Assembly (NCBI RefSeq): GCF_026965535.1 | Contig: NZ_CP114039.1 | Span: 6,758,001-6,822,000, forward strand | Source of the DNA: Corallococcus sp. NCRR | GTDB lineage: Bacteria; Myxococcota; Myxococcia; Myxococcales; Myxococcaceae | Length of the DNA: 64,000 nucleotides | Direction: 5' to 3' | Shown: positions 1 to 64,000 of the stretch, piece by piece | Numbering within the stretch: the first letter of the stretch is position 1 | Layout of the letters: each line of letters starts with the position of its first letter | The notes under the pieces: model-generated | Seen by the model: only the letters and a program-made list of their open reading frames with translations | Databases searched by the model: none | What the model was told of the DNA's origin: nothing | Position numbers and translations under genes: made by a program

Positions 1-312
1 GCCGGCGCCCAGCCCCCGGGGCACCGTCACGATGGCGACGCCCGCCGGGTCGAAGCTCGACACCACCGCTTCCTGCTCATCCATCCAGATGCGGCCGGAG
101 CCCATGCGCGCATCCACCTTCTCCTCTCCGTAGTCCACGGCCATGCTGTAGCGCGCGTCGAAGCGCACGGTGACGTCCTCGTCCTTCGCGTTCACCGGCA
201 GCGTCGCGGGCTCCACGCCGACAATGGTGGGCGGAGGCAACGCGGACGGGTCCCCCGAGCAGGCCCACGCCAGCACCGCCATCCCCACCGTGGTGGCCAG
301 GCCCGCGCGCAT
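1..312 (-). CDS. Lipoprotein, 3' part beyond the window
   Basis: The reading frame is open from an ATG at 312 to the window edge, giving 104 visible residues. The N-terminus is a lipoprotein signal peptide (MRAGLATTVGMAVLAWAC, lipobox ending in Cys18), so the mature protein should be lipid-anchored. The visible mature part starts with a Pro-rich linker followed by a beta-rich, IPT/TIG- or Ig-like stretch; this is a guess from the pattern PPTIVGVEPATLPV. The ATG overlaps the stop of the upstream gene (TGATG), so the two are translationally coupled. No function is recognised. Confidence 0.8.
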   Translation of the reverse strand, partial: MRAGLATTVGMAVLAWACSGDPSALPPPTIVGVEPATLPVNAKDEDVTVRFDARYSMAVDYGEEKVDARMGSGRIWMDEQEAVVSSFDPAGVAIVTVPRGLGAG

Positions 313-1733
313 CACGGGACGAACCTCAGCCCCGCGGACACGGACACGCCACCCAACTGGGCGCGCAGCGACGGTGTCTCCACCGGCGCCAACGCCGCGC
401 GCACCTCCGTGAGGAGGCTCCAACGGCCCAACCGATAGGCGCCCTGCGCGGCCAGGAATCCCATGGCGCGCACTCTGCGCTCCTCCACGGCGGCAGGAAA
501 GACGTCACCGGTCCCAATGCCTTGCGTCGACAGGTGATGGCTCAAAGCCAGCACTCCGCCGCCTGCACGGCCGTCCAGCTGAAAGGAACCCCGCTGGAAA
601 AGGGTGGCCCGCGCGGACAGAAGCAGGGGAATCCCCCACACGCGCGAGTGCACCTCCGTGCCTCCCTGCTGGCCGTCCAGACTCGCGTGACGCAGGCCCA
701 CCTCCGCCTCCGCCGCCACGCGCCAGTACGGCACCGGCACCGGCAGCGGCACGGAGACGCCCAGCCCCAGCAGCGGCCCACCATTGGCGCCGCTCGCGAA
801 CGCGGCGCCACCCAGGAGGAACAGCGACGGCCGTACCGCCGCCGCCGGGACCAGGACACCGTGTGCCGGGAAGGGTCTGTCGGTGTCGATGATCGCCACC
901 TCCGCGGGCCGTGCGGGGGCGGGCTTCACCGCGCCCTGGAGCTTCACCGCGTCCTCGACGGGCGCATCCCTCCAGCGAACGGTGACGGACACGTCCGTGG
1001 CGTCCGCGCGCGGCTGCACCGCGTAGCGCGCGCGGTCCTGCTCCACCGGCTTCACGGTGGCGCCCTCCGCCTCCACGGTCAGCTCCGAGGGCGCGATCCG
1101 CTCCTCGTCCCCCGCGATGATCAGCCAACCACCGCCCTCCACGGGCAGCGGATCCGGCGTGAGCGCGGCGACGAGCGGGCGCCCGGCGGGCACCTCCAGC
1201 GGCGCGCTGCGATCCGTGGTGAGCGTGCCCCGCGTCGCGAGCACGCGCGCCTGCGTCGCATCCGGCGGCACCTCCACGGGCACCTGCGCCTGGCCACGCC
1301 CATCCGCCTTCACCGGACCGAAGCGCGCGTCGCCCACCACGACCACGACCTCCGCGCCCGGCGCCGTGGACACGTCCAGCGTGGTGCGGCCCAAGAGGGG
1401 CAGCCGGACAGTGGTGACCTCCGGCGCGCGGCCGTCCTCCACCCAGAACGCGAGCACCGCCCACAGCGGGTAGCGCACCGGCGGCGGCGTCCAGTGGAAG
1501 ACGCGCTCGGCGCCGCCCTCCACCCGCGTCCGTTCCCAGGTGCCGGAAGAGGCCGCCGCGCGCACCGGGCCGGCGCCCCTGGGCACCCGCACCCGCACCT
1601 CCACGGTGACGTCCTGCCCGAGCACCACGCGCCCGGGCGTCGCCTCCACCTCCGGCGGATCCGCCCGTGCGACGGCGGCACCCAGCATCAGGAGGCAGAG
1701 AACGAGGGGGAGCGGCGGACGCATACGGGACAC
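312..1733 (-). CDS. Secreted protein with Ig-like N-half and beta-barrel-like C-half
   Basis: 473 residues. A signal peptide (about residues 1-24, ending AVARA) is followed by beta-rich segments resembling Ig/surface-antigen repeats. From about residue 300 to the end there are alternating hydrophobic/polar strands, with a last strand ending in RFVP, as in outer-membrane beta-barrels. A second Met at position 4 could be the true start. The downstream lipoprotein overlaps its stop codon, so the pair probably forms one envelope unit. I do not recognise the family; the barrel assignment is inferred from strand periodicity only. Confidence 0.8.
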   Translation of the reverse strand: MSRMRPPLPLVLCLLMLGAAVARADPPEVEATPGRVVLGQDVTVEVRVRVPRGAGPVRAAASSGTWERTRVEGGAERVFHWTPPPVRYPLWAVLAFWVEDGRAPEVTTVRLPLLGRTTLDVSTAPGAEVVVVVGDARFGPVKADGRGQAQVPVEVPPDATQARVLATRGTLTTDRSAPLEVPAGRPLVAALTPDPLPVEGGGWLIIAGDEERIAPSELTVEAEGATVKPVEQDRARYAVQPRADATDVSVTVRWRDAPVEDAVKLQGAVKPAPARPAEVAIIDTDRPFPAHGVLVPAAAVRPSLFLLGGAAFASGANGGPLLGLGVSVPLPVPVPYWRVAAEAEVGLRHASLDGQQGGTEVHSRVWGIPLLLSARATLFQRGSFQLDGRAGGGVLALSHHLSTQGIGTGDVFPAAVEERRVRAMGFLAAQGAYRLGRWSLLTEVRAALAPVETPSLRAQLGGVSVSAGLRFVP

Positions 1734-1769
1734 CCAGCACCCCAGTTGACCGCCGCTCCGGCCTCCGGG

Positions 1770-2330
1770 TCAATCCCCGGAAGGCAGGGAAGTCTCAGCG
1801 GCCGTGTCCGCCTCCGGGGGCGGCTCGGCCTGGGGCTTGTCCGCGGGGCCGGTGTGCTTGTTCGTCGGCGGACTGAAGACGGGCTTGTCCGCCGGAGCGC
1901 CGCCCCTGCCGTGCACCAGCGTCTTGGTGTCCGAGCGGAAGGTGAGGTCCACCTTGTCGCCGCGCACCGCCGTCACCAGGCCCACGCCGAACGTCGGGTG
2001 GTGGAGCACCTGATCCACCTTGTAGGTGTCCTTGGGGCTGTACTTGGGCGCGCTCGCGATGTCCTTGCCCGCCAACTGCTCGTCGAAGGAGATGACCACC
2101 TTCTCCGCGCGGGGCGTGCTGGAAGAGGCGCGGGGAGCGCGCGTCGCGGCGGCCTTGGTGGGGCGGTCCGTGACGCCCGCCGCGCCACGGAACGCGTGGT
2201 CCCCGCCGCACGTGTTGCAGCGGACGCGCACGATCTTGGGACCGACCATCGCGAGGATGGTGTGCGCCAGGTTCATCTTGCAGCGGGTGCACTGGGCATC
2301 CACCTCGCCGCCGACCTTCTGAGTAGCCAT
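1770..2330 (-). CDS. Zinc-ribbon protein with tudor/CarD-like C-terminal segment
   Basis: 186 residues from the ATG at 2330. Two CxxC pairs (Cys14/Cys17 and Cys38/Cys41) form a likely treble-clef or zinc-ribbon module. After an Ala/Thr/Arg-rich linker comes a segment (about residues 105-145, HHPTFGVGLVTAVRGDKVDL) that resembles the small SH3/tudor-like folds at the ends of UvrD/PcrA helicases and CarD-type RNA polymerase-binding proteins. The C-terminal 40 residues are Pro/Glu-rich and probably disordered. A nucleic-acid or RNA-polymerase role is inferred from the folds only. It is transcribed away from mlaE. Confidence 0.8.
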   Translation of the reverse strand: MATQKVGGEVDAQCTRCKMNLAHTILAMVGPKIVRVRCNTCGGDHAFRGAAGVTDRPTKAAATRAPRASSSTPRAEKVVISFDEQLAGKDIASAPKYSPKDTYKVDQVLHHPTFGVGLVTAVRGDKVDLTFRSDTKTLVHGRGGAPADKPVFSPPTNKHTGPADKPQAEPPPEADTAAETSLPSGD

Positions 2331-2565
2331 GCTGTCGTGTCGCTCTGGCCCGGCAACTCCCCTGGAGGGCGCGCCGGGCGTGGAAGTAAAGAGGGCCGCG
2401 CAACATAACGGCCGACCCCAGGCGGAGGAAGCCCCATCGCATCCCACCCGCGCGCCGCGTGGGAGCCCTCCGGCCAACCAGCCGATGGAGGTGGGGGTGG
2501 GATGGGCCATCGCTCTGTTCCCTTGTGCCGCCGTCCGGAGCACGTAGAGTCGCCCGCCTGAACGC

Positions 2566-3381
2566 ATGACCACCGAGACCCCCAGCAAACCCAACCGGTT
2601 CACCGGCGCCTTCACCCAGTCGGTGGAGGGGCTCGGCAAGGGCATCATCGACGTCATCAGCAGCATTGGCGGCGTGGTCGCCCTGGGGCTGGACGTCTTC
2701 CGCTGGAGCGTGCGCCGCCCGTTCCGGCTGCACAACCTCTTCACCCAGCTGGACTTCGTGGGCGTGGGCTCCATCTTCATCGTGGGGCTCACAGGCACCT
2801 TCACCGGCATGGTGTTCGCCCTCCAGACGTCCACGGCGTTCGCCCTCTTCGACGCGGAGAGCCTGGTGGGCCCCACCGTGGCCCTGACGCTCACGCGAGA
2901 GCTGGCCTCCGTGTTCGCCGCGCTGATGGTCACCATGCGCGCCGGCTCCGCCATGTGCACGGAGCTGGGCACCATGCGCGTCACCGAGCAGGTGGACGCG
3001 CTGGAGACCATGGCCGTCAACCCGGTGCAGTACCTCCTGGTCCCCCGGGTGCTCGCGGGCCTGTTCATGGTCCCCGCGCTCACCATGCTCTTCAACACCA
3101 CGGGCATGAGCGGCGCCTACGTGGTCGCCGTCTTCGGCCTGGGCATCTCCCCCGGCACCTTCCTGTCCCGCACCCAGCAGTGGATGGCGCCAGCGGACGT
3201 CTACGAGGGCCTGCTCAAGGGCGCCATCTTCGGCCTCTCCGTGGCCCTCATCTGTTGCTACAAGGGCTTCAACGCATCCGGCGGCGCCAAGGGCGTGGGC
3301 CAGGCGACCACGGAGGCGATGGTCTCGAGCGCGCTGGCCATCTTCATCCTCGACTTCATCGTCGGCATGTTGATGCACTGA
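2566..3381 (+). CDS. mlaE: MlaE-type ABC transporter permease
   Basis: 271 residues. This is the inner-membrane permease of an MCE-type phospholipid transporter. Several hydrophobic segments are visible, with the MlaE-family core around FVGVGSIFIVGLTGTFTG and the following LTRELASVFAALMVTMRAGS. The extra 45 N-terminal residues are polar and amphipathic. Its TGA overlaps the ATG of mlaF (ATGA), the usual permease-ATPase coupling. It has no mlaB partner next to it. Confidence 0.95.
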   Translation: MTTETPSKPNRFTGAFTQSVEGLGKGIIDVISSIGGVVALGLDVFRWSVRRPFRLHNLFTQLDFVGVGSIFIVGLTGTFTGMVFALQTSTAFALFDAESLVGPTVALTLTRELASVFAALMVTMRAGSAMCTELGTMRVTEQVDALETMAVNPVQYLLVPRVLAGLFMVPALTMLFNTTGMSGAYVVAVFGLGISPGTFLSRTQQWMAPADVYEGLLKGAIFGLSVALICCYKGFNASGGAKGVGQATTEAMVSSALAIFILDFIVGMLMH

Positions 3382-4154
3382 TGAGCTCTACGACGGCGCC
3401 CGGCTCCGAGCGGGCCATGATCGACATCGTGGACCTGCACAAGACGTTCGCGGGCAACAAGGTCCTCACCGGCATCAACCTCACCGTGCCCGCGGGCAGC
3501 ACCTGCGTCATCCTGGGCGGCTCCGGCTCCGGCAAGACGGTGCTGATGAAGCACATGATCGGCCTGCTCAAGCCGGACAGCGGCCAGGTCATCATCGACG
3601 GGCAGGACATCGTCCCCATGAGCGTGGAGGGGCTGCAGCAGGTCCGCCGCAGCTTCGGCATGGTGTTCCAGGCCGCCGCGCTCTTCGACTCCATGACGGT
3701 GTTCGAGAACGTCGCCTTCCCGCTGCGCCAGCACACCAAGCTGTCCGAGGACGAGATCCGCGTCCAGGTGAGGAAGCGCCTGGACCTCATGGGGCTCAAG
3801 CGCGAGGTGGAGGGCCGCTTCCCCGCGGACCTGTCCGGCGGCATGCGCAAGCGCGTGGGCCTGGCGCGCGCCGTGGTGCTGGACCCGAAGGTCGTCCTCT
3901 ATGACGAGCCCACCACCGGCCTGGATCCCATCACCACGGACTCCGTGGACGACATGATCCTCACCGCGCAGAAGGAGCTGGGCGTCACCAGCGTGGTCAT
4001 CAGCCACGACATCGCGTCCGCCTTCAACGTGGCCAATCAGATCGCCTTCCTGTCCAAGGGCGTCATCGTGGAGCACGGCTCGCCGGAGCAGCTGCGGGAG
4101 TCCCAGCACCCGGCCGTCCAGGTCTTCCTCCAGACCTGGTTCGGCAAGAACTAG
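3381..4154 (+). CDS. mlaF: MlaF-type ABC transporter ATPase
   Basis: 257 residues. This ATPase powers MlaE. Visible motifs are Walker A GGSGSGKT (about residues 46-53), a signature written LSGGMRKR as in MlaF and related MCE transporters, Walker B VVLYDEPTTGLDP, and the switch His in VVISHD. The start is the ATG overlapping the mlaE stop; the next Met at residue 13 is an alternative. A 119-bp gap follows before mlaD, so mlaD may have its own initiation signals while remaining in the operon. Confidence 0.95.
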   Translation: MSSTTAPGSERAMIDIVDLHKTFAGNKVLTGINLTVPAGSTCVILGGSGSGKTVLMKHMIGLLKPDSGQVIIDGQDIVPMSVEGLQQVRRSFGMVFQAAALFDSMTVFENVAFPLRQHTKLSEDEIRVQVRKRLDLMGLKREVEGRFPADLSGGMRKRVGLARAVVLDPKVVLYDEPTTGLDPITTDSVDDMILTAQKELGVTSVVISHDIASAFNVANQIAFLSKGVIVEHGSPEQLRESQHPAVQVFLQTWFGKN

Positions 4155-4273
4155 GACATTCAGGTAGGGAATCCGGTCCCCCAAGGATTCCAGTCCCTCA
4201 TGAAAAGCTGGCACCCGGCATGCAAATCGTTAGAGTCGCGCGCGGCCGGTGGTAGCGCTCGGAGTCACATCAG

Positions 4274-5803
4274 GTGAAGAAGCTCGTCACGCCCTTCCGT
4301 GTTGGCCTGCTGGTCCTCGCCGCCGGAGGATTCCTCATCACGTTCGTGCTGTTCGCCAAGAAGGGCGGGCTGAGCGACAGTGATTCCACCCAGGTGTGGG
4401 CCTACTTCCGGGACGCGTCCGGCCTGGCGGTCCGCGGCCGGGTGCAGATCGCCGGTATTCCTGTCGGCGAAATCAGCGACATCAGCCTGGAAGGAACCCG
4501 CGCGAAGATCTGGCTGAAGATCCGCAAGGGCGTGGACCTGCGCCAGGACGCCGCGGTCACCAAGCGCTCGGAGTCGCTGCTGGGTGACTACCTGCTGGAT
4601 TTGAACCCGGGCACGGAGCAGGCGCCGGAGCTGGAGAACGGCGGGCAGATCCGCCGCGTCATCGACACCCAGGGCGTGGAGGCCGTCTTCGAGTCCCTGT
4701 CGCAGATCACCTCCGACATCCAGCAGGTGACGGGCGCGCTGCGCGAGGTGCTGGGCGGCGAGAAGGGCGCGGGCAGCCTGGAGCGCATCGTGGAGAACCT
4801 GGTCCGCCTGTCGGACTCGGTGGACGCGACGGTGCGCCGCAACACGGACCGCCTGGACACCATCATGGCGAACGTGGAGGGCGTGTCCTCCGACGTGCGC
4901 GCCATCACCCAGGGCAACGGCGCGGAGGTGACGCGCATCGTCACCAACGTGGAGCGCATCACCCAGGACGTCCGCGAGGTGCTGGGCACCGTCAAGAACA
5001 TCGTGGGCAGCGGGGAAGGGGAGTTCAAGGAGAGCGTCTCCAGCCTCAAGCAGACGCTGGGCCGGCTGGACAACACCCTGGCCAACCTGGAGGACATCAC
5101 CCGCAAGGTGAAGGACGGCGAGGGCGCCGCGGGCGCGCTGCTCACCGACGAGCAGCTGGGCCAGCGCCTCAGCGAGGCCGTCACCGACGTGAGCGAGTTC
5201 GCCACCCGCCTGAGCACCCTGCAGACGGAGGTGGGCCTGTTCAGCAGCTACCTCGTGGCCCAGGGCGCGTCGAAGAACGGCCTGACGCTGAAGCTCATCC
5301 CCAAGCCGGACAAGTACTACCTGCTGGAGATCATCGACGACCCGCGCGGCTCCGTCAGCACGCAGGTGGTGCAGACGAACCCGCCGTCGGAGGGAGATCC
5401 GGTCATCCAGACGCAGAAGGTGACCAAGGAGTCCTTCAAGGTCAGCCTCCAGTTCGCCAAGCGCTACTACTTCACCACCCTGCGCGTGGGCCTCATTGAA
5501 TCCACGGGCGGCGTGGGCGCGGACCTGCACCTCTTCGACGACGCGCTGACGCTGAAGATGGACGCGTTCAACTTCACGGCGGACGAGCTGCGCTACCCGC
5601 GCCTGCGCGCCATGCTGAAAGCCCAGGCGTTCGACCACCTGTACGTCATGGCGGGCATGGACGACATCCTCAACGCCAGGCAGCGCGACGCGGCCACCCG
5701 GCGCCTCATCGCCGGCCGGGACTTCTTCTTCGGCGCGGGCTTCTTCTTCACCGACGACGACCTGAAGGCCCTCATCGCCACCACGGGCGTCCCGACCTTC
5801 TAG
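4274..5803 (+). CDS. mlaD: MlaD-type MCE protein with beta-rich C-terminal domain
   Basis: 509 residues from a GTG. One transmembrane helix (about residues 8-27) is followed by a single MCE domain (about 38-115, with VRGRVQIAGIPVGEI). Then comes a helical, coiled-coil-like stretch (about 120-315) with repeated ITxxVExI-type heptads. The last 190 residues are rich in alternating beta-strands (from about 320; FKVSLQFAKRYYFTTLRVGL near residue 387) and end in VPTF. Escherichia coli MlaD is only about 180 residues. The TM-MCE-helix-strand order matches transenvelope MlaD proteins in which a C-terminal barrel sits in the outer membrane; that assignment is inference. Confidence 0.9.
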   Translation: MKKLVTPFRVGLLVLAAGGFLITFVLFAKKGGLSDSDSTQVWAYFRDASGLAVRGRVQIAGIPVGEISDISLEGTRAKIWLKIRKGVDLRQDAAVTKRSESLLGDYLLDLNPGTEQAPELENGGQIRRVIDTQGVEAVFESLSQITSDIQQVTGALREVLGGEKGAGSLERIVENLVRLSDSVDATVRRNTDRLDTIMANVEGVSSDVRAITQGNGAEVTRIVTNVERITQDVREVLGTVKNIVGSGEGEFKESVSSLKQTLGRLDNTLANLEDITRKVKDGEGAAGALLTDEQLGQRLSEAVTDVSEFATRLSTLQTEVGLFSSYLVAQGASKNGLTLKLIPKPDKYYLLEIIDDPRGSVSTQVVQTNPPSEGDPVIQTQKVTKESFKVSLQFAKRYYFTTLRVGLIESTGGVGADLHLFDDALTLKMDAFNFTADELRYPRLRAMLKAQAFDHLYVMAGMDDILNARQRDAATRRLIAGRDFFFGAGFFFTDDDLKALIATTGVPTF

Positions 5804-5930
5804 ACCGTTGTCCCCTTGACGTTGCCGGGAAGGTGTCGTACCCGGCACGGGCACGGGGTTTCCCCTGGAACGCGCCGTGCCCTGACGCGAAGCCTTACGC
5901 GCGCCGGGTCACCCCCAGGAAGAAGCCTCC

Positions 5931-6857
5931 ATGTCTCTGCTCGTCGTCGGTTCAATCGCGCTGGACTCGCTGGAAACGCCCTTCGGCAAGAAGGAGGACG
6001 TGCTGGGTGGCTCCGCCACCTACTTCTCCACCTCCGCGTCCTTCTTCAGCCCCGTGCAACTGGTGGCGGTGATTGGCGAGGACTTCCCGGAGTCGCACCT
6101 GCAGTTCCTGCGCGGGCGCGGAATCGACCTGGAGGGGCTGACCCGTGAGGCCGGCCGCACCTTCCGCTGGAAGGGCAAGTACGGCTGGGAGCTCAACGAG
6201 GCGCAGACGCTGGACACCCAGCTCAACGTCTTCGAGTCCTTCTCGCCCAACCTGCCGGCCGCCTACCGCGAGACGCCCTACGTCTTCCTGGGCAACATCC
6301 ACCCGGAGCTCCAGTCGCGCGTGCTGGACCAGGTGAAGGCGCCCAGGCTGGTGGCCGCGGACACGATGAACTTCTGGATCCAGGGCAGCCGTCCCGCGCT
6401 GCTCAAGACGCTCCAGCGCGTGAACCTGCTCTTCATCAACGACGCGGAGGCGCGCCAGCTGTCCGGCGAGCACAACGTGGTGAAGGCCGCCCGCGCCATC
6501 CTGGCCATGGGCCCCTCCCGCGTGGTCATCAAGCGCGGCGAGCACGGCGCTCTCCTCTTCGACCAGGACCACATCTTCGCCTGCCCGGCCTTCCCCCTGT
6601 CGGAGGTGTTCGACCCCACCGGCGCGGGTGACACCTTCGCCGGCGGCTTCATGGGCACGCTGGCCAGCTCCGGCGGCAAGGTGGACCAGCAGGTGCTGCG
6701 CAAGGCCATGGTCATGGGCAGCGTGATGGCCTCCTTCACCGTGGAGAAGTTCAGCCTGGAGCGCCTGCGCGAGGTGCAGCGCCCGGAGATCCACGCCCGC
6801 TTCGCCGAGTTCAAGAAGCTCACCCACTTCGACGACCTGGGCCCGCTGGGCGGGTAG
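5931..6857 (+). CDS. PfkB-family carbohydrate/nucleoside kinase
   Basis: 308 residues, the usual length for ribokinase-fold kinases. The N-terminal PfkB-type motif is present (LGGSATYFSTSASFF near residue 25). The C-terminal signature DPTGAGDTFAGGFMG contains the catalytic Asp of GAGD. The protein transfers phosphate from ATP to a small alcohol-bearing substrate in the cytoplasm. The substrate cannot be read from sequence; adenosine-kinase-like and sugar-kinase members share these motifs. An AGGAAG ribosome-binding site lies 8 bases before the ATG. Confidence 0.88.
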   Translation: MSLLVVGSIALDSLETPFGKKEDVLGGSATYFSTSASFFSPVQLVAVIGEDFPESHLQFLRGRGIDLEGLTREAGRTFRWKGKYGWELNEAQTLDTQLNVFESFSPNLPAAYRETPYVFLGNIHPELQSRVLDQVKAPRLVAADTMNFWIQGSRPALLKTLQRVNLLFINDAEARQLSGEHNVVKAARAILAMGPSRVVIKRGEHGALLFDQDHIFACPAFPLSEVFDPTGAGDTFAGGFMGTLASSGGKVDQQVLRKAMVMGSVMASFTVEKFSLERLREVQRPEIHARFAEFKKLTHFDDLGPLGG

Positions 6858-7018
6858 GGGAGCGCTGGCAAGGGGACGGATGGCCCGGTGTGGAACTTGA
6901 CGGGCCGCACCCACCCTCCCTAGGCTCGGGCGGACGCAGTGGATGAATAAATCCGGTGCGGACGTCCTTTTTCAGCGCCGACGTGGACGGGAAGGTGTCA
7001 CGTCGGGAGGTCCCCCGG

Positions 7019-7357
7019 TTGAGCGAGAATCGAAAGCACGCGCGGGTCGGCACCCACCTGCGCTGCTGGTGCGAGGGTGAGAACGTGACCCTGTATGCAC
7101 GCATCGCCAACCTGAGCGAGGGCGGCCTCTTCCTGAGGACGAGCACCCCGCTGGCGGCGGGGACGCGGGCGCAGGTGAGGCTCACGCAGCAGGCGACGGA
7201 CACGCAGTTGCAGGCGCAGGCCACGGTCGTCTGGTTGCGGCAGGAAGAGCAACCCGCCGGCCGCCCCCCGGGCATGGGCCTGAGATTCGAAGCGTTGGAC
7301 GCGGACGCACTGACGAGTCTGCGGCGCATCATCTCCCAGCAGCAAGCCCACCCCTAG
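7019..7357 (+). CDS. PilZ-domain protein (c-di-GMP receptor type)
   Basis: 112 residues from a TTG at 7019. This start is preferred because GGGAGG at 7005-7010 sits 8 bases upstream; an in-frame GTG at 6956 would add 21 residues that look untranslated. The protein is a single PilZ domain: a basic N-terminal motif (ENRKHARVG, cf. RxxxR) and the loop ANLSEGGLFL, corresponding to the D/NxSxxG c-di-GMP-binding motif. Members of this short PilZ group are common in myxobacteria. The next gene starts 7 bases after its stop, so they are co-transcribed. Confidence 0.87.
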   Translation: MSENRKHARVGTHLRCWCEGENVTLYARIANLSEGGLFLRTSTPLAAGTRAQVRLTQQATDTQLQAQATVVWLRQEEQPAGRPPGMGLRFEALDADALTSLRRIISQQQAHP

Positions 7358-7364
7358 GGTCCCC

Positions 7365-8096
7365 ATGCGCATCGCCGTCATCTCCGACATCCACTCCAAC
7401 ATCGAGGCCCTCACGGAGGTGCTGAGGGTGGCGGAGCACCAGAAGGTGGACCGCTTCGTGTCGCTGGGGGACATCGTCGGTTATGGGGCGTCCCCCAACC
7501 CGTGCTGTGACCTGGTGCGCTCGGTGGCGGAGATCACGCTCCTGGGCAACCACGACGCCGCGGTGGCGGGGCGGATGGACTACTCGTACTACTACGACGC
7601 CGCCCGGCACGCGCTCGACTGGAGCGCCAACGTCATCTCCGACGAGAACCTGGCCTGGCTGCGCAGCCTCCCGTACACGTACCGCATTGGCGAGGTGGGC
7701 TTCTGCCACGGGTCGCCCATCGACCCGAAGGCGTACGAGTACATCTTCGCGCTGGAGCAGGCGCGGGAGCTGACGCCGTACGTGGCGGAGCTGCCGGAAG
7801 TGACCTTCATCGGCCACAGCCACCTGTGCCGCGCGTTCGCCATTGGCAACGGCGAGGTGAACGACGTGGTCGCGCAGAAGTTCGTGCTGCGCAAGGGCTA
7901 CAAGTACATCGTGTCCGTGGGGAGCGTGGGCCAGCCGCGCGACTACGACAACCGGGCCTGCTTCGTCATCTGCGACACGGACGCGCGCACGGTGGAGTAC
8001 CTGCGCGTGGAGTACGACATCGAGACCTCCGCGCAGAAGATCTTCGACGCGGACCTGGCGCTCAACTTCGGCAAGCGGCTGTTCCTGGGCGTGTAG
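7365..8096 (+). CDS. Metallophosphoesterase, YfcE/MJ0936-like
   Basis: 243 residues. The full calcineurin-like metal-binding motif series is present: DIH (residues 8-10), GDIVGYG, GNHD and GHSH, plus a late histidine-containing HGSP loop. The fold hydrolyses phosphoesters with two divalent metals. The YfcE-like subgroup comprises small cytoplasmic phosphodiesterases whose natural substrates are mostly unknown. The start ATG lies just after the PilZ gene, so regulation by the same transcript is likely. Confidence 0.88.
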   Translation: MRIAVISDIHSNIEALTEVLRVAEHQKVDRFVSLGDIVGYGASPNPCCDLVRSVAEITLLGNHDAAVAGRMDYSYYYDAARHALDWSANVISDENLAWLRSLPYTYRIGEVGFCHGSPIDPKAYEYIFALEQARELTPYVAELPEVTFIGHSHLCRAFAIGNGEVNDVVAQKFVLRKGYKYIVSVGSVGQPRDYDNRACFVICDTDARTVEYLRVEYDIETSAQKIFDADLALNFGKRLFLGV

Positions 8097-8185
8097 GCCG
8101 GACCCGCCGCCCCATGCGGAAAAGGGGCGCGGCCGGATGGAAGGTGGCATAAACCGGGGCCGTGCGCCCCCAGGTCCCCCGTCCG

Positions 8186-8872
8186 ATGCGGCCCTTCATG
8201 GGCCTTGGCCTCGCAGCATTGCTCCTCGTCAGCGGGTGCAGCCGCTCGCCCGCGCCGTCCTCGCCCGAGTTCGAGCAGGCCAGCCGCCGGTGGACGGCGC
8301 TCTACGCCCAGAAGCTGGACGGCGCGTATCTGGACCCCTCCATCGGGGAGATTGAAGCGCAGCTGCAGCGCGTGCCCGCGGACAGCGTGGACTCGCTCGC
8401 GTCCCAGGACCTGCTCCAGCGCATCCAGGCGGGCCGCACGCGCATGCAGGCGGCCCAGGAGGAGCAGCGCCGCGCGGTGGCCAACGCCGGCTCGCTGCCC
8501 ACGATGGACCCCTCCTCGACGAACTTCCCGCGCCAGGCCGAGCCCGAGGCGGCCGAGCCCGTGGACGCCGGGCCGGGGGACGCCGGGGTGATTGCCGGGC
8601 CCCAGATGGGCACCCCGGCCTCCGCGCTGGTGGCGGGCTTCGAGGGCTGCTTCGGCCGGGGCACGCCCGTCACGGTGGAGGGGCGGGGGATGCGGGACAC
8701 CTGGCAGCTGAGCGACCGGGCGTCCTGCCAGCTGGGGTATCCCAGCCACCGGGACTCCGTGCTGGTGATTGAAGACGGCCGGGTGTTGGCGCTGTTACCC
8801 AAGAGCGCCGTGCGGACCGTGCGCCGTTATGAGGACGGCGGCACGGTGCCCGTGAATGATGGCGGGCGTTGA
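8186..8872 (+). CDS. Hypothetical lipoprotein
   Basis: 228 residues from the ATG at 8186 (an in-frame GTG at 8162 is an alternative). The signal peptide ends in a lipobox (LLLVSGC). The mature protein has a charged helical region (about residues 30-110), a Pro/Ala/Asp-rich linker, and a C-terminal domain with paired cysteines (FEGCFGRG and RASCQLGY), possibly a disulfide. It lies directly before psd. No family is recognised. Confidence 0.78.
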   Translation: MRPFMGLGLAALLLVSGCSRSPAPSSPEFEQASRRWTALYAQKLDGAYLDPSIGEIEAQLQRVPADSVDSLASQDLLQRIQAGRTRMQAAQEEQRRAVANAGSLPTMDPSSTNFPRQAEPEAAEPVDAGPGDAGVIAGPQMGTPASALVAGFEGCFGRGTPVTVEGRGMRDTWQLSDRASCQLGYPSHRDSVLVIEDGRVLALLPKSAVRTVRRYEDGGTVPVNDGGR

Positions 8873-8903
8873 ACCTCTCTCTTTCAAGAGCTGACGACCT
8901 TCG

Positions 8904-9746
8904 ATGAACGAACAGACCTTCATGAAGTTGATGCGCGTGCTGCCCAAGTCGGCGGTGTCCTCCGCGGTGGGCCTGGCCACGCGCCTGCCCGCGCCCGCGC
9001 CGGTGCACCACTGGGCCATGCGCACCTTCGCCAAGGCGTACAACGTGGACATGGAGGAGGCGGAGCACTCCTTCGAGAAGTACCCGACCTTCGCCCAGTT
9101 CTTCACCCGCGGCCTGAAGCCGGGCCTGCGCCCGGTGGACGCCGGCGAGAAGGTCGTCGTGTCCCCGGTGGACGGCCGGGTGTCCCAGGTGGGCTACGCG
9201 GACAACGGCCGCTGCCTGCAGGCCAAGGGCATTGAGTACACGGTGGACGAGCTGTTGGGCGACGCGCAGGCGGCGAAGCCCTTCCACGGCGGCGCCTGGA
9301 CGACGGTGTACCTGTCCCCGCGCGACTACCACCGCATCCACTCGCCGCTGGGCGGCACCATCACCGGGTACGCGTACATCCCGGGTGAGTTCTGGCCGGT
9401 GAACCCCGCGTCGGTGAAGAACAAGCAGTCGCTGTTCTGCGTGAACGAGCGGCTCGTCACGTACCTGGACACCGTGGCCGGCAAGGTGGCGGTGGTGAAG
9501 GTGGGCGCCACCTGCGTGTCGCGCATCAAGGCGTCCTACGAGGACATCACCACGCACGTGGGCCAGCCCGGCAAGGTGCACAGCTACAGCGCGGGCATCC
9601 CGGTGGAGAAGGGCGGCGAATTGGGCCGCTTCGAGATGGGCTCCACCGTCATCCTCTGCTTCGAGCCCGGCCGCGTGCGCTGGGACGACAGCATGCAGCC
9701 CGAAGCGGTGGTGCGCATGGGCACGCGTATCGGAGTCATCACGTGA
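8904..9746 (+). CDS. psd: Phosphatidylserine decarboxylase proenzyme
   Basis: 280 residues. It converts phosphatidylserine to phosphatidylethanolamine at the inner membrane. The self-cleavage site is visible as MGST within GRFEMGSTVILCFEPG; the Ser becomes the pyruvoyl cofactor of the short alpha chain. Other family marks are FFTRGLKPGLRPV, SPVDGRV and the HRIHSPLGG histidine motif. Its TGA overlaps the GTG of hisS by 4 bases, so membrane lipid synthesis and histidyl-tRNA synthesis genes are cotranslated here, which is an unusual pairing. Confidence 0.95.
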   Translation: MNEQTFMKLMRVLPKSAVSSAVGLATRLPAPAPVHHWAMRTFAKAYNVDMEEAEHSFEKYPTFAQFFTRGLKPGLRPVDAGEKVVVSPVDGRVSQVGYADNGRCLQAKGIEYTVDELLGDAQAAKPFHGGAWTTVYLSPRDYHRIHSPLGGTITGYAYIPGEFWPVNPASVKNKQSLFCVNERLVTYLDTVAGKVAVVKVGATCVSRIKASYEDITTHVGQPGKVHSYSAGIPVEKGGELGRFEMGSTVILCFEPGRVRWDDSMQPEAVVRMGTRIGVIT

Positions 9747-11035
9747 GCCAGAAGATCAACGGCGTGAAGGGGATGAACGACCTTCTGCCGGGCGAAATCG
9801 AGATCTGGCAGTTCGTCGAGTCCACGGCGCGCACGCTGTTCGGCCGCTTTGGCTACGGCGAGGTGCGCACGCCGATGGTGGAGGACACGGCCCTCTTCGT
9901 GCGCAGCGTGGGCGAGGAGACGGACATCGTCGGCAAGGAGATGTACACCTTCGAGGACAAGGGCGGCCGCAGCCTGTCCCTGCGTCCGGAGGGCACCGCG
10001 CCCGCGGCGCGCGCGTACATCGAGCACTCGGTGAACAACCAGGAGCCGGTGTCCCGCTGGTTCTACATGGGGCCCATGTTCCGCTACGAGCGGATGAAGA
10101 CGGGCCGCTACCGCCAGTTCTACCAGATTGGCGCGGAGGCCTACGGCGCGAAGGAGCCCGCGCAGGACGCGGAGCTGATGGACGTGGTGGTGCAGTTCCT
10201 GGAGGCCCTGGGCCTCACGGACATCAGCCTGAACATCAACTCGCTGGGCGACGACAACTGCCGGCCCGCGTACCACGCGAAGCTGGTGGAGTACCTCAAC
10301 GCGCACCGGGAAGAGCTGTGCGCGGACTGCCAGCAGCGGCTGGAGCGCAACCCGCTGCGCGTCCTGGACTGCAAGAACGAGAAGTGCCAGGCGGTGGCCG
10401 CCGCCGGGCCCAACGTGCTCGAGTTCCTGTGCGAGCCGTGCCGCGCGCACTTCACGGACCTGCAGCGCAAGCTGGGCGTGCTGGGCATCAAGTACGTGGT
10501 GAACCACCGGCTGGTGCGCGGCCTGGACTACTACACGCGCACCGTCTTCGAGTTCATCGCCTCGCACCCCGCGCTGGGCACCGCCAGCACGGTGGGCGGC
10601 GGCGGGCGCTACGACAAGATGATGAAGGGCCTGGGCGGGCCGGACGTGCCCGCGGTGGGCTACGCCATGGGCCTGGACCGGCTGGTGCTGCTGCTCAAGG
10701 AGAGCGGCAAGACGTTCGTCCAGCGGCCGGACCTGTTCATCGCCGTGGCGGACGAGGGCTCGCAGGACGAGGGTCTGAAGCTGGCCAGCCGCCTGCGCCG
10801 CGAGGGCCTCAAGGTGGACTTCGACACGCGCGGCGGCAGCCTCAAGAGCCAGATGAAGCGCGCGGACAAGTCCGGCGCCCGCTTCACGCTGGTGCTGGGC
10901 GAGCAGGAGCGCACCACGGGCCAGGCGAAGCTCAAGCCCATGGCGGGCGGAGAGCCCGTCCCCGTGGCGCTCGACAGCGTCGCCGCCACCGTGCGCGCGC
11001 AGCCGGACGCTCCGGCTCCGGTCCCCACGGCCTGA
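9743..11035 (+). CDS. hisS: Histidyl-tRNA synthetase
   Basis: 430 residues, normal for bacterial HisRS. Class II motifs are present: motif 2 region FRYERMKTGRYRQFYQIG, the histidine-specific loop GLDYYTRTVFEF and the glycine-rich GGGGRYDKM, and a C-terminal anticodon-binding domain (from about residue 325). The GTG start overlaps the psd stop. Confidence 0.96.
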   Translation: MSQKINGVKGMNDLLPGEIEIWQFVESTARTLFGRFGYGEVRTPMVEDTALFVRSVGEETDIVGKEMYTFEDKGGRSLSLRPEGTAPAARAYIEHSVNNQEPVSRWFYMGPMFRYERMKTGRYRQFYQIGAEAYGAKEPAQDAELMDVVVQFLEALGLTDISLNINSLGDDNCRPAYHAKLVEYLNAHREELCADCQQRLERNPLRVLDCKNEKCQAVAAAGPNVLEFLCEPCRAHFTDLQRKLGVLGIKYVVNHRLVRGLDYYTRTVFEFIASHPALGTASTVGGGGRYDKMMKGLGGPDVPAVGYAMGLDRLVLLLKESGKTFVQRPDLFIAVADEGSQDEGLKLASRLRREGLKVDFDTRGGSLKSQMKRADKSGARFTLVLGEQERTTGQAKLKPMAGGEPVPVALDSVAATVRAQPDAPAPVPTA

Positions 11036-11122
11036 TCCAGAAGCCCCTCCGGCATGACGCGCCAGGCCGGAGGGGAGGGGGGCGGCCTGTCTTCCCTGAA
11101 AACCTGGAAGTAAAGGTGTTAA

Positions 11123-11139
11123 GCAGCGTAAGTCCCGGG
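11123..11139 (+). repeat. 17-base sequence repeated exactly at 22573-22589
   Basis: The 17 bases beginning GCAGCGTAAG lie in the gap between hisS and the S26-peptidase operon and recur exactly, same orientation, in the gene-free region upstream of the diguanylate cyclase gene. Both copies are intergenic. In a 64-kb GC-rich window one such chance match is not impossible, so a shared regulator site is only a possibility. Confidence 0.45.
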
Positions 11140-11206
11140 AATCGCTGGGGGAATGAGGCTCTGGAGATTCGCGGACATTGAGAGGTTGGAGTACATTCCA
11201 TCCTCC

Positions 11207-11617
11207 ATGTCGAGCGCTCCGCAGCCCGTCTCCATGATCGATGGCCTCCGTTGGATCCCTGTCGCCGGGGACAGCATGTGGCCGTCTTTGCGTGCGGGGG
11301 ACGTGGCGGAGGTGGAGCCGCTGGTGGAGGCGCCGCGCCCGGGTGAGGTGGTGCTGGCGCGCTTCGAGTCCTCGCTGGTGCTGCACCGGGTTCGCTGGTG
11401 CGACGGCAGCTTCTGCGCGCTTCGCGGGGACAATGGCGGCATGGAAGATCCGCCGCTGCCTCTCATCCGTATCCTGGGACGCGCGCGGCGTGTGCGCCGG
11501 GGCGGGACGCTGTTGGAGATGGACCGTTGGGACGTGGGGCCGCGGCGGCTGGGCCGCTGGCGCGCGACGCTGAAGCGCCAGGTGGCCGCGTGGCTGGGAA
11601 GGACGGTCCGCGCATGA
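11207..11617 (+). CDS. Soluble S26-type (Sec11/SipW-like) peptidase domain protein
   Basis: 136 residues from the ATG at 11207; an in-frame ATG at 11153 would add 18. The sequence follows the Sec11/SipW branch of the S26 peptidases: GDSMWPSL gives the nucleophile Ser23, LVLHRV gives His60 in place of the Lys used by ordinary signal peptidase I, and LRGDNGGMED supplies the acidic residues Asp75 and Asp81. Unlike signal peptidases it has no transmembrane segment, so it should act in the cytoplasm. It is the first gene of a coupled operon (ATGA overlap with the PqqD gene). Processing of the 51-residue peptide encoded downstream is an attractive guess. Confidence 0.8.
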   Translation: MSSAPQPVSMIDGLRWIPVAGDSMWPSLRAGDVAEVEPLVEAPRPGEVVLARFESSLVLHRVRWCDGSFCALRGDNGGMEDPPLPLIRILGRARRVRRGGTLLEMDRWDVGPRRLGRWRATLKRQVAAWLGRTVRA

Positions 11618-11928
11618 GCTTTCAGGAAGGCAGCGTTCCCCGGCGGCGTCTGGGGACCTCGGGGGAGGGCTTCGGCGCGGACTTCCTGGTGCTGGACGCG
11701 GAGGGGCGCACGCTGCGCGGGCTCAACCCCACGGCGGCGCGCATCTGGGCGCTGTGCGACGGACAGCGCACGGCCCGGGCGGTGGCGGAGCAGGTGGCTT
11801 CCGAGTTTTCGACCGACGTCGGTCCGGTGCTGACCGACACGCTGCGCTTCCTGGAGGAGCTTCAGCGGCGGGGCCTGTTGGACGAAGTGCGCGCGCCGGC
11901 CGGTGCCGCGCCTCTGGAGGAAACATGA
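11614..11928 (+). CDS. PqqD-like peptide-binding (RRE) protein
   Basis: 104 residues, about the size of PqqD proteins. The core (residues 20-90) has the typical order: beta-strands around FLVLDAEGRTLRGLNPTAAR, the IWALCDGQRTARAVAEQV helix-turn region, and a closing amphipathic helix (DTLRFLEELQRRGLL). PqqD-family domains bind leader peptides of ribosomally made peptides and present them to modifying enzymes. Its start overlaps the peptidase stop and its stop overlaps the next start, so it is embedded in the operon. Confidence 0.85.
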   Translation: MSFQEGSVPRRRLGTSGEGFGADFLVLDAEGRTLRGLNPTAARIWALCDGQRTARAVAEQVASEFSTDVGPVLTDTLRFLEELQRRGLLDEVRAPAGAAPLEET

Positions 11929-12536
11929 TGCGGGCGCTCGTGGCCGTGCTGGCGGGTGCAATGGTGCTGTCGGCGTGCTCGGAAGGGGTGTCCCCCCTGC
12001 CGCCGCCTTCGGCCGTGAAGCCGGGGCAGGGCAGCGGTTCCTCCGCCCCCGTGGATCCGACGGACGTGCTGGCCGGTGGTGGGAGCGTGGCCCGGCCGCC
12101 GCCTTCGGCCCCCGCGGGCGAAGAGCCGCCCCCGGAAGAGCCGCCTCCAGAAGAGCCGCCTCCAGAAGAGCCGCCTCCGGAAGAAGAGCCGCCGCCGGCG
12201 CCGCTGCCGCCCCCGACCGGGAGCGCGGAGGTGGTGGGCGCGGGTTCGGAGCCCACGCCCCTGTCCCGGGTACAGCAGGTGGACGTGGACTTCGTGGTGA
12301 GCGGCGTGCGGAACAAGGGCCTGGTGGACGTGGAGTTCATCGCGCCGGGCGGCCGTCCGTATGAGAAGCGGAGCGCGACGGTGGTGGCGCCGCCGGAGGA
12401 GACGCGGACGCTGCGCTACTCGCTGCCGGTGGCGGGCACGCCGGTGTCCATGACGCGCATGACGGGCACCTGGCAGGTGCGCTTCTTCCTGGATGGGGCG
12501 CAGCTGGCCGCCACGTCCTTCACCCTGGAGCCGTGA
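11925..12536 (+). CDS. Lipoprotein with Pro/Glu repeat linker
   Basis: 203 residues. Signal peptide with lipobox (MVLSAC, Cys18). Residues about 45-95 form a low-complexity Pro/Glu linker built on EEPPP units. The C-terminal domain (about 100-203) is beta-rich and ends FTLEP; VDFVVSGVRNKGLVDVEFIAPGG (quoted in parts: VDFVVSGVRNKG, VDVEFIAPGG) resembles an Ig-like or adhesin fold. A second ATG directly follows the first (11928). The linker would let the domain reach away from the membrane. It is cotranslated with the PqqD gene and precedes the large secreted protein. Confidence 0.82.
   Translation: MMRALVAVLAGAMVLSACSEGVSPLPPPSAVKPGQGSGSSAPVDPTDVLAGGGSVARPPPSAPAGEEPPPEEPPPEEPPPEEPPPEEEPPPAPLPPPTGSAEVVGAGSEPTPLSRVQQVDVDFVVSGVRNKGLVDVEFIAPGGRPYEKRSATVVAPPEETRTLRYSLPVAGTPVSMTRMTGTWQVRFFLDGAQLAATSFTLEP
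12120..12179 (+). repeat. Four tandem 15-bp units coding EEPPP
   Basis: Four units of GAAGAGCCGCC(C/T)CC(G/A) run head to tail and are followed by a partial, altered unit. Units 2 and 3 are identical. Being a multiple of three, changes in copy number would lengthen or shorten the Pro/Glu linker of the lipoprotein without breaking the frame. Confidence 0.9.
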
Positions 12537-12549
12537 CGTGAGGCACGCC

Positions 12550-14022
12550 ATGAACGTCCGCATCCTCGCGCTCTTCGCCGTGCTGCTGCCCGCGGTGGGC
12601 TTCTCCCAGACGACCTGGACCGTGCGCCCCGTCCCCTCCGCCGGAGAGACCGTCGCGCGCGTGGTGATGGAGGACGCGTCCGACCTCGTCCTGGAGGTGA
12701 CGAACACGAGCACGTCCACCAACGACTCCCGCCTGTCGGAGGTGTCCTTCGTCCTGCCGGCGGGCTACCAGCTGCTGGGGGGCCTGCCCGCGGAGGAGAA
12801 CCCGCACTGGAAGGTCGAGTACATCGACGCCAACGAGCGGCGCATCACCTTCCAGTCCACGCGGGGCTGCGTGGACGAGGGGCGGGGCCTGGCCAACAAC
12901 GAGTCCGCGCGCTTCGTGCTGAGCGTGGTGGGCCCGGCCAACCGCAACACCGACAGCACCACCGAACGCCTGGTGGCGGGGACGTACGCCCGCGACCAGT
13001 GCGACGGCAGGAGCTACACGTACAACGTCAACGCCATGACCGCCTGGACGCGGAGCATCCTGGCCGCGAACGTGACGCTGGCGCCGCGGGTGCTGGCGGT
13101 CAACGGCTCCACCGTGGCGCGCGTGGTGGTGGAGAACCGCGGCACCGGCGCGGCCACCGTGTCCGTGGACAACCCCACCTCCACGAGCAACGTGCCCCTC
13201 ACCACCGTGACCAAGGACGGCGGCAGGTCCGTGGCGGTGCGCGCCGCGGGTGTCTTCGCGGTCAATCTGAGGCCCACCGCCGCCGGCGCCGTGGCCGCGC
13301 GCGTCCGGGCGCGCACGAGCACCGCGAACGCGCCGCTGGTGGACTCGCCCCTGGCGAACGTGGGCAACCTGGTCGCGGCGGCGGACATGGACATCGTAGA
13401 CGCGTTCAGCGCGGAGCAGGTGACGCTGCGCCTGATCGTGTTCAACACGTCCACCACGAACACGTACACGCAGGTGCGCCCGCGCGCGCCGGTGCTGCTG
13501 GGCAGCGCGACGGCGTCGCTCGTGTCCGGGCCGTCGCCGGAGAGCGTGGCGCAGCTGGCCCCGGGCGCCTCCGCCCAGTTCACCTGGCGCTACCAGGTGT
13601 CGGGCTCGCCCGGCGCCAGCTACCAGTTCCAGGCGCAGGTGGACGGGACGCTCAACGGTTCGTCGGTGGCGGGGGACCCGGTCACGGCTCGCAAGGGCCG
13701 CATCGTGGAGCACCGCGTGCGGCTGAGCCAGGAGACGGTGTCCACGGCGGCCACGTCCCTGACGGTGGCGTACACGGTGCAGAACCGGGGCACGCTGCCC
13801 ATCTACGAGGTGAAGCTGTTCAAGCCCGCGGTGAACTACTTCGCGGTGGCCGCGTCGGGGCCGCAGCCGTTCGGCGACTGGAACGTCTACACGGACGCGA
13901 CCGGCTACCTCTGGGAGTCGGAGTCCGGCATCCCGGTGGGTGGCGAGGCCACCTTCCGCATCACCTATTCGGGCTTCACCGCCGTCCTCTCGGACACGGC
14001 GTTCGCCACCGGTTGGAGCTGA
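12550..14022 (+). CDS. N-terminal part of the large secreted protein (Ig-like domains)
   Basis: 490 codons of open frame. A signal peptide (about residues 1-19, ending GFSQ) is followed by several beta-rich, Thr/Ser/Val-dense modules with the look of CARDB or Ig-like domains, e.g. VARVVVENRGTGAATVSV and LTVAYTVQNRGTLPIYEV. Two cysteines (GCVDEG, DQCDGR) may form one disulfide. A stand-alone product would end in GWS at the first frame break. The next frame supplies a fibronectin-III-like module (GSVTLTWDNPF ... GTTYFYRVFNAD). Confidence 0.75.
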   Translation: MNVRILALFAVLLPAVGFSQTTWTVRPVPSAGETVARVVMEDASDLVLEVTNTSTSTNDSRLSEVSFVLPAGYQLLGGLPAEENPHWKVEYIDANERRITFQSTRGCVDEGRGLANNESARFVLSVVGPANRNTDSTTERLVAGTYARDQCDGRSYTYNVNAMTAWTRSILAANVTLAPRVLAVNGSTVARVVVENRGTGAATVSVDNPTSTSNVPLTTVTKDGGRSVAVRAAGVFAVNLRPTAAGAVAARVRARTSTANAPLVDSPLANVGNLVAAADMDIVDAFSAEQVTLRLIVFNTSTTNTYTQVRPRAPVLLGSATASLVSGPSPESVAQLAPGASAQFTWRYQVSGSPGASYQFQAQVDGTLNGSSVAGDPVTARKGRIVEHRVRLSQETVSTAATSLTVAYTVQNRGTLPIYEVKLFKPAVNYFAVAASGPQPFGDWNVYTDATGYLWESESGIPVGGEATFRITYSGFTAVLSDTAFATGWS

Positions 14023-14503
14023 ACCAGGGCTGGAACGATCCGCGCATCCGCGTGGAGGCGACGATGACGCTGCTCGCGGTCACCGCTGCGCCGGACGTGG
14101 AGCGCCTCACGGGCGTGGCCCGCGACGGCAGCGTGACGCTCACGTGGGACAACCCCTTCAACCACGGCGGCACCCTGGTGCTGCGCGCGGTGGGGGCGAC
14201 GCCCGACACCGCGCCGACGAGCGGCGTGCACTACGCGCCAGGCGAGGCGCTGGGCAACGCGACGGTGGCCTACGTGGACGAGTTCAGCTCCGCGTCGTCC
14301 GTCACGGACACGGCGGTGACGAACGGCACGACGTACTTCTACCGCGTGTTCAACGCGGATGATCAGCTGCGGTACGGGCCGGGCAACCAGCCCACCTCGG
14401 TGGGCCTGCTGGCCACGCCCCGGGCGCGCGTGGCGGGCAACCCGCTGTGGTGCTACTCGGTGGGCCTGGCCTCGCGGCACCAGCCCATCACGGAGCTGGG
14501 CGT

Positions 14504-15577
14504 GGCATCTTCTCCTCCTTCAACGATTCGGTGGTGGGCGTCCTCACGAACACCGCGAACCCGTCCGAGGACGGCGCCGAGCGGTTCCGGCCCGTGAAGA
14601 TGCCGAGCACGATTGGCAGCCGCTTCCCGGTGGTGCCGCTGCTGGGCCGGCCCGGACAGCAGTGGCTCGTCGTGGGCGACGAGTCCGGTGTGCCGGCGGT
14701 GATCAACGCGGCCACGGGCGAGTTCCTCTGGAAGAACACCACGCTGGGCCTGGGGCGCATCAGCTCGTTCCCGGTGACGCAGCTGCTCGACTACGCGAAC
14801 CCGGAGTACCGGACGACGTACTCGAACGTGGACCTGGCCATCTTCGCCACGCGCAACTCGTCCGCGCAGAACCAGGTGGTCGCGCTGAACGCGGCCACCG
14901 GCGCGCTCATCTGGCGCTACCGGCCCGGGGACCTGGGCATGGTGACCGGCAGCATGCTGGTGGACTACTCGAAGAACCGGCTCTACGTGGCGACGGCCTC
15001 TGGCGTGAGCACGGACACTCTGCGCGTGCTCAACAGCCTCACGGGCGCGGAGGTCGCGCGGCTGGAGCTGGGCGACCTGGAGTACGGCGTGGTCCGCAAC
15101 GCCACGAGCAACCAGATCCTGGTCACCGCCAATGACGGCCGGGTGTACGGCGTGAGTCCGGACAACCATTCCAGGGTCTGGACGGCCGCCGTGCGGTCCG
15201 GCACGGCGCAGGCGTTCACCCACTTCGCGAGGCCCCAGGGCCGGGGCTTCATCGTGGCCACGGAGGACAACAAGGTCGAGCGCTACGAGGTGGTCGAGGC
15301 GAACGGGACCGGTGTGCCCGAGCTGAAGTGGTCAGCGCCCATCCCGGCGCGCCCCACCGGTCTGTTCACCCTCAACCTGGGTGGCTCGGTGCGCGTCTAC
15401 GTTGGAAGCGCGGACGGCAAGGTGCACCAACTGGATGGCGAACTGGGGACCGAGACCGGGCAGGTGACCGTGGGCCCGGCGCAGAGGCTCTACACGCCGA
15501 CCATCGACCACACCGTGAACCGGTTGCATGTCGGTACCGAGGATGGTCGTATCTGTGCCTTCCCGGTGCCCTTCTAG
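14504..15577 (+). CDS. C-terminal part of the large secreted protein (PQQ-type beta-propeller)
   Basis: About 357 residues of seven- or eight-bladed propeller sequence. Blades carry the PQQ-repeat pattern of a Gly-Xaa-(Leu/Ile)-Xaa-Trp strand end: ATGEFLWKN, ATGALIWRY, NHSRVWTA, and VYVGSADGKVHQLDG. Such propellers bind cofactors or act as protein scaffolds. An internal ATG (14600) could start a separate product, but without a signal peptide. The stop TAG is shared with the AGGGAGG ribosome-binding site of the small peptide gene. Confidence 0.75.
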   Translation, partial: GIFSSFNDSVVGVLTNTANPSEDGAERFRPVKMPSTIGSRFPVVPLLGRPGQQWLVVGDESGVPAVINAATGEFLWKNTTLGLGRISSFPVTQLLDYANPEYRTTYSNVDLAIFATRNSSAQNQVVALNAATGALIWRYRPGDLGMVTGSMLVDYSKNRLYVATASGVSTDTLRVLNSLTGAEVARLELGDLEYGVVRNATSNQILVTANDGRVYGVSPDNHSRVWTAAVRSGTAQAFTHFARPQGRGFIVATEDNKVERYEVVEANGTGVPELKWSAPIPARPTGLFTLNLGGSVRVYVGSADGKVHQLDGELGTETGQVTVGPAQRLYTPTIDHTVNRLHVGTEDGRICAFPVPF

Positions 15578-15589
15578 GGAGGCCATCAC

Positions 15590-15745
15590 GTGAGACAACG
15601 CCCTTCACAGCCTCCCTCGGTACCGAAGCCGCCGGCCGCGCCCGCCGTGTACGTGCCTCCCGCCATCCTGTGGGAGCAGCCCTTCGTCGCGCTGGCGCAG
15701 CTGTCCATGTGCACCATCCCCGGCGAATCGGAGTGCGTGCCGTGA
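15590..15745 (+). CDS. 51-residue peptide, candidate modified-peptide precursor
   Basis: A short GTG-started frame with a strong AGGGAGG site 7 bases upstream; its TGA overlaps the GTG of the kinase gene, so it is surely translated. The N-half is Pro/Ala-rich. Residues 21-29 read YVPPAILWE, giving a YxxPxI motif like the RRE-binding YxxP motif of lasso-peptide leaders. The C-terminal part (from about residue 33) is short and contains Ser39, Cys41, Thr42, Pro44, Ser47 and Cys49 before a final Val-Pro. No signal peptide or membrane segment. Recognition by the PqqD-like protein and trimming by the S26 domain are inferred. Confidence 0.75.
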   Translation: MRQRPSQPPSVPKPPAAPAVYVPPAILWEQPFVALAQLSMCTIPGESECVP

Positions 15746-16593
15746 ACGGTGGGGACCCCCTGCCGGGTCCCCGTGACGGCGCGCTGCGGATCACCCTGGC
15801 CGGGTGGACCGTGGCGCTCGATGTGGAGGATGACGCGCTCGCCGGTCCGCTCCGGCGCGTGTTCGGCGCGTTCCTCGCTCCGGAGGCCGTGGCTCCCGAT
15901 GCCCGGCTGGTGATGCGCAACCCTCCCAGCCCCCAGGCTCCGCCCACCGTGCAGGAGCTGCCCCGGCTGACGCCTGGTGACTCGGGGACGCTGCGCGTGG
16001 AGGGCGCCGGGTACTCCGCGGTGCTCTCCGCGGACCGGTGCCACGCGGCGGTCATCGGATCCGGGCGGTACCCGGTGGAGAACGTGCTCAAGGTGATGCT
16101 CGCGTCCGCGCTGGCGAGGCGTGGCGGGCTGCTCATCCACGGCGTGGGGCTGGTGCACGAGGGCCGGGCCGCGCTCTTCGTCGGGCACTCCGGCGCGGGC
16201 AAGAGCACCCTGGGCGGGCTGTGGCGCGAGGCGGGCGGGACGGTGCTCGCGGATGAGCTGGTCGCGGTGTGGCCCGTGGAAGGCGGTGGGTGGCGCGCGG
16301 CGGGGACGCCCTGGAACGTGCCGGTCCGGACCGCCGAGGCGTCGCTCGTTGCCGTAGGCACACTGGGCTGGGACGCGGCCTCGCGGTGGGAGGCGCAGGG
16401 GGCGGGGGAGGTGGCCCGCGTGCTGCTGCTGAACGCGCTGTTGCCCGAGCCCACGCCCTCGGGCCGGGGAGCGCTGGTGGGCGCGGCCGGACGCGTGCTG
16501 TCGTCCGTGGAGACCGCCCGGCTCGTGTTCGCGCGGGACGCCAGCGCCGCGGAGGTGGTGCGGGCGCGGCTGGAGGCAGCGAGACCGCGATAG
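15742..16593 (+). CDS. HprK-like P-loop kinase
   Basis: 283 residues from a GTG overlapping the peptide gene. The central P-loop GHSGAGKST (residues 148-156) with the preceding GGLLIHGVGLVHEGRAALF strand and the following ADELVAV (general acid/base Asp region) matches the C-terminal catalytic domain of HPr kinase/phosphorylase and its relatives. The true HprK N-terminal domain and HPr are absent. Related kinases in lasso-peptide clusters phosphorylate a Ser of the precursor; Ser39, Thr42 or Ser47 of the adjoining peptide are possible targets (inference). Confidence 0.85.
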   Translation: MNGGDPLPGPRDGALRITLAGWTVALDVEDDALAGPLRRVFGAFLAPEAVAPDARLVMRNPPSPQAPPTVQELPRLTPGDSGTLRVEGAGYSAVLSADRCHAAVIGSGRYPVENVLKVMLASALARRGGLLIHGVGLVHEGRAALFVGHSGAGKSTLGGLWREAGGTVLADELVAVWPVEGGGWRAAGTPWNVPVRTAEASLVAVGTLGWDAASRWEAQGAGEVARVLLLNALLPEPTPSGRGALVGAAGRVLSSVETARLVFARDASAAEVVRARLEAARPR

Positions 16594-16670
16594 CGCGGGG
16601 GCCTCGTGTGGTGGGTGTCGCGCAGGGGCACCTGGACGCAGCGCGATCGCCATTGTGGGGAGCTCCGAGC

Positions 16671-16687
16671 GAGCCCGCCTCGGGCTC
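16671..16687 (+). terminator. Possible terminator after the peptide-kinase operon
   Basis: GAGCCCG-CCT-CGGGCTC is a perfect 7-bp stem with a 3-base loop in the 191-bp gap between the kinase gene and miaA. There is no T-run, so termination is not certain. Confidence 0.4.
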
Positions 16688-16784
16688 CTGCCGCGCGCCG
16701 GAACGGAAGCGGCACCGCGTCCCAGGCAGGGGGCTCGCGCTTGCCTCGCGTCTGCGTTACAGCGGGCGTGGGAGGCGGACGCTG

Positions 16785-17690
16785 GTGGCTGAGACGCGGG
16801 TGCCGTTGACGGTGATCGCTGGACCCACGGCGTCGGGGAAGACGGCGTTGGCCATCGCCTGGGCTCGCGACGTGGGCGGGGAGATCGTCAGCGCGGACTC
16901 GCAGCAGGTCTACCGCGCCTTCGACATCGGCACCGCGAAGCCCACCGCCGAGGAGCTGGCCGCCGTGCCGCACCAGCTGGTCTCCTGCGTGGATCCGCTC
17001 GAGCCCTTCTCCGCCGCCGAGTACCAGCGCCGCGCGGACGCGGCCATCGCGGACATCGCTTCACGTGGCCGGCCGGTGTTCGTCGTCGGCGGCACCGGCC
17101 TGTACCTGCGCATCCTGCTGCACGGCGTGGTGGACGCGCCTGGCGCCCTGCCTTCGCTGCGCGCGGAGCTGGAGGCGCTCGCGGCGGAGCAGGGGAGGGA
17201 GGCCGTGCATCGCCGGCTGGCCGAGGTGGATCCGGAGACCGCCGCGAAGCTGCCCCCCCAGGATCTGGTCCGCGTCGTCCGCGCCCTGGAGATCCACGCG
17301 CAGACAGGCGTGCCCGCGTCCGAGTTCCGCCGCGCCCACGCCTTCGCGCCGGACCGCTATCCCTTCCAGCTCTACGTGTTGGAGCCGCCGCGCGAGGCGC
17401 TCTACGCCGCCATCAACGCGCGCACGGAGGCGCTCTTCTCGCGGGGGCTCGTGGAGGAGACGCGGGCCCTGCTGGAGCAGGGCTACGCGGACGCGGCCCC
17501 CATGCGCAGCGTCGGCTACGTGCAGGCCCGCGCCGTGGTGGAGGGGCGGATGACCCGCGAGAAGGCCATCGCCGACACCGCGCAGGAAACCCGGCGGTAC
17601 GCCAAGCGGCAACTCACCTGGTTCCGCAAGGAGCCCGGCGCGGTGTTCCTTGCGCCGCCGTACGCCCGTCCCGCCCCGCGGGCGCGGTAG
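16785..17690 (+). CDS. miaA: tRNA dimethylallyltransferase
   Basis: 301 residues from a GTG with a GGGAGG-type site 8-10 bases upstream. It adds a dimethylallyl group to A37 of tRNAs reading U-starting codons, such as the Leu(CAA) tRNA in this window. Family marks: P-loop GPTASGKT (about residues 12-19), SADSQQVYR, the GGTGLYLR motif, and the C-terminal RRYAKRQLTWFRK, which is nearly universal in MiaA. Confidence 0.95.
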   Translation: MAETRVPLTVIAGPTASGKTALAIAWARDVGGEIVSADSQQVYRAFDIGTAKPTAEELAAVPHQLVSCVDPLEPFSAAEYQRRADAAIADIASRGRPVFVVGGTGLYLRILLHGVVDAPGALPSLRAELEALAAEQGREAVHRRLAEVDPETAAKLPPQDLVRVVRALEIHAQTGVPASEFRRAHAFAPDRYPFQLYVLEPPREALYAAINARTEALFSRGLVEETRALLEQGYADAAPMRSVGYVQARAVVEGRMTREKAIADTAQETRRYAKRQLTWFRKEPGAVFLAPPYARPAPRAR

Positions 17691-17862
17691 GCCGCACTGG
17701 CCCCTGCTCGCCGTTCCGCCTCATTTCGTCCGGCGGCGCCGATTGTTCGCGCCCGGTCGCGCGCCCATCTTCCACGAGGAAGCGCTACCCCCACCACGTC
17801 CACTCCCGGACCGACAGGCGGCCGAGGGCCCGAGGCGGGCAGCCATCACCGTGGAGATTGTC

Positions 17863-18456
17863 ATGCGAACGAACGTCGAACGCGCGCCGGAGACCCGGCC
17901 GGACCGTCCCTCTCGGGGAGCCTCCGCCATGTGGGGCGGCCCCTTCCTCCTGGGCCTGCTGACGGCGATCGCGGGTGTCGTGCTGCTGGGCGCCACATTC
18001 TTCACCAGCATGGTGACCGTCTTCTTCGTGGGCATGATGCTGGTGATTGGCGGCGTCCTGGAGATCGCCGCGGCCATCCGCTCACGCAGCGAAAGCCGGA
18101 GCGCCTTCTGGTCCTTCATGCTGGGAGGCGTCCTCACCACCGTGGTCGGCATCCTCACGGTCATGTACCCGGCCGCGGGGCTCGCCTCCCTCACGCTGCT
18201 GATCGCCGGCTACTTCTTCGCCAGCGGCCTCTTCCACGTCATCACCTCCGTCATGGACCGCTACTTCCAGTGGGGATGGGACCTGGCCTACGGCCTCATC
18301 TCCCTGGTCCTGGGCCTCAGCGTGATGGCCAGGTGGCCCGCGTCCTCCGTGTGGCTCGTGGGCACGATGGTGGGGCTCGCCGTCTTCTTCCGAGGCATCT
18401 CGATGATGTCCGGCTCGCTCATCCTGCGAAAAGGACTGCATCGCGTGGAGGCCTGA
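17863..18456 (+). CDS. DUF308 (HdeD-like) membrane protein
   Basis: 197 residues. A 30-residue polar N-terminus precedes six hydrophobic segments, in paired hairpins with the internal similarity typical of HdeD/DUF308 proteins (VLLGATFFTSMVTVFFVGMM and VVGILTVMYPAAGLASLTLL). HdeD in E. coli is an acid-resistance membrane protein, but the biochemical role is unknown. A 13-bp inverted repeat follows its stop. Confidence 0.85.
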   Translation: MRTNVERAPETRPDRPSRGASAMWGGPFLLGLLTAIAGVVLLGATFFTSMVTVFFVGMMLVIGGVLEIAAAIRSRSESRSAFWSFMLGGVLTTVVGILTVMYPAAGLASLTLLIAGYFFASGLFHVITSVMDRYFQWGWDLAYGLISLVLGLSVMARWPASSVWLVGTMVGLAVFFRGISMMSGSLILRKGLHRVEA

Positions 18457-18479
18457 GCGCCAGATGAACCCCTGGTGCC

Positions 18480-18519
18480 ATTTCACTCGCGGTGAGTCAA
18501 GGATATCCGCGAGTGAAAT
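18480..18519. terminator. 13-bp perfect inverted repeat between convergent genes
   Basis: ATTTCACTCGCGG (18480-18492) pairs perfectly with CCGCGAGTGAAAT (18507-18519) around a 14-base loop. It lies between the ends of the DUF308 gene and the minus-strand gene at 18544, as expected for a two-way terminator. No T-run is present on either strand; a protein-binding palindrome is the alternative. Confidence 0.6.
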
Positions 18520-18543
18520 CCCGGCGCCGGTCCGGTTCGCGGC

Positions 18544-19422
18544 CTACTTCGTCTTCTTGTGCGCGTCGTCGAACTGGTCGGCGAACTGATCCCGCGGCAC
18601 GTGCTTCAGGGCGCCCTTGGCGTCCGGGCGCTCCAGCGTGAAGTCGTGGATGGTGCCGCGCACCAGGTACTCCTGATCCCGCTTGGAGTTCATCATCGCG
18701 CGCTCGCGGTAGGTGAAGCTGCCCTTGGTCGGATCCACGCCGACGTCCGCGAGGATGGGCCGCTCGTGCGCCTCCGGCTGCCACACCGGCGTGCCGGGCT
18801 GGCTGCGGTTCACGGCCGTCTCGTCCAGGCCCGGGTGCATGGACGTGCGGATGTCCCGCTGGATGTCGAACTGGTCGAAGACGTCACCGCCCTTCGCGTC
18901 GTGCGCCGGGTTGTGGACGATGCGGCTCTGGCCGTAGTCCGGGTTGTCCACGAGCTTCTTCTCCGTGGCCTGGCCATCCACGCCCACGGGCACGCCGCTG
19001 AAGGACGTGAAGGGCGAGTGGGCCTTCGTCTCCTTCGCGCCGTCCACGTGCGCGGTCAGCGTCACCGTGCGGTCCTTCGCGTCCACCGGCTGCAGCTTGC
19101 CGTCGCGGTCGATGGCCGACTTGGGCGTGTCGTACTTCGGCTGGATCTCGTTGAAGGGGAAGTTGTCCCGGCGGGTCAGCTCCACGTCCGGCCGGATGCG
19201 CGGCGCGAACTGGTTGTTGCCGCCGTCACGCCGATCCAGGCCGTTCATGATGTCGGTCATGACGTCGTGCTGCTGGAACTTGATCCGGTTCTGATCGGCG
19301 CGGGCCTTGAGCACCTCCTCCTGCGACGGGACCTTGGTGGAGAAGGTGCGCTGGATCTCCGGCGCGTGCTTGAGCAACCGGGACGACGTCTGCGTGGCGC
19401 GAAAGAACTTCGTGGCGAGCAT
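18544..19422 (-). CDS. Unidentified polar protein with presequence-like N-terminus
   Basis: 292 residues from the ATG at 19422, chosen because AAAGGGA lies just upstream; a longer frame to 19464 is possible. The first 35 residues are basic, hydroxylated and free of acidic residues (MLATKFFRATQTSSRLLKH), then RTFSTK: the look of an amphipathic targeting helix. The rest is very polar, rich in Asp, Lys, Arg and Gln, with no cysteine and no membrane segment (NNQFAPRIRPDVELTRRD). No domain is recognised. It ends in KKTK. Confidence 0.72.
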   Translation of the reverse strand: MLATKFFRATQTSSRLLKHAPEIQRTFSTKVPSQEEVLKARADQNRIKFQQHDVMTDIMNGLDRRDGGNNQFAPRIRPDVELTRRDNFPFNEIQPKYDTPKSAIDRDGKLQPVDAKDRTVTLTAHVDGAKETKAHSPFTSFSGVPVGVDGQATEKKLVDNPDYGQSRIVHNPAHDAKGGDVFDQFDIQRDIRTSMHPGLDETAVNRSQPGTPVWQPEAHERPILADVGVDPTKGSFTYRERAMMNSKRDQEYLVRGTIHDFTLERPDAKGALKHVPRDQFADQFDDAHKKTK

Positions 19423-19442
19423 GAGGGATTCCCTTTGAGTGG

Positions 19443-19467
19443 AGCATGAAGTGCGAAGCTTCATGCT
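19443..19467 (-). promoter_or_regulatory. Stem-loop in the leader of the 19422 gene
   Basis: AGCATGAAG (19443-19451) and CTTCATGCT (19459-19467) form a perfect 9-bp stem with a 7-base loop, ending about 20 bases before the minus-strand ATG. A minus-strand GATAAT (19477-19482) just upstream could be a -10 box, although no good -35 is seen. The hairpin would then sit at the extreme 5' end of the transcript. Confidence 0.45.
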
Positions 19468-19517
19468 TTTGTAGGGATTATCCCGTCAGCGTGATTGTGG
19501 TTGCGTGCAGGTAGGTG

Positions 19518-21254
19518 TCAGGACGCAAAACGGTCTTCGCCAAATGTTTCCGCGACCGCGGGCCGGATGACGTCACGCGGCGAACCGAGCGGGTCCGGCA
19601 CGCGGCCGGTGAGCTGGCACAGGAGGCGGTCCGGGTTCACCGGCTTGGGCAGGAAGGCCTCCGCGCCCGCGTCGAGCGCGCGCTGACGCACGTGCGGACG
19701 GTTGAGGCCGCTCATCACCAGCACGCGCGTGTCGCGGGTGAGCGGGTGCTGCTTGAGGCCTTCGCACAGACGCAGGCCGTCCACCCAGTGTAGCACCACG
19801 TCCAACAGGATGGCGGTGGGCGGACGGCGCGCCACCGCGCAGAACAGCGCCAGCTCGTCCGCGAAGGACACCACGCGCGCGCCGGTGCTCTCCAACAGGA
19901 GCGTGAGCGCCTCGCGCGTGTCCGCGTCGTCGTCCACCACGTAGTAGAGGTCCGGCTCCACCTCCGGCACCAGCGTGGGCACGGGCTCGATGGGCGTGCG
20001 CAGCCACGAGCCCACCACCTCGCGCACGCCCGACCAGCGCGCCGCGGACAGCAGGCCCAGCGGAGTGGGGGAGCTCAACCCCAAGACGCCGCCGCCGTAC
20101 ACGCCGCCCGCCGAGTGCTTCGCGCGCGCCGCGACGAACGCCGCCGGAGCCCGCTTGCCCGCGCGGCACAGCCAGGTGATGGAGCGCGCTCCCGCCGCCG
20201 CGTCCTCCATCAGCTCGCCCAGCCCATCGCGCACGTAGCGGCGCTCCAGCGACGGCGCGTCCAGCCCGCCATCCAGCAGCGCCACCGCGGCGCGGCTGCA
20301 CGACGCCAGCGTCTCCGACAGGCCCACCTGCAGCGGGTGGCCGAAGGCCGCGGGGCCCACCACCAACTGCCCGGGCGCCACCAACGTGCGGCCGGGGCCG
20401 AAGGGCAGGCGCGTCGTCTCCAGCGAGGTGAGCTCGAAGCCCTCGTCCAGCAGGCCGTCGCGCGCGGCCATCATCAGCACCTGGCACAGGTCCGCGGGCG
20501 TCACCGCCGCGCCGAAGGCCAGCGCGTACACGGACGACGCGCCCGGAATCAGGAACAGCGCGTCCACGGAAGGCAGCGGCGACACCCACAGCCTCGCCAC
20601 CGGCATCAGGTCGCGGCCCGGCATCCCGCCCGTGATGCGCGCCTGCACCGCCGGCATGGACGGCGCTGGCTTGAAGCCCTTGAAGAAGGCGTCACCCAAG
20701 AGAGGCCCCGCGCCCGCCGCCAGCGCCACCGCGTGGAAGCGCTCGCCGCTGCCCTGCGCGCGGACGACCAGGGGCCCCGCGTTGCGCACCGCCGTGGGCG
20801 CGTCCGGGGCGGGCGCCTGCCGCTCCACGCGCTCCACGTGGCGGTTCACGAACCGGGCACCCTGCGCGCTAGCCGCCGTGGACAGCACGTGGCGTACCAT
20901 GTCCAGGCCGCCTTCACCCTTGGGCCAGCCATCCACGACCCAGAGGCCGCCGGCCGCGCAGGGCAAGAGCTCGCGCTCGCCCTGGGAGATGATCTCCACG
21001 CCGCGCAGCTCATGGGCGCGCCACTCCGGAGGAATCCGGCAGCCCAGCGCGGCGAGCCGCGAGCGGCACTCCGGCGTGAGCAGGGCAGGGGGCGCGGTGC
21101 GCTCCTCGGTGCCTCCCGCGTAGACGCGCACGTCCAGGGCCACGCCCCGCGCGCGGCCGTTGAAGAGAAGGGAGGCCGCGAGCCCCGCCCCGGCGATGCC
21201 GCCGCCGACGATCGCCACCCTCGAACCACTCGCCAGCTTGCTGGTCCCGCTCAT
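19518..21254 (-). CDS. FAD-dependent oxidoreductase fused to a receiver domain
   Basis: 578 residues. The N-terminal half has the dinucleotide-binding motif GGGIAGAG (residues 17-24) and a flavoprotein-monooxygenase-like body (LVVGPAAFGHPLQVGLSE resembles the second FAD motif, with GD replaced by GP). The C-terminal 130 residues are a response-regulator receiver: acidic pair in VVDDDAD, phospho-acceptor Asp485 (LLDVV), MSG switch and Lys537 (PKPV). The fusion is rare. The gene starts 26 bases after the diguanylate cyclase gene and is cotranscribed with it. Confidence 0.85.
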   Translation of the reverse strand: MSGTSKLASGSRVAIVGGGIAGAGLAASLLFNGRARGVALDVRVYAGGTEERTAPPALLTPECRSRLAALGCRIPPEWRAHELRGVEIISQGERELLPCAAGGLWVVDGWPKGEGGLDMVRHVLSTAASAQGARFVNRHVERVERQAPAPDAPTAVRNAGPLVVRAQGSGERFHAVALAAGAGPLLGDAFFKGFKPAPSMPAVQARITGGMPGRDLMPVARLWVSPLPSVDALFLIPGASSVYALAFGAAVTPADLCQVLMMAARDGLLDEGFELTSLETTRLPFGPGRTLVAPGQLVVGPAAFGHPLQVGLSETLASCSRAAVALLDGGLDAPSLERRYVRDGLGELMEDAAAGARSITWLCRAGKRAPAAFVAARAKHSAGGVYGGGVLGLSSPTPLGLLSAARWSGVREVVGSWLRTPIEPVPTLVPEVEPDLYYVVDDDADTREALTLLLESTGARVVSFADELALFCAVARRPPTAILLDVVLHWVDGLRLCEGLKQHPLTRDTRVLVMSGLNRPHVRQRALDAGAEAFLPKPVNPDRLLCQLTGRVPDPLGSPRDVIRPAVAETFGEDRFAS

Positions 21255-21280
21255 CGCGCGCCCTCGCTCCCTTCCCGCCG

Positions 21281-22237
21281 TCAGTGCCGCTGTGCCGGGG
21301 AGGAGTGGACCGACTGGCCGTACACCACCACCCGGTCGCGCCCCTCCCGCTTGGCCTCGTAGAGCGCGGCGTCCGCCGCCTTCAGCAAGGCCTCCGTGCT
21401 CTCTCGCGGGGAGTCGACCGTGTGGTCCGCCACGCCCACGCTGATGCTCAACCCGAAGGGCGCCGGGCGCCCGTCACCACGCTGCACGTTCACGCCGCGC
21501 AGCTCCGAGCGCAGGCGCTCCGCGAACACCGCGGCCTCCAACGACGTCTGGTGCGGCAGGAGCACGACGAACTCGTCCCCACCGAAGCGCGCCGCGAAGT
21601 CGGACTCGCGCAGGTTGCCCTGCATCAGCGTGGCCAGGGCCAGGATGGCGCGGTTGCCCACGTCGTGGCCCATGCCGTCGTTGATGGCCTTCAGGTGGTC
21701 CAGGTCGATGACCACCACGCTCAGCGCGTAGCCGTAGCGCAGGGCGCGCTTGAACTCGTCCTCCAGCCGCACCGACAGCGCCCGGAAGTTCGCCAGGCCC
21801 GTGAGCGCGTCCGTCTGCGCCAGCACCTGGAGCTTGCGCTGCTGCTCGCTCTGGCGCACCGCGCGGTCGATGCGGGCGAGCAGTTCGCGCGAGCTCGCCG
21901 GCTTGTGGATGAAGTCCACGGCGCCCATCTCCAGACATCGCTCCAGGGTCGCCTCGTCCGCGTCCCCCGTGAGGAAGATGACCGGCACCGTCTCCGTGCG
22001 CACGTCGCCCTGGAGTGTCTCCAGGACCGCCAGCCCATCCCCGGAGGGCAGGAACCGGTCCAGCAGCACCAGGTCCGGGCGGTGCTCGCGCGCCAGCTCC
22101 ACGCCCGCGTCCGCGTCGGATGCGGCCAGCACGTCGAAGCGCGGGGCGAGCAGGTCCATCAAGCCTTCGCGCACGCCGGTGTCGTCCTCGATGATGAGCA
22201 GGAGCGCGCGCTCACTGCTGCGGCCGTGCCGTTCCAT
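21281..22237 (-). CDS. Response regulator with GGDEF output (diguanylate cyclase)
   Basis: 318 residues from the ATG at 22237; the open frame extends further upstream but with no coding character. Receiver domain with phospho-acceptor Asp60 and Lys112 (HKPAS). The GGDEF domain has the intact catalytic GGDEF (219-223), and an RESD inhibitory I-site (210-213) exactly five residues before it. It should therefore make cyclic di-GMP from two GTP when phosphorylated and be feedback-inhibited. A PilZ receptor is encoded at 7.0 kb. Confidence 0.93.
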   Translation of the reverse strand: MERHGRSSERALLLIIEDDTGVREGLMDLLAPRFDVLAASDADAGVELAREHRPDLVLLDRFLPSGDGLAVLETLQGDVRTETVPVIFLTGDADEATLERCLEMGAVDFIHKPASSRELLARIDRAVRQSEQQRKLQVLAQTDALTGLANFRALSVRLEDEFKRALRYGYALSVVVIDLDHLKAINDGMGHDVGNRAILALATLMQGNLRESDFAARFGGDEFVVLLPHQTSLEAAVFAERLRSELRGVNVQRGDGRPAPFGLSISVGVADHTVDSPRESTEALLKAADAALYEAKREGRDRVVVYGQSVHSSPAQRH

Positions 22238-22780
22238 GAACTGGTTCGCTCCGCTCGCCTGTCCCGAAATGGCAGGCCGAAAGTCTCGGGCGCCACGCCC
22301 TTCCAGGTGCTCCCCACGCCCTTGCGCCCCACGCGCACCCGCCGCCGCCTCGTTCTGCAAGCACCCACCCACCCATCCAAACTTCACCCGAGACCTCCGG
22401 CTGCCAAGCCCGTCCGCCTCCGCGGGGGCTTTGGGAACCATGCGTTCCAATCGCCCGCGTGCCCCTGCCCGAGAGCAAGCCCTGTGCCCCGCGCTTCACG
22501 GACGCGACGGCCTCTTTTCAGGGGGTTGCATGGGGGCCCGCGAAACAGCCAACAAGACAGCCGGAAGACGTTGCAGCGTAAGTCCCGGGCGCACGGTAGG
22601 AATTGCCGGACGCGGGCCGCTCGGGAGCCAGTGCCCCCGGGTGGGATGGAGCGGCGGATCCGTCGGGGACTCCCCGGAGGCGCGCGCTCGAAGCGGCGCC
22701 ATCGACGGGGCCAAGGCAGGCGGTGGAGGGAGGCCCTGGCGCCATTGCGGTGGCGCCGGGCCATCACTTCCACCGGGACT
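22238..22780. other. Gene-free region, 543 bp
   Basis: Between the diguanylate cyclase start and the end of the TPR gene, both on the minus strand. Frames on both strands are Arg/Pro-rich with no motifs or initiation signals, so I see no gene. It holds the second copy of the 17-base repeat (22573-22589). A minus-strand promoter for the cyclase operon is expected here but no clear -35/-10 pair is seen. Confidence 0.6.
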
Positions 22781-23527
22781 TCAGCGCCGGTGGGTGAACT
22801 GCACGCGGCGCCCGCCACCCTGGGGCGGCATCATCGGCGGCGCCTCCAGGCCGAACTGCCACCAGAGCGGCTCGTAGGGCTTCATCTTCAGGCGCTTGTC
22901 GTTCTGCAGCTGGGCGAGGCTGCCCTTGAGCTTCTCGTCGGAGGGGTTCTGCTCCACGCCGCGCGCGAGCACGCGCTGGGCCGCGTCCTTGTCCTTCAAC
23001 TGGAGGAGGCACCACGCGTACACGGCCCAGACGATGGACTCCTTCTTGCCGCTCTTCGCCGCGGCCTCGAAGGAGGCCTTCATGGCGGGCACGTCGTTGC
23101 GGCGGAAGTGCAGGGCGCCCTCCATGGCCTTGGCCATGTAGTTGCGGCCGCTGGCCTTCTCCAGGTGGGGCTTCGCGCCGTCCAGATCCTTGATCATGTA
23201 CTTCAGCATCCCGATCTGCGCGTGGATCTCCGGGCCGATGAGGAACTGCCACTTGTCCCAGACCAGGCCCTGTTCGAGCGTCTGGACGGCCCGGTCCACG
23301 CGGCCCTGGGCCTCCTTCTGGTTGGCGGGCTGGCCCTGGAGATCCTTCTGCACCGTCGTCATCAGCGCCTGGACCCGGGTGGAGACCCGGCGGGCGAGCA
23401 CGATGTAGGTGGCGAAGAAGACGATGACGCCGGGCACGATGCCGGCCCACCAGGAGAAGCCGCCGGCGAACTTCACCAGCACGCCGACCGCCAGCCCGAC
23501 GGCCAGGGAGATGAGGAGGTTGTACAT
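22781..23527 (-). CDS. Membrane-anchored TPR-type protein
   Basis: 248 residues. Two adjacent hydrophobic segments (about residues 4-20 and 27-46) form an N-terminal hairpin anchor. The remainder is helical with TPR-like repeats (about residues 85-215: MLKYMIKDLDGAKPHLEKAS, AVYAWCLLQLKDKDAAQRVL). The C-terminal tail is Pro/Gly/Arg-rich. It should sit on the cytoplasmic side of the inner membrane; partners are unknown. Confidence 0.83.
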   Translation of the reverse strand: MYNLLISLAVGLAVGVLVKFAGGFSWWAGIVPGVIVFFATYIVLARRVSTRVQALMTTVQKDLQGQPANQKEAQGRVDRAVQTLEQGLVWDKWQFLIGPEIHAQIGMLKYMIKDLDGAKPHLEKASGRNYMAKAMEGALHFRRNDVPAMKASFEAAAKSGKKESIVWAVYAWCLLQLKDKDAAQRVLARGVEQNPSDEKLKGSLAQLQNDKRLKMKPYEPLWWQFGLEAPPMMPPQGGGRRVQFTHRR

Positions 23528-23626
23528 GCGCTGCCCCTTTAGCGGTGTGCGTGGACAGCCGCAATCTTCGGATGCACACGAACCGAAGGCGCGATATACG
23601 TTCGGCCGCCTCGTTCACACCCAAGG

Positions 23627-23712
23627 GGCCCTCTGTCGAAATTGGTAGACGAGGCGGACTCAAAATCCGCTGCGGCTGACCCCGCGTCCCGGTTCGAGTC
23701 CGGGGAGGGCCA
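23627..23712 (+). tRNA. tRNA-Leu (anticodon CAA)
   Basis: An 86-base cloverleaf. Acceptor GGCCCTC pairs with GAGGGCC, discriminator A; D-arm TCG/CGA around the AAATTGGTAGA loop; anticodon stem GCGGA/TCCGC with loop CTCAAAA giving anticodon CAA (reads UUG). A long variable arm, typical of Leu, precedes the GGTTCGAGTCC T-arm. The CCA end is not encoded. Confidence 0.96.
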
Positions 23713-23804
23713 TCTTCAAACGCAGACCCGGCGCCCGAGATGCCGTCCCTTCCGGGCCGCCCGAACTTGAAAGCGCTCCCCTGTCCCCCGCGCTGGAAGA
23801 TGCG

Positions 23805-24476
23805 ATGAAGGTCCTGCTGGTCGAGGATGATCCGAGCCTCCGCGAAGGAATGGGAGAGCTGGTCTCCGAGCTGGCGGACGTGCAGGCGGTGGGCACCCTC
23901 GACGAAGCGCTGCGCGCCCTGGCGGCGGACCGCTTCGAGCTGGTGATGACCGACATGCGCATCGCCGGAGGGCACACGGACGGCCGGGGCGTCCTGGAGG
24001 CCGCGCGCCGGCAGCGCCACCCGGTGGCCATCGTCAGCGCCGCCGGTCCGGACGAGGTCGCCCAGGTCCTGCACCCCTCCGTGCCGGACGCGCTGCTGAT
24101 CAAGCCCTTCCAGGTGGACGACATCATGGACCTGGTGGAGCGCTTCCTGGAGCTCAAGCGCCAGGTGGTCGCCGCCGCCCGGGAGCCCGTGGCCGGGGAT
24201 TCCTCTGAGTGGATTGAGGCATTACCTGGAGTGAAGTGGGCCGGTTCGGCTCCGGACAGTGCCCGGACCTGGATGCGGCTGGCCGCCGAAGCAGCCTTCC
24301 CCTGGAACCGCTCCCAGTCCGCCCATGGCGTCCTCCTTCTGGAGGGTGACCTGGAGCTGGACGGCGAGCGTTATGCCGCGCCGTGCTACCTGTTCCTCTC
24401 CCAGGGCGCGTCGCCCCAGGTGAAGACGCGGGCCGGTGCGCTGGCCGTGTGCGTTCCGCTGCGCGGCCAGGCGTAG
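23805..24476 (+). CDS. Receiver-domain protein with cupin-like C-terminus
   Basis: 223 residues. Receiver domain at 1-118: acidic pair EDD (8-10), phospho-acceptor in VMTDMRI, VSAAGP switch and IKPF. The C-terminal part (about 140-223) reads like a small cupin barrel (HGVLLLEGDLELDGERY followed by YLFLSQGASPQVKTRAG), as in anti-sigma ChrR-type domains, but with few histidines, so metal binding is doubtful. There is no DNA-binding domain. It is followed 9 bases later by the methyltransferase gene. Confidence 0.82.
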   Translation: MKVLLVEDDPSLREGMGELVSELADVQAVGTLDEALRALAADRFELVMTDMRIAGGHTDGRGVLEAARRQRHPVAIVSAAGPDEVAQVLHPSVPDALLIKPFQVDDIMDLVERFLELKRQVVAAAREPVAGDSSEWIEALPGVKWAGSAPDSARTWMRLAAEAAFPWNRSQSAHGVLLLEGDLELDGERYAAPCYLFLSQGASPQVKTRAGALAVCVPLRGQA

Positions 24477-24485
24477 AGGTCATCC

Positions 24486-25865
24486 GTGGACATTCCCCTC
24501 TGGCCCACGCCGCATGAGCCGTCACGTCTGGGGCGTCCGTCCCGGCGCGCGGCCACCGCGGCGGTGGAGACGCACATCGCCGTCCTCAAGGGCGAGCCGC
24601 TGAAGGCCGCGCTCGCCACCGCGCTGCGGGAGGCGGAGGGGCTGGGCGGACAGGAGCGGCGCTTCGTGGCCCTGGCGGCGCGCGAGCTGTCCCGGCACAC
24701 GCGGCTGTTGGATCTGGCGGCGCGGCAGTTGGGACACTCCCCGGGCAAGCACGCGCTCACGGAGGATCAGGCGCTGGTCCGCTACACGCTCTGGCGCAGG
24801 CTCTTCTGTGGTGAGGGCTGGTCGCGCATTGGTCCGGAGGTGAAGCTGCCGGGGCCGGTGCGGCCGCGCACGCTGCATGACGCGGTGCTGGAGGGGCTGG
24901 CGACGAAGCCCCTGGCCGAGCCCGCCGCGGCGGAGGGCGCGGAGGCCATCGTCGAGCGGCTGGCCACCCGGTACTCGTTCCCGGGCTGGCTCACGCAGCG
25001 GCTGGCGCAGGTGTATCCGGAAGGAACGCTCGCGGGGCTGATGGCGTCCCTGGACGAGGAGCCGTCGCTGCACTTCCGCGCGCGGCCCCCGGGCACTCGC
25101 GACGCGGTGCTCGCGGCGCTGGCGGAGGAGGGCGTGGCGGCGGAGGCGGTGCCGTGCGCTCCGGACGCGCTGCGGGTCTCCGACTCCAGCCACCGCATCT
25201 TCGAGTCCCGGACGATGAAGGCCCGGCGGCTCCAGGTGCAGGACGTGGGCAGTCAGCTCATCGTCCTGGCGTGCCTGCCTCCCGGGGCGACCCTGGCGGG
25301 GCTGACGGTGGCGGACGTGTGCGCGGGGGCCGGCGGCAAGACGCTGGGGCTCGCGGACCTGGTGGGCGCGAAGGGGAAGGTGCTCGCGGGGGACCGCTCC
25401 AAGCGGCGGCTCTCCGACGCGCGCGACCGCGTGCGCGAGTTCGGCCTGAAGCAGGTGGCGTTCCCGCACCCGGTGCCGCTGGGGGACGTGGACGTGGTGC
25501 TGGTGGATGCGCCGTGCAGCGGCACGGGGTCCCTGGCGCGCGAGCCGGATCAGAAGTGGAAGCTGTCCGCGAAGGCCATCACCGAGTTCCAGGCCACGCA
25601 GTCCCAGCTGCTCGCGGAGGTGGCCGCGCAGGTGAAGCCCGGCGCGCGCATCGTCTACGCCACGTGCTCCGTGCTGCCGGAGGAGAACGACGCGGTGGTG
25701 GAGGGCTTCCTGAAGAAGCACCCGGGCTTCGCCCTGGAGCCGGTGGGGGAGGGTTGGCCCGCGGAGCTCCTGGTGGGCGTGGACGGCCCCTACCTGCGCG
25801 CCCTGCCGCCCCGGGTCCCCGGCGGGGGCTTCTTCGCCGCCCGGCTGGTCCGCAAGGCGGGTTGA
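24486..25865 (+). CDS. RsmB/NOP2-type RNA (cytosine-5) methyltransferase
   Basis: 459 residues from a GTG. A helical N-terminal part (1-140, NusB-like by position) precedes an SAM-dependent Rossmann domain: motif I ADVCAGAGGKTLGLA, motif IV VLVDAPCSGTGS with one catalytic Cys, and motif VI YATCSVLPEEN with the second. These are the two cysteines of m5C RNA methyltransferases. The natural substrate is probably 16S rRNA, but the subfamily cannot be fixed by eye. Confidence 0.92.
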   Translation: MDIPLWPTPHEPSRLGRPSRRAATAAVETHIAVLKGEPLKAALATALREAEGLGGQERRFVALAARELSRHTRLLDLAARQLGHSPGKHALTEDQALVRYTLWRRLFCGEGWSRIGPEVKLPGPVRPRTLHDAVLEGLATKPLAEPAAAEGAEAIVERLATRYSFPGWLTQRLAQVYPEGTLAGLMASLDEEPSLHFRARPPGTRDAVLAALAEEGVAAEAVPCAPDALRVSDSSHRIFESRTMKARRLQVQDVGSQLIVLACLPPGATLAGLTVADVCAGAGGKTLGLADLVGAKGKVLAGDRSKRRLSDARDRVREFGLKQVAFPHPVPLGDVDVVLVDAPCSGTGSLAREPDQKWKLSAKAITEFQATQSQLLAEVAAQVKPGARIVYATCSVLPEENDAVVEGFLKKHPGFALEPVGEGWPAELLVGVDGPYLRALPPRVPGGGFFAARLVRKAG

Positions 25866-25925
25866 CAGTCGCCGAGCCGCCACGTTACGCACGAACGACC
25901 TTCTCCTCTCCCGAGGGTGACAGCC

Positions 25926-26324
25926 GTGGCGGCAGATCCGAAGCAGACGGAAGTGATGCGGCAGATCAACGAAGCCTTCCAGGCGGCCGAGGCCAAGCTG
26001 GCCAAGCTGCGGGAGGCCGTCGAGCGCAACACGGAGCTGGCGCGGGCCAACGGCAAGGCGGCCTTCCTCAAGGACAAAAAGGAGCAGACCCACCGCGAGC
26101 TGGGCGAGGCCGTCTGGCAGGCCGTCCAGGCAGGCCGGCTGGAGCTGCCCGCGAACTTCGGCCGGCTGCTCCAGAACATCGCGGCGGCGGAGAAGGCGGC
26201 GGCGGACCACGCCGCGTCCCTCACCGACCTGCTGCGGGAAGGAGAAGAGGTGGCGGATCGTTTGAAGGTAAAAACCGTCGCGAAGCCGCAAAAAGTTGTG
26301 GCGTCCGGAACGAAGAAGCCATAG
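25926..26324 (+). CDS. Small helical hypothetical protein
   Basis: 132 residues from the GTG at 25926, which has GAGGG 8 bases upstream; a GTG at 25917 is in frame but overlaps that site. Almost wholly alpha-helical and Ala/Glu/Lys-rich (AFQAAEAKLAKLREAVERN), probably a coiled coil, with a basic C-terminal tail (KKP). No membrane segment or known domain. Confidence 0.75.
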   Translation: MAADPKQTEVMRQINEAFQAAEAKLAKLREAVERNTELARANGKAAFLKDKKEQTHRELGEAVWQAVQAGRLELPANFGRLLQNIAAAEKAAADHAASLTDLLREGEEVADRLKVKTVAKPQKVVASGTKKP

Positions 26325-26388
26325 AAGTCGCCCCGCCTCACGGCACGGACCGCCCCCCACGGCGGACCGGGCAGCACGCAGCAAAGAA

Positions 26389-26461
<73 letters not shown>

Positions 26462-26475
26462 CACTGAAGTGAGAG

Positions 26476-26512
26476 AGGCCCGCGAGAGAAATCTCGCGGG
26501 CCTTTTGCTTTT
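26476..26512 (+). terminator. Rho-independent terminator after tRNA-Ala
   Basis: AGGCCCGCGAGA (26476-26487) and TCTCGCGGGCCT (26492-26503) make a perfect 12-bp stem with a GAAA tetraloop, followed by TTTTGCTTTT. This is the clearest intrinsic terminator in the window. Confidence 0.95.
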
Positions 26513-26553
26513 GGGGTGGCCTCCGCCGGAGGGCCCGCGCCCCGGCGTCCTGG

Positions 26554-29500
26554 CTACGGGTTCGCCGGGACGTCGCGGGGCAGCCGAACGGTGAAGGTGG
26601 TCCCCGCCTCGGCGGTGGACTCCACGGTGATGACGCCCCGGTGGGCCTCCACCAGTTGTTTCACGATGTAGAGCCCCAGGCCGATGCTCCGGCTGCTGTG
26701 GTCCACCTCGCCGCTGGCGCGCTGCAACGGTTGGAAGAGGCGGCCCATCCGCTCCGGGGGGATGGGGGCCCCCGCGTTGTGGATGGACAGCGTCACGGCG
26801 TCCGCCTCGCCGTGGGTCTCCACGCGGACGACGGTGTCCCGGGGGCTGTACTTCAGCGCGTTGGTCACCAGGTTCTGGGCCAGCTGCCCCACCCGGTCCG
26901 GATCCCACCTTCCCAGGCCGCTGCCACTGCGGCGGCGGTGGATCTCCCGGTCCGGGTGCGTGGCTTCAATCTCCTCCAGCACGCCGTCCACGACTTCGTG
27001 CAGGTCCGCCGCGCGCCGCTGGATGTGCAGCCCGCCGCCCAGGCGCGCCTGGGTGAAGTCGAGCAGGTCGCGGATCATCCGGTGGGCCCGCTCCGCGGCG
27101 GATTGGATCCGGCTGACGGCCTTGGTGCTGCGCTCGTCCAGCTCCTCGCGGCGCATCAGGCTGGCGGCGCCCAGGAGGATGGCGCTCACGGGGTTGCGCA
27201 GGTCGTGGCTCACGATGCCGATGAGCTGCTGTTCGAAGTCCGCGCGCTGCTGCTGCTGGGCCTGGGCCTGGCGCAGCTCGTGGACGTCCATGGAGGTGCC
27301 CACCCACTTGATGATCCGGCCCTCCGCGTCCTTCACGGGCAGGGCGCGCACCAGGTGCCAACGGTACAGGCCGTCGCGGTAGCGCACCCGGTGCTCGGCC
27401 TCGTAGCGGTCGCCGCGCGTCAGGGCCTCCACCCAGGCCTTGCCGCTGGCTCCCAGGTCGTCCGGATGGATGACCTGCCGGTAGCCCCGGTCCAGCAGCG
27501 TCCGCGCGCTCACGCCGGTCTCCTCCGTCAGCACGCCGTTCACGTAGGTGACCGAGCCATCCGGGGCGGTGACGAAGACGGCCTCCGGCAGCGCCTCCGC
27601 GAGCGTGCGGAACTCCTCCTCGCTGCGGCGCAGGGCGTCCTCCGCCGTCTTGCGCAGGGTGACGTCCTGCATGGCGCCCACCATGCGCAGCGCCGTGCCG
27701 GCGGCATCCCGCACCACCCAGCCCCGGTCCTCCACCTGGGCATAGGTGCCGTCCGCCTTGCGGAAGCGGTACTGGGCGCGCCAGTCGCTGCCTTCGGGCG
27801 CTTCCGCGATGGCGTGGAGGCTCTCGACGGCCTGCTGGCGGTCCTCGGGGTGGACGGCGTCCGTCCACCAGTCCAGGTCCGTGGGCACCGTGCCGGGCGG
27901 GTAGCCGAAGAGCGTGTGGATGCCCTCGCTCCAGGTGAGCTGCTCGGTGCTCAGGTCCAGGTCCCACACGGCGTCCTTCGTGGCCCGGGTGGCCAGCCGG
28001 TAGCGCGTCTCCGACAGCTTGAGCGCCTGGAGCAGCTCCTCGCGCTGGGCCCGCGCCCGCGCGGCGTTCACCGTTCCCTCCAGGCGGGCCACCAGCTCGC
28101 GCACGCCGAAGGGCTTCACCAGGTAGTCGTCCGCGCCGGCGGTGAGGCCCTCGACCTTCGCCTCCTCGCCCGCGCGCGCGGACAGGAGGATGACGGGGAC
28201 GTGCGCCGTGCGCGGATCCAACTTCAGCGCGCGCAGGAGCCCGAAGCCGTCCAGCCCCGGCATCATCACGTCCGACAGCACCACGTCCGGCGGGTGCTGC
28301 CGGGCCAGGGCCAGCGCGGCGTGGCCGTCCGCCACGGTCGTCACCCGGAAGCGCCCCTCCAGCGACCGCCGCACGTAGTCGCGCATGTCCGCGTTGTCGT
28401 CCGCCACGAGCACCTGCCCCCGCACGACTCCCGGCGGCGCCTCCGGGACGGGCGCGGGCACGGGCGCTTCCTCCGTGTCCGAAAGCCACAGCGCCGCCTC
28501 CTCGACGAAGACCTCCGGATTCGGGGCCCGGGCGGCCTCCCGCGAGGGGGCCCGCAGCTGCTCGGGCGGCAGGTGCGCCGTGCCGGTGGGCAGGGACAAG
28601 GTGAAGGTGCTGCCCTGGCCGGGCGTGCTCTCCACGGAGACCTGGCCGCCGTGCAGCTCCACCAGCTCCCGCACGAGCGCCAGTCCAATGCCGCTGCCTT
28701 CATGGCTGCGGCCCCGCGCGCCCGCCACCCGGTGGAAGCGGTCGAAGACGAGGGGCAGCTCGTGCTCGGGGATGCCCGTCCCCGTGTCGCTGACGGTCAG
28801 CTCCACGCGGCCGTCCTCTTCGCGGAGCCGGACGGTGAGCGTGCCCTGGAAGGTGAACTTGAAGGCGTTGGAGAGGAGGTTGAGGACCACCTTCTCCCAG
28901 AGATCGCGGTCCACCCAGACGGGGGTGGACAGGGCAGGGCAGTCCACCTGGAGCCGCAGCCCCGCCCGCGTCACCAGCGAGTCGAACGCGCTCGCGAGCC
29001 CCGCGGTCAGCGTGCCCAGGTCCAGGGGCTCGAAGGTGGCCCGCAAGCGGCCCGCCTCCAGGCGGCTGAAGTCGAGCAGGCTGTTCACCAGCTTCTGCAA
29101 CCGCTGGCTGTTGCGCTGCGCGAGCAGCAGCTGCTCGCGGTGCTCGGGCGCCAGCGGGTGCTCCACGTCCAAGAGCACGTCCCCCAGCGGCCCCAGCATC
29201 AGCGTCAGCGGCGTGCGGAACTCATGGCTGACGTTGGAGAAGAAGGCCGTCTTCGCCCGGTCCAGCTCCGCCAGCGCCTCCGCCTGCCGCCGGGCGTCCT
29301 CGTGCGCGCGGGCCCCGGAGATGGCCGCGCCCAGGCCGCTGGCGGCCAGCTCCAGGAACGACAGATACGACGCGTCCGCGGGCACCCGCGGGGACATGCC
29401 CAGCACGAGCACGCCCAGGGGATTCGACTCGCCGGGGCGGACCATGGGCAGCGCGAGCGCGGAGCCCGGCTGCGGCACGCCGTCCCGCAGGGGGAGGGGA

Positions 29501-30360
29501 CCGAAGCGGGCTTCCAGTCCCTGGACCTGCTCGGCATGCCCGGAGCGGATCACCTGGGCCAGGGGCCAGGGGGAGGCCGCGCCCGGCTCCAGGCCGACCT
29601 CTCCGGGGCAGAAGGCGCCGTCCCCCTCCAGGCCCATGCGCCCCGCCAGCCGCGCCCGGGTGCCATCCGCCTCCACGAGGTAGAGCAGCGCGAACGGGAG
29701 GTCCTCGGGGTTGGTGGCGAGCGCCTCCATGCCGTGCATGGCGGCGTCCTGGACCCGGAGGCTGCCGCCCGCGCGGGTCGCCATCTCCTGCAGCGTCCGC
29801 AGGCGGCGCGAGTCCAGCACCTGGCTGGTGGTCTCCACCACCGTGTCCAGCACGCCGTTGACGGCCCCGGATTCGTCGCGGACGGGGCTGTAGCAGAAGG
29901 TGAAGTAGGTCTCCTCCAGGAAGCCGTTGCGCTCGACGAAGAGGCGCTGGTTCTCCGTCATGATGACGCGGCCCTCGCGGCGGACCTGCTCCACCCACGG
30001 GCCGATCTGATCCCAGACCTCCGCCCAGACCTCGTGTCCCGGCCTTCCCATGGCGGCGGGGTGCTTGCCGCCCAGGATGCGGCTGTAGGCGTCGTTGTAG
30101 AGCTTCACCGCGTCCGGCCCCCAGAACACCATCATGGGGAAGCCCGAGTTCAGGCAGACGCTGGCGATGGTGCGCAGGGACCGCGGCCAGGAGGACACCG
30201 GACCCAGCGGCGTCCGGGCCCAGTCCATGGAGCGCATCAGGGCGCCCATCTCACCGCCTCCGGCGAGCACCTCCTGGGCCGCCGCGCGTTCGGCGTCGTC
30301 CGGCTCCAGCGCGGGTGCGTTCGCGCCATGCCCACCGGACATCCTGGAACCGTGATTCAT
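26554..30360 (-). CDS. Hybrid histidine kinase with two kinase cores
   Basis: 1,268 residues, no signal peptide or membrane helix, so cytoplasmic. Order: PAS-like (about 55-180), GAF-like (185-350), HisKA with His379 (VSHEFRTP), HATPase (485-600), receiver with Asp697 (LSDVMMPG) and Lys749 region (VKPF), PAS (785-905), PAS (915-1030), second HisKA with His1052 (VSHDLRNP), and second HATPase (1150-1265). Having a complete kinase on both sides of one receiver suggests an internal phosphorelay. The next gene is 176 bases away, with no linked response regulator. Confidence 0.9.
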   Translation of the reverse strand: MNHGSRMSGGHGANAPALEPDDAERAAAQEVLAGGGEMGALMRSMDWARTPLGPVSSWPRSLRTIASVCLNSGFPMMVFWGPDAVKLYNDAYSRILGGKHPAAMGRPGHEVWAEVWDQIGPWVEQVRREGRVIMTENQRLFVERNGFLEETYFTFCYSPVRDESGAVNGVLDTVVETTSQVLDSRRLRTLQEMATRAGGSLRVQDAAMHGMEALATNPEDLPFALLYLVEADGTRARLAGRMGLEGDGAFCPGEVGLEPGAASPWPLAQVIRSGHAEQVQGLEARFGPLPLRDGVPQPGSALALPMVRPGESNPLGVLVLGMSPRVPADASYLSFLELAASGLGAAISGARAHEDARRQAEALAELDRAKTAFFSNVSHEFRTPLTLMLGPLGDVLLDVEHPLAPEHREQLLLAQRNSQRLQKLVNSLLDFSRLEAGRLRATFEPLDLGTLTAGLASAFDSLVTRAGLRLQVDCPALSTPVWVDRDLWEKVVLNLLSNAFKFTFQGTLTVRLREEDGRVELTVSDTGTGIPEHELPLVFDRFHRVAGARGRSHEGSGIGLALVRELVELHGGQVSVESTPGQGSTFTLSLPTGTAHLPPEQLRAPSREAARAPNPEVFVEEAALWLSDTEEAPVPAPVPEAPPGVVRGQVLVADDNADMRDYVRRSLEGRFRVTTVADGHAALALARQHPPDVVLSDVMMPGLDGFGLLRALKLDPRTAHVPVILLSARAGEEAKVEGLTAGADDYLVKPFGVRELVARLEGTVNAARARAQREELLQALKLSETRYRLATRATKDAVWDLDLSTEQLTWSEGIHTLFGYPPGTVPTDLDWWTDAVHPEDRQQAVESLHAIAEAPEGSDWRAQYRFRKADGTYAQVEDRGWVVRDAAGTALRMVGAMQDVTLRKTAEDALRRSEEEFRTLAEALPEAVFVTAPDGSVTYVNGVLTEETGVSARTLLDRGYRQVIHPDDLGASGKAWVEALTRGDRYEAEHRVRYRDGLYRWHLVRALPVKDAEGRIIKWVGTSMDVHELRQAQAQQQQRADFEQQLIGIVSHDLRNPVSAILLGAASLMRREELDERSTKAVSRIQSAAERAHRMIRDLLDFTQARLGGGLHIQRRAADLHEVVDGVLEEIEATHPDREIHRRRSGSGLGRWDPDRVGQLAQNLVTNALKYSPRDTVVRVETHGEADAVTLSIHNAGAPIPPERMGRLFQPLQRASGEVDHSSRSIGLGLYIVKQLVEAHRGVITVESTAEAGTTFTVRLPRDVPANP

Positions 30361-30536
30361 CCCCGTTGCGTAATCGAAGCCCCTCGGGGAGGCCAGAGGA
30401 GGAGCATGGGGGGCCGGCCGCTCCAGGGCCTGCCAGCCTGCCAGCGTTCACGGCGAGACGGTCCCATAAGCCTGGCGCCCGTCCCGGACTCTTCGGGCCG
30501 GGAAGGACGCCACGCCACGGATGACCGCGCGGGGGA

Positions 30537-31457
30537 CTACTTGCCCGCGAAGACGTTCATCACGTCCTTGAGCAGCTTGAGCGACTCGGCGTGCGGACGC
30601 TGGAAGGCGTTGCGGCCCATGATGGAGCCGAAGCCGCCGCCCTGGTGGATCTGCTTGATGTCCTCCATGAGGGCGGACGTCTCCTTCGCCTCGCCGCCGG
30701 AGAAGATGACGATGCGCTTGCCGTTGAACGCGGAGCGCACCACCTCGCGCACGCGGTCCGCGAGCGTCTTGGTGGGGATGTTCGCCTTCTCGAAGGCCTT
30801 CTTCGCCTCCGCCTGCTCCAGGAAGTCCGAGGGCGGCTTCACCTTGATGACGTGCGCGCCCATCTGCGCGCTGATCTGCGCCGCGTACGCCACCACGTCG
30901 ATGGCCGTCTCGCCCTCCTTGGACAGCGCGCCGCGCGGGTAGGCCCAGAGCACCGTGGGCAGGCCGTAGGACTTGGCCTCCGCGATGATGTCGCGCAGGT
31001 CCTCGTACTGCTCGTTACGGGCCGCGGAGCCCGGGTAGATGGTGTAGCCCACCGCCGCGCAGCCCAGGCGCACCGCGTCCTTCACGGACGACGTCACCGC
31101 GGACATGGGCGCGGCCGTCTTGGCCAGCGAGTCGGAGTTGTTGACCTTCAGGATGAGGGGAATCTCACCGGCCAGCTTGCCCGCGACGGCCTCCAGGAAG
31201 CCCAGCGGCGCCGCGTACGCGTTGCAGCCGGACTCGATGGCCAGCTGCGCGTGGTAGTCCGGATCATACCCCGCGGGGTTGGGACCGAAGGAGCGCGCGG
31301 GGCCGTGCTCGAAGCCCTGATCCACCGGCAGGATGACCATCTTGCCCGTGCCGGCGAGCGTGCCGTGGTTCAGCAGGCGCGCCAGGTTCGTCAGCGTGCC
31401 GGGGTTGTCGGAGGGATACCAGGAGAGGATCTGCTTGACGCGGTCGGTGTAGGCCAT
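30537..31457 (-). CDS. Class I fructose-bisphosphate aldolase, DhnA type
   Basis: 306 residues from the ATG at 31457, with AAGGAA just upstream. It cleaves fructose-1,6-bisphosphate through a Schiff base. The DhnA/FbaB family marks are VDQGFEHGP, the VIKVKPP strand bearing the likely Schiff-base Lys, and the phosphate-binding FSGGEAKET and GRNAFQR loops. The enzyme is metal-independent, unlike the class II aldolases of many bacteria. Confidence 0.92.
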   Translation of the reverse strand: MAYTDRVKQILSWYPSDNPGTLTNLARLLNHGTLAGTGKMVILPVDQGFEHGPARSFGPNPAGYDPDYHAQLAIESGCNAYAAPLGFLEAVAGKLAGEIPLILKVNNSDSLAKTAAPMSAVTSSVKDAVRLGCAAVGYTIYPGSAARNEQYEDLRDIIAEAKSYGLPTVLWAYPRGALSKEGETAIDVVAYAAQISAQMGAHVIKVKPPSDFLEQAEAKKAFEKANIPTKTLADRVREVVRSAFNGKRIVIFSGGEAKETSALMEDIKQIHQGGGFGSIMGRNAFQRPHAESLKLLKDVMNVFAGK

Positions 31458-31630
31458 GGGTTTTCCTTGAAGGAAGGCGTCGAAACCGGCGCGGGATTCT
31501 GCGTTCCCTGCCCGCGCCCACAAAGCATTGTCTGAACGGAATGTCCGCGACTGTTACGCCCTCTGCACAGAAATGCTGCGCCGTCGCGGGCTTCCGGATA
31601 TGCCCGGCCGCACACGAGGCGGACCACAGC

Positions 31631-33430
31631 ATGGGCAGAGAAGTCGGCAGGGTCGTCGCAGTGGCAATGATGCTCACCGGTGGCGTGGCGGGCGCGCAGA
31701 TCTCGCCCACGACAGCCCCCTCGAATGCCCCTGGAACAGGGGCGCCGGGGACCGCGTCTCCCTCGCCCGGCAGCCTGTCTCCGGGCACCGTGCCCACCCC
31801 CTCGCCCGGCACCACCCCGGCCCCCGGCCCCTCGGGCACCGGTTCGTCCGCCGCCAACCCCACCCCGGGCACGCGCGCGCCCTTGCCCAGCCCTTCCACC
31901 GTGAACCCGGGCCCCGCCGCCGAGCCGGGCAACGCCGCCCAGGGCGCCACCACCGGCACGCCCAGGCCGCCCGCCGCCACCCCGGGCGCGAAGGACCTGG
32001 GCACGTCCCCCATCTCCCCCGGCTCGGGCGACGGCGCGCGCGGCGACCTCACCCCTGGCACGCCCCGGGGCGCCCCGGAGGAGGCCCAGGCCCCCGGCAC
32101 CGCCCAGGCCACGAAGCTCCTAAAGGGGCCCATCACCCTGGCCCAGTTGGTGGCGCGGGCGCGCACGCAGGACGCGCGCGTGGCGGAGGCCAGCGCGGAG
32201 CTGCGCAAGTTCCAGGCCCTTTATGATCAGGCCCGCTGGGCCTGGTTCCCGCGCTTCGAGATCACCCTGGGCGCGGGCGGCCCCGTCCCCGAGGCGCGCA
32301 ACAACGGCCTGGGCGGCCCGCCCACCACGGAGGCGTCGCTGGAGGGCGACTGGAACTTCGGCAAGGTGGGCGTGACGGTGTTCTCCACCGGTAACGCGGT
32401 GCTGCCGCTGTACACCTTCGGCAAGCTCTCCGCGCTGGAGAAGGCCGGAGAGCAGGGCCCCAAGGTGGGCGCGGCGCTGCGTGAGCGCGTGCGCGCGGAA
32501 GCCGGCTTCCAGGCCGCGCAGGCGTACTTCGGCTACCAGCTGGCGCGGGCCGGGCTGAAGCAGCTGGAGGACGTGTCCAAGCGCCTCAAGGACGCGGGCG
32601 ACAAGATCGACGCGCTCCTCAAGGAGGACTCGGATCAGGTGACGAAGCTGGACACCTACAAGCTGGGGTACTTCCGCCAGCTGGTGGAGTCGCAGCGCGC
32701 CACCGCCATCCAGGGCGAGCAGTTCGCGCTCACCGCCATCCGGCTCCTCGCCAGCGCGGGCCCGGACGAGCAGGTGGAGGTGGCGGAGGAGGACCTGCCG
32801 CTCCAGGGCGACGTGAACGTGCCCGACCTGGAGAGCTCGCTGAAGCTGGCCAACGAGCGGCGCCCGGAGCTGAAGGCCATCGCCGCGGGCATCATCGCGC
32901 GCGAGCAGGAGGTCATCATCCGCGAGCGCAGCTACTACCCGGACCTGGGGCTCGCGGGTTACTACGACGTGCGCTGGACGAGCAGCGCCACGCGCCAGCG
33001 CAGCCCCTTCGCGTACGACCCGTTCAACGACCGCACCGCGGGCCTGGGCCTGGTCATCCGGGGCACCTTCGACATCCCCATCAAGGACGCGCAGCTGGAG
33101 CAGGCCCGCGCGGAGCTGGACAAGATGCACGCGCAGGAACAGACGCTCAAGGCGGGCATCCGGCTGGAGGTGACGCAGGTGCAGAGCCAGCTCGCCGCGG
33201 CCTACGCGCGGGCGAAGTCCTTCACGGAGGCGGAGAAGAACGCGAAGCGCTGGGCCACCGCCGCCTACGCCGCCTTCGACCTGGGCACCGGCGACACGCG
33301 GGAACTGGTGGACGCCTTCACCGCGCTGGCCCAGGCCTCCGCCGAGCGCGGCAAGAGCTGGCACGACGTGCGCGTCGGATTGGCGTCACTCGCCCGCGTC
33401 ACCGGTGCCGTCCCCACGGCGGATGAATAA
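31631..33430 (+). CDS. TolC-family outer membrane protein
   Basis: 599 residues from the ATG at 31631, which begins a good signal peptide (MGREVGRVVAVAMMLTGGVAGA); upstream in-frame starts lack one. A very long Pro/Gly/Thr/Ser-rich linker (about 25-160) is unusual for the family. The rest is the TolC-type helical repeat (ITLAQLVARARTQDARVAEA; second repeat around ELKAIAAGIIAREQEV and YYPDLGLAGYYD). Such proteins form trimeric outer-membrane export channels. It runs directly into the MlaC/HpnM-like gene. Confidence 0.9.
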   Translation: MGREVGRVVAVAMMLTGGVAGAQISPTTAPSNAPGTGAPGTASPSPGSLSPGTVPTPSPGTTPAPGPSGTGSSAANPTPGTRAPLPSPSTVNPGPAAEPGNAAQGATTGTPRPPAATPGAKDLGTSPISPGSGDGARGDLTPGTPRGAPEEAQAPGTAQATKLLKGPITLAQLVARARTQDARVAEASAELRKFQALYDQARWAWFPRFEITLGAGGPVPEARNNGLGGPPTTEASLEGDWNFGKVGVTVFSTGNAVLPLYTFGKLSALEKAGEQGPKVGAALRERVRAEAGFQAAQAYFGYQLARAGLKQLEDVSKRLKDAGDKIDALLKEDSDQVTKLDTYKLGYFRQLVESQRATAIQGEQFALTAIRLLASAGPDEQVEVAEEDLPLQGDVNVPDLESSLKLANERRPELKAIAAGIIAREQEVIIRERSYYPDLGLAGYYDVRWTSSATRQRSPFAYDPFNDRTAGLGLVIRGTFDIPIKDAQLEQARAELDKMHAQEQTLKAGIRLEVTQVQSQLAAAYARAKSFTEAEKNAKRWATAAYAAFDLGTGDTRELVDAFTALAQASAERGKSWHDVRVGLASLARVTGAVPTADE

Positions 33431-33496
33431 CCCTTTCAGGCTGCCAGTCCTCACAGGTGTCGTGACACCTGAACTTCAACCCGGAGCTTCATCCCT

Positions 33497-34132
33497 ATGA
33501 TTGCTTCCCTGCTTGCCGCCACGCTGCTCGCCGCCGCTCCCGTGAGCCCGCTCAACGTGGTGAAGAACGGCAACGCCGCCGTGCAGAAGGCGGCCAACGC
33601 CCCTGGCGCCTCCGTGCAGTCCCTGGCCACCGTCGTGGAGTCCTTCGTGGACTTCGAGGAGCTCGCCAAGCGCGCTCTGGGAGAGAAGGCCTGGGCGGGC
33701 CTCACCGCGGCCCAGCGCAAGGACTTCACCGAGACGATGACGGGCCTGCTGCGCGCCTCTTACGCCCAGAAGGCGATCGGCCAGGCGAAGGCAAACGTGA
33801 AGTACGGCAAGGAGAGCGTGCAGGGGAACGAGGCCACGGTCGACACGGAGCTCACCGTGAAGACGGACCAGGTGCCGGTGAATTACCGCCTCTACAAGGC
33901 CACGCCCAAGGCCGACTGGCGCATCTACGACGTGATCACCGACGAGGTGTCGCTGGTGGACACGTACAGCGGCCAGTTCAAGAAGATCCTCTCCACCAAG
34001 GGCTTTGACGGCCTGCTGACGACGCTCAAGTCCAAGCGCGCCCAACTGGAGAAGGAGAACGCCAACACCAGCGCGGCCTCCGTGAAGGAGACGGCTGCCG
34101 GGGGTTCGGGCGCCGCGCCGCAGGCGAAGTAG
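33497..34132 (+). CDS. MlaC/Ttg2D/HpnM-like periplasmic lipid-binding protein
   Basis: 211 residues. A signal peptide (1-15) precedes the toluene-tolerance Ttg2 domain: VESFVDFEELAKRALGEKAW, then RKDFTETMTGLLRASYAQK and DWRIYDVITDEVSLVDTY, the best-conserved block of MlaC and HpnM. The family carries single phospholipids or other lipids across the periplasm. It is not next to mlaEFD but follows a TolC homologue and lies 3 kb from an HpnN-like RND gene. The C-terminal 30 residues are low complexity. Confidence 0.9.
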   Translation: MIASLLAATLLAAAPVSPLNVVKNGNAAVQKAANAPGASVQSLATVVESFVDFEELAKRALGEKAWAGLTAAQRKDFTETMTGLLRASYAQKAIGQAKANVKYGKESVQGNEATVDTELTVKTDQVPVNYRLYKATPKADWRIYDVITDEVSLVDTYSGQFKKILSTKGFDGLLTTLKSKRAQLEKENANTSAASVKETAAGGSGAAPQAK

Positions 34133-34167
34133 AGCAGGGCGCTTCGAACAGCTTCGCGGTGATTCCT

Positions 34168-34198
34168 TCCGCCCGGGTGCCCAAAGCGCCCGGGCGGA
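34168..34198. terminator. Bidirectional hairpin terminator
   Basis: TCCGCCCGGGTGC pairs with GCGCCCGGGCGGA (13 bp, one G-U) around CCAAA, in the gap between the converging MlaC-like and GNAT-like genes. Confidence 0.75.
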
Positions 34199-34212
34199 GG
34201 TGTTTCAGGACG

Positions 34213-35391
34213 TCAGACGGGCCGCTGGAACACGCGGTACGTCTTGGAGCGCTGGCCGCCCATGGACTCGATGGCGCGGTTGACCAGGTGGTTGTCCTCC
34301 AGCGTCCAGGAGATTTCCCCGCCCGTGTACCCCAGCTCCTTCGCGGTGCGCAGGGTGTCCAGGTAGAGGATGGCGTCCAGGCCGCGGCGCCGGTAGCCCT
34401 CCTTGATGCCCAGCGTGAGCAGGCGCAGCCGCTTGAGCTTGCGCGACGCCAGCACCAGCTTCACCAGGCCAATGGGCAGGCCGAACGTCGTGAGCCGCCC
34501 GTTGGCCGCCTTGAACGCCGCGTTGGCGTCCGGCAGCGTCATGGAGAAGGCGACGGGCTCGCCCTTCACCTCGGCGATCAGCAACAGCTCCGGACGCACG
34601 ATGGCCTTCATCTCCTTGGCCATGTGGTCGAACTCGCGCTCGGTGAACGGGATGAAGCCCCAGTTCTTCTCCCAGGCCGCGTTGTAGATCTCCTTGATGC
34701 GCGCGACCTCCGCGGGGAAGTCCTTCAGGTTCACCGGGCGCACGGTGACGCCCTCGCGCTGGCGGATCTTCTCCGCGATGCGCGCCACCTTCTCCGGCGG
34801 AGGCGTGGAGGACGACAGCTCCCACGCCCACAGGTCCTTCGCCTTGGTGAAGCCGCACGTCTCCAGCAGGCCCGCGTAGTACGCCGGGTTGTAGGGCATC
34901 ATCAGCGCGGGAGGGCTCTCGTAGCCCTCCACGAGCAGGCCCCAGTCCTGGTTGGAGGAGAAGTTGGCCGGCCCCAGCACGGTGTCGATGCCGCGCGCCT
35001 TCAGCCACGCGCTGGCCGCGTCCAGCAGGCCCCGGGCCACGCCCGCGTCGTTCACGCACTCGAAGAGGCCGAAGAAGCCCTCCTTCGTGCCGTGGAACTC
35101 CATGTGGCGCGGGTTCTTGATGGCCGCCACCCGGCCCACCACGTCCGGCCCGCGGCGCGCGAGGAACAGCTCCACCTCCGCGTAGTCGAAGAAGGGGTTC
35201 TTCTTCGGGTCCAGGAAGTCGCGGCGCTCCATCTCCAGCGGCGGCACCCAGTTCGGGTCGTCACGGTAGAGCGTGTACGGCAGCCGGATGAACGCCGTCC
35301 GGTCCGCCGCGCCGCGCACAGGGGTCACCTGCACGTCGGAGGGCATGGCGGCGGAGGGCGAGGATGCTTCGTGCTGGGCGGGGTGGGCCAT
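34213..35391 (-). CDS. GNAT-fold acyltransferase-like protein (possible ceramide synthase)
   Basis: 392 residues. The N-terminal motif YRDDPNWVPPL and the C-terminal GNAT core (LGIKEGYRRRGLDAILYLDT, then VNRAIESMGG) mark a long two-lobed GNAT family. The gene is 9 bases after the serine-palmitoyltransferase-like gene on the same strand, so both are cotranscribed. Bacterial ceramide synthase described in Caulobacter is a GNAT-type protein encoded near spt, so N-acylation of a sphingoid base is a reasonable inference, not proven here. Confidence 0.8.
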   Translation of the reverse strand: MAHPAQHEASSPSAAMPSDVQVTPVRGAADRTAFIRLPYTLYRDDPNWVPPLEMERRDFLDPKKNPFFDYAEVELFLARRGPDVVGRVAAIKNPRHMEFHGTKEGFFGLFECVNDAGVARGLLDAASAWLKARGIDTVLGPANFSSNQDWGLLVEGYESPPALMMPYNPAYYAGLLETCGFTKAKDLWAWELSSSTPPPEKVARIAEKIRQREGVTVRPVNLKDFPAEVARIKEIYNAAWEKNWGFIPFTEREFDHMAKEMKAIVRPELLLIAEVKGEPVAFSMTLPDANAAFKAANGRLTTFGLPIGLVKLVLASRKLKRLRLLTLGIKEGYRRRGLDAILYLDTLRTAKELGYTGGEISWTLEDNHLVNRAIESMGGQRSKTYRVFQRPV

Positions 35392-35400
35392 GGGTGGGGC

Positions 35401-36954
35401 TCAGTTCCTTTCGGCCGGGTTGCCGTCGGAACCGTCGCTGCCGTTGCGCATGAAGAGCTGCGCGCCCTTCTCCAGGAGCACGCCGCCCAGCTCGCTGCGC
35501 TTCTCCCACAGCTTCTTGGGCGCGCCGCCCAGCCGCCGCAGGTCCTCCGGCTGCAGGTTCGCCGCGCGCCAGGTGAGCTGCTCCACCGCGTCGAAGAACT
35601 TCCCGGCCATCTCCCGCGACGACATCCGCGACAGCTGCTCCAGGCTGAAGCCCTTGTCCGCGAGCAGGCCCGCGCTGCCCGCCGCCCACGTCTCGCTCGC
35701 CTTGTTGCTGCGCACCGCGCTGCCCGGCCGGGCGATCTTCACCGGCTCGTACACCGTGGGGCGCGTCTCCGGGATGACGTTGAGCTTGCGGCCGATCTTC
35801 TCGAAGGTGTCCAGCACCTGATCCAGCTGCGCGTCCGTGTGCGTGGCCATGTAGCTGGTGCGGATGAGCGCGTGGCCCGCCTCCACCGCCGGCGGGATGA
35901 CGGGGTTGGCGAACACGCCCGCCTCGTGCAGCGCGCGCCAGAAGCGGAAGCACTTCACCTGGTCGCCGATGTGCACCGGCACCACCGGCGTCACCGACAC
36001 GCCCGTGTCGAAGCCCATGGCGCGGAAGCCGTTGTGCATCTTCTCCGCGATGTCCAGCAGGCGCTCGCGGCGCTGCGGCTCCGCCTCGATGATCTCCGTG
36101 GCCTTGAGCGCCGCCGCGATGGACGCGGGCGTCATGGACGCGGAGAAGATGACCGAGCGCGCCTTGTGGCGGATGTAGTTGATGACCTCGAAGGGGCCCG
36201 CGAGCACGCCGCCCAGCGACGCGAAGCTCTTGGAGAACGTGCCCATCACCAGGTCCACGTCCTTCTCCAGCCCGAAGTACTCGGAGGTGCCCCGGCCCAG
36301 CTCGCCCAGCACGCCCATGGCGTGGGCGTCGTCCGTCATCACGCGGGCGTTGTACTGCTTGGACAGCTCCACGATGCGGGGCAGGTTGCAGACGTCGCCC
36401 TCCATGGAGAACACGCCGTCCGTGACGATGATCTTCCCGGCGCCCGGCTCCGCCGCGGCGAGCAGCTGCTCCAGGTGATCCATGTCGTTGTGGCGGAACT
36501 TGCGCTCGGTCGCGAACGACAGGCGCACGCCGTCCACCAGCGACGCGTGGTTCGCGCGGTCGCTGAACACGATGTCGTGCCGGCCCAGGATGGACGCCAG
36601 CGCCAGGTTCGTCTGGAACCCGGTGGAGATGACGATGGCCGCCTCGCGGTTGAGGAACTTCGCCAGCCGCGCCTCCAGCTCCTCATGCAGCGCCAGCGTG
36701 CCGTTGAGCAGGCGCGAACCGGAGCACGTGGTGCCGAACTTCTCCGTGGCCTTGATGGCCGCTTCCTTCACGCGCGGATCCGCCGACAGGCCCAGGTAGT
36801 TGTTCGAGCCCACCATGATGACCCGCCGCCCCTCGATCTCCACCTCCGTGGCGCCGTGCGACGCCTCGATGGCCCGGAAGTACGGATACAGCCCCGTGGC
36901 CTTGGCGATGCGGTAGTCCTTCCAGGTACGGCACTTGTCGAACACGTCGCTCAT
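35401..36954 (-). CDS. Serine palmitoyltransferase-like PLP enzyme with C-terminal extension
   Basis: 517 residues from the ATG at 36954. Alpha-oxoamine synthase family: SNNYLGLSADPRV, GSRLLNGTLALHEELE, DDAHAMGVLG and the PLP-lysine motif GTFSKSFASLGG. Family members are usually about 400 residues; this one carries about 110 extra residues after 400 (helical, ending in a Gly/Asp/Ser tail). Candidates are serine palmitoyltransferase (sphingolipids), KBL or AONS; the GNAT neighbour and the lipid-transport genes favour the first. A strong promoter lies at 37071-37099. Confidence 0.85.
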   Translation of the reverse strand: MSDVFDKCRTWKDYRIAKATGLYPYFRAIEASHGATEVEIEGRRVIMVGSNNYLGLSADPRVKEAAIKATEKFGTTCSGSRLLNGTLALHEELEARLAKFLNREAAIVISTGFQTNLALASILGRHDIVFSDRANHASLVDGVRLSFATERKFRHNDMDHLEQLLAAAEPGAGKIIVTDGVFSMEGDVCNLPRIVELSKQYNARVMTDDAHAMGVLGELGRGTSEYFGLEKDVDLVMGTFSKSFASLGGVLAGPFEVINYIRHKARSVIFSASMTPASIAAALKATEIIEAEPQRRERLLDIAEKMHNGFRAMGFDTGVSVTPVVPVHIGDQVKCFRFWRALHEAGVFANPVIPPAVEAGHALIRTSYMATHTDAQLDQVLDTFEKIGRKLNVIPETRPTVYEPVKIARPGSAVRSNKASETWAAGSAGLLADKGFSLEQLSRMSSREMAGKFFDAVEQLTWRAANLQPEDLRRLGGAPKKLWEKRSELGGVLLEKGAQLFMRNGSDGSDGNPAERN

Positions 36955-37070
36955 GGTGGTCTTTCTTACGCGTCGGGGGGTGTGGATCCGAGCCGCTTTC
37001 CATGTGCAGGGCGCGTTCCAAGTTCGGATTGCCCGGCCGCGCGAACACCCAGGGGTACGACGCGAGGGGG

Positions 37071-37099
37071 TCAATAAAGAGGGAAATCCGCACTGTCAA
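37071..37099 (-). promoter_or_regulatory. Sigma-70-type promoter for the spt-like operon
   Basis: On the minus strand a consensus -35 TTGACA (37099-37094), a 17-base spacer and a -10 TATTGA (37076-37071) point at the serine-palmitoyltransferase-like gene, with transcription expected to begin near 37064. It is the best consensus promoter seen in the window. Confidence 0.7.
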
Positions 37100-37160
37100 G
37101 GCGGGGACGGTTCCATCGCAGCCGGTGTGGGGCATCCGTGTCAGGGCGCGCCTTGACAGT
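37092..37160. repeat. 12-bp inverted repeat covering both -35 regions
   Basis: ACTGTCAAGGCG (37092-37103) and CGCCTTGACAGT (37149-37160) are perfect inverted copies 45 bases apart. Each contains TTGACA in the outward direction of one of the two divergent operons. The plus-strand copy lacks a good -10. It may be a shared operator as well as paired -35 elements. Confidence 0.65.
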
Positions 37161-37334
37161 CATGCCGCATTGGTGGCACGCCGCGCCCCCGGGCCTTCGT
37201 TCGCCAGTGGATGCTTCCGCACCCAGGGCACACATGGGTTCACACGGGGAATGGGTTCCGAGGGGCCGTCTGTTCCGGGGGCCTGGATCGTGGCCGGCTT
37301 ATTGCTTTGCCGGCCAGCATCAGAGGAGCAGACG

Positions 37335-39866
37335 GTGTCTCAAGCACGACGGCAGCGGTGGTTCGAGGGCTTCATCCAGGCAGCGATGTCGCGCCCCTGG
37401 CAGGTGCTGCTCGCCGTCGCCCTGGTGACGGTCGCGGCGGGCTTCTTCGCCTCGCGGCTGGAGTTCCGGGGGTCCTTCGTGGAGCTCCTCCCGGAGGGTG
37501 CCCCGGAGGTCCGGGATCTGACACGCGTGTCAGAGAAGGCGGGTGGAGACGGCTACCTGGTCATCATGGCCAAGGGGGCGGCCCCGGAGGCCCTGAAGGC
37601 CTACGCCACGGAGTTCCAGCGGCGCCTGGAGGCCCTGCCGACCGTCCGCTACGTCGAGCACCACTATGACGTGGCCTTCTTCCGCCGCCACGGCCTGCTT
37701 CTCCTACCCACGGCGGAGGTCGCCTCCCTGCGTCAGGACCTGGAGGCCCGCGTCCGCTACGAGAAGGAGCGCGCGAGCCCCCTCTTCGTGGACCTGGGCA
37801 CGGAGGAGGCGCCGCCCACCTTCGAGGAGATCGCCAGGAAGCACACCCCGGACACGGCGCTGCCGGAGACGCTGGCGAACAAGGAGGGCACCGAGGTCTA
37901 CCTGATGATCAAGCCGTCGGGGACGGCGGGGGACCTGGAGTTCGCGCGCAACTTCGTGGCCACGGTGTTCGACACGGGCCGCACGCTCGCGGCGGAGAAG
38001 TACCCGGGCGTGACGCTGGAGGCGACGGGCAACTTCCAGAACCGCATCGAGGAGGACGCGGTGATGCGCCGCGACCTGTCCAACGCGGGCCTGTTGTCCG
38101 CGCTCATCGCCGTGGGCCTCATCCTGCTGGCCACCCGGCGCATCTCCGCGCTGGCGGTGGTGGGCGTGCCGGTGATGGTGGGGCTGGTGCTGACGTTCGC
38201 GTTCGCGCAGGGCGCCATCGGCCACCTCAACATCGTGACGGGCTTCCTCGTCGCCATCCTCATCGGCCTGGGCATCGAGTACGGCGTCCACCTGGCCATG
38301 CGCTACTGGGAGGAGCGCGAGCAGCACGGCGTGAAGGAGGCGCTCACGGCGGCGGTGCGCGGCACCTTCAGCGGGGCGCTCACGTCCGCCTTCACCAACG
38401 CGGCGGCCTTCTTCGTGCTGGTGCTGGCGCAGTTCCACGCCTTCCAGCAGTTCGGCCTGCTCGCGGGCGTGGGCGTGCTGATGGCGGTGCTGTCCGCGTA
38501 CGCGCTGGGCCCGTCGCTGCTCGCCATCGCGGAGCGCATCCGCCCGTTCCGCCGTGACGCGGCGCCCGCCGCCCAGGCCTCCGCGCCCGCCGCGGCTCAG
38601 AACGCCGAGCAGGCCCCGGCTCCGGCGAAGGAGTGGCGGCGCTGGCCCACGGGCGTCATCGTCGCGGTGGCGCTGTCGGTGGTGGGCTTCGCGGCGTACT
38701 CGGTGGGCATCGCGCCCCGGCTGGGCTTCGAGACCAACCTGCGCAACCTGAAGGGCGACTCGCCGGCGTCGCGGCTGGATGATCACATCACGGAGCAGAT
38801 CGGCTCGCCGCTGAACCCCGCCATCCTCGCCGTGGACACGCTGGAGCAGGTCCGCGAGGTGGAGGCCGTCATCGCCCAGGTGAAGGCGAAGAACGGCGCC
38901 AACTCCGTGTTCCTTCGCACCGCGTCGTTGAGCGACCTGGTGCCCTCCGACGTGGCGGGCCACGAGGCGGAGATGGACGGCATCCGGACGCTGCTGGACG
39001 GGCTGCCGAAGTCCGCCCAAGAGGACCCGCGCGTGAAGGACCTGCGGGAGATGGTGGACGCGAAGCCCTACGGCCTGGACCAGCTGCCGGTGGAGGCGCG
39101 CCGCCGCTTCGAGGCGCTGGACGGCAAGGGGATGTTCCTCCTGCTCTTCCCGTCCGTGTCCAACTACGACACCCAGGACCTGAACCGCTGGGCGGGGCAG
39201 CTGAACGAGGTGATCGCCGGGGCGAAGGAGAAGGGCATCGACCTGGCGGTGCTGGACAGCAACCGCATCGCCGCGCGCATCTTCAGCCTGGTGCGCGGGG
39301 ACGGGCCGTTCATCCTCTGGTCCGCGGCGGTGGTGGTGTTCCTGGTCATCCTCGCCAGCCTGCGCAGCTTCAAGCGCGCGCTGCTGGTGGCGGGCCCGCT
39401 GTTCCTGGGCATGACGTGCCTGGCGGGCGGCATGTACCTGTTCGACGTCCAGCTCAACTTCATCAACGCGGTGGTGCTGCCCAACCTGCTGGCCATCGCG
39501 GTGGACAACTCGGTGCACCTGTTCCACCGGTACGAGGAAGAGGGCCCCGGGTCGCTGGGCCGGGTGGTGCGCAACACCGGCTTCGCGGCGGTGGTGGCGA
39601 CCTTGTCCAACGCGGCGGGCTACGGAGCGCTCCTCGTGGCGAACCACCAGGGCTTGCGCAGCATCGGACAGATTGCCCTACTGGGGGTCGTGAGCACCTT
39701 CCTGGGAACGACGGTGTTCTTCCCGGCGATGCTGGCGCTGTTGGAGCGGTGGAAGGGGCGGCGGTCCGCGGTGGCGCCGGAGACGGGCGCGGTGGTGCGG
39801 AGCCTCAATCTCGGGGGGGCCGGCGAGCTGCCGGCCGAGTCGCCGGGGGAGCGCAAATCGGCGTGA
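37335..39866 (+). CDS. RND/MMPL-family lipid transporter, HpnN-like
   Basis: 843 residues from a GTG with GAGGAG 6 bases upstream. Two copies of the RND unit: TM1 (about 22-40) with a large periplasmic loop, five clustered TMs (about 255-400), then a second half with TM near 435-455, another loop, and TMs near 655-820 (LNFINAVVLPNLLAIAVDNS holds the RND membrane Asp). The size and layout match HpnN/MmpL exporters of hopanoids and other lipids. It overlaps the PAP2 gene by 4 bases. Confidence 0.88.
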   Translation: MSQARRQRWFEGFIQAAMSRPWQVLLAVALVTVAAGFFASRLEFRGSFVELLPEGAPEVRDLTRVSEKAGGDGYLVIMAKGAAPEALKAYATEFQRRLEALPTVRYVEHHYDVAFFRRHGLLLLPTAEVASLRQDLEARVRYEKERASPLFVDLGTEEAPPTFEEIARKHTPDTALPETLANKEGTEVYLMIKPSGTAGDLEFARNFVATVFDTGRTLAAEKYPGVTLEATGNFQNRIEEDAVMRRDLSNAGLLSALIAVGLILLATRRISALAVVGVPVMVGLVLTFAFAQGAIGHLNIVTGFLVAILIGLGIEYGVHLAMRYWEEREQHGVKEALTAAVRGTFSGALTSAFTNAAAFFVLVLAQFHAFQQFGLLAGVGVLMAVLSAYALGPSLLAIAERIRPFRRDAAPAAQASAPAAAQNAEQAPAPAKEWRRWPTGVIVAVALSVVGFAAYSVGIAPRLGFETNLRNLKGDSPASRLDDHITEQIGSPLNPAILAVDTLEQVREVEAVIAQVKAKNGANSVFLRTASLSDLVPSDVAGHEAEMDGIRTLLDGLPKSAQEDPRVKDLREMVDAKPYGLDQLPVEARRRFEALDGKGMFLLLFPSVSNYDTQDLNRWAGQLNEVIAGAKEKGIDLAVLDSNRIAARIFSLVRGDGPFILWSAAVVVFLVILASLRSFKRALLVAGPLFLGMTCLAGGMYLFDVQLNFINAVVLPNLLAIAVDNSVHLFHRYEEEGPGSLGRVVRNTGFAAVVATLSNAAGYGALLVANHQGLRSIGQIALLGVVSTFLGTTVFFPAMLALLERWKGRRSAVAPETGAVVRSLNLGGAGELPAESPGERKSA

Positions 39867-40843
39867 GCATCTGGTCATTCAGCGAAGGCCGCGTGCGGCC
39901 CCTCGTGACGTCATCGGACGAAGCGCTCGTGCGCTTCCGGCAGGTGGACCTCGTCCTCATGGCGGCCTGCTCGGTGGCCGCCCTGATGTGCGTGGGCCCG
40001 GCCCGCTGGGCGCCGCACTCCGGCCGCAACGCGCTCCTCTTCCTCTTCTTCGCGCTGGGCCTGCCGGCCATGCGCATGCTGGAGGCGCGCTTCCCGCGCC
40101 ACCACCTCATCGCCATCGTGGCGGACTTCTGGCTCCTGCCGGTGTCGGCGCTGGCCCACGGGTGGCTGGGTCCCATCGTGGACTGGATGAACCCGCTGCT
40201 GAAGGACGCGCAGCTCGTCGCGGTGGATCAGAAGCTGTTCGGCTTCCAGGCCGCGGTGGCGCTGGCGCACGTGGTGCCGCCCTGGGCCAACGACGTGCTG
40301 ATGCTCTGCTACTACGGGCACTTCATCTGGCCGCTGCTGCTGGGCGTCTACCTGTACGCCCGGGGCAGGGGGGCCACTCCCGGCTTCGACGAGTACCTCC
40401 TGGGGCTGGGCCTGCTCCTGGGCTTCAACTACGCGGCGTACTCGCTGGTGCCCGCGGTGGGGCCCCGGTACTTCCTCATTGGCGCGTTCGACAGTCCGGC
40501 GACGCAGGGGTGGATCCTCACGCCGCTCCTGGAGTCCATGATGCGCACGCCGGTGTACACCCGGGACTGCTTCCCGTCCGGGCACACCGGGGTGATGCTG
40601 GTGGTGCTCTTCTATGCGTTCCGGTTCGCCCGGCGCTTCTTCTGGGTGATGCTCTTCCCGGGCATGGGGCTCATCTTCGCGACGCTGGCGGGGCGCTTCC
40701 ACTACGCCATCGACCTCGTCTGCGCGGTGCCCCTGGTGCTGGTGGTGACGGGGCTGGCGCTGGCCCTGTCCCGGTCCGCCCGGCAGCGCGCGGTGGAACA
40801 GGGCGCGCGTTCCGTGCCCGCGGACGCTATCGTCCGGCCCTGA
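39863..40843 (+). CDS. PAP2-superfamily membrane protein
   Basis: 326 residues from a GTG overlapping the RND gene. Six or more hydrophobic segments. The PAP2 catalytic motifs are CFPSGHTGVM (His) and AGRFHYAIDL (His and Asp), with GPRYF in the first motif position. The spacing recalls the PAP2_3 group that includes inositol-phosphoceramide synthases as well as lipid phosphatases. With a sphingolipid-type operon divergent to it, a head-group or lipid-phosphate reaction on a sphingolipid is conceivable; plain phosphatidate phosphatase is the simpler choice. Confidence 0.85.
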   Translation: MSIWSFSEGRVRPLVTSSDEALVRFRQVDLVLMAACSVAALMCVGPARWAPHSGRNALLFLFFALGLPAMRMLEARFPRHHLIAIVADFWLLPVSALAHGWLGPIVDWMNPLLKDAQLVAVDQKLFGFQAAVALAHVVPPWANDVLMLCYYGHFIWPLLLGVYLYARGRGATPGFDEYLLGLGLLLGFNYAAYSLVPAVGPRYFLIGAFDSPATQGWILTPLLESMMRTPVYTRDCFPSGHTGVMLVVLFYAFRFARRFFWVMLFPGMGLIFATLAGRFHYAIDLVCAVPLVLVVTGLALALSRSARQRAVEQGARSVPADAIVRP

Positions 40844-40906
40844 ACCGCCAGCCGGTCGCCCCGGGGTTCGGGGTGGACGTGCGCTGGCCTTTTAGAGGCC
40901 TGACCC

Positions 40907-42106
40907 ATGTCCCCCCGGCCCGTGCTCGCGCAGCGCGTCTCCCGCTTCGGCACCACCGTCTTCTCCGAGTTCAGCGCGCTGGCCCTGAAGCACCAGGCCG
41001 TGAACCTGGGGCAGGGCTTCCCGGACTTCGACGGGCCGGACGCCGTGAAGGAAGCGGCGTGGAAGGCCATCCAGGGCGGCGTCAACCAGTACGCCCCCGG
41101 CGTGGGCGCCAAGGACCTGCGCAACGCCATCTCCGAGCACGCGCAGCGCTTCTACAACCACGCCGTGGACCCGGACACCATGGTCACCGTCACCAGCGGC
41201 GCGACGGAGGCCATCCTCGACGTCATCCTGGGCCTGGTCGACCCTGGCGACGAGGTGGTGGCCTTCGAGCCGTTCTACGACTCGTACGACGCCAACATCG
41301 CCTTCGCGGGCGCCACGCCGCGCTACGTGCCGCTGCGCCCGCCGGACGCGGAGCACGCCACCTGGTGGTTCGACCGGGACGAGGTGCGCGCCGCCTTCGG
41401 TCCGAAGACGCGGCTGCTCATCCTCAACTCGCCGCACAACCCCACGGGCAAGGTCTTCACCCGCGAGGAGCTGGAGTTCCTGGGCAACCTCTGCGCCGAA
41501 TACGACGTGAAGGTGCTGGCGGATGAGGTCTACGAGCACATCGTCTTCGCCCCCGCGCGCCACATCCGCGCGGCCACGGTGCCGGTGCTCGCGGACCGCA
41601 CGGTGACGGTAAGCAGCGCGGGCAAGTCCTTCAGCCTGACGGGGTGGAAGATCGGCTGGATCATCGCGCTGCCGCCGCTGCGGGATGCCGTGCAGCGCGC
41701 GCACCAGTTCGTCACCTTCGCCACCGCGTCGCCGTTCCAGGCGGCCATGGCCGTGGCGCTGAGGCTTCCGGACAGCTACTTCCAGGAGCTGACGGCGCTC
41801 TACACCGCCAAGCGTGAACGGCTGCTCACGGGCCTGCGTCAGGCGGGCCTCCAGGCCTTCTCCCCGGAGGGCAGCTACTTCATCCTCGCGGACATCCGCG
41901 GCTACGGGTTCGACGATGACGTCGCGTTCTGCCGGCACCTGGTGACGGAGGTGGGCGTGGCGGGCATCCCGCCCAGCGTCTTCTACGGTCCGGAGCACCG
42001 GCACCTGGGACAGCGCTTCGCGCGCTTCGCCTTCTGCAAGACGGAGGGCGTGCTGGACGAAGCCGTGCGCCGCCTGCGCGAGAAGCTGCCCGCCCTCAAG
42101 CGCTGA
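40907..42106 (+). CDS. Class I/II PLP aminotransferase (kynurenine/methionine aminotransferase-like)
   Basis: 399 residues. Fold-type I aminotransferase: NLGQGFPDFDGP at the N-terminus, VTSGATEAI, NSPHNPTGKVF, DEVYEHIVF and the PLP-binding SSAGKSFSLTGWKIGW. The N-terminal signature and length fit the KAT/YbdL/cysteine-conjugate beta-lyase group, which transaminates methionine, glutamine or aromatic amino acids. Substrate not decidable. It precedes a methyltransferase gene by 15 bases. Confidence 0.92.
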   Translation: MSPRPVLAQRVSRFGTTVFSEFSALALKHQAVNLGQGFPDFDGPDAVKEAAWKAIQGGVNQYAPGVGAKDLRNAISEHAQRFYNHAVDPDTMVTVTSGATEAILDVILGLVDPGDEVVAFEPFYDSYDANIAFAGATPRYVPLRPPDAEHATWWFDRDEVRAAFGPKTRLLILNSPHNPTGKVFTREELEFLGNLCAEYDVKVLADEVYEHIVFAPARHIRAATVPVLADRTVTVSSAGKSFSLTGWKIGWIIALPPLRDAVQRAHQFVTFATASPFQAAMAVALRLPDSYFQELTALYTAKRERLLTGLRQAGLQAFSPEGSYFILADIRGYGFDDDVAFCRHLVTEVGVAGIPPSVFYGPEHRHLGQRFARFAFCKTEGVLDEAVRRLREKLPALKR

Positions 42107-42121
42107 CGGGCCCCCCTGTCC

Positions 42122-42841
42122 GTGGACGACTTCTTCGGAGAGCTGTACCTGCGCAGCACGTTGCCGTACCTCTCCGAGGCGGTGACGGCCCGGGAAGTCG
42201 AGTACCTGTCCCGGGCGTTCGCGGACGTGGAGGGCCCGGTGGTGGACCTGGGCTGCGGCCACGGGCGGCACGCGGCGCGGCTCAACACGGAGGGCGCGCT
42301 CGCGGGCAGGGTGGTGGGCCTGGAGCTGGATCCGCTGTCCCTGCGCCTGCGCCGCCCCGGCTTCCCCGTGGTGCGGGGCGACCTGCGGGCGCTGCCCTTC
42401 CAGGACGCGACCCTGGGGGGCGCCTACGCCTGGTATTCGACACTCTTCGCCTTCAGCGACGCGGAGCATGTCCAGGTGCTGCGCGAGGTGGCTCGGGCGC
42501 TCAAGCCCGGCGGACGGCTGGTGTTCCAGACGGTGCCCTACGAGCGGCTGGCCGGAAGTCCGGGCGCGTCGTTCCGCGAGCGGTTACCGGATGGGAGTCT
42601 CCTGGAGGAGGAGAGCCGCTTCGACGCGACGCGTGGAAGGGATGTCGGGCAGCGTCAGCTCACCTTGTCTGACGGTCGTGTCCTGCGAGCGGCGTACACC
42701 CTTCGTTACTATCCTCTTGCGGAACTGAAGGGGCTGTTGGAAAGCACGGGCTTTTCGGTGCAGTGGGTGCACGGCGGTCTGGATGGAGCGCCGGTGTCAC
42801 CCGAGTCGACCGACCTCATCGTGGGAGCCGGGCGCCGGTGA
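42122..42841 (+). CDS. Class I SAM-dependent methyltransferase
   Basis: 239 residues from a GTG. SAM-binding motif I VVDLGCGHGRHAAR (about residues 40-53), motif II acidic residue in GLELDP, and motif IV-like GGAYAWYSTLFAF. Methyltransf_11/25-type core followed by a beta-rich C-terminal part. Substrate unknown. The TGA overlaps the next GTG. Confidence 0.88.
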   Translation: MDDFFGELYLRSTLPYLSEAVTAREVEYLSRAFADVEGPVVDLGCGHGRHAARLNTEGALAGRVVGLELDPLSLRLRRPGFPVVRGDLRALPFQDATLGGAYAWYSTLFAFSDAEHVQVLREVARALKPGGRLVFQTVPYERLAGSPGASFRERLPDGSLLEEESRFDATRGRDVGQRQLTLSDGRVLRAAYTLRYYPLAELKGLLESTGFSVQWVHGGLDGAPVSPESTDLIVGAGRR

Positions 42842-43836
42842 CGGAGCCCGGGACACGTCCAGTGGATCCGAAAGAGACATCGCGAACGCGGGTCGGCCTG
42901 CTGGGGCAACTGCCCCGCCGGGTCGACGTGTACGAGGTCGGCCCCCGCGACGGCCTGCAGAACGAGCTCCGCACGCTGCCCACCCGCGACAAGGCGCGCC
43001 TCATCAACGCCCTGGTCGCCGCGGGGGAGAAGCGCATCGAGGTGACGTCGTTCGTGTCACCCAAGTGGATCCCCCAACTGGCGGACGCGGAGGAGCTGCT
43101 GAAGCTCGTGGGCCGCCGCCCCGGCGTCGTCTTCTCCGCGCTGGTGCCCAACCTCAAGGGCCTGGAGCGCGCGCAGGCGGCGGGGCTGGAGGAGGCCGCG
43201 GTGTTCATCTCCGCGTCGGAGGCCCACTCCAAGAAGAACATCAACAAGACCATCGCGGAGGCGCTGGCCGGCGCGAAGGAAGTGACGGCCGCCGCCCGCA
43301 AGGCCGGCATGCGCGTGCGCGGCTACCTGTCCACCGTGTGGGGCTGCCCCTACGAGGGCCACGTCCCGGTGGAGCGCGTGGTGGACATCTGCCGTCAGCT
43401 GGTGGACGCGGGCATCTACCAGTTGAGCCTGGGCGACACGATCGGCGTGGGCACGCCCCGCCAGACGGAAGAGATCCTGACGGCGCTGCTCCAGCACATG
43501 CCGGTGGACACGCTGGCGCTGCACCTGCACGACACGCGAGGCACCGCGCTGGCCAACGCGCTCGTCGGCCTGTCCGCGGGCGTCACCACGTTCGACGCGA
43601 GCATCGGCGGGCTGGGCGGCTGCCCCTACGCGCCGGGCGCCGCGGGCAACCTGGCGTCGGAGGACGCGGTGTTCATGCTGCACGGCATGGGCGTGGACAC
43701 CGGCATCGACCTGGACAAGCTGGTCGAGGCCGGCGAAATCGCCCAGGAGCTCATCGGCCGGAAGCTCGCGGGCAAGTACCTCCAGGCCGCGCTCGGCGAG
43801 CGGGACAAGAAGGCCTCCCGCCGCGCGCAGACCTGA
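42838..43836 (+). CDS. Hydroxymethylglutaryl-CoA lyase
   Basis: 332 residues from a GTG overlapping the methyltransferase stop. It splits HMG-CoA to acetoacetate and acetyl-CoA, the last step of leucine breakdown. DRE-TIM fold: EVGPRDGLQNE at the start (metal-binding Asp), HLHDTRGTALAN (metal His pair), and the HMG-CoA lyase signature SIGGLGGCPYAPGAAGN with the catalytic Cys. The first 25 residues are polar and not part of the usual fold. Confidence 0.93.
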   Translation: MTEPGTRPVDPKETSRTRVGLLGQLPRRVDVYEVGPRDGLQNELRTLPTRDKARLINALVAAGEKRIEVTSFVSPKWIPQLADAEELLKLVGRRPGVVFSALVPNLKGLERAQAAGLEEAAVFISASEAHSKKNINKTIAEALAGAKEVTAAARKAGMRVRGYLSTVWGCPYEGHVPVERVVDICRQLVDAGIYQLSLGDTIGVGTPRQTEEILTALLQHMPVDTLALHLHDTRGTALANALVGLSAGVTTFDASIGGLGGCPYAPGAAGNLASEDAVFMLHGMGVDTGIDLDKLVEAGEIAQELIGRKLAGKYLQAALGERDKKASRRAQT

Positions 43837-43844
43837 AGTCCCGC

Positions 43845-45833
43845 TCAGTGGTCTCCGAGGAGCGCCGGCAGCCGCTCCTCCAGGCCCAGGTGCTGGGCGG
43901 CGATCTGCAGCATCTTCCGCTCCTTGCGGTCGATGCGGCCGTCCACCAGGGCCATCTCCACGATGTGGCGCAGGAAGACCTCCGCCTCCGGGCTGCCGCG
44001 TGGCACCAGGCGCTCGAAGAGCTGCGGCCCGGCGTTGAGGGCCATCTCCACGTTGGCCCACGACACGCTCCAGCGCTCCGCGCACAGCTTGAGCAGGCGG
44101 CGCTCCGCGGCGGTGACTTCACCGTCCGCCGCGGCGATGGACGCCATCATGTAGAGCAGCCGCTCGCGCTCCTTCACGTCCGTGACCACCCGGTCGCCGT
44201 CGCTGTCGCCAACGCCATGCCCGCCGACGTCCACGGGCGGGGGCGCCACGGTGCCGCGCTCGGCCCGGCGGGCCTCCTGGTAGCGGGCCGCGTTCCGGGA
44301 CGTGCGCTGCGCGTGGTGGACGTTCCAGGACTCGAAGGGGAGGGCGGACGCGAGCACCCAGTCACGCTCGCCGTTGCCCAGCACCGTGCCGCAGAACTCG
44401 CAGGTGTTGGCCGCGCTGTTGGTGGTGGGCGCGTTGCACTGCGGGCAGCGGTCCGTGGACATACCGGTGTCCGTGTTCGTCTTCGCGCCGTGGCGGCGCA
44501 GCAGCGTGAAGACCCAGCGCTGAGGCACCGTGGGCAGGCTGGGCGGCTTCTCGTTCACCGGCCCCACGCCCATGCGCGCGCTCCAGCGGATCTCCACCTG
44601 GGCCTCGTCGAAGGACTCCGGGTGCACCTCCAGCGCGCGCACGTCCACCGCGCCCACCGCGCACTCCAGGAAGACGCGGCGGCGGCCCTGCTTCGCCAAC
44701 TGGCCCAGCTCCGCGTCCAGCTTGGTAATCGCGTCCGCGTTGGCGACCTTGGACAGGCGCTGCGTCTCGTTGCGGCTCTGCGCGTCGATCCACTTCCAGA
44801 ACAAGAGCGACGCGCGGTCCTCCAGCATCTCCAGGTTGAGCGCCGGGTCATCCGCGCGCGCCTGCATCAGCCCGTCCACCTGCTTGTGGTGGCGCACATG
44901 CTCCACGCCCTGCGTGATTTCGGAGAGCGTCCAGTCGTAGTTACCGGAGTTCACCACCGCGTTGCAGAACTCGCAGGTGTTGGACGCGCCGCCCTTGTAG
45001 GGCGCGCCGCAGTTGGGGCACTTGCCCTGGAACAGGTCCTCACCGATGCGCGTCTGCGCGCCGGGCTTGCGCACGAAGGTCCACACCTCCGTGAACGTCT
45101 CCGGGGCCACCTTGCTGGCGGCGGCCATGGCCTGCGCGTCCGTCTGGTTCGCGGGCACGTCCGTGTCGCGGATGCTGGCGCGCACGCGCACGTGGATGCT
45201 GTCGTACCACTCCGTCTGATGAAGGCCGATGAGCTGCACGTCCAGCACCTTCATGTCCGCGAGCGCGTCGCGCACGCCCTGCGCCTGCATCAGCGCCAGC
45301 TGCACGTTGAAGCGCTGCCACGTCGCGTCCGACAGGAAGGGGCGCACCGGCGTCATGTCCCGGCGGAACCACGACTTCTGCAGCTCGAGGAAGAGCCAGC
45401 GCACCTTCTCCAGCGTGGGCTCCAATTGGAAGGACGGGTCCTTGAGCTTCAGCGCGTTCACCCAGCCCTGCACGTCGCGGCCGGACACCTCCGTGCGCAC
45501 CTCCGCCTCGCGCTGATCCAACGCGCGCCGGGTGGTGGCGTCCGGGTGCAGGTTGCGCTTGTAGAGCCAGTACGCGCCGCCGCCGAGGATCAGCAGCGGG
45601 ATGGTCACCTTCGGGTAGAGAAAGAGGAAGCGGATCAGCTCGAAGAGCAGCCAGATGGGCAGGCCGTCGCCCCCGCCACCACCGTTCCCCCGGTCGCGGC
45701 CGGACGTGTAGTGCTCGCCGCCACCACCGCGCGCCAGGGCCACGAGCGGCAGGGCGAGCACGAGCAGGGCGGACACGGTGAGCAGGCCGGGCAGCCACCG
45801 CCACGGGCGTTTCGCTGTTGAGCACGAAGGCAT
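43845..45833 (-). CDS. Tim44-like / double zinc-ribbon / TerB-like membrane protein
   Basis: 662 residues. Two hydrophobic segments (about 14-34 and 60-90) separated by a Gly-rich loop. A Tim44-like lipid/protein-binding domain follows (about 125-265, [20 protein letters not shown]). Zinc ribbon 1 is [11 protein letters not shown] ... CEFC (about 275-297) and ribbon 2 is [11 protein letters not shown] ... CEFC (about 470-492). The C-terminal 100 residues are TerB-like ([30 protein letters not shown]). Duplicated Tim44-ribbon halves flanking the middle are likely. Role unknown; a membrane chaperone or redox/metal-sensing scaffold is possible. Confidence 0.82.
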
Positions 45834-45937
45834 GGGCAGGATCCTATCCGTTTACGGCTTGCCAGACTGGGGAACAGGTTTCAGGCTGCGCGCCATTCAC
45901 GCGGGCCGCCCGGTGCGGTCCGTCACGGGGAGCGAAG

Positions 45938-46714
45938 ATGCCGGAGTTCAAGGTCGAGGCCCGAGGGGCCATCGAGATCTGGACCATCGACGGGGAGAGC
46001 CGCCGCAACGCCATCAGCCGCGCGATGCACCAGGAGCTGGACGCGCTCGTGTCCCGCGTGTCCTCCGGCCGCGCCGTGCGCGCCGTCATCCTCACCGGCG
46101 CGGGCGACAAGGCCTTCTGCGCGGGCGCGGACCTCAAGGAGCGCACCACCATGTCGGAAGACGAGGTGCGCGCCTTCCTCAACGGCCTGCGCGTCACCCT
46201 GCGCTCGATTGAGAAGAGCGACTGCGTCTTCATCGCCGCCATCAACGGCGCGGCCTTCGGCGGCGGCACGGAGCTGGCCCTGGCGTGCGACCTGCGCGTC
46301 GCCTCGCCCGCCACGGAGATGGGCCTCACGGAGGTGAAGCTGGGCATCATCCCCGGCGGCGGCGGCACGCAGCGGCTCGCGCGGCTCATCGGCCCCGGGC
46401 GCGCCAAGGACCTCATCCTCACCGCCCGGCGCGTGAACGCGGCGGAGGCCTTCAGCATCGGCCTGGTGAACCGGCTGGCCCCGGAAGGGCACCTGCTGGA
46501 GGTCGCCTTCCAGCTCGCGGAGGCCGTGGTGGAGAACGCCCCCGTGGCCGTGGCCACCGCCAAGCACGCCATCGACGAGGGCACCGGCCTGGAGCTGGAC
46601 GACGCGCTGGCGCTGGAGCTCAAGAAGTACGAGGAGGTGCTCAAGACGGAGGACCGGCTGGAAGGGCTCCGCGCGTTCGCGGAGAAGCGTCCCCCTGTCT
46701 ATAAAGGCCGCTGA
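45938..46714 (+). CDS. Enoyl-CoA hydratase/isomerase (methylglutaconyl-CoA hydratase-like)
   Basis: 258 residues. Crotonase fold with the oxyanion-hole strands [11 protein letters not shown] and [11 protein letters not shown], and both catalytic glutamates (GGTELAL and GLTEVKLGI). The following [11 protein letters not shown] block is shared with AUH-type methylglutaconyl-CoA hydratases. With HMG-CoA lyase and acyl-CoA carboxylase nearby, the leucine route is a fair guess. Confidence 0.9.
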
Positions 46715-46728
46715 GCTCTCCGAAAGCG

Positions 46729-46773
46729 ACAGGGGCGGCAGGCCCGCGGTTGCCCGCGGACCGTGCTGCCCCT
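46729..46773. terminator. Bidirectional two-tier hairpin
   Basis: CAGGGGCGGCA (46729-46739) pairs with TGCTGCCCCTG (46763-46773; one G-U), enclosing a second CCGCGG/CCGCGG stem. It sits between the converging enoyl-CoA hydratase and YtxH genes. Confidence 0.7.
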
Positions 46774-46798
46774 GCCTGCGTCAAGACTCAGCCGGACG

Positions 46799-47179
46799 TC
46801 AGGCGCTCGCGGTCTTCTCGCCGCCGATGTTCACGCCCTGCTTGTTGATGTAGCCCATCGCCTTGTCCTTGACGGTGGTGCGCAGCTCCGTGCCGCGGCT
46901 CGGGGCCATCAGCAGGGCCACGATGCTGCCCGCGGCCGCGCCCAGCAGGAACGCCCCCAGGCCGCCCATGCCCGTGCGCGCCGGCTTGTACGTCGTCAAT
47001 CCCACATAGCGCAGCGCGTCGTCCGGATCGAAGTTGTCCCAGGACTTCCGGGCCACCTTGCCCGCCTTGTCCGCGTAGTCGGGCAGCTGATCCAGCAGCT
47101 GGTGTGCCAGGAACTGACGGTACAGCTTGCTCTTGGCCAAAGCCTTCGCCTGCCACGTCGCCTTCTTCGCTCTGAACAT
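46799..47179 (-). CDS. YtxH-domain small membrane protein
   Basis: 126 residues from the ATG at 47179, preceded by AGGAGGG; longer frames upstream are non-coding. The hydrophobic stretch GGLGAFLLGAAAGSIVALLM followed by APSRGTELR is the YtxH signature (single membrane anchor plus basic stop). The N-terminal helix is basic (FRAKKATWQAKALAKSKLY). YtxH proteins are often general-stress products; function unknown. Confidence 0.85.
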   Translation of the reverse strand: MFRAKKATWQAKALAKSKLYRQFLAHQLLDQLPDYADKAGKVARKSWDNFDPDDALRYVGLTTYKPARTGMGGLGAFLLGAAAGSIVALLMAPSRGTELRTTVKDKAMGYINKQGVNIGGEKTASA

Positions 47180-47396
47180 GGGTCCCTCCTGGGCCGGATG
47201 CGGTTCACGGGGCGGTTCGTGGCCCGCCTGGGTGCACACCCCCCGTGCAACATGAAGGTAGGCAGGGAAGCCCCAAGCGACACCCCCCGAAGCGCTCCGT
47301 CGTGGCCCCATGCGTCGTCCGCTGGACGGCACGCCCGGTGCTTCGGCTGGCAAGAAGGCAGCCAGGCCGGGGGTTTCTTGGTATGGGACGACGGCC

Positions 47397-48926
47397 ATGT
47401 CCTCAGATCAGAAACTGCTCGAGAAGGTCTCCCAGGTGGAGAAGGGCGGCGCGCCCAAGTACCACGCGAAGAACGCGGAGACGGGCAAGCTCTTCGCGCG
47501 CGAGCGCATCCGGTTGCTCGTGGACGCGGACTCCTTCGTGGAGGACGGCAAGCTCGCCAACAACCTGGACCCGGAGCTGCCCTCCGACGGCGTCGTCACC
47601 GGGGTCGCGCGCATCGACGGGCGCGCGGTGGCCATCATGGCCAACGACTCCACGGTGAAGGCGGGCAGCTGGGGCGCTCGCACGGTGGAGAAGATCCTCC
47701 GCATCCAGGAGACGGCGAGGGCGCTGCGGTGCCCGCTGCTCTATCTGGTGGACAGCGCGGGCGCGCGCATCACGGACCAGGTGGAGATGTTCCCCGGCCG
47801 CCGTGGCGCGGGCCGCATCTTCTACAACGAGGTCCATCTGTCGGGCTTCGTCCCGCAGATCTGCCTGCTCTTCGGCCCGTCCGCCGCGGGCGGCGCGTAC
47901 ATCCCCGCGTTCTGCGACCTGGTCATCATGGTGGAGGGCAACGCCTCCATGTACCTGGGCAGCCCCCGCATGGCGGAGATGGTCATCGGGGAGAAGGTCA
48001 CCCTGGAGGAGATGGGCGGCGCGAAGATGCACTGCTCCGTGTCCGGCGTGGGCGACGTGCTGGTGAAGACCGAACAGGACGCCATCGCCGCCGCGAAGCA
48101 GTACCTGGCCTTCTTCCCGGAGAACTTCTCCAAGGCCCCGCCCCAGGTCGAACTCAAGGCGCCCAAGCACAGCGGCAAGCGCGTGGACGAGATCGTCCCG
48201 CCGGATCAGAACAAGCCGTTCGACATGCACGCCCTCATCTCGGAGCTCATCGACGAGGGCAGCTGGTTCGAGGTGAAGAAGCTCTTCGCGCAGGAGCTGA
48301 TTACCGGCCTGGCGCGCATTGGCGGCCGGCCGGTGGGCATCGTCGCGAACCAGCCCAAGTACAAGGGCGGCGTGCTGTTCGTGGACAGCGCGGACAAGGC
48401 GGCCCGGTTCATCTGGCTGTGTGACGCGTTCAACATTCCGCTGCTGTACCTGGCGGACGTGCCGGGCTTCATGATCGGCACCAAGGTGGAGCGCGCGGGC
48501 ATCATCCGCGCGGGCGCGAAGATGATCTCCGCGGTGTCCGAGGCCAGCGTGCCGCGCATCTGCGTGGTGGTGCGCAAGGCTTATGGTGCTGGCCTCTACG
48601 CCATGAGCGGGCCCGGTTTCGCCCCGGAGGCCACGCTGGCGCTGCCCCAGGCGATGATCGCCGTGATGGGCCCGGAGGCGGCGGTGAACGCCGTCTACTT
48701 CAACAAGATCCAGGAGCTGCCGGAGGCCGAGCGGCCAGCCTTCGTCCAGAAGCTCCGCGACGAGTACAAGCAGGACGTGGACATCTTCAAGCTGGCCAGC
48801 GAGCTCATCATCGACGCCGTGGTCCCCGGCGACTCCCTGCGCGGGGAATTGATGCAGCGTTATTCACTGTATGCGGACCGGTTCCAGCCCCGTGCGGAGA
48901 AGAAGCACGGCGTTCACCCGGTCTGA
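47397..48926 (+). CDS. Acyl-CoA carboxylase, carboxyltransferase (beta) subunit
   Basis: 509 residues, normal for the family. Transfers carboxyl from biotin to an acyl-CoA. The two oxyanion-hole motifs are GPSAAGGAYIPAF (first half) and VPGFMIGTKVERAGIIRAGAK (second half, given in parts: VPGFMIGT, IIRAGAK). The GGAYIPA form is closer to methylcrotonyl-CoA carboxylase than to the propionyl type (GGAVYSPA). No biotin carboxylase or biotin carrier gene is within the window. Confidence 0.92.
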   Translation: MSSDQKLLEKVSQVEKGGAPKYHAKNAETGKLFARERIRLLVDADSFVEDGKLANNLDPELPSDGVVTGVARIDGRAVAIMANDSTVKAGSWGARTVEKILRIQETARALRCPLLYLVDSAGARITDQVEMFPGRRGAGRIFYNEVHLSGFVPQICLLFGPSAAGGAYIPAFCDLVIMVEGNASMYLGSPRMAEMVIGEKVTLEEMGGAKMHCSVSGVGDVLVKTEQDAIAAAKQYLAFFPENFSKAPPQVELKAPKHSGKRVDEIVPPDQNKPFDMHALISELIDEGSWFEVKKLFAQELITGLARIGGRPVGIVANQPKYKGGVLFVDSADKAARFIWLCDAFNIPLLYLADVPGFMIGTKVERAGIIRAGAKMISAVSEASVPRICVVVRKAYGAGLYAMSGPGFAPEATLALPQAMIAVMGPEAAVNAVYFNKIQELPEAERPAFVQKLRDEYKQDVDIFKLASELIIDAVVPGDSLRGELMQRYSLYADRFQPRAEKKHGVHPV

Positions 48927-48969
48927 AGTTCCCCACCCGTCATTCACGCTCTAGATTCCGCACCCGACC

Positions 48970-50115
48970 ATGGACTTCGAACTTCCTGAAAGCCACCGCG
49001 CCCTGCAGGCCTCCCTCCGTGAATTCTGCGAACGCCGCGTGAAGCCGTACGCGCGCGAGTGGGACAAGGACGAGAAGTTCCCCATGGAGGTCGTGAAGGA
49101 GCTGGGGCAGCTGGGCGTGCTCGGCATGCTCGTCTCCGAGGAGTACGGCGGAGCGGCCATGGACTCGCTCGCCGTGGCGGTGGCCGTGGAGGAGATCGCC
49201 CGCTACGACGGCTCGCTCGCGCTCACGGTGGCCAGCCACAACGGCCTGGGGACGAGCCACGTGCGCGTCTTCGGCAACAAGGCGCAGCACCAGCGCTACC
49301 TGCCCAAGCTCGCCTCCGGTGAGTGGCTGGGCGCGTGGGGCCTCACCGAGCCGGGATCCGGTTCGGACGCGTCCGGCATGCGCACCACCGCCGTGAAGAA
49401 GGGCAACAAGTGGGTGCTCAACGGCGCGAAGATGTTCATCACCCAGGGCACGGTGGGTGACGTGTTCGTGGTGCTGGCGCTCACGTCGCCGGAGAAGCGC
49501 CAGAAGGGCATCACCGCCTTCGTGCTGGAGAAGGGCATCCCCGGCTTCAGCCAGCGCTCCATCCACGGGAAGCTGGGCATGCGCTCGTCGGACACGGCCG
49601 AGCTCATCCTCGAGAACGTGGAGGTCGGTGACGACGCCATCGTGGGCGAGGTCGACCGCGGCTTCATCGACACGCTCAAAATCCTCGACAAGGGCCGCAT
49701 CACCATCGGCGCGCTGTCGGTGGGCCTCCTGCGCGGCGCGCTGGAGGAGTCGGTCGCGTACTCCAAGGACCGCACCGCGTTCGGTCAGCCCATTGGCGAG
49801 TTCCAGGGCCTGCGCTGGATGATGGCGGACATGAAGACGGAGCTGGAGGCGGCGCGGCTGCTGGTGCACCGCGCGGCGCGGCTCGCGGACGCGGGGCAGC
49901 CGTACTCGGAGGAGGCCTCCATGGCGAAGCTCTTCGCGTCCGAGGCGGCCATGCGCGGGTGCAACAAGGCCGTGCAGATCCACGGCGGCTACGGCTACAC
50001 GCGCGAGTTCCCCGTGGAGCGCTACCTGCGCGACGCCAAGCTCTGTGAGATTGGCGAGGGCACGAGCGAGATCCAGCGGACCATCATCGCCCGCGAGACC
50101 TTCAAAGGCGCGTAA
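48970..50115 (+). CDS. Acyl-CoA dehydrogenase
   Basis: 381 residues. FAD flavoenzyme with the two family signatures: [13 protein letters not shown] (FAD/substrate loop) and [21 protein letters not shown] near the end. The catalytic base is the Glu of [11 protein letters not shown] by position. Substrate may be isovaleryl-CoA or another short acyl-CoA; context with three leucine-route genes favours the former. The stop overlaps the next ATG (TAATG). Confidence 0.93.
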
Positions 50116-50978
50116 TGGATACCGCTCGGCTGCGAGAGCTGGGGCTCCAGGTCCGTGAGGAGCCGTCCGGCGTCGAAGTGATGCTGGACCTGGAGGCCGC
50201 GTCCCTGGTGAATCCCATCACCAAGGACTTCATCACCGAGATCACCTTCCAGGTGATGGGGGACCGGCTCATCCCCATCTCGCCGCCCGCAGTGGTGGGC
50301 ATGACGCCCATCCTCCTGTCCGCCATCGACGCGGCGGAGGAGATGCAGGCGCTCCTGCTGGACACCTTCAGCGACCACGTCTTCCACCTGCAGCGCCGCT
50401 CGGAGGAGCTGCAGCTGTTGGGCCTGCCCGCGGACGTGGACCCGACGTCGCTGGTGCTCTCCACGGACGTGAGGGAGGGCCAGCTCGCGGTGAAGCTGGT
50501 GGCGGACCGGCAGGGCAACTTCCGCATCGCGCAGGCCATCCGCGGGCGGGAGGAGCTGGTCACCGCCGCCGGGCACGTCATCGAGCTGTCCGAGTTCCGC
50601 GAGAAGGCCGCGCTGACGGGCTACCTGGCCGCGCTGCTCGGCGAGCCCGTGCCGCGCGCGCCGCAGGCGGCCCCCGGCGCGGAGCCGGTGCGCTTCGTGG
50701 AGATCGTCGAGAAGTTCGGCCCGCAGTCGCTGGTGCCGCCGCGCTCCAGCCTGGAGCTGCTGGCGCAGCTGCAGGTGGAGGGCAAGGCCTACCGCTTCGC
50801 GGCCGCGCGCATCGCCGGGCGCACCTTCCGGGGCCTGCTGGCGGGCACCCAGGGCAAGGTGTGGGCGGGCCGCTTCGAACTGGATGAATTCCCCGGCGTC
50901 GTGCAGCTGGTGGCGGACCTGCTGAAGGTCGCCCCGGAGGCCGTGCGACTCGTGGGCCCGGACGCACCCCAGGAGTGA
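50115..50978 (+). CDS. Hypothetical protein between acyl-CoA dehydrogenase and rnc
   Basis: 287 residues; no signal peptide, no membrane segment, no cysteine. Two alpha/beta halves of similar size are separated by an Ala/Pro linker near residues 180-195. No motif is recognised (sample: DTFSDHVFHLQRRSEELQLL). It overlaps both neighbours by 1 and 4 bases, so translation is coupled from the dehydrogenase through to RNase III. Confidence 0.83.
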   Translation: MDTARLRELGLQVREEPSGVEVMLDLEAASLVNPITKDFITEITFQVMGDRLIPISPPAVVGMTPILLSAIDAAEEMQALLLDTFSDHVFHLQRRSEELQLLGLPADVDPTSLVLSTDVREGQLAVKLVADRQGNFRIAQAIRGREELVTAAGHVIELSEFREKAALTGYLAALLGEPVPRAPQAAPGAEPVRFVEIVEKFGPQSLVPPRSSLELLAQLQVEGKAYRFAAARIAGRTFRGLLAGTQGKVWAGRFELDEFPGVVQLVADLLKVAPEAVRLVGPDAPQE

Positions 50979-51766
50979 TTCGCGTGGAGAAGATGACCCT
51001 GGTGGAGCGCGTGCAGGCCCTGGAGGCCCGCCTGGGCGTGCAGTTCTCCAAGCGCGACCTGGCGTTGGAAGCGCTGACGCACAAGACGTACGTCAACGAG
51101 AACCGCGACCAGAACCTCAAGGACAACCAGCGCCTGGAGTTCCTGGGCGACGCCGTGGTGGACCTGGCCGTGAGCCACCGGCTGATGGACCGCTGCCCCG
51201 GCGTCCCCGAGGGCGAGCTCACCAAGATGCGCGCCCGCATCGTCCATGAAGAGGGCCTGGCCCGCGTGGCTCGCAGCCTGCGCCTGGGCGAGCTGCTCCT
51301 GCTGGGCCGGGGCGAGTCCCAGTCCGGAGGCCGCGACAAGAACTCGCTGCTCGCGGACGCGATGGAGGCGGTGCTGGGCGCGGTGTACCTGAGCGGCGGC
51401 CTGGAGCCGGCGCTGGGGCTGGTGGACCGCATCTTCGGGGAGCTGGTGGAGGAGGTGGCCTCCGGCGCGGGCCGCCTGGACTACAAGACGCTCCTCCAGG
51501 AAATGTCCCACGAGAAGCTCAAGCTGTCGCCGCGCTACCGCGTGGTGGCGGAGACGGGCCCGGAGCACTCCAAGGTGTTTGAGGTGGAGGTGTGCATCGG
51601 GGAGTCCGTGTACGCCCGCGCCACCGGCCGGAACAAGAAGGAGGCCGAGCAGGCAGCCGCTCGCACCACGCTGGAGCGCCTGAAGGCGGAGGCGGCGGTC
51701 GTGGCATCCCCGGATGTCGTGGCGCCCGTCCCGGGAGGTCCTTCCCCGGACGACCCTCCGGCGTGA
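50975..51766 (+). CDS. rnc: Ribonuclease III
   Basis: 263 residues from a GTG overlapping the upstream stop. Cleaves double-stranded RNA in rRNA and mRNA processing. Catalytic signature QRLEFLGDAVVDL with the metal-binding acids, the second acidic site DAMEAVLGAVY, and a C-terminal dsRNA-binding domain (about 165-235, GRNKKEAEQAAARTTL). The last 25 residues are a Pro/Val/Ala tail. era follows after two cyclophilins. Confidence 0.96.
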   Translation: MIRVEKMTLVERVQALEARLGVQFSKRDLALEALTHKTYVNENRDQNLKDNQRLEFLGDAVVDLAVSHRLMDRCPGVPEGELTKMRARIVHEEGLARVARSLRLGELLLLGRGESQSGGRDKNSLLADAMEAVLGAVYLSGGLEPALGLVDRIFGELVEEVASGAGRLDYKTLLQEMSHEKLKLSPRYRVVAETGPEHSKVFEVEVCIGESVYARATGRNKKEAEQAAARTTLERLKAEAAVVASPDVVAPVPGGPSPDDPPA

Positions 51767-51833
51767 AAGCCCTTGGAGCGGGAGGGGGGTGGGGGGTAGG
51801 GTCCGCGCCTTCCTGCCCTGGAGGCTGTCCCGT

Positions 51834-52490
51834 ATGCACCGTCTTCTCGGTCTCACCGTGGCGCTGGCCGCCGTCGCGGCGTTGGCCGCCGAGCCCGCCC
51901 CGGGCCCGTGGACGAAGAAGGTCCAGGCCGGCAAGGACCTCTACGCGACCCTGAAGACGAGCCAGGGCGTCATCACCGTGAAGCTCTTCTCCAAGGACGC
52001 GCCCAACACGGTGGCGAACTTCGTGGGCCTGGCCACGGGTGAGAAGGCCTGGACGGATCCGACGACGGGCGAGCAGGTGAAGGGCAAGCCGCTCTACAAT
52101 GGCACCGTCTTCCACCGCGTCATCCCGGGCTTCATGATCCAGGGCGGCGACCCCACCGGCACCGGGCGGGGCGACCCGGGCTTCCGCTTCGCGGACGAGT
52201 TCCAGAGCGGCCGCGGCTTCGACAAGCCGGGCATCCTGGCCATGGCCAACGCCGGCCCCAACACCAACGGCAGCCAGTTCTTCATCACCACCGGCACGCC
52301 CGTGCACCTCACCGGCCGCCACACCATCTTCGGCGAGGTCGTCACCGGTTACGACGTGGTGGAGAAGATCGGCAGCGTGCCGCGCAGCGCCCAGGACCGC
52401 CCGCAGACGCCCGTGGTCCTGGAGAAGGTGACGCTGAGCGACAAGGCGCTCAAGAAGCCCGCCGCCCCCAAGAAGGGCACCCCGCAATGA
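51834..52490 (+). CDS. Periplasmic cyclophilin-type peptidyl-prolyl isomerase
   Basis: 218 residues; ATG with GGAGG about 10 bases upstream. A signal peptide (1-18) puts it in the periplasm. Cyclophilin core: FHRVIPGFMIQGGDP, catalytic Arg in FHRV, GSQFFIT, and HTIFGEVV. Ends in a short Lys/Pro tail. It overlaps the next cyclophilin gene by 4 bases, an apparent duplication with different targeting. Confidence 0.93.
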   Translation: MHRLLGLTVALAAVAALAAEPAPGPWTKKVQAGKDLYATLKTSQGVITVKLFSKDAPNTVANFVGLATGEKAWTDPTTGEQVKGKPLYNGTVFHRVIPGFMIQGGDPTGTGRGDPGFRFADEFQSGRGFDKPGILAMANAGPNTNGSQFFITTGTPVHLTGRHTIFGEVVTGYDVVEKIGSVPRSAQDRPQTPVVLEKVTLSDKALKKPAAPKKGTPQ

Positions 52491-53044
52491 GCTTCATGGA
52501 ACAGGCCCGCGCGGGCACGGAGCTGTTCGGCACCTTCCAGACCACGGAGGGGCGCATCGTCGTGCGCCTGTTCTCCAAGGAGTCGCCCAGGACGGTGGAG
52601 AACTTCGTGGGGCTGGCTACGGGGGAGAAGACCTGGACGGACCCCATCACGTTCCAGCCCCAGCACGGCCGCCCGCTGTACGACGGGACGCTCTTCTTCC
52701 GCTGCATCAAGGACTTCATGATCCAGGGCGGAGACCCGACCAGCCGGGGCAACAACGGCCCGGGCTTCCGTTTCGAGGATGAGTTCCAGGCTGGCCGGCG
52801 TTTCGACAAGAAGGGTGTGCTGGCCATGGGCAACACCGGCCCCAACACCAACGGCAGTCAGTTCTTCATCACCGCGGCGCCGCAGCCCCACCTGGACAAC
52901 CGGTACACCATCTTCGGCGAGGTGGTGGAGGGGCAGGACGTGGTGGACCGCATCGCCAACGAGCTTCCCAAGGATTCAAATGACCGTCCCCGCCGGGACG
53001 TGCGCATCCAGACGTTGACCATCTCCACGGCGCGGCCGTCCTAA
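52487..53044 (+). CDS. Cytoplasmic cyclophilin-type peptidyl-prolyl isomerase
   Basis: 185 residues, no signal peptide. Same core as its neighbour (FFRCIKDFMIQGGDP, GSQFFIT, YTIFGEVV), with Cys in place of the valine after the catalytic Arg. The tandem pair probably serves the periplasm and the cytoplasm respectively. Confidence 0.93.
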   Translation: MSFMEQARAGTELFGTFQTTEGRIVVRLFSKESPRTVENFVGLATGEKTWTDPITFQPQHGRPLYDGTLFFRCIKDFMIQGGDPTSRGNNGPGFRFEDEFQAGRRFDKKGVLAMGNTGPNTNGSQFFITAAPQPHLDNRYTIFGEVVEGQDVVDRIANELPKDSNDRPRRDVRIQTLTISTARPS

Positions 53045-53129
53045 GGCAGTCCGCCGCCGTACCCTGGCAGTTCCCCCGGGGCCTTCCCGTCTCACGAAGT
53101 CGGAAGGCCCACTGATCACCTCCGGAAGT

Positions 53130-54083
53130 ATGGCCTCTCAGTCCCAGAAGAAGACCCCTCGCGCTGGCTTCGCCGCGCTCATCGGCCGGCCCAACGTGGG
53201 CAAGAGCACGCTGCTCAACGTGCTCACGGGCGAGAAGATCGCCATTGTCTCGCCCAAGCCGCAGACCACCCGCAACCGCATCCTGGGCGTGGTGTCGCGC
53301 CCGGAAGGGCAGGTGGCGTTCATCGACACGCCCGGCATCCACCAGGCCAAGGGTGAGCTCAACCGCTACATGGTGGAGGCCGCCCTCTCCGCGGCCGAGG
53401 AGGTGGACCTGGTCCTCTTCCTCATCGAGCCGCCCCAGGGCGAGACGCTGGACGTGACGCCGGGCAACCGCGCCATCCTCGAGCGGCTGCAGAAGGTGGG
53501 CAAGCCCACCTTCCTGGTCATCAACAAGATCGACTCCATCCCCAAGTCGAAGCTGCTGCCGCTCATCGCCCTCTACGGCCAGGAGTTCCCCTTCGCGGAG
53601 GTGGTGCCCATCTCCGCGCGGGAGAAGGACGGCGTGGAGCACCTGTTCCAGGTCGTGCTGGGCCACCTGCCGGAGGGCGAGCCCCTCTTCGCGGAGGACA
53701 TGCTCACGGACCAGCAGGAGCGCGTCCTCGTCGCGGAGTACATCCGCGAGCAGGTCCTGCGTCACTGCCGCCAGGAGATCCCGTACTCCACCGCGGTGCT
53801 GGTGGACGTGTTCGATGAGTCCGAGCGCGAGCCGCGCCCGGGCACGCCCCCGGGCCAGCTGGGCGGCCTCATCCGCATCGCGGCGTCCATCTACGTGGAG
53901 CGCGACAGCCAGAAGGCCATCCTGATTGGCAAGCAGGGGCAGATGCTGAAGCTCATTGGCACGGACGCGCGCAAGTCCGTGCAGCGCCTCCTGGGCGCGC
54001 ACGTGTACCTGGACCTGCGCGTGCGCGTGGAGACCCGCTGGAGCGAGCGCGCCGCGGGCCTGCGGAAGCTGGGGTACGAGTGA
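53130..54083 (+). CDS. era: GTPase Era
   Basis: 317 residues. Binds 16S rRNA during 30S assembly. G1 GRPNVGKST, G3 DTPG, G4 NKID and G5 SAR are intact. The C-terminal KH domain carries RDSQKAILIGKQGQMLKLIG. rnc-era clustering is common in bacteria. A 24-codon frame starts within its stop codon (TGATG). Confidence 0.96.
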   Translation: MASQSQKKTPRAGFAALIGRPNVGKSTLLNVLTGEKIAIVSPKPQTTRNRILGVVSRPEGQVAFIDTPGIHQAKGELNRYMVEAALSAAEEVDLVLFLIEPPQGETLDVTPGNRAILERLQKVGKPTFLVINKIDSIPKSKLLPLIALYGQEFPFAEVVPISAREKDGVEHLFQVVLGHLPEGEPLFAEDMLTDQQERVLVAEYIREQVLRHCRQEIPYSTAVLVDVFDESEREPRPGTPPGQLGGLIRIAASIYVERDSQKAILIGKQGQMLKLIGTDARKSVQRLLGAHVYLDLRVRVETRWSERAAGLRKLGYE

Positions 54084-54157
54084 TGTCGCCGCTGAAGTCC
54101 GTACCGCTGACGTCGTTGCCTTCGAAGTCGTCGTCGCTGTCGAAAGAGACTCCATGA
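54083..54157 (+). CDS. 24-residue ORF linking era to der
   Basis: ATG at 54083 overlaps the era stop and the TGA overlaps the der ATG (CCATGA). The encoded peptide is Ser/Leu/Lys-rich (MSPLKSVPLTSLPSKSSSL...) and has no known family. No other start or ribosome-binding site for der is obvious, so this frame may carry ribosomes from era to der. It may also be only a spacer. Confidence 0.45.
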   Translation: MSPLKSVPLTSLPSKSSSLSKETP

Positions 54158-55563
54158 AGCCGCTGGTCGCCATTGTCGGTCGCCCCAACGTGGGCAAGAG
54201 CACGCTGTTCAACCGCCTGGTGGGCCGCCGCATCGCGCTCGTCGAGGACCAGCCCGGCGTCACCCGCGACCGGCACTACGCCGACGCGGAGTGGGAGGGC
54301 CGCGCCTTCACCCTCATCGACACGGGCGGCTTCGTCCCCGGTGAGAAGGACTCGCTGCTCAAGCAGGTGCGCGAGCAGGCGCAGTTCGCCGTGGAGGAGT
54401 GCGACGTCATCATCTTCGTGGTGGACGCCCGCGCGGGCATGACCACCGCGGACGAGGCCGTGGCCAACTACCTGCGCAAGGCGGGCAAGCCCGTCGTCGT
54501 GGCGGCCAACAAGCTGGACAACGAGTCCGGGCAGATGCAGTCGCTGGCCGGCGAGTTCTTCCGCCTGGGCCTGGGCGACGTGAACGCCATGTCCGCCGAG
54601 CACAACCTGGGCATGGGCAGCCTGATGGACTCCGTGGTGTCCAAGCTCCCGGAGAAGCAGGAGGGCGAGGACTCCGAGGCGCCGCCGGACGACGGGAAGA
54701 TCCGCGTGGCCATCATCGGCCGGCCCAACGTGGGCAAGAGCACGCTGGTCAACGCCATCCTCAAGGAGAAGCGCGTCGTCACCAGCGACGTCGCCGGCAC
54801 CACGCGTGACCCCATCGACTCGGAGGTCACGTACAAGGGCAACCAGCTCATCCTCACGGACACCGCGGGCATCCGGCGCAAGAAGACCATCGCGCACCAG
54901 GTGGAGCAGTACTCCGTCATCGCGGCGCTGAAGGTCCTGGAGCGCAGCGACGTGGCGGTGCTGCTGATGGACGCCACCGAGCCCGCGGTGGATCAGGACG
55001 CGAAGCTCGCGGGCCTGTCCATGGACCGGGGCCGCGCGCTGGTCATCGTGGTGAACAAGTGGGACCTCATCGCGGAGGACAAGCGCCGCCAGGAGGCCTT
55101 CCGCGAGGACCTCAAGATCGCCCTCAAGTTCGTGGGCTACGCGCCGGTCATCTTCACGTCCGCCCTGCACGGCTCCAAGGTGGAGAAGGTCGTGGACGTG
55201 GCGGTGGAGCTGGCCAAGCAGTTCCGCTTCCGGGCGCCCACCCCCCAGCTCAACAAGCTGCTGGACTACATGGTGGACAACAACCCGGCGCCCATCGTGA
55301 AGAGCAAGCCGCTGCGCCTGTACTACATCGCCCAGGTGGCGGCGGCCCCGCCGACCTTCACCCTCACCTGCAACGAACCGCAGGGCGTGCCGGACATGTA
55401 CAAGCGGTACATCACCAACCAGATCCGCAAGACGTTCGATTTGCGGGTCCCCATCCGTCTGCTCTTCCGCGAGCGGCCAGGCAAGGCCAAGCGCGAAGCC
55501 CGCAAGAACCCGCATCTGGCGGGGAAGGGCGGTAAGGGTGGGAAGCGCGCGGGGCGCGACTGA
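54154..55563 (+). CDS. der: GTPase Der (EngA)
   Basis: 469 residues. Two tandem G domains (GRPNVGKST near residues 8-16 and again near 188-196), DTGG and DTAG switch motifs, both NK(L/W)D motifs, and a C-terminal KH-like domain. It acts in 50S subunit assembly. The C-terminal tail is basic and glycine-rich (GGKGGKRAGRD). Confidence 0.96.
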   Translation: MKPLVAIVGRPNVGKSTLFNRLVGRRIALVEDQPGVTRDRHYADAEWEGRAFTLIDTGGFVPGEKDSLLKQVREQAQFAVEECDVIIFVVDARAGMTTADEAVANYLRKAGKPVVVAANKLDNESGQMQSLAGEFFRLGLGDVNAMSAEHNLGMGSLMDSVVSKLPEKQEGEDSEAPPDDGKIRVAIIGRPNVGKSTLVNAILKEKRVVTSDVAGTTRDPIDSEVTYKGNQLILTDTAGIRRKKTIAHQVEQYSVIAALKVLERSDVAVLLMDATEPAVDQDAKLAGLSMDRGRALVIVVNKWDLIAEDKRRQEAFREDLKIALKFVGYAPVIFTSALHGSKVEKVVDVAVELAKQFRFRAPTPQLNKLLDYMVDNNPAPIVKSKPLRLYYIAQVAAAPPTFTLTCNEPQGVPDMYKRYITNQIRKTFDLRVPIRLLFRERPGKAKREARKNPHLAGKGGKGGKRAGRD

Positions 55564-55661
55564 CCGCGCTCGCGCGTTGACACTCCCAGCGGGCGCTCTT
55601 TACAGTGCGCCGCTTTCCCAGAGCGAAGAGCACCGTCGAGCCGGAGAGAGGTCCCTTCATC

Positions 55662-56468
55662 GTGGCCCAGCAGAAGACCGAGAAGATTCGCCAGCAGGAG
55701 CTTCGTCAGCCGGACGCCTTCCAGAGGGCGGGAGCGGACGCGAGGGACTGGCTGATGCAGCGCCAGAAGTTCCTCGCCATTGGCGCGGGCGTGCTCGTGC
55801 TGGGCGCGGTGGGCGTGGCCATCGGCAGTGAGGTCTCCAAGCGTGGCGAGGAGCAGGCCTCCATGGCCCTGGGCCAGGCCCTCACCGTCCTGGACCGCCC
55901 CGTGACGGGCGTGGACCCGGTGGACCCCTCCGCCACGGAGCCCCCGTTCCCCACGGTGCAGGCCCGCGACGAAGAGGTCGTGAAGCAGCTGGCCGCCTTC
56001 CGCAAGGAGCACGGCGGCACCCGCTCGGCGACGACGGCCGCCCTGCCGCAGGCCAAGGCCGAGTTCCGGCTGGGCAAGAACGACGACGCCCTGGCGTCCC
56101 TGGACGTCTTCCTCAAGGGCGCCCCGGAGAACGACGCCCTGCGCGCCAGCGCCCTGGAAGGTCAGGGCTACGCCTACGAGGCCAAGGGTGACTACGCCCA
56201 GGCCATCACCTCCTTCGAGGCGATGGAGAAGGCGGACACCGGCGAGTACCTGGTCGGCATGGGCGCGTACCACAAGGCGCGCATGCTCATCCTCCAGGGC
56301 AAGAAGGACGAGGCGGCGCAGGTGCTGTCCAAGATCCCCACGGACCATCCGAACAGCGCCGCGGCCCGTCAGGCCACCGAGCGCATGGCGGTGCTGGCCG
56401 CGGAGGGCGTGAAGGTGCCCACGCCGGCGCCTCCCGCCGCGACGGCCACGGACGCGGGGCAGCCGTAG
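55662..56468 (+). CDS. YfgM-like tetratricopeptide protein
   Basis: 268 residues from a GTG preceded by GAGAGAGG. One transmembrane segment (about 37-58, FLAIGAGVLVLGAVGVAIG) with a basic cytoplasmic N-terminus, then periplasmic helical TPR repeats (LRASALEGQGYAYEAKGDYA; HKARMLILQGKKDEAAQVL). The der-yfgM-bamB order is the same gene set as in E. coli (yfgM-bamB-der), supporting a YfgM-type chaperone role with the Sec translocon. Confidence 0.86.
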   Translation: MAQQKTEKIRQQELRQPDAFQRAGADARDWLMQRQKFLAIGAGVLVLGAVGVAIGSEVSKRGEEQASMALGQALTVLDRPVTGVDPVDPSATEPPFPTVQARDEEVVKQLAAFRKEHGGTRSATTAALPQAKAEFRLGKNDDALASLDVFLKGAPENDALRASALEGQGYAYEAKGDYAQAITSFEAMEKADTGEYLVGMGAYHKARMLILQGKKDEAAQVLSKIPTDHPNSAAARQATERMAVLAAEGVKVPTPAPPAATATDAGQP

Positions 56469-56475
56469 CGCGCTC

Positions 56476-57654
56476 ATGACCATGCGGCTTGCTCGGTGGA
56501 AGCGGTGGGTGGGAGTGGCGGCTGGGGCAGGGCTCCTGGCCGGGTGTGCGTCGGCGCCGCTGTACGGCAACCCGGAGCTGCCCGCGGCGCCCCGTCAGCC
56601 GCCGGTGGACTACTTCCAGGTGAACTGGTGGGCGGGGCTCGTCGACAAGGTCCCGCTGCTGGAGTACTCGCCGCGCGAGCCGGCCTCCCCGGTGTACGAC
56701 CCGGAGAGCCGGAACGTCGTGGTGCAGACGCGTGACGGCTACGTCCGCGCGGTGGGGCCGGACGGGAAGGTGGCCTGGTCCCTGCGCACCGGCGCCCGGG
56801 CGCTCGCGGGCGGTCTGGCCAGCGAGGGCGTCATCTACCTGCCGGGCGGTGACGGCGTGCTGTACGCGCTGGATGGCCGCACCGGCGCGGTGAAGTGGAA
56901 GTACGCCACCAACGAGTCCCTGGCCACGGTGCCGGTGCTCGCGGACGGCCTGGTGCTGGTGGCCACGGACACCGACACGGTGTTCGCGGTGAAGGCCACG
57001 GACGGCACGTGGGTGTGGCAGTACCGGCGCGACCCGCCGTCCGGCTTCACCGTCCGGGGCGCCTCCGCGCCGCGAGTGGACCAGGACACCGCGTACATCG
57101 GCTTCTCCGACGGCTTCCTCGTCGCCCTCAAGGTGGAGGACGGCGGCGTCGTCTGGGAGAAGTCCCTGTCGGGCGCGGGCACGGAGTTCCTGGACGTGGA
57201 CACCACGCCCGCCATCGACTCGGCGGGGCGGCTGTATGTGGCCTCGTACAAGAACGGCCTGTACGCCCTGGAGGCGGACACCGGCGCCGTCATCTGGAAC
57301 GCCAGCGTCGGCGGCCTGACGTCGCTGCTGGCCCGGGGCGAGGTGGTGTTCGCGACCGGCGACGGCCGCGTGGACGCCTACCTGGGAGAGACGGGAAAGC
57401 TCATCTGGTCGCTCCCCCTCAAGAACAGGATGGCGCTCGCTCCGGTGTTGGCCAGGGGAATGCTGCTGGTGCCCAACGAGCGCGCGCTGCTGTTCGTGGA
57501 CCCGACGACGGGCAAGTCTCGCATGGCCTGGAACCCGGGCGTGGGCATCTCCGCGCCGCCGTTCGTGGTGGGCTCGCGGGTGTACGTGCTGTCCAACAAC
57601 GCGTACCTGTACGCGCTGGACATGAACGACGTGAAGAAGGGGCCGCGCGGGTGA
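56476..57654 (+). CDS. bamB: Outer membrane assembly lipoprotein BamB
   Basis: 392 residues, equal to E. coli BamB. Lipoprotein signal with lipobox LLAGC (Cys24), then an eight-blade PQQ-type propeller (blades end in patterns such as DGKVAWSLRT, TGAVKWKYAT, DGTWVWQYRR and TGAVIWNAS). It is part of the BAM complex. It follows the YfgM-like gene by 7 bases and overlaps the Nudix gene. Confidence 0.92.
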   Translation: MTMRLARWKRWVGVAAGAGLLAGCASAPLYGNPELPAAPRQPPVDYFQVNWWAGLVDKVPLLEYSPREPASPVYDPESRNVVVQTRDGYVRAVGPDGKVAWSLRTGARALAGGLASEGVIYLPGGDGVLYALDGRTGAVKWKYATNESLATVPVLADGLVLVATDTDTVFAVKATDGTWVWQYRRDPPSGFTVRGASAPRVDQDTAYIGFSDGFLVALKVEDGGVVWEKSLSGAGTEFLDVDTTPAIDSAGRLYVASYKNGLYALEADTGAVIWNASVGGLTSLLARGEVVFATGDGRVDAYLGETGKLIWSLPLKNRMALAPVLARGMLLVPNERALLFVDPTTGKSRMAWNPGVGISAPPFVVGSRVYVLSNNAYLYALDMNDVKKGPRG

Positions 57655-58088
57655 CGCGCGCCGTGCCCCGGACGGTGCGGGTGGTGGCGGCGCTGATTCC
57701 CCGGCCCGGTCCGGAAGGCGGCGGGCCGAGGTACCTGGTCCAGCAGCGCCTTCCCGGTGGGAGCCGCGCGCTCCTCTGGGAGTTCCCCGGCGGCAAGGTG
57801 GAGGCGGGCGAGACGGACGAAGCCGCCCTCGCTCGCGAGTGCCGCGAGGAACTGGACGTGGAGCTCTCCGTGGGCCGCCGCCTGTGGGAGGGCCGGCACA
57901 CGTACCCGGACCTCACCGTGGAGCTGGTGCTGCTCTCGGCCACGATTGTGTCCGGCGAGCCGAAGCCGCTGGGCGCGCACCAGCTGGCGTTCCACACGCC
58001 CACGGAGATGCAGGCGCTGCCGTTCTGCGAGGCGGACATTCCGCTCCTCGACGACCTCCTGGCGGGAAGGCTGGGTGCGCTCGATTGA
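57651..58088 (+). CDS. Nudix hydrolase (MutT-like)
   Basis: 145 residues. The Nudix box is complete: GGKVEAGETDEAALAREC then REELDVEL, matching GX5EX7REUXEEXGU. WEFPGG precedes it as in MutT/(d)CTP pyrophosphohydrolases that hydrolyse oxidised nucleotides. GTG start overlaps the bamB stop; its TGA overlaps the next ATG. Confidence 0.92.
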   Translation: MTRAVPRTVRVVAALIPRPGPEGGGPRYLVQQRLPGGSRALLWEFPGGKVEAGETDEAALARECREELDVELSVGRRLWEGRHTYPDLTVELVLLSATIVSGEPKPLGAHQLAFHTPTEMQALPFCEADIPLLDDLLAGRLGALD

Positions 58089-58963
58089 TGCTGCTGCACA
58101 CGTTCCAGCTCATCCCCGGCGTGGGGCCGTGGCGCGAGAAGGACCTGTGGTCCAAGGGCATCCGGACCTGGGATGACTTCCCGGACGGCGGCATCGTCAT
58201 CAGCCGCAAGGCGGACACGGCGGCCCGCGAGCGCATCGCGGAGGCCCGGGCGGCGCTGGCCCGGAGGGACTTGAAGGACCTGGCCCGCATGGTGCCGCCG
58301 CGCGAGCACTGGCGCCTGTTCCCGGAGTTCCAGGACGACGCCGTCTACTTCGACATCGAGACGGACGGCAGCAAGACGCAGGTGCCCACGGTGGTGAGCC
58401 TGTTCGACGCCTCGGGGCTGCACGTCTTCATCCAGGGCCGGAACATGGACGCGCTGCCGGAGGCCATGGCGAAGCGGCGGCTGTGGGTGACGTTCAACGG
58501 CTCGTGCTTCGACGTGCCGGTGCTGAAGGAGTACTTCGGCGCGAAGAACTTCCCGGTGCCGGAGGCGCACATCGACCTGCGCTTCGTCACGCGGCGGCTG
58601 GGGATGGGCGGCGGGCTGAAGGAGATTGAAGACAAGCTGGGCGTGGGCCGGCCGCCGCACCTGAAGGGCGTGAATGGCTACGACGCAGTGCTGCTGTGGC
58701 GCGCGTACCTGCGGCGCGGCGACGTGGAGGCCCTGCGCTACCTGGTCGAGTACAACCTCTACGACTCGTTCCAGCTCCGGTCGTTGATGGACCTGGCGTA
58801 CAACAAGGGCGCGGACGACCTGAACATGGACGTCCCCCGGCTGAAGGTCTTCGAGCGCGGGGACCTGCTGTACGACGTGAGCCGGCTGCTGCTGGAGTTG
58901 GGGCCCACCGAGCGCGACCTCGACACGCTCGCGCGCGTGCGGGCCATGGAGCAGGATTCCTGA
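58088..58963 (+). CDS. RNase H-fold (YprB-like) exonuclease domain protein
   Basis: 291 residues. The DEDD-type motif VYFDIETDG (about 97) with later acids in FNGSCFDVPVL and YNLYDSFQL matches the YprB ribonuclease-H-like domain. N-terminus (LIPGVGPWREKDLWSKGI) resembles a helix-hairpin-helix nucleic-acid-binding motif. Probably acts on nucleic acids in the cytoplasm; substrate unknown. Confidence 0.87.
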   Translation: MLLHTFQLIPGVGPWREKDLWSKGIRTWDDFPDGGIVISRKADTAARERIAEARAALARRDLKDLARMVPPREHWRLFPEFQDDAVYFDIETDGSKTQVPTVVSLFDASGLHVFIQGRNMDALPEAMAKRRLWVTFNGSCFDVPVLKEYFGAKNFPVPEAHIDLRFVTRRLGMGGGLKEIEDKLGVGRPPHLKGVNGYDAVLLWRAYLRRGDVEALRYLVEYNLYDSFQLRSLMDLAYNKGADDLNMDVPRLKVFERGDLLYDVSRLLLELGPTERDLDTLARVRAMEQDS

Positions 58964-58974
58964 GCGGCCAGGTC

Positions 58975-60027
58975 GTGCCTTGGGTCGGCCGGCCGAGGCC
59001 CGCCACGCCGTGGGGCATCCCCAGCCGCCGCGTCGCGCTCACTCGAATCACGACGTTGCCGGTGACGGACGCGGAGTGGGCGGGCGATGGCTTCGTGCTG
59101 CCTCCCTCGGGCGAGTCCGTGGGGCTGGCCCTGGGCGTGCGGCGCCTGGCCGTGCTCGGGGCGCGGGAGTCCTGGCCGCCGGGGCTCGCGCTGGAGCTGC
59201 CTCGGACCGCGGGGCTCGTGGCGTTGCATCCGTCGCTCCGGTGCGCGGCGGTGCTGGGCCCGGGGCGCATCGAGATGGTGGGCCGGGCGCAGGACGGGAG
59301 CCCGGTGGAGACGCCCGCTCGGGCCTGGACCCGGCACACGCAGTCCCTGGGGTTCGACGTCACCGGCGAGAGCCTCTGGACGAGCGGCGTCCAGGACGGC
59401 CGGGCTTCGGTGCGTGTCCTGGATGCCCGAACGTTATCGGACGTACCGGGGACGGAGGCCGGGCTGGAGCTGGACACGCCGGTGTTGGGCGAGGACGACC
59501 TGGACGGGCTGCACGAATGGATGCCGCATCCGCGCCTGCCAGTAATGGGCGTGTCGGTGAGCCTGGGCCAGGAGGGCACGTGGCTCACGTTCGTGGAGCG
59601 CGGCGCGGCGGGGCTCGTGCGGGGCGCGACGGTCGCTTCGGTGGAGGCGCCGTTCTATCCGGCGGGGTTCCTTCCGGACGGCTCGGGCTTCATCGGCGTG
59701 GGTGGCACCTGGGTGCGGCGCTGGACATACCCGGAGGCCACGCTGGCGGCGGAGTTCATGCTGCCGGAACAAGGCACGCTCGCCACGGGGTACAGCGGGC
59801 TGGTGACGGAGCGGGCGGTGCTGGTGGCGGTGGAGGACCTGTTGGAAGCGGGTGAGTGGTACCTGCTTCAACTGGACCCGGGTTCGCTGCGGCCCGTGTG
59901 TGCGTGGGAGCTGCCGTTGTCCACGGAGGCCGTCACGTCGGTGCACCTGCTGCCCGGCGGCTTCATCCTGTCGCCCGAGGACGGCCAGCTCTGGCGGCTG
60001 CCCGACGAGGTCCTGGCCGAGCGGTGA
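58975..60027 (+). CDS. Hypothetical beta-propeller-like protein
   Basis: 350 residues from a GTG at 58975; the frame is open further upstream but overlaps the previous gene in another frame. No signal peptide. Short beta-rich repeats (LALGVRRLAVLGARES, AAVLGPGRIEMVGR, GGFILSPEDGQLWRLPDE) suggest a WD40/YVTN-like propeller; no firm family. Confidence 0.75.
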   Translation: MPWVGRPRPATPWGIPSRRVALTRITTLPVTDAEWAGDGFVLPPSGESVGLALGVRRLAVLGARESWPPGLALELPRTAGLVALHPSLRCAAVLGPGRIEMVGRAQDGSPVETPARAWTRHTQSLGFDVTGESLWTSGVQDGRASVRVLDARTLSDVPGTEAGLELDTPVLGEDDLDGLHEWMPHPRLPVMGVSVSLGQEGTWLTFVERGAAGLVRGATVASVEAPFYPAGFLPDGSGFIGVGGTWVRRWTYPEATLAAEFMLPEQGTLATGYSGLVTERAVLVAVEDLLEAGEWYLLQLDPGSLRPVCAWELPLSTEAVTSVHLLPGGFILSPEDGQLWRLPDEVLAER

Positions 60028-60096
60028 ACACAGACGGCGCGGATTGTTCACGCGCGCGTGGAATGGCTCGGAGCCCTGTCTGTAAGGTCCGGGACC

Positions 60097-60978
60097 ATGA
60101 GCGATCCGAACTTCGTGAATCAGGGCCCTGGAGCCATTCCGCCGTCGCCGGAGGCCGAGCCGCCCAAGTCTCCATCGCGGGGCAAGGTCCTGGGCGTCCT
60201 GGTCGCGCTGATGGTCGTGGGGGTGGTGGCTTCGTACTTCGGCCTGAGGCGCCAGTCGGAGGCGCCCGGGGTGACGGCGCCGCCGGTGGTGGACGCGGGC
60301 GTGGCGGAGGTGCCCGCGGAGGTGTCGCTGCCAGAGAGCGACGGCCGCATCCGCGACCTGGTGGGCAAGCTGTCGGTGGACCCGGAGCTGGCGAAGTGGC
60401 TCCAGGAGCAGGACCTGGCGCGCCGGTTCACCGCGTCCGTGAGCAACATCGCCGAGGGTGAGAGCCCCCGGGCCTCGCTGTTGTTCATGGCGCCCGTGGG
60501 GGCGTTCCAGGTGGGCGCGGCCGGGGCGAACGGGCGCTCGGAGATCGCGCCGCTGAGCTACGCGCGCTACGACCTGGTAGCCCGGGTGCTGGGCTCGCTG
60601 GACGCGTCCGGCGCGGCGATGGTGTACCGGGAGCTGAAGCCGCTCATCGACCAGGCGTACCGGGAGATCGCGCCGCCGGATCAGGGCTTCGAGACCGCGT
60701 TCGGCAGGGCCATCCAGCACCTGTTGGCGGTGCCGGTGCCGAAGGGACCGGTGCAGGTGGAGCCCAAGGGCGCGCTGTATGTGTATGCGTCGCCGGAGCT
60801 GGAGGGGCTGAGCAAGGCCCAGAAGCACTTGCTGCGGATGGGTCCGGGGAACATGCGGATCATCCAGGCGAAGCTGCGGGAGATGCGCACGGCGCTGAAC
60901 CTGCCGACCCCGGCGCCGGCCACGCCCGAGCCGTTGCCGGATCAGGAGGCGCCGGGGCAGTCAGAGACCCAGGAATGA
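60097..60978 (+). CDS. DUF3014 protein
   Basis: 293 residues from the ATG at 60097. A Pro-rich N-terminus precedes a transmembrane segment (about 34-52, VLGVLVALMVVGVVASYFG). The conserved DUF3014 core begins at about residue 85 (IRDLVGKLSVDPELAKWL, RRFTASVSNIAEGESPR). Most of the protein should be periplasmic. Function unknown; found widely in Proteobacteria. Ends 3 bases from the converging lipoprotein gene. Confidence 0.87.
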   Translation: MSDPNFVNQGPGAIPPSPEAEPPKSPSRGKVLGVLVALMVVGVVASYFGLRRQSEAPGVTAPPVVDAGVAEVPAEVSLPESDGRIRDLVGKLSVDPELAKWLQEQDLARRFTASVSNIAEGESPRASLLFMAPVGAFQVGAAGANGRSEIAPLSYARYDLVARVLGSLDASGAAMVYRELKPLIDQAYREIAPPDQGFETAFGRAIQHLLAVPVPKGPVQVEPKGALYVYASPELEGLSKAQKHLLRMGPGNMRIIQAKLREMRTALNLPTPAPATPEPLPDQEAPGQSETQE

Positions 60979-60981
60979 CGG

Positions 60982-61536
60982 CTACTTGCGCTTCTTGCCG
61001 CCCTTGGCGGGCGGCGGAGGCGGCTTGGGCTTCTCCTTGTCGCCGATGATCTGGAACGAGGCCCGGAGGTCCTCGACGTCGCGGCCGCGCGAGTCCTGGA
61101 ACGACGAGCCGGTCTGCGAGTCGACGACGAGGGTGTACGAGTAGCCGGTCTTGAGCGGCTGCGGCAGGTGGATGCGGTACACGAGGCCGTCATCGGCCTC
61201 GGACACGGAGTCGTCGGAGACCATGGCCCGGTCGGCTTCGTCCATGAGCCGGACGCGGTAGTTCTTGAGGCCCAGGGTGCTGCGAAGCTCCAGGTCGGAC
61301 GTGGGCTCCACGAGCGGTTTTTCCTCCAGGGCCAGGGGGATGAGCGCGGAGCCGCCATCCGGCGACTGGTACTGGAGCGTGAAGACCACGGCCTCGGGGC
61401 CCGAGTCCGGGGCCGCCGTGGCGCCGGTGACGCCGCCGTCCACGGGGGCCTGGGACGTCTTGTCGGGACAGCCCGTCAGCAGGGCTGCGGTGAGGCCGCA
61501 AAGCGCGGCGAGTCCGGTTCGTCGGAAGAGGCGCAT
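60982..61536 (-). CDS. Hypothetical lipoprotein with basic C-terminus
   Basis: 184 residues. Signal peptide with lipobox LLTGC (Cys23). An Ala/Asp/Gly linker leads into an Ig-like beta-domain (FTLQYQSPDGGSALIPLAL; SYTLVVDSQTGSSFQDS). The C-terminus is Pro/Lys-rich (KPKPPPPPAKGGKKRK), possibly binding nucleic acid or peptidoglycan. No family recognised. Confidence 0.83.
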   Translation of the reverse strand: MRLFRRTGLAALCGLTAALLTGCPDKTSQAPVDGGVTGATAAPDSGPEAVVFTLQYQSPDGGSALIPLALEEKPLVEPTSDLELRSTLGLKNYRVRLMDEADRAMVSDDSVSEADDGLVYRIHLPQPLKTGYSYTLVVDSQTGSSFQDSRGRDVEDLRASFQIIGDKEKPKPPPPPAKGGKKRK

Positions 61537-61857
61537 GGGGCGGCAAGGTACGTTCCGGACCCGGGCACGGGAAGCACGAGATTCCACCGGCCGGTTGGTG
61601 GCCGACTGACCTGGACGATGTCGATGAGCCCGATGACACCTGAAGGCGGACCCGAGCATCCGGGGATGAGCCAGTTGCGAGGACGTCCGCGGAGGCCATG
61701 GGCGGGCCAGGGAAGCGCCTGGAATCCTTGGGGAACCCCTGGTCGAAACGTCTGATAAGAAGCGTGAGGTCAGAGCCCTTGAAGATTGCAAGTTTTCGGC
61801 GTAAAAACGTGCCGATTTTGTCCCCGTTTTTGCCACGGCGCGCACCAGTAGCGAAAG

Positions 61858-61880
61858 GGTCCTGACGGGTCGTCAGGGCC
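61858..61880. repeat. Hairpin, 9 bp
   Basis: GGTCCTGAC and GTCAGGGCC pair (one G-U) around GGGTC. First of the hairpin series in the gene-free region. Confidence 0.5.
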
Positions 61881-62015
61881 AACCGCGAAAGCTCGCCCAG
61901 GGATAGGGGCGGTCACAGTTTCAGGGGGTCTGGGGAGCGCTCCAGCAGGCTTCCGGTTCCACCCGGTCCCCACCAGAAAACCGGCTTCGGTGTTCCACCA
62001 CCGTTGACGGTTAGT

Positions 62016-62072
62016 CCCCAGGGTTCGAGGCTTTCCCGAGCCTCACCCTGGGGCGGTAGTTTCGCTACCGCC
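62016..62072. repeat. Two adjacent strong hairpins
   Basis: Hairpin one: CCCCAGGGT(TC)GAGGCT pairs with AGCCTCACCCTGGGG (15 bp with a 2-base bulge, loop TTCCCG). Hairpin two starts at once: GGCGGTAG/CTACCGCC with loop TTTCG; it shares GG with the first stem, so the two could be alternative folds. No T-run follows. It could be a non-coding RNA, a phage-type control site or an attachment region; nothing decides between them. Confidence 0.55.
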
Positions 62073-62167
62073 TGCCCCTAAGCTACGTCTCCGCCCAGGC
62101 GGAATTCAACCCGCAGGCGAAATTCCCGCCATCCCCGGTCGCGCAATGCGCCCGCCAGGAGACAGCT

Positions 62168-62199
62168 CGGCCCGCCCTCCAGGGGAGGAGGGCGGGCCG
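62168..62199. terminator. 13-bp hairpin, likely terminator for the minus-strand genes
   Basis: CGGCCCGCCCTCC (62168-62180) and GGAGGGCGGGCCG (62187-62199) pair perfectly around a 6-base loop, about 105 bases beyond the last minus-strand stop. No T-run on the minus strand. Confidence 0.6.
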
Positions 62200-62305
62200 T
62201 CCAGCTCCAGCGGGGCCGCGCTGGGGGCGCCTCTCCAAGGTCAGGCGCCACAATGCTTGAGGGAGTCAACCTTGCCGGCGCGCAACGCACGGCGCCAGCG
62301 GAAGC

Positions 62306-62590
62306 CTAGTGCAGCGTCGCGTGCTTTGGCTCCCAGCCAGTCTCGATGAGGAGGAGGAGGCGCCGCGCGCGGCTCATCACCTCCCGGCCCTTCGCCCCCT
62401 GGTGGGGTGTCCGCCTGGCCCAGCCGAGCCCCTGGGGGGCCAGCTCCACGCGGTGCACGCCCTCGCGGTCCTCCACGATGATGGACCGCGCTCCGTCGAG
62501 CCGGAACACCCGGGGCAGCAGGTCTGCCGCGCGCGTCTCGGCCACCAGCTCGTCCGGGGTAGCGGGCGTGTCGTCATCCTCGTCCGTCAT
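62306..62590 (-). CDS. Small acidic hypothetical protein
   Basis: 94 residues from the ATG at 62590 (upstream in-frame starts at 62605 and 62626 exist; none has a good ribosome-binding site). Begins MTDEDDDTPATPDEL, then a basic second half (RARRLLLLIETGWEPKHATLH). No family known. Confidence 0.6.
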   Translation of the reverse strand: MTDEDDDTPATPDELVAETRAADLLPRVFRLDGARSIIVEDREGVHRVELAPQGLGWARRTPHQGAKGREVMSRARRLLLLIETGWEPKHATLH

Positions 62591-62663
62591 GGCCGCCGCG
62601 TACACCGCCAGGCACCGCGGCGCCATCCTCCGGCCGGGGGACACCTGGTGGCCCGCAACGACA

Positions 62664-62696
62664 ACGCCCCCCAGACCGCGTGGGCCTGGGGGGCGT
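62664..62696. terminator. 11-bp hairpin between two minus-strand genes
   Basis: ACGCCCCCCAG (62664-62674) pairs perfectly with CTGGGGGGCGT (62686-62696) around an 11-base loop, directly after the stop of the 63293 gene. It may end that transcript or attenuate the next gene. Confidence 0.6.
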
Positions 62697-62720
62697 GGGT
62701 TCACTGTGCCTGGTGCCGCG

Positions 62721-63293
62721 TCACGCCACGTAGGTGACGAGGACGCGCAAGCCCCGGTCGCTTCGCACCTCCGCGCGTTGGATCCGCGTGAAGGGGATGC
62801 TCGCAACCTGCGTCCGCCCCCCGGTCGGCTGGCCTACCCACACGCATGGGGCCGGGTTCGGCTGCCGCAGCGCATTCGCGGTCGCTGCGTCCACGTAGCC
62901 GACCAGGTGCAGGTTGCCGGCCGTGTCTCGGTGCACCTCCACGCCTCCACCGCTTCCCGCCGTAATGACCGTCTCGCTGTTGAGCGCCACCAGGCCCCCC
63001 AGCGGGGCATACGCGTACCGCCCCCGTCCCAGCTGCGCGATGGTGTCCCCACGCACGCTGCCCGGGGGCATCGTCACGCCGTGCAGCTCCCGGAGCTGGG
63101 CGAGCGTCATCCCCACCGCACCCGCTGGCGCCTGGGGCTCGTGAGGCGTGTACGGCGCCGGGTGGGAAGGCCGTTCCTTGCGGACGAGGATGTCCGGGGC
63201 ACGGGCCGTCTGTCGGCCGCGCCGCTGACCTGCGACGAACCCCAGCCCGCCGAAGAGTGCCGCCGCCGACGCGGTGAAGAGGAGGGTCTTCAT
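62721..63293 (-). CDS. Hypothetical membrane-anchored protein
   Basis: 190 residues. N-terminal hydrophobic segment with a GxxxG run (AAALFGGLGFVAGQRRGRQ) acting as anchor or uncleaved signal, then a Pro-rich linker and a C-terminal beta-rich domain (about 95-190, including ASIPFTRIQRAEVRSDRGL). A MTLAQLRELHGV helix sits in the middle. No family recognised. Lies 6 bases after its upstream neighbour, so cotranscribed. Confidence 0.7.
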   Translation of the reverse strand: MKTLLFTASAAALFGGLGFVAGQRRGRQTARAPDILVRKERPSHPAPYTPHEPQAPAGAVGMTLAQLRELHGVTMPPGSVRGDTIAQLGRGRYAYAPLGGLVALNSETVITAGSGGGVEVHRDTAGNLHLVGYVDAATANALRQPNPAPCVWVGQPTGGRTQVASIPFTRIQRAEVRSDRGLRVLVTYVA

Positions 63294-63299
63294 GGCGCG

Positions 63300-63833
63300 T
63301 CAGCCGCCCTTCTTCTGGCCCAGCGTGGAGGGGAGGGGAACGCCAGCCAGGCCGAACAGGCCCACCGCACCAGCCAGCGCGAAGCCACGAACAGGGCCAT
63401 CCGGCAGCGTCTGCGCGAACTGCGCGAGGATGCCTGCCACCGCGAGACAGGGAACCGCGACGCTGGCCTTCACCAGGGGCTTACCGGTGGTGATGCTGGG
63501 AATGGTGGTGGCGACGCCGGCAACCGCCGCGAGCGCCATCGCCAGCACGCCCAGCGCCAGGTCGTAGGGCACGGGGAGGATGCCCGCGAGGAACGCGCCG
63601 ACGCTGGCCAGCGTCGCGAGGACGGCCGCCACGCGCTTGGACACGAGGCCATGGCGCGGCTCCTCCGCCGGGGCCTCGGTGGTGGTGGTGAGCGTGCCCA
63701 TGGGCTCCGTCACCGGCTCCAGCGCCAGCTCGGGCGCCGGCAGCGGCTGGAACTTCCGCAGCGTCACGGCCGCGCCGCTCTCCGCCGTCGTCATCACTTC
63801 GATTTCTTCGTTCGCTTCGATGGGCTCGGGCAT
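63300..63833 (-). CDS. Hypothetical protein with C-terminal membrane segments
   Basis: 177 residues from the ATG at 63833 (CCGGAG upstream; a GTG at 63836 is also possible). An acidic N-terminal half (1-65) precedes four hydrophobic segments (ATLASVGAFLAGILPVPYDL, LALGVLAMALAAVAGVATT, ASVAVPCLAVAGILAQFA, FALAGAVGLFGLAGVPL). The small multi-helix layout is loosely holin-like, but holins are not identifiable by eye. Confidence 0.7.
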   Translation of the reverse strand: MPEPIEANEEIEVMTTAESGAAVTLRKFQPLPAPELALEPVTEPMGTLTTTTEAPAEEPRHGLVSKRVAAVLATLASVGAFLAGILPVPYDLALGVLAMALAAVAGVATTIPSITTGKPLVKASVAVPCLAVAGILAQFAQTLPDGPVRGFALAGAVGLFGLAGVPLPSTLGQKKGG

Positions 63834-63876
63834 CACGTTCTCCGGAGCTGCGTGGGACTGCGAGAAGGGGAGGGGA

Positions 63877-64000
63877 CTACTTGCGCGGCGCGGCCGGGGA
63901 GGCGCCGCGGTGCGCTGCCTCCAGGAGGGCGATGCGGCTCCTGGTGGTGTGCCTGAAGGCCTTGAACTCGGCGTTGAGCGAGCGGAGCTGCTTCCGCACC
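63877..64000 (-). CDS. C-terminal end of a gene entering from the right edge
   Basis: A minus-strand frame open from the window edge to TAG at 63877-63879; 40 residues visible, mostly helical and basic (VRKQLRSLNAEFKAFRHTTR, then ARRGASPAAPRK-like tail). Too short to name; it is 43 bases upstream of the next minus-strand gene, so it probably heads the same transcript. Confidence 0.5.
   Translation of the reverse strand, partial: VRKQLRSLNAEFKAFRHTTRSRIALLEAAHRGASPAAPRK

Follow-up and report, generated by a model that had tools for sequence, protein, structure and literature searches.

The window, the whole 64,000-nucleotide stretch analysed here, comes from a genome of 9.79 Mb in a single contig (G000), and its gap between hisS (9743-11035) and miaA (at about 16.8 kb) is filled by six genes on the plus strand. 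These genes, with their signals and parts, are as follows:

11207 to 11617, plus strand: S24/S26 peptidase of the archaeal Sec11 type (Pfam PF00717, 4.6e-08; TIGR02228 below cut-off)
11614 to 11928, plus strand: PqqD-like RiPP recognition element, RRE (PF05402, 5.7e-15)
11928 to 12536, plus strand: lipoprotein with lipobox LSAC, Pro/Glu repeat linker and C-terminal beta-type domain (read from the sequence; 34-87% conserved among loci)
about 12550 to 15577, plus strand: secreted protein with signal peptide, Ig-like part and C-terminal BamB/PQQ-type beta-propeller (PF13570/PF13360, about 1e-12)
15576 to 15582, plus strand: Shine-Dalgarno-like AGGGAGG, 5' of the peptide start
15590 to 15745, plus strand: precursor peptide of 51 residues, start GTG (ORF and ribosome-binding site)
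15590 to 15697, plus strand: peptide leader, residues 1-36, with putative RRE-binding motif Y21-V-P-P24-A-I-L and predicted cleavage after Ala36 (invariant columns; low pN/pS)
15698 to 15745, plus strand: peptide core QLSMCTIPGESECVP and stop, with candidate phosphosite Ser39 (codon 15704-15706), Cys41 and Cys49 (invariant residues)
15742 to 16593, plus strand: HprK/PEPCK-fold kinase with His133, P-loop GHSGAGKST and Asp171-Glu172 (invariant residues; hhalign; fold model)

The preliminary description had placed six frames on one strand here, and this layout is borne out. Three of the five junctions overlap, by four bases between the S26 and PqqD genes, by four between the peptide and HprK genes, and by one or four between the PqqD and lipoprotein genes depending on the choice of ATG. 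A scan for promoters and terminators gave no signal above chance, and a literature search found no published paper naming this operon.

The order psd-hisS-S26-PqqD-lipoprotein-propeller-peptide-kinase-miaA was mapped in the congeners (16 genomes in the window's genus), and the same hisS to miaA order is found in loci of genera g4, g8, g18 and g41, with 12 loci mapped in the large second genus; some contigs end inside the block, and for g8 the mapped stretch does not always reach miaA. The PqqD gene is present in 15 of 15 congeners at 85-99% identity. The genes that had been taken to form one operon are thus kept together in all congeners and in several genera, and because the same gene order recurs across them the operon is not an accident of position. 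The idea that the genes merely happen to sit by the housekeeping genes hisS and miaA, with the peptide outside any system, has next to no probability: the location is inherited vertically beside these genes, yet the parts stay together at changed loci (L108, L109 and L111) and are lost together, a co-occurrence that refutes it. At L111, a locus of a different family in the order, the six parts are all present again, arranged as S26-PqqD-peptide-propeller-lipoprotein-kinase.

The proposed precursor peptide is conserved and has a translation signal in its ribosome-binding site, and by these marks its gene is real. The peptide alignment reads Y-x-[PA]-P-x-[IV]-[LV]-W-E-Q-x-F-[VI]-A-L-A-x-x-S and ends in a short tail where two Cys flank Pro-Gly; the leader consensus is YxPPx[IV]LWEQxFVALA, with the Y, P, W, E, Q, F, L and A columns invariant. 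In pairwise comparisons within genera, pN/pS is 0.015-0.08 for residues 21-36 compared to 0.3-0.7 for residues 37-51, and judged by these ratios the leader is under extreme purifying selection. In the core, Ser39, Cys41, Ile-Pro-Gly, Cys49 and Pro51 do not change in any of the 30 sequences with this tail length, which come from several genera. At more distant loci the tail is different (C-x4-C to C-x7-C), and the Ser is retained except at L052, which has Thr at the position of Ser39, and at L049, where the register is shifted. This is not the pattern expected of a variable bacteriocin. A profile search with the peptide gave matches in 56 of the 195 genomes of the phylum, 54 of them convincing and in the window's family; the peptide is found in 27 of 27 genomes of genus g41. 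A weak match in G027 (L110), part of a fusion with a glyoxalase-like frame, was set aside as chance. A PDB search with the peptide profile gave no meaningful match.

The enzymes encoded around the peptide can be compared with those of a class reported from Bacillota in May 2026, the linear polyphosphorylated peptides (LPP; PMC13381572). In the Paenibacillus alginolyticus system LppA/K/B/S/D/N, LppB is an RRE that binds YxxP, LppK phosphorylates Ser3 of the core, LppS is an archaeal-type signal peptidase (S29/H68/D93) whose cleavage is aided by the RRE, LppD is the exporter and LppN an NTP transferase (PMC13381572). Our comparison set was the P. alginolyticus locus and 14 relatives, reached via the LppB sequence from PDB 9x8z. 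The PqqD-like protein aligns to the LppB chain 9x8z_B free of gaps (profile comparison 2.7e-10), and the residues of the RRE pocket, N38 (40 of 40 sequences), D75 (38 of 40) and F79 (39 of 40), are equal to LppB N33, D70 and F74. The S26 protein, in which no hydrophobic helix or transmembrane segment was found, has a Ser23/His60/Asp75 triad that is invariant in 35 of 35 sequences and matches LppS at 3.9e-10 in hhalign, while a PDB search with it gave no meaningful match. The kinase matches LppK at 1e-13 in hhalign; its His, P-loop and Asp-Glu are invariant among homologues, and the His, P-loop and Asp are common to LppK and the paeninodin kinases. Its predicted structure matches the PEPCK and HprK folds, which we take as supporting only, since the mean pLDDT is 59.9. 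Strong S26 and kinase matches lie largely in the same genomes as the peptide and propeller.

Two loci vary in this respect. L049 has no S26 gene locally, and a second lipoprotein (L049:9075-9632), with a C-terminal domain as in the window's lipoprotein, stands upstream of PqqD at the place expected for S26. At L052 an OafA-like acyltransferase (L052:6565-7776) precedes PqqD, peptide and kinase, a possible extra modification.

Like LPP, the operon combines an RRE, an HprK-like kinase, a soluble archaeal-type SpI peptidase and a short precursor in the absence of a cyclase; in the by-eye register, the leader pattern YxxPx[VI]L and a Ser 18 residues past the Tyr recur in both. As had been noted at the outset, none of the six genes encodes a cyclase, B2 protease or radical-SAM enzyme, and LPP clusters also lack all three (PMC13381572). 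The scheme in which PqqD, kinase and S26 proteins handle the peptide is supported, in that the genes co-occur, the peptide is conserved and LPP biochemistry has the same division of labour (PMC13381572). Neither of the two outcomes named beforehand as refuting it, loss of the peptide gene from homologous loci or a peptide with no conservation and no translation signal, was borne out. The accompanying statement that the system fits no named class is outdated, since LPP is now a named class with the same logic.

The precursors themselves are harder to join. Against the LPP precursor pattern YxxPxVLxHQxIxFETxxS, the window peptide agrees in register at Y, P, [VI], L, Q and S and departs at H, F, E and T (hhalign E 0.005; profile searches fail). 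Aligned by eye, with a slash at the register point, LppA reads YARPMVLSQQPVRFET/AQS compared to YVPPAILWEQPFVALA/QLS in the window, and L111, the most distant relative, reads LT/AAS compared to ET/AQS in LPP. A scoring matrix made from 12 LPP leaders and the published consensus ranks the window peptide about seventh of the window's 1027 ORFs, with 299 of 20,000 shuffles equally good, and the family leader HMM run against 6217 Paenibacillus ORFs did not retrieve LppA. Because of this weak rank and the failed reverse search the motif is a lead and not proof, and the attempt to prove homology of the peptide and LppA by sequence was dropped. Likewise, since profile searches in both directions fail to single out a match, the cut after Ala36 and the phosphorylation of Ser39 are predictions, resting on the by-eye register and on conservation.

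How closely the window's system is related to LPP depends on what else the clusters hold and on the trees. It is unlikely that this is a plain LPP cluster, belonging to the Bacillota family proper and either passed on to myxobacteria or common to both. The same enzyme set, type of leader motif and catalytic residues would fit such membership, as would the remote homology of all three proteins and the NTP transferase gene directly upstream at L111, the sole linked case seen; in the window's own genome NTP_transf_5 genes occur only in unlinked places. In the kinase tree, however, the window type and L111 form one clade (92/82) apart from LppK and a second myxobacterial group, with LppK separated by long branches, while the RRE tree, which is too shallow to decide and gives no resolution at depth, does not join the window RRE to LPP. 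LPP clusters carry an MsbA-like exporter, whereas between hisS and miaA there is no room for an exporter in the window or its congeners. The window core is fixed and contains Cys, the rest of the leader differs, and the operon carries a lipoprotein and an Ig/propeller gene in a myxococcotal host; its locus is inherited vertically and is syntenic, unlike the patchy pattern of LPP, which was reported as restricted to Bacillota (PMC13381572). A search of plasmids with LppB gave no match. Our analysis thus indicates that the system probably works like LPP, but we do not file it as LPP because it has no linked exporter, no linked NTP transferase and no precursor cross-match, and the trees do not join the two.

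Two further observations concern the genes compared. The window's genome holds two tandem NTP_transf_5 genes (L129, L130; G000:C1:3244342-3246192). In Paenibacillus, a secreted protein of 573 residues without a confident Pfam domain (L114:5145-6866) is encoded directly upstream of lppA and has a homologue in 15 of 15 LPP loci (L114-L128).

Other known systems share fewer parts. Paeninodin-type lasso clusters resemble the operon in their discrete RRE, leader recognition of the YxxP/WxxP kind and HprK-like kinase, but the operon lacks their macrolactam synthetase, B2 cysteine protease and ABC exporter. The HPr-rel-A/PqqD_rel_X pair (TIGR04352/TIGR04353) also joins an HprK-like kinase to a PqqD-like partner; here the scores, 20.1 of 200 bits and 20.9 of 35 bits, stay below the cut-offs. 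PQQ biosynthesis (PqqA/PqqD/PqqE) likewise uses a PqqD-like peptide chaperone, and the PqqD model TIGR03859 scores 32.6 against a cut-off of 46 bits. As a PqqD homologue and a PQQ-type propeller share one operon, the peptide might be thought a redox-cofactor precursor for a quinoprotein-like propeller, as PqqA is for PQQ. This is very improbable: the operon has no PqqE-like, radical-SAM or other oxidative gene, a parallel cassette (see below) has FG-GAP propellers, and what is conserved in the core is Cys, Ser, Pro and Gly, in place of the Glu/Tyr pair of PqqA.

Our analysis suggests that the operon makes a conserved linear peptide, probably phosphorylated, together with an extracellular partner. 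The PqqD-like RRE would capture the leader via its Y21xxP24x[IV] motif, the HprK-like kinase would phosphorylate the core, most likely at Ser39, and the soluble S26 Ser-His-Asp enzyme would make its cut behind Ala36 on a leader presented by the RRE. The core set free would have about 15 residues, and its two Cys may be joined in a disulfide. We give RRE capture, Ser phosphorylation and S26 cleavage, which are read across from LPP and taken as one set, a probability of roughly two in three. The core could then reach the envelope through an exporter encoded outside the operon and act there alongside the lipoprotein and the Ig/propeller protein that Sec secretes, a step read from gene linkage and held with less confidence than the enzymatic set.

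The propeller is where this linkage is strongest. A secreted propeller protein was correctly recognized in the preliminary description, but it is not encoded in a single reading frame in this assembly: compared to 15 of 15 congeners, the window's gene is split by one missing base near 14004 and another near 14503, both in short homopolymers. The split is confined to this strain, each congener having a single ORF of about 1030-1050 codons, and from the sequence the two deletions could be either sequencing errors in the homopolymers or a recent loss in the strain. The propeller occurs in 58 of the 96 family genomes, including all 54 that bear the peptide, and 38 are without both; at the level of genera 10 have both, 2 the propeller only and 14 neither, the genome counts not being phylogenetically independent. 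The lipoprotein is linked to the propeller as well. In the four propeller genomes without a peptide match (L136-L139) another short gene directly follows the propeller; its products carry a WxAPx[VI] motif, LLC[ST]xG, six or so Cys and a GG end.

A second cassette occurs in about 25 genomes of the family, whether or not they also have the window type; it consists of PqqD, a secreted protein of 1800-2300 residues, a peptide, an HprK-like kinase and S26 (L145-L148, L150, L152-L160, L162-L168, L171, L172, L183 and L184; some contigs end before PqqD). The giant protein has Ig domains and C-terminal FG-GAP propeller repeats, the latter present in five of five proteins tested, and the peptide is mostly [KR]xYxxPx[VI]RSE[KR][IL]LVxxLF... 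Since FG-GAP and BamB-type propellers belong to different families, a secreted propeller seems, from these sequences, to have been combined with an RRE-handled peptide on more than one occasion, whether anew or by rebuilding. No other observation hints as strongly that peptide and propeller act together.

The modified peptide may go further and stay with the surface propeller for good, as a component, a ligand or a cross-link, so that the operon builds an envelope machine and not a natural product. We see this as a serious contender, though with less than an even chance. The near-obligate linkage to the propeller, the invariant rather than diversified core motif, the switched peptide family that still directly follows the propeller gene and the separate FG-GAP cassette with its other peptide all point that way; in G034 and G124 (L140-L143), however, the propellers have no adjacent peptide, and peptide and propeller are unlinked. 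We would tentatively generalize that several myxobacterial cassettes each encode a large secreted Ig/beta-propeller protein and, dedicated to it, a peptide that an RRE guides, a kinase modifies and an S26 enzyme cleaves; this peptide would be a fixed part of a surface machine and not a diversifying antibiotic. Such 'propeller-linked phosphopeptides' would be a new functional kind of RiPP, a proposal that we consider possible and short of probable.

Returning to the phosphorylated linear peptide and its extracellular partner, the novelty lies in the phylum, in a core that does not vary and in the near-obligate partners, a lipoprotein and an Ig/beta-propeller protein, and the system appears to be a new branch of a way of modifying peptides first described in 2026. 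LPP-like peptide modification would thereby be extended from Bacillota to a widespread trait of a family of predatory soil bacteria, and RiPP enzymes would be tied to dedicated secreted propeller proteins. With a fixed core, a near-obligate partner and readily grown genera, the role of the peptide is testable by gene deletion.

Short Cys-rich peptides with a KxY..P motif also directly follow giant ORFs at three further loci (L161:5147-5371, L173:4236-4457 and L179:4458-4658), where no S26 gene adjoins and the nearest kinase gene lies some 3-4 kb off.

Follow-up and report, generated by a model that had tools for sequence, protein, structure and literature searches.

An overlooked and conserved short gene ahead of an HprK-like kinase gene in Corallococcus and its likeness to precursors of linear polyphosphorylated peptides

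The DNA analysed here, referred to as the window, is a stretch of 64,000 nucleotides from Corallococcus sp. NCRR. By Pfam match and position, its genes of interest run in the order PS decarboxylase, HisS, an S24/S26 protease (PF00717), a PqqD-type protein (PF05402), a lipoprotein and a propeller protein (PF13360), followed by a short peptide gene, an HprK-like kinase gene, MiaA (PF01715) and DUF308 (Table 1). The peptide gene had been proposed in an original prediction as an unlisted 51-codon frame, and the frame proved to be exactly as described: it starts at GTG, ends at TGA (15743-15745), is preceded by an AGGGAGG site with a spacing of 7 nt, and runs into the kinase start. Its translation, VRQRPSQPPSVPKPPAAPAVYVPPAILWEQPFVALAQLSMCTIPGESECVP, carries Y21, P24, I26, W28, S39, C41, T42, S47 and C49 at the positions that had been claimed for them. 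The stop codon of the peptide gene and the kinase GTG at 15742 share a 4-nt overlap (GTGA), which suggests that the two genes are translationally coupled.

Table 1. Features of the peptide gene and its operon (positions in the window)
Feature	Position	Strand	Evidence or remark
S24/S26 protease (archaeal/SipW-type signal peptidase-like), predicted leader peptidase	11153..11617	+	PF00717, E 3e-8
PqqD-type discrete RRE	11614..11928	+	PF05402, E 6e-15; mapped on LppB
Lipoprotein, Pro-rich, operon-conserved, without known family	11928..12536	+	Lipobox LSAC; translation; synteny
Large secreted protein, C-terminal beta-propeller	12553..15577	+	PF13360; DNA alignment with L002
Shine-Dalgarno AGGGAGG	15576..15582	+	Read directly; overlaps stop codon of upstream gene (15575-15577)
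Precursor-like peptide gene	15590..15745	+	51 codons, GTG start; homologues found
Residues 1-20, Pro-rich variable N-terminus	15590..15649	+	Alignment
Residues 21-36, conserved leader YVPPAILWEQPFVALA	15650..15697	+	Comparison with LPP consensus (PMC13381572)
Residues 37-51, predicted released core QLSMCTIPGESECVP	15698..15742	+	Ser/Thr at +3 and two Cys across versions
HprK-like kinase, P-loop GHSGAGKST	15742..16593	+	Model pLDDT 94.5; HprK and PEPCK fold matches

HMM searches found no Pfam or NCBIfam model for the peptide, and its profile gave only chance matches when compared with PDB sequences. A profile search detected homologues in 54 of 96 Myxococcaceae genomes, to which a second profile added one genome (G128) from another family of the same order; the Corallococcus genome itself has a single copy. 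A scan with one genome per species, on whose named contigs our statements about species rest, gave 11 orthologues in Corallococcus, Myxococcus and Pyxidicoccus. Their alignment has 23 invariant residues; the N-terminal 20 residues differ in both sequence and length, whereas the C-terminal 31 are nearly fixed among close relatives. Pairwise dN/dS on these 31 codons was noisy, ranging from 0.15 to above 1, since a stretch so rich in G+C leaves room for few synonymous changes. We therefore counted the variable codon positions, which made up 17 of the 31 third positions and 12 of the 62 first and second ones (Fisher p 0.0008).

Many open frames arise in high-G+C DNA, and this one might be spurious. 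The conservation of its amino acids over many genera, the concentration of variation at third positions and the fixed place of the frame in the operon leave this explanation virtually no chance, and we rejected it on the conservation of the peptide. The original prediction was to be given up if related genomes had no conserved short frame here, and such a frame is there. Judged by its sequence conservation, the frame at 15590-15745 is a real, overlooked and long-conserved gene.

Among 32 distinct versions of the peptide, numbered from a predicted cut after residue 36, every tail has exactly two cysteines; the motif begins with Tyr in 31 and with Trp in the remaining one; and an A/G-x-A spacing is kept in 31, with Ala at position -3 in 31 and Gly in one, and Ala or Thr at -1. 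Ser or Thr stands at +3 in 31 versions, the exception having a one-residue insertion ahead of its Ser. Among the residues highlighted at the outset, Y21, P24, W28, S39 and the two tail cysteines are conserved family-wide, whereas S47 and T42 show no conservation in the family alignment.

The surroundings of the gene are stable. In nearly all loci examined the peptide sits between the same neighbours, and the order S26-PqqD-lipoprotein-propeller-peptide-HprK is kept in distant Myxococcaceae, with parts lost only in the most distant loci. Even in a relative of another family (L089), where sequence identity is low, the genes follow one another as S26, PqqD, peptide, large protein, kinase. When the two hit lists were compared, all 53 genomes with a strong kinase homologue (E below 1e-40) also had the peptide, and the only genome of the family with the peptide but a weak kinase match (G087) is fragmented. 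Peptide and kinase lie on separate contigs in one further genome (G050). The propeller protein, about 1007 aa long in relatives, is here split into three frames, since two single nucleotides, one near 14003 and one near 14503, are deleted relative to the close relative L002. These frameshifts may come from sequencing error or from recent damage, and part of the operon may be non-functional in the genome as assembled.

The products of three neighbouring genes have counterparts in the pathway for linear polyphosphorylated peptides (LPPs) encoded by the lpp cluster of P. alginolyticus (Popov et al., Nat Commun 2026; PMC13381572). The protease exceeds the PF00717 cut-off, weakly matches TIGR02228 (archaeal signal peptidase I), and has a Ser41, His78 and Asp93 set, invariant in all aligned members, that resembles the catalytic residues S29/H68/D93 of LppS (PMC13381572). 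The RRE has conserved L37, N38, D75 and F79, the equivalents of L32, N33, D70 and F74, with which LppB contacts the leader (PMC13381572). Compared with a few PDB chains, the RRE profile matched the lasso RRE TbiB1 best and LppB third, and its fit to LppB is no better than that to TbiB1 or PqqD. In one genome (G050; L050:1882-1986, PqqD 2147-2413) the leader Tyr is replaced by Trp together with a change of the RRE Asp to Glu, a single case that might represent co-variation of a contact pair. The kinase is hard to recognise from its sequence (NCBIfam HprK-related models reach E values of about 1e-4), but its P-loop is nearly invariant in the alignment and its structural model matches the HprK/PEPCK superfamily.

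In our view, the gene product is probably a precursor from which an LPP-like pathway makes a linear, phosphorylated RiPP-like peptide with two cysteines. In the scheme that we infer for binding, phosphorylation, cutting, export and role, the PqqD-type RRE would bind the leader via Y21-x-x-P24-x-I26, the predicted contacts, and the HprK-like kinase, presumably coupled to the precursor in translation, would phosphorylate S39, the predicted phosphosite of a core that also carries C41 and C49. The signal-peptidase-like protease would then cut after A36, in the predicted A34-L35-A36 site, to release QLSMCTIPGESECVP, in which a disulfide may join the two cysteines. Signal peptidases usually prefer A-x-A at -3/-1, so cleavage after A36 is our best guess. 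The leader-core layout first proposed for the overlooked gene is supported, and the zone in which the cut had been placed (residues 32-38) contains this best candidate site, A34-L35-A36|Q37.

The same conservation could be explained differently, by an intracellular phospho-switch in which S39 is phosphorylated much as HprK phosphorylates HPr, with the PqqD protein as partner and no mature peptide released. Leader and tail are conserved as one unit across genera in a stable gene order, as would be expected of a regulatory protein more than of a bioactive peptide that is secreted, and the operon lacks an exporter. Against a switch of this kind stand a signal-peptidase-type protease that has a complete catalytic set and belongs to this operon and those of relatives, and an A-x-A site at the very point where LPP leaders are cut; we regard it as unlikely. 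Another possibility is that phosphorylation is only an intermediate and that the decisive step is a different modification, such as covalent attachment, a disulfide or a metal site of the cysteines on the lipoprotein or propeller. Two cysteines are present in 32 of 32 distinct tails and in most tails of more distant HprK-linked peptides, and the LPP authors themselves describe polyphosphate as an intermediate (PMC13381572); still, we identified nothing in the operon that would catalyse such a step, and this explanation appears distinctly improbable.

As to the function of a released, phosphorylated peptide, a core that hardly changes and is passed on together with the adjacent genes points to a physiological role rather than to an antibiotic shaped by an arms race. 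Dozens of species share the gene order and the tail, and a lipoprotein and a secreted propeller protein are encoded in the operon; for these reasons a housekeeping peptide that serves at the surface or in signalling is a more likely product than an antibiotic. It would perhaps act with the lipoprotein and the propeller protein at the cell surface.

The original prediction had called the leader motif lasso-like. This holds for the motif itself, YxxPxI being an RRE-binding motif common to lasso and LPP leaders, but not for the class of product, as neither a cyclase nor a B2 protease accompanies the gene. A lasso precursor could in principle be served in trans by a cyclase and a B2 protease encoded elsewhere in the genome, and both the YxxPxI motif with its PqqD-type RRE and the best PDB match of the RRE profile, TbiB1, are as expected of lasso systems. 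Yet genes matching PF13471 and PF00733 are absent from the operon, the nearest Asn_synthase matches in the genome are > 500 kb away, and the sole PF13471 match over cut-off is a partial stretch, far away. The peptide itself fits poorly: counted from Q37, residues 7-9 are I, P and G, with no well-fitting Asp or Glu, E46 being residue 10, and the penultimate leader position has no conserved Thr. We therefore give a lasso product only a very slight chance. The PF13471 search of the organism's own genome found no convincing B2 protease, its matches being partial and weak. Lasso machinery acting in trans was rejected when own-genome searches for PF13471, PF00733 and PF05402 gave no linked set.

Similar short frames accompany more distant HprK-like genes in Myxococcota. 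Among 41 loci chosen solely for holding such a gene, 24 had a short frame with a [YW]xxPx[ILV] motif, 20-75 residues from the frame end, ending next to the kinase start, compared with 17 of 731 control frames (Fisher p 7e-24, a value that is only indicative because the loci are partly related and the controls, other long frames from the same DNA, include non-genes). Two or more cysteines were found in 22 of 25 tails. Ser or Thr stood at +3 in 9 of 25 peptides and at +4 in 11 of 25; a preference for +3 is therefore not clear, and we do not extend the phosphosite prediction to these distant peptides. Several have Ser-x-Cys at +3/+5 (e.g., EEALMSICKGG), comparable to S39-x-C41.

Further families can be seen among these loci. 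A second one, with a consensus near Y-x-P-P-x-V-R-S-E-[RK]-[IL]-[IL]-V-x-[DN]-L-F and then a tail with cysteines, ends beside a different HprK-like gene, and in most cases an S26-like match follows directly downstream (L091, L092, L093, L095, L097, L100, L101, L103, L114, L116, L121 and L126). A third precedes HprK-like genes, has [ML]xICKGG or MLSMCKTGG and a Gly-rich C-terminus ending in GGGS or AAGS, and lies near a PqqD gene in some cases (L104, L105, L106, L107 and L127). The only other PqqD-domain gene of the Corallococcus genome (L134; G000:C1:1449548-1452745) lies beside two near-identical tandem short frames with MYIQSEIVRVSASSDKCTCSNGMVIASTTVSAE, possibly another precursor-like pair. 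It is conceivable, if somewhat doubtful, that Myxococcota have an undescribed, phylum-wide class of short YxxPx[ILV], Cys-tailed peptides tied to HprK-like kinases and signal-peptidase-like proteases. The gene described here would then be the Myxococcaceae housekeeping branch, and its product, not of toxin type, would be a phosphorylated peptide of the surface or of signalling that is inherited vertically and acts together with the lipoprotein and propeller.

A search of open-licence papers found none on a myxobacterial equivalent. If dozens of myxobacteria have an equivalent set of enzymes together with a conserved precursor, the logic of kinase, RRE and signal peptidase would reach beyond Bacillota into another phylum. 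Since the set has a single, vertically inherited and nearly invariant product, simple knock-outs in Myxococcus xanthus or Corallococcus could test what such phosphopeptides do biologically. Short precursor genes precede many HprK-like genes and may be absent from annotations.

Several known systems share parts with this operon. The HPr-rel-A and SynChlorMet cassettes (TIGR04352/TIGR04353 and TIGR04248/TIGR04249) likewise pair an HprK-related with a PqqD-related protein, but the scores here are far below the curated cut-offs (20.1 of 200 bits for TIGR04352 and 20.9 of 35 bits for TIGR04353), and the operon has no radical SAM genes. PQQ biosynthesis shares the PqqD fold, but the PqqD score is 32.6 bits against an equivalog cut-off of 46 bits, and other Pqq genes are absent from the operon. 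Lasso systems share the YxxPxL-type leader and the discrete RRE; here a signal-peptidase-type protease takes the place of B2, and the operon has no macrolactam cyclase. Phosphorylated lasso peptides of the paeninodin type are also alike in combining an RRE and a [Y/W]xxP leader with a Ser-phosphorylating HprK-like kinase, but their macrolactam cyclase and B2 protease are missing here.

Of the systems described so far, the LPP pathway (PMC13381572) comes closest, rather than lasso peptides. Its core enzymes are SpI, a discrete RRE and an HprK-like kinase (PMC13381572), and here, too, we found a discrete RRE, an HprK-like kinase and an archaeal-type signal peptidase with Ser/His/Asp, with no cyclase needed. 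LPP precursors follow the consensus YxxPxVLxHQxIxFETxxS, with cutting after -1 and phosphorylation at S3, and the motif Px9Fx[T/A], that is, Phe at -3 (PMC13381572). In this numbering the conserved leader YVPPAILWEQPFVALA runs from Y-16 through P-13, I-11, L-10, Q-7 and A-3 to A-1 and is followed by Q, L and S+3. It fits the [Y/W]xxPx[V/I/L] leader motif, and Y-16, P-13, I/V-11, L-10, Q-7, the small residue at -1 and S/T+3 all coincide without a gap. The differences are that F-3 is replaced by Ala (Phe stands at -5), so that Phe at -3 is lacking while -1 is Ala or Thr as in LPPs, that H-8 is replaced by Glu, and that -9 is Trp.

LPP cores are variable and longer, whereas the core here is conserved, has 15 residues and carries two cysteines; LPP clusters are patchy, whereas gene order here is vertically kept. 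The operon contains a lipoprotein and a propeller protein but no LppN or LppD: Pfam searches found no nucleotidyltransferase or MsbA-like exporter among its genes or their neighbours, and a Mla-type ABC locus 10 kb upstream is not LppD-like. LPPs have been stated to be restricted to Bacillota (PMC13381572), and the host here belongs to Myxococcota. We have not filed the peptide as an LPP, since it lacks Phe-3, its operon lacks the exporter and the NTP transferase, and the RRE profile scores TbiB1 above LppB. From the sequence comparisons, we call the myxobacterial set an LPP-like variant, which probably works as the LPP pathway does.
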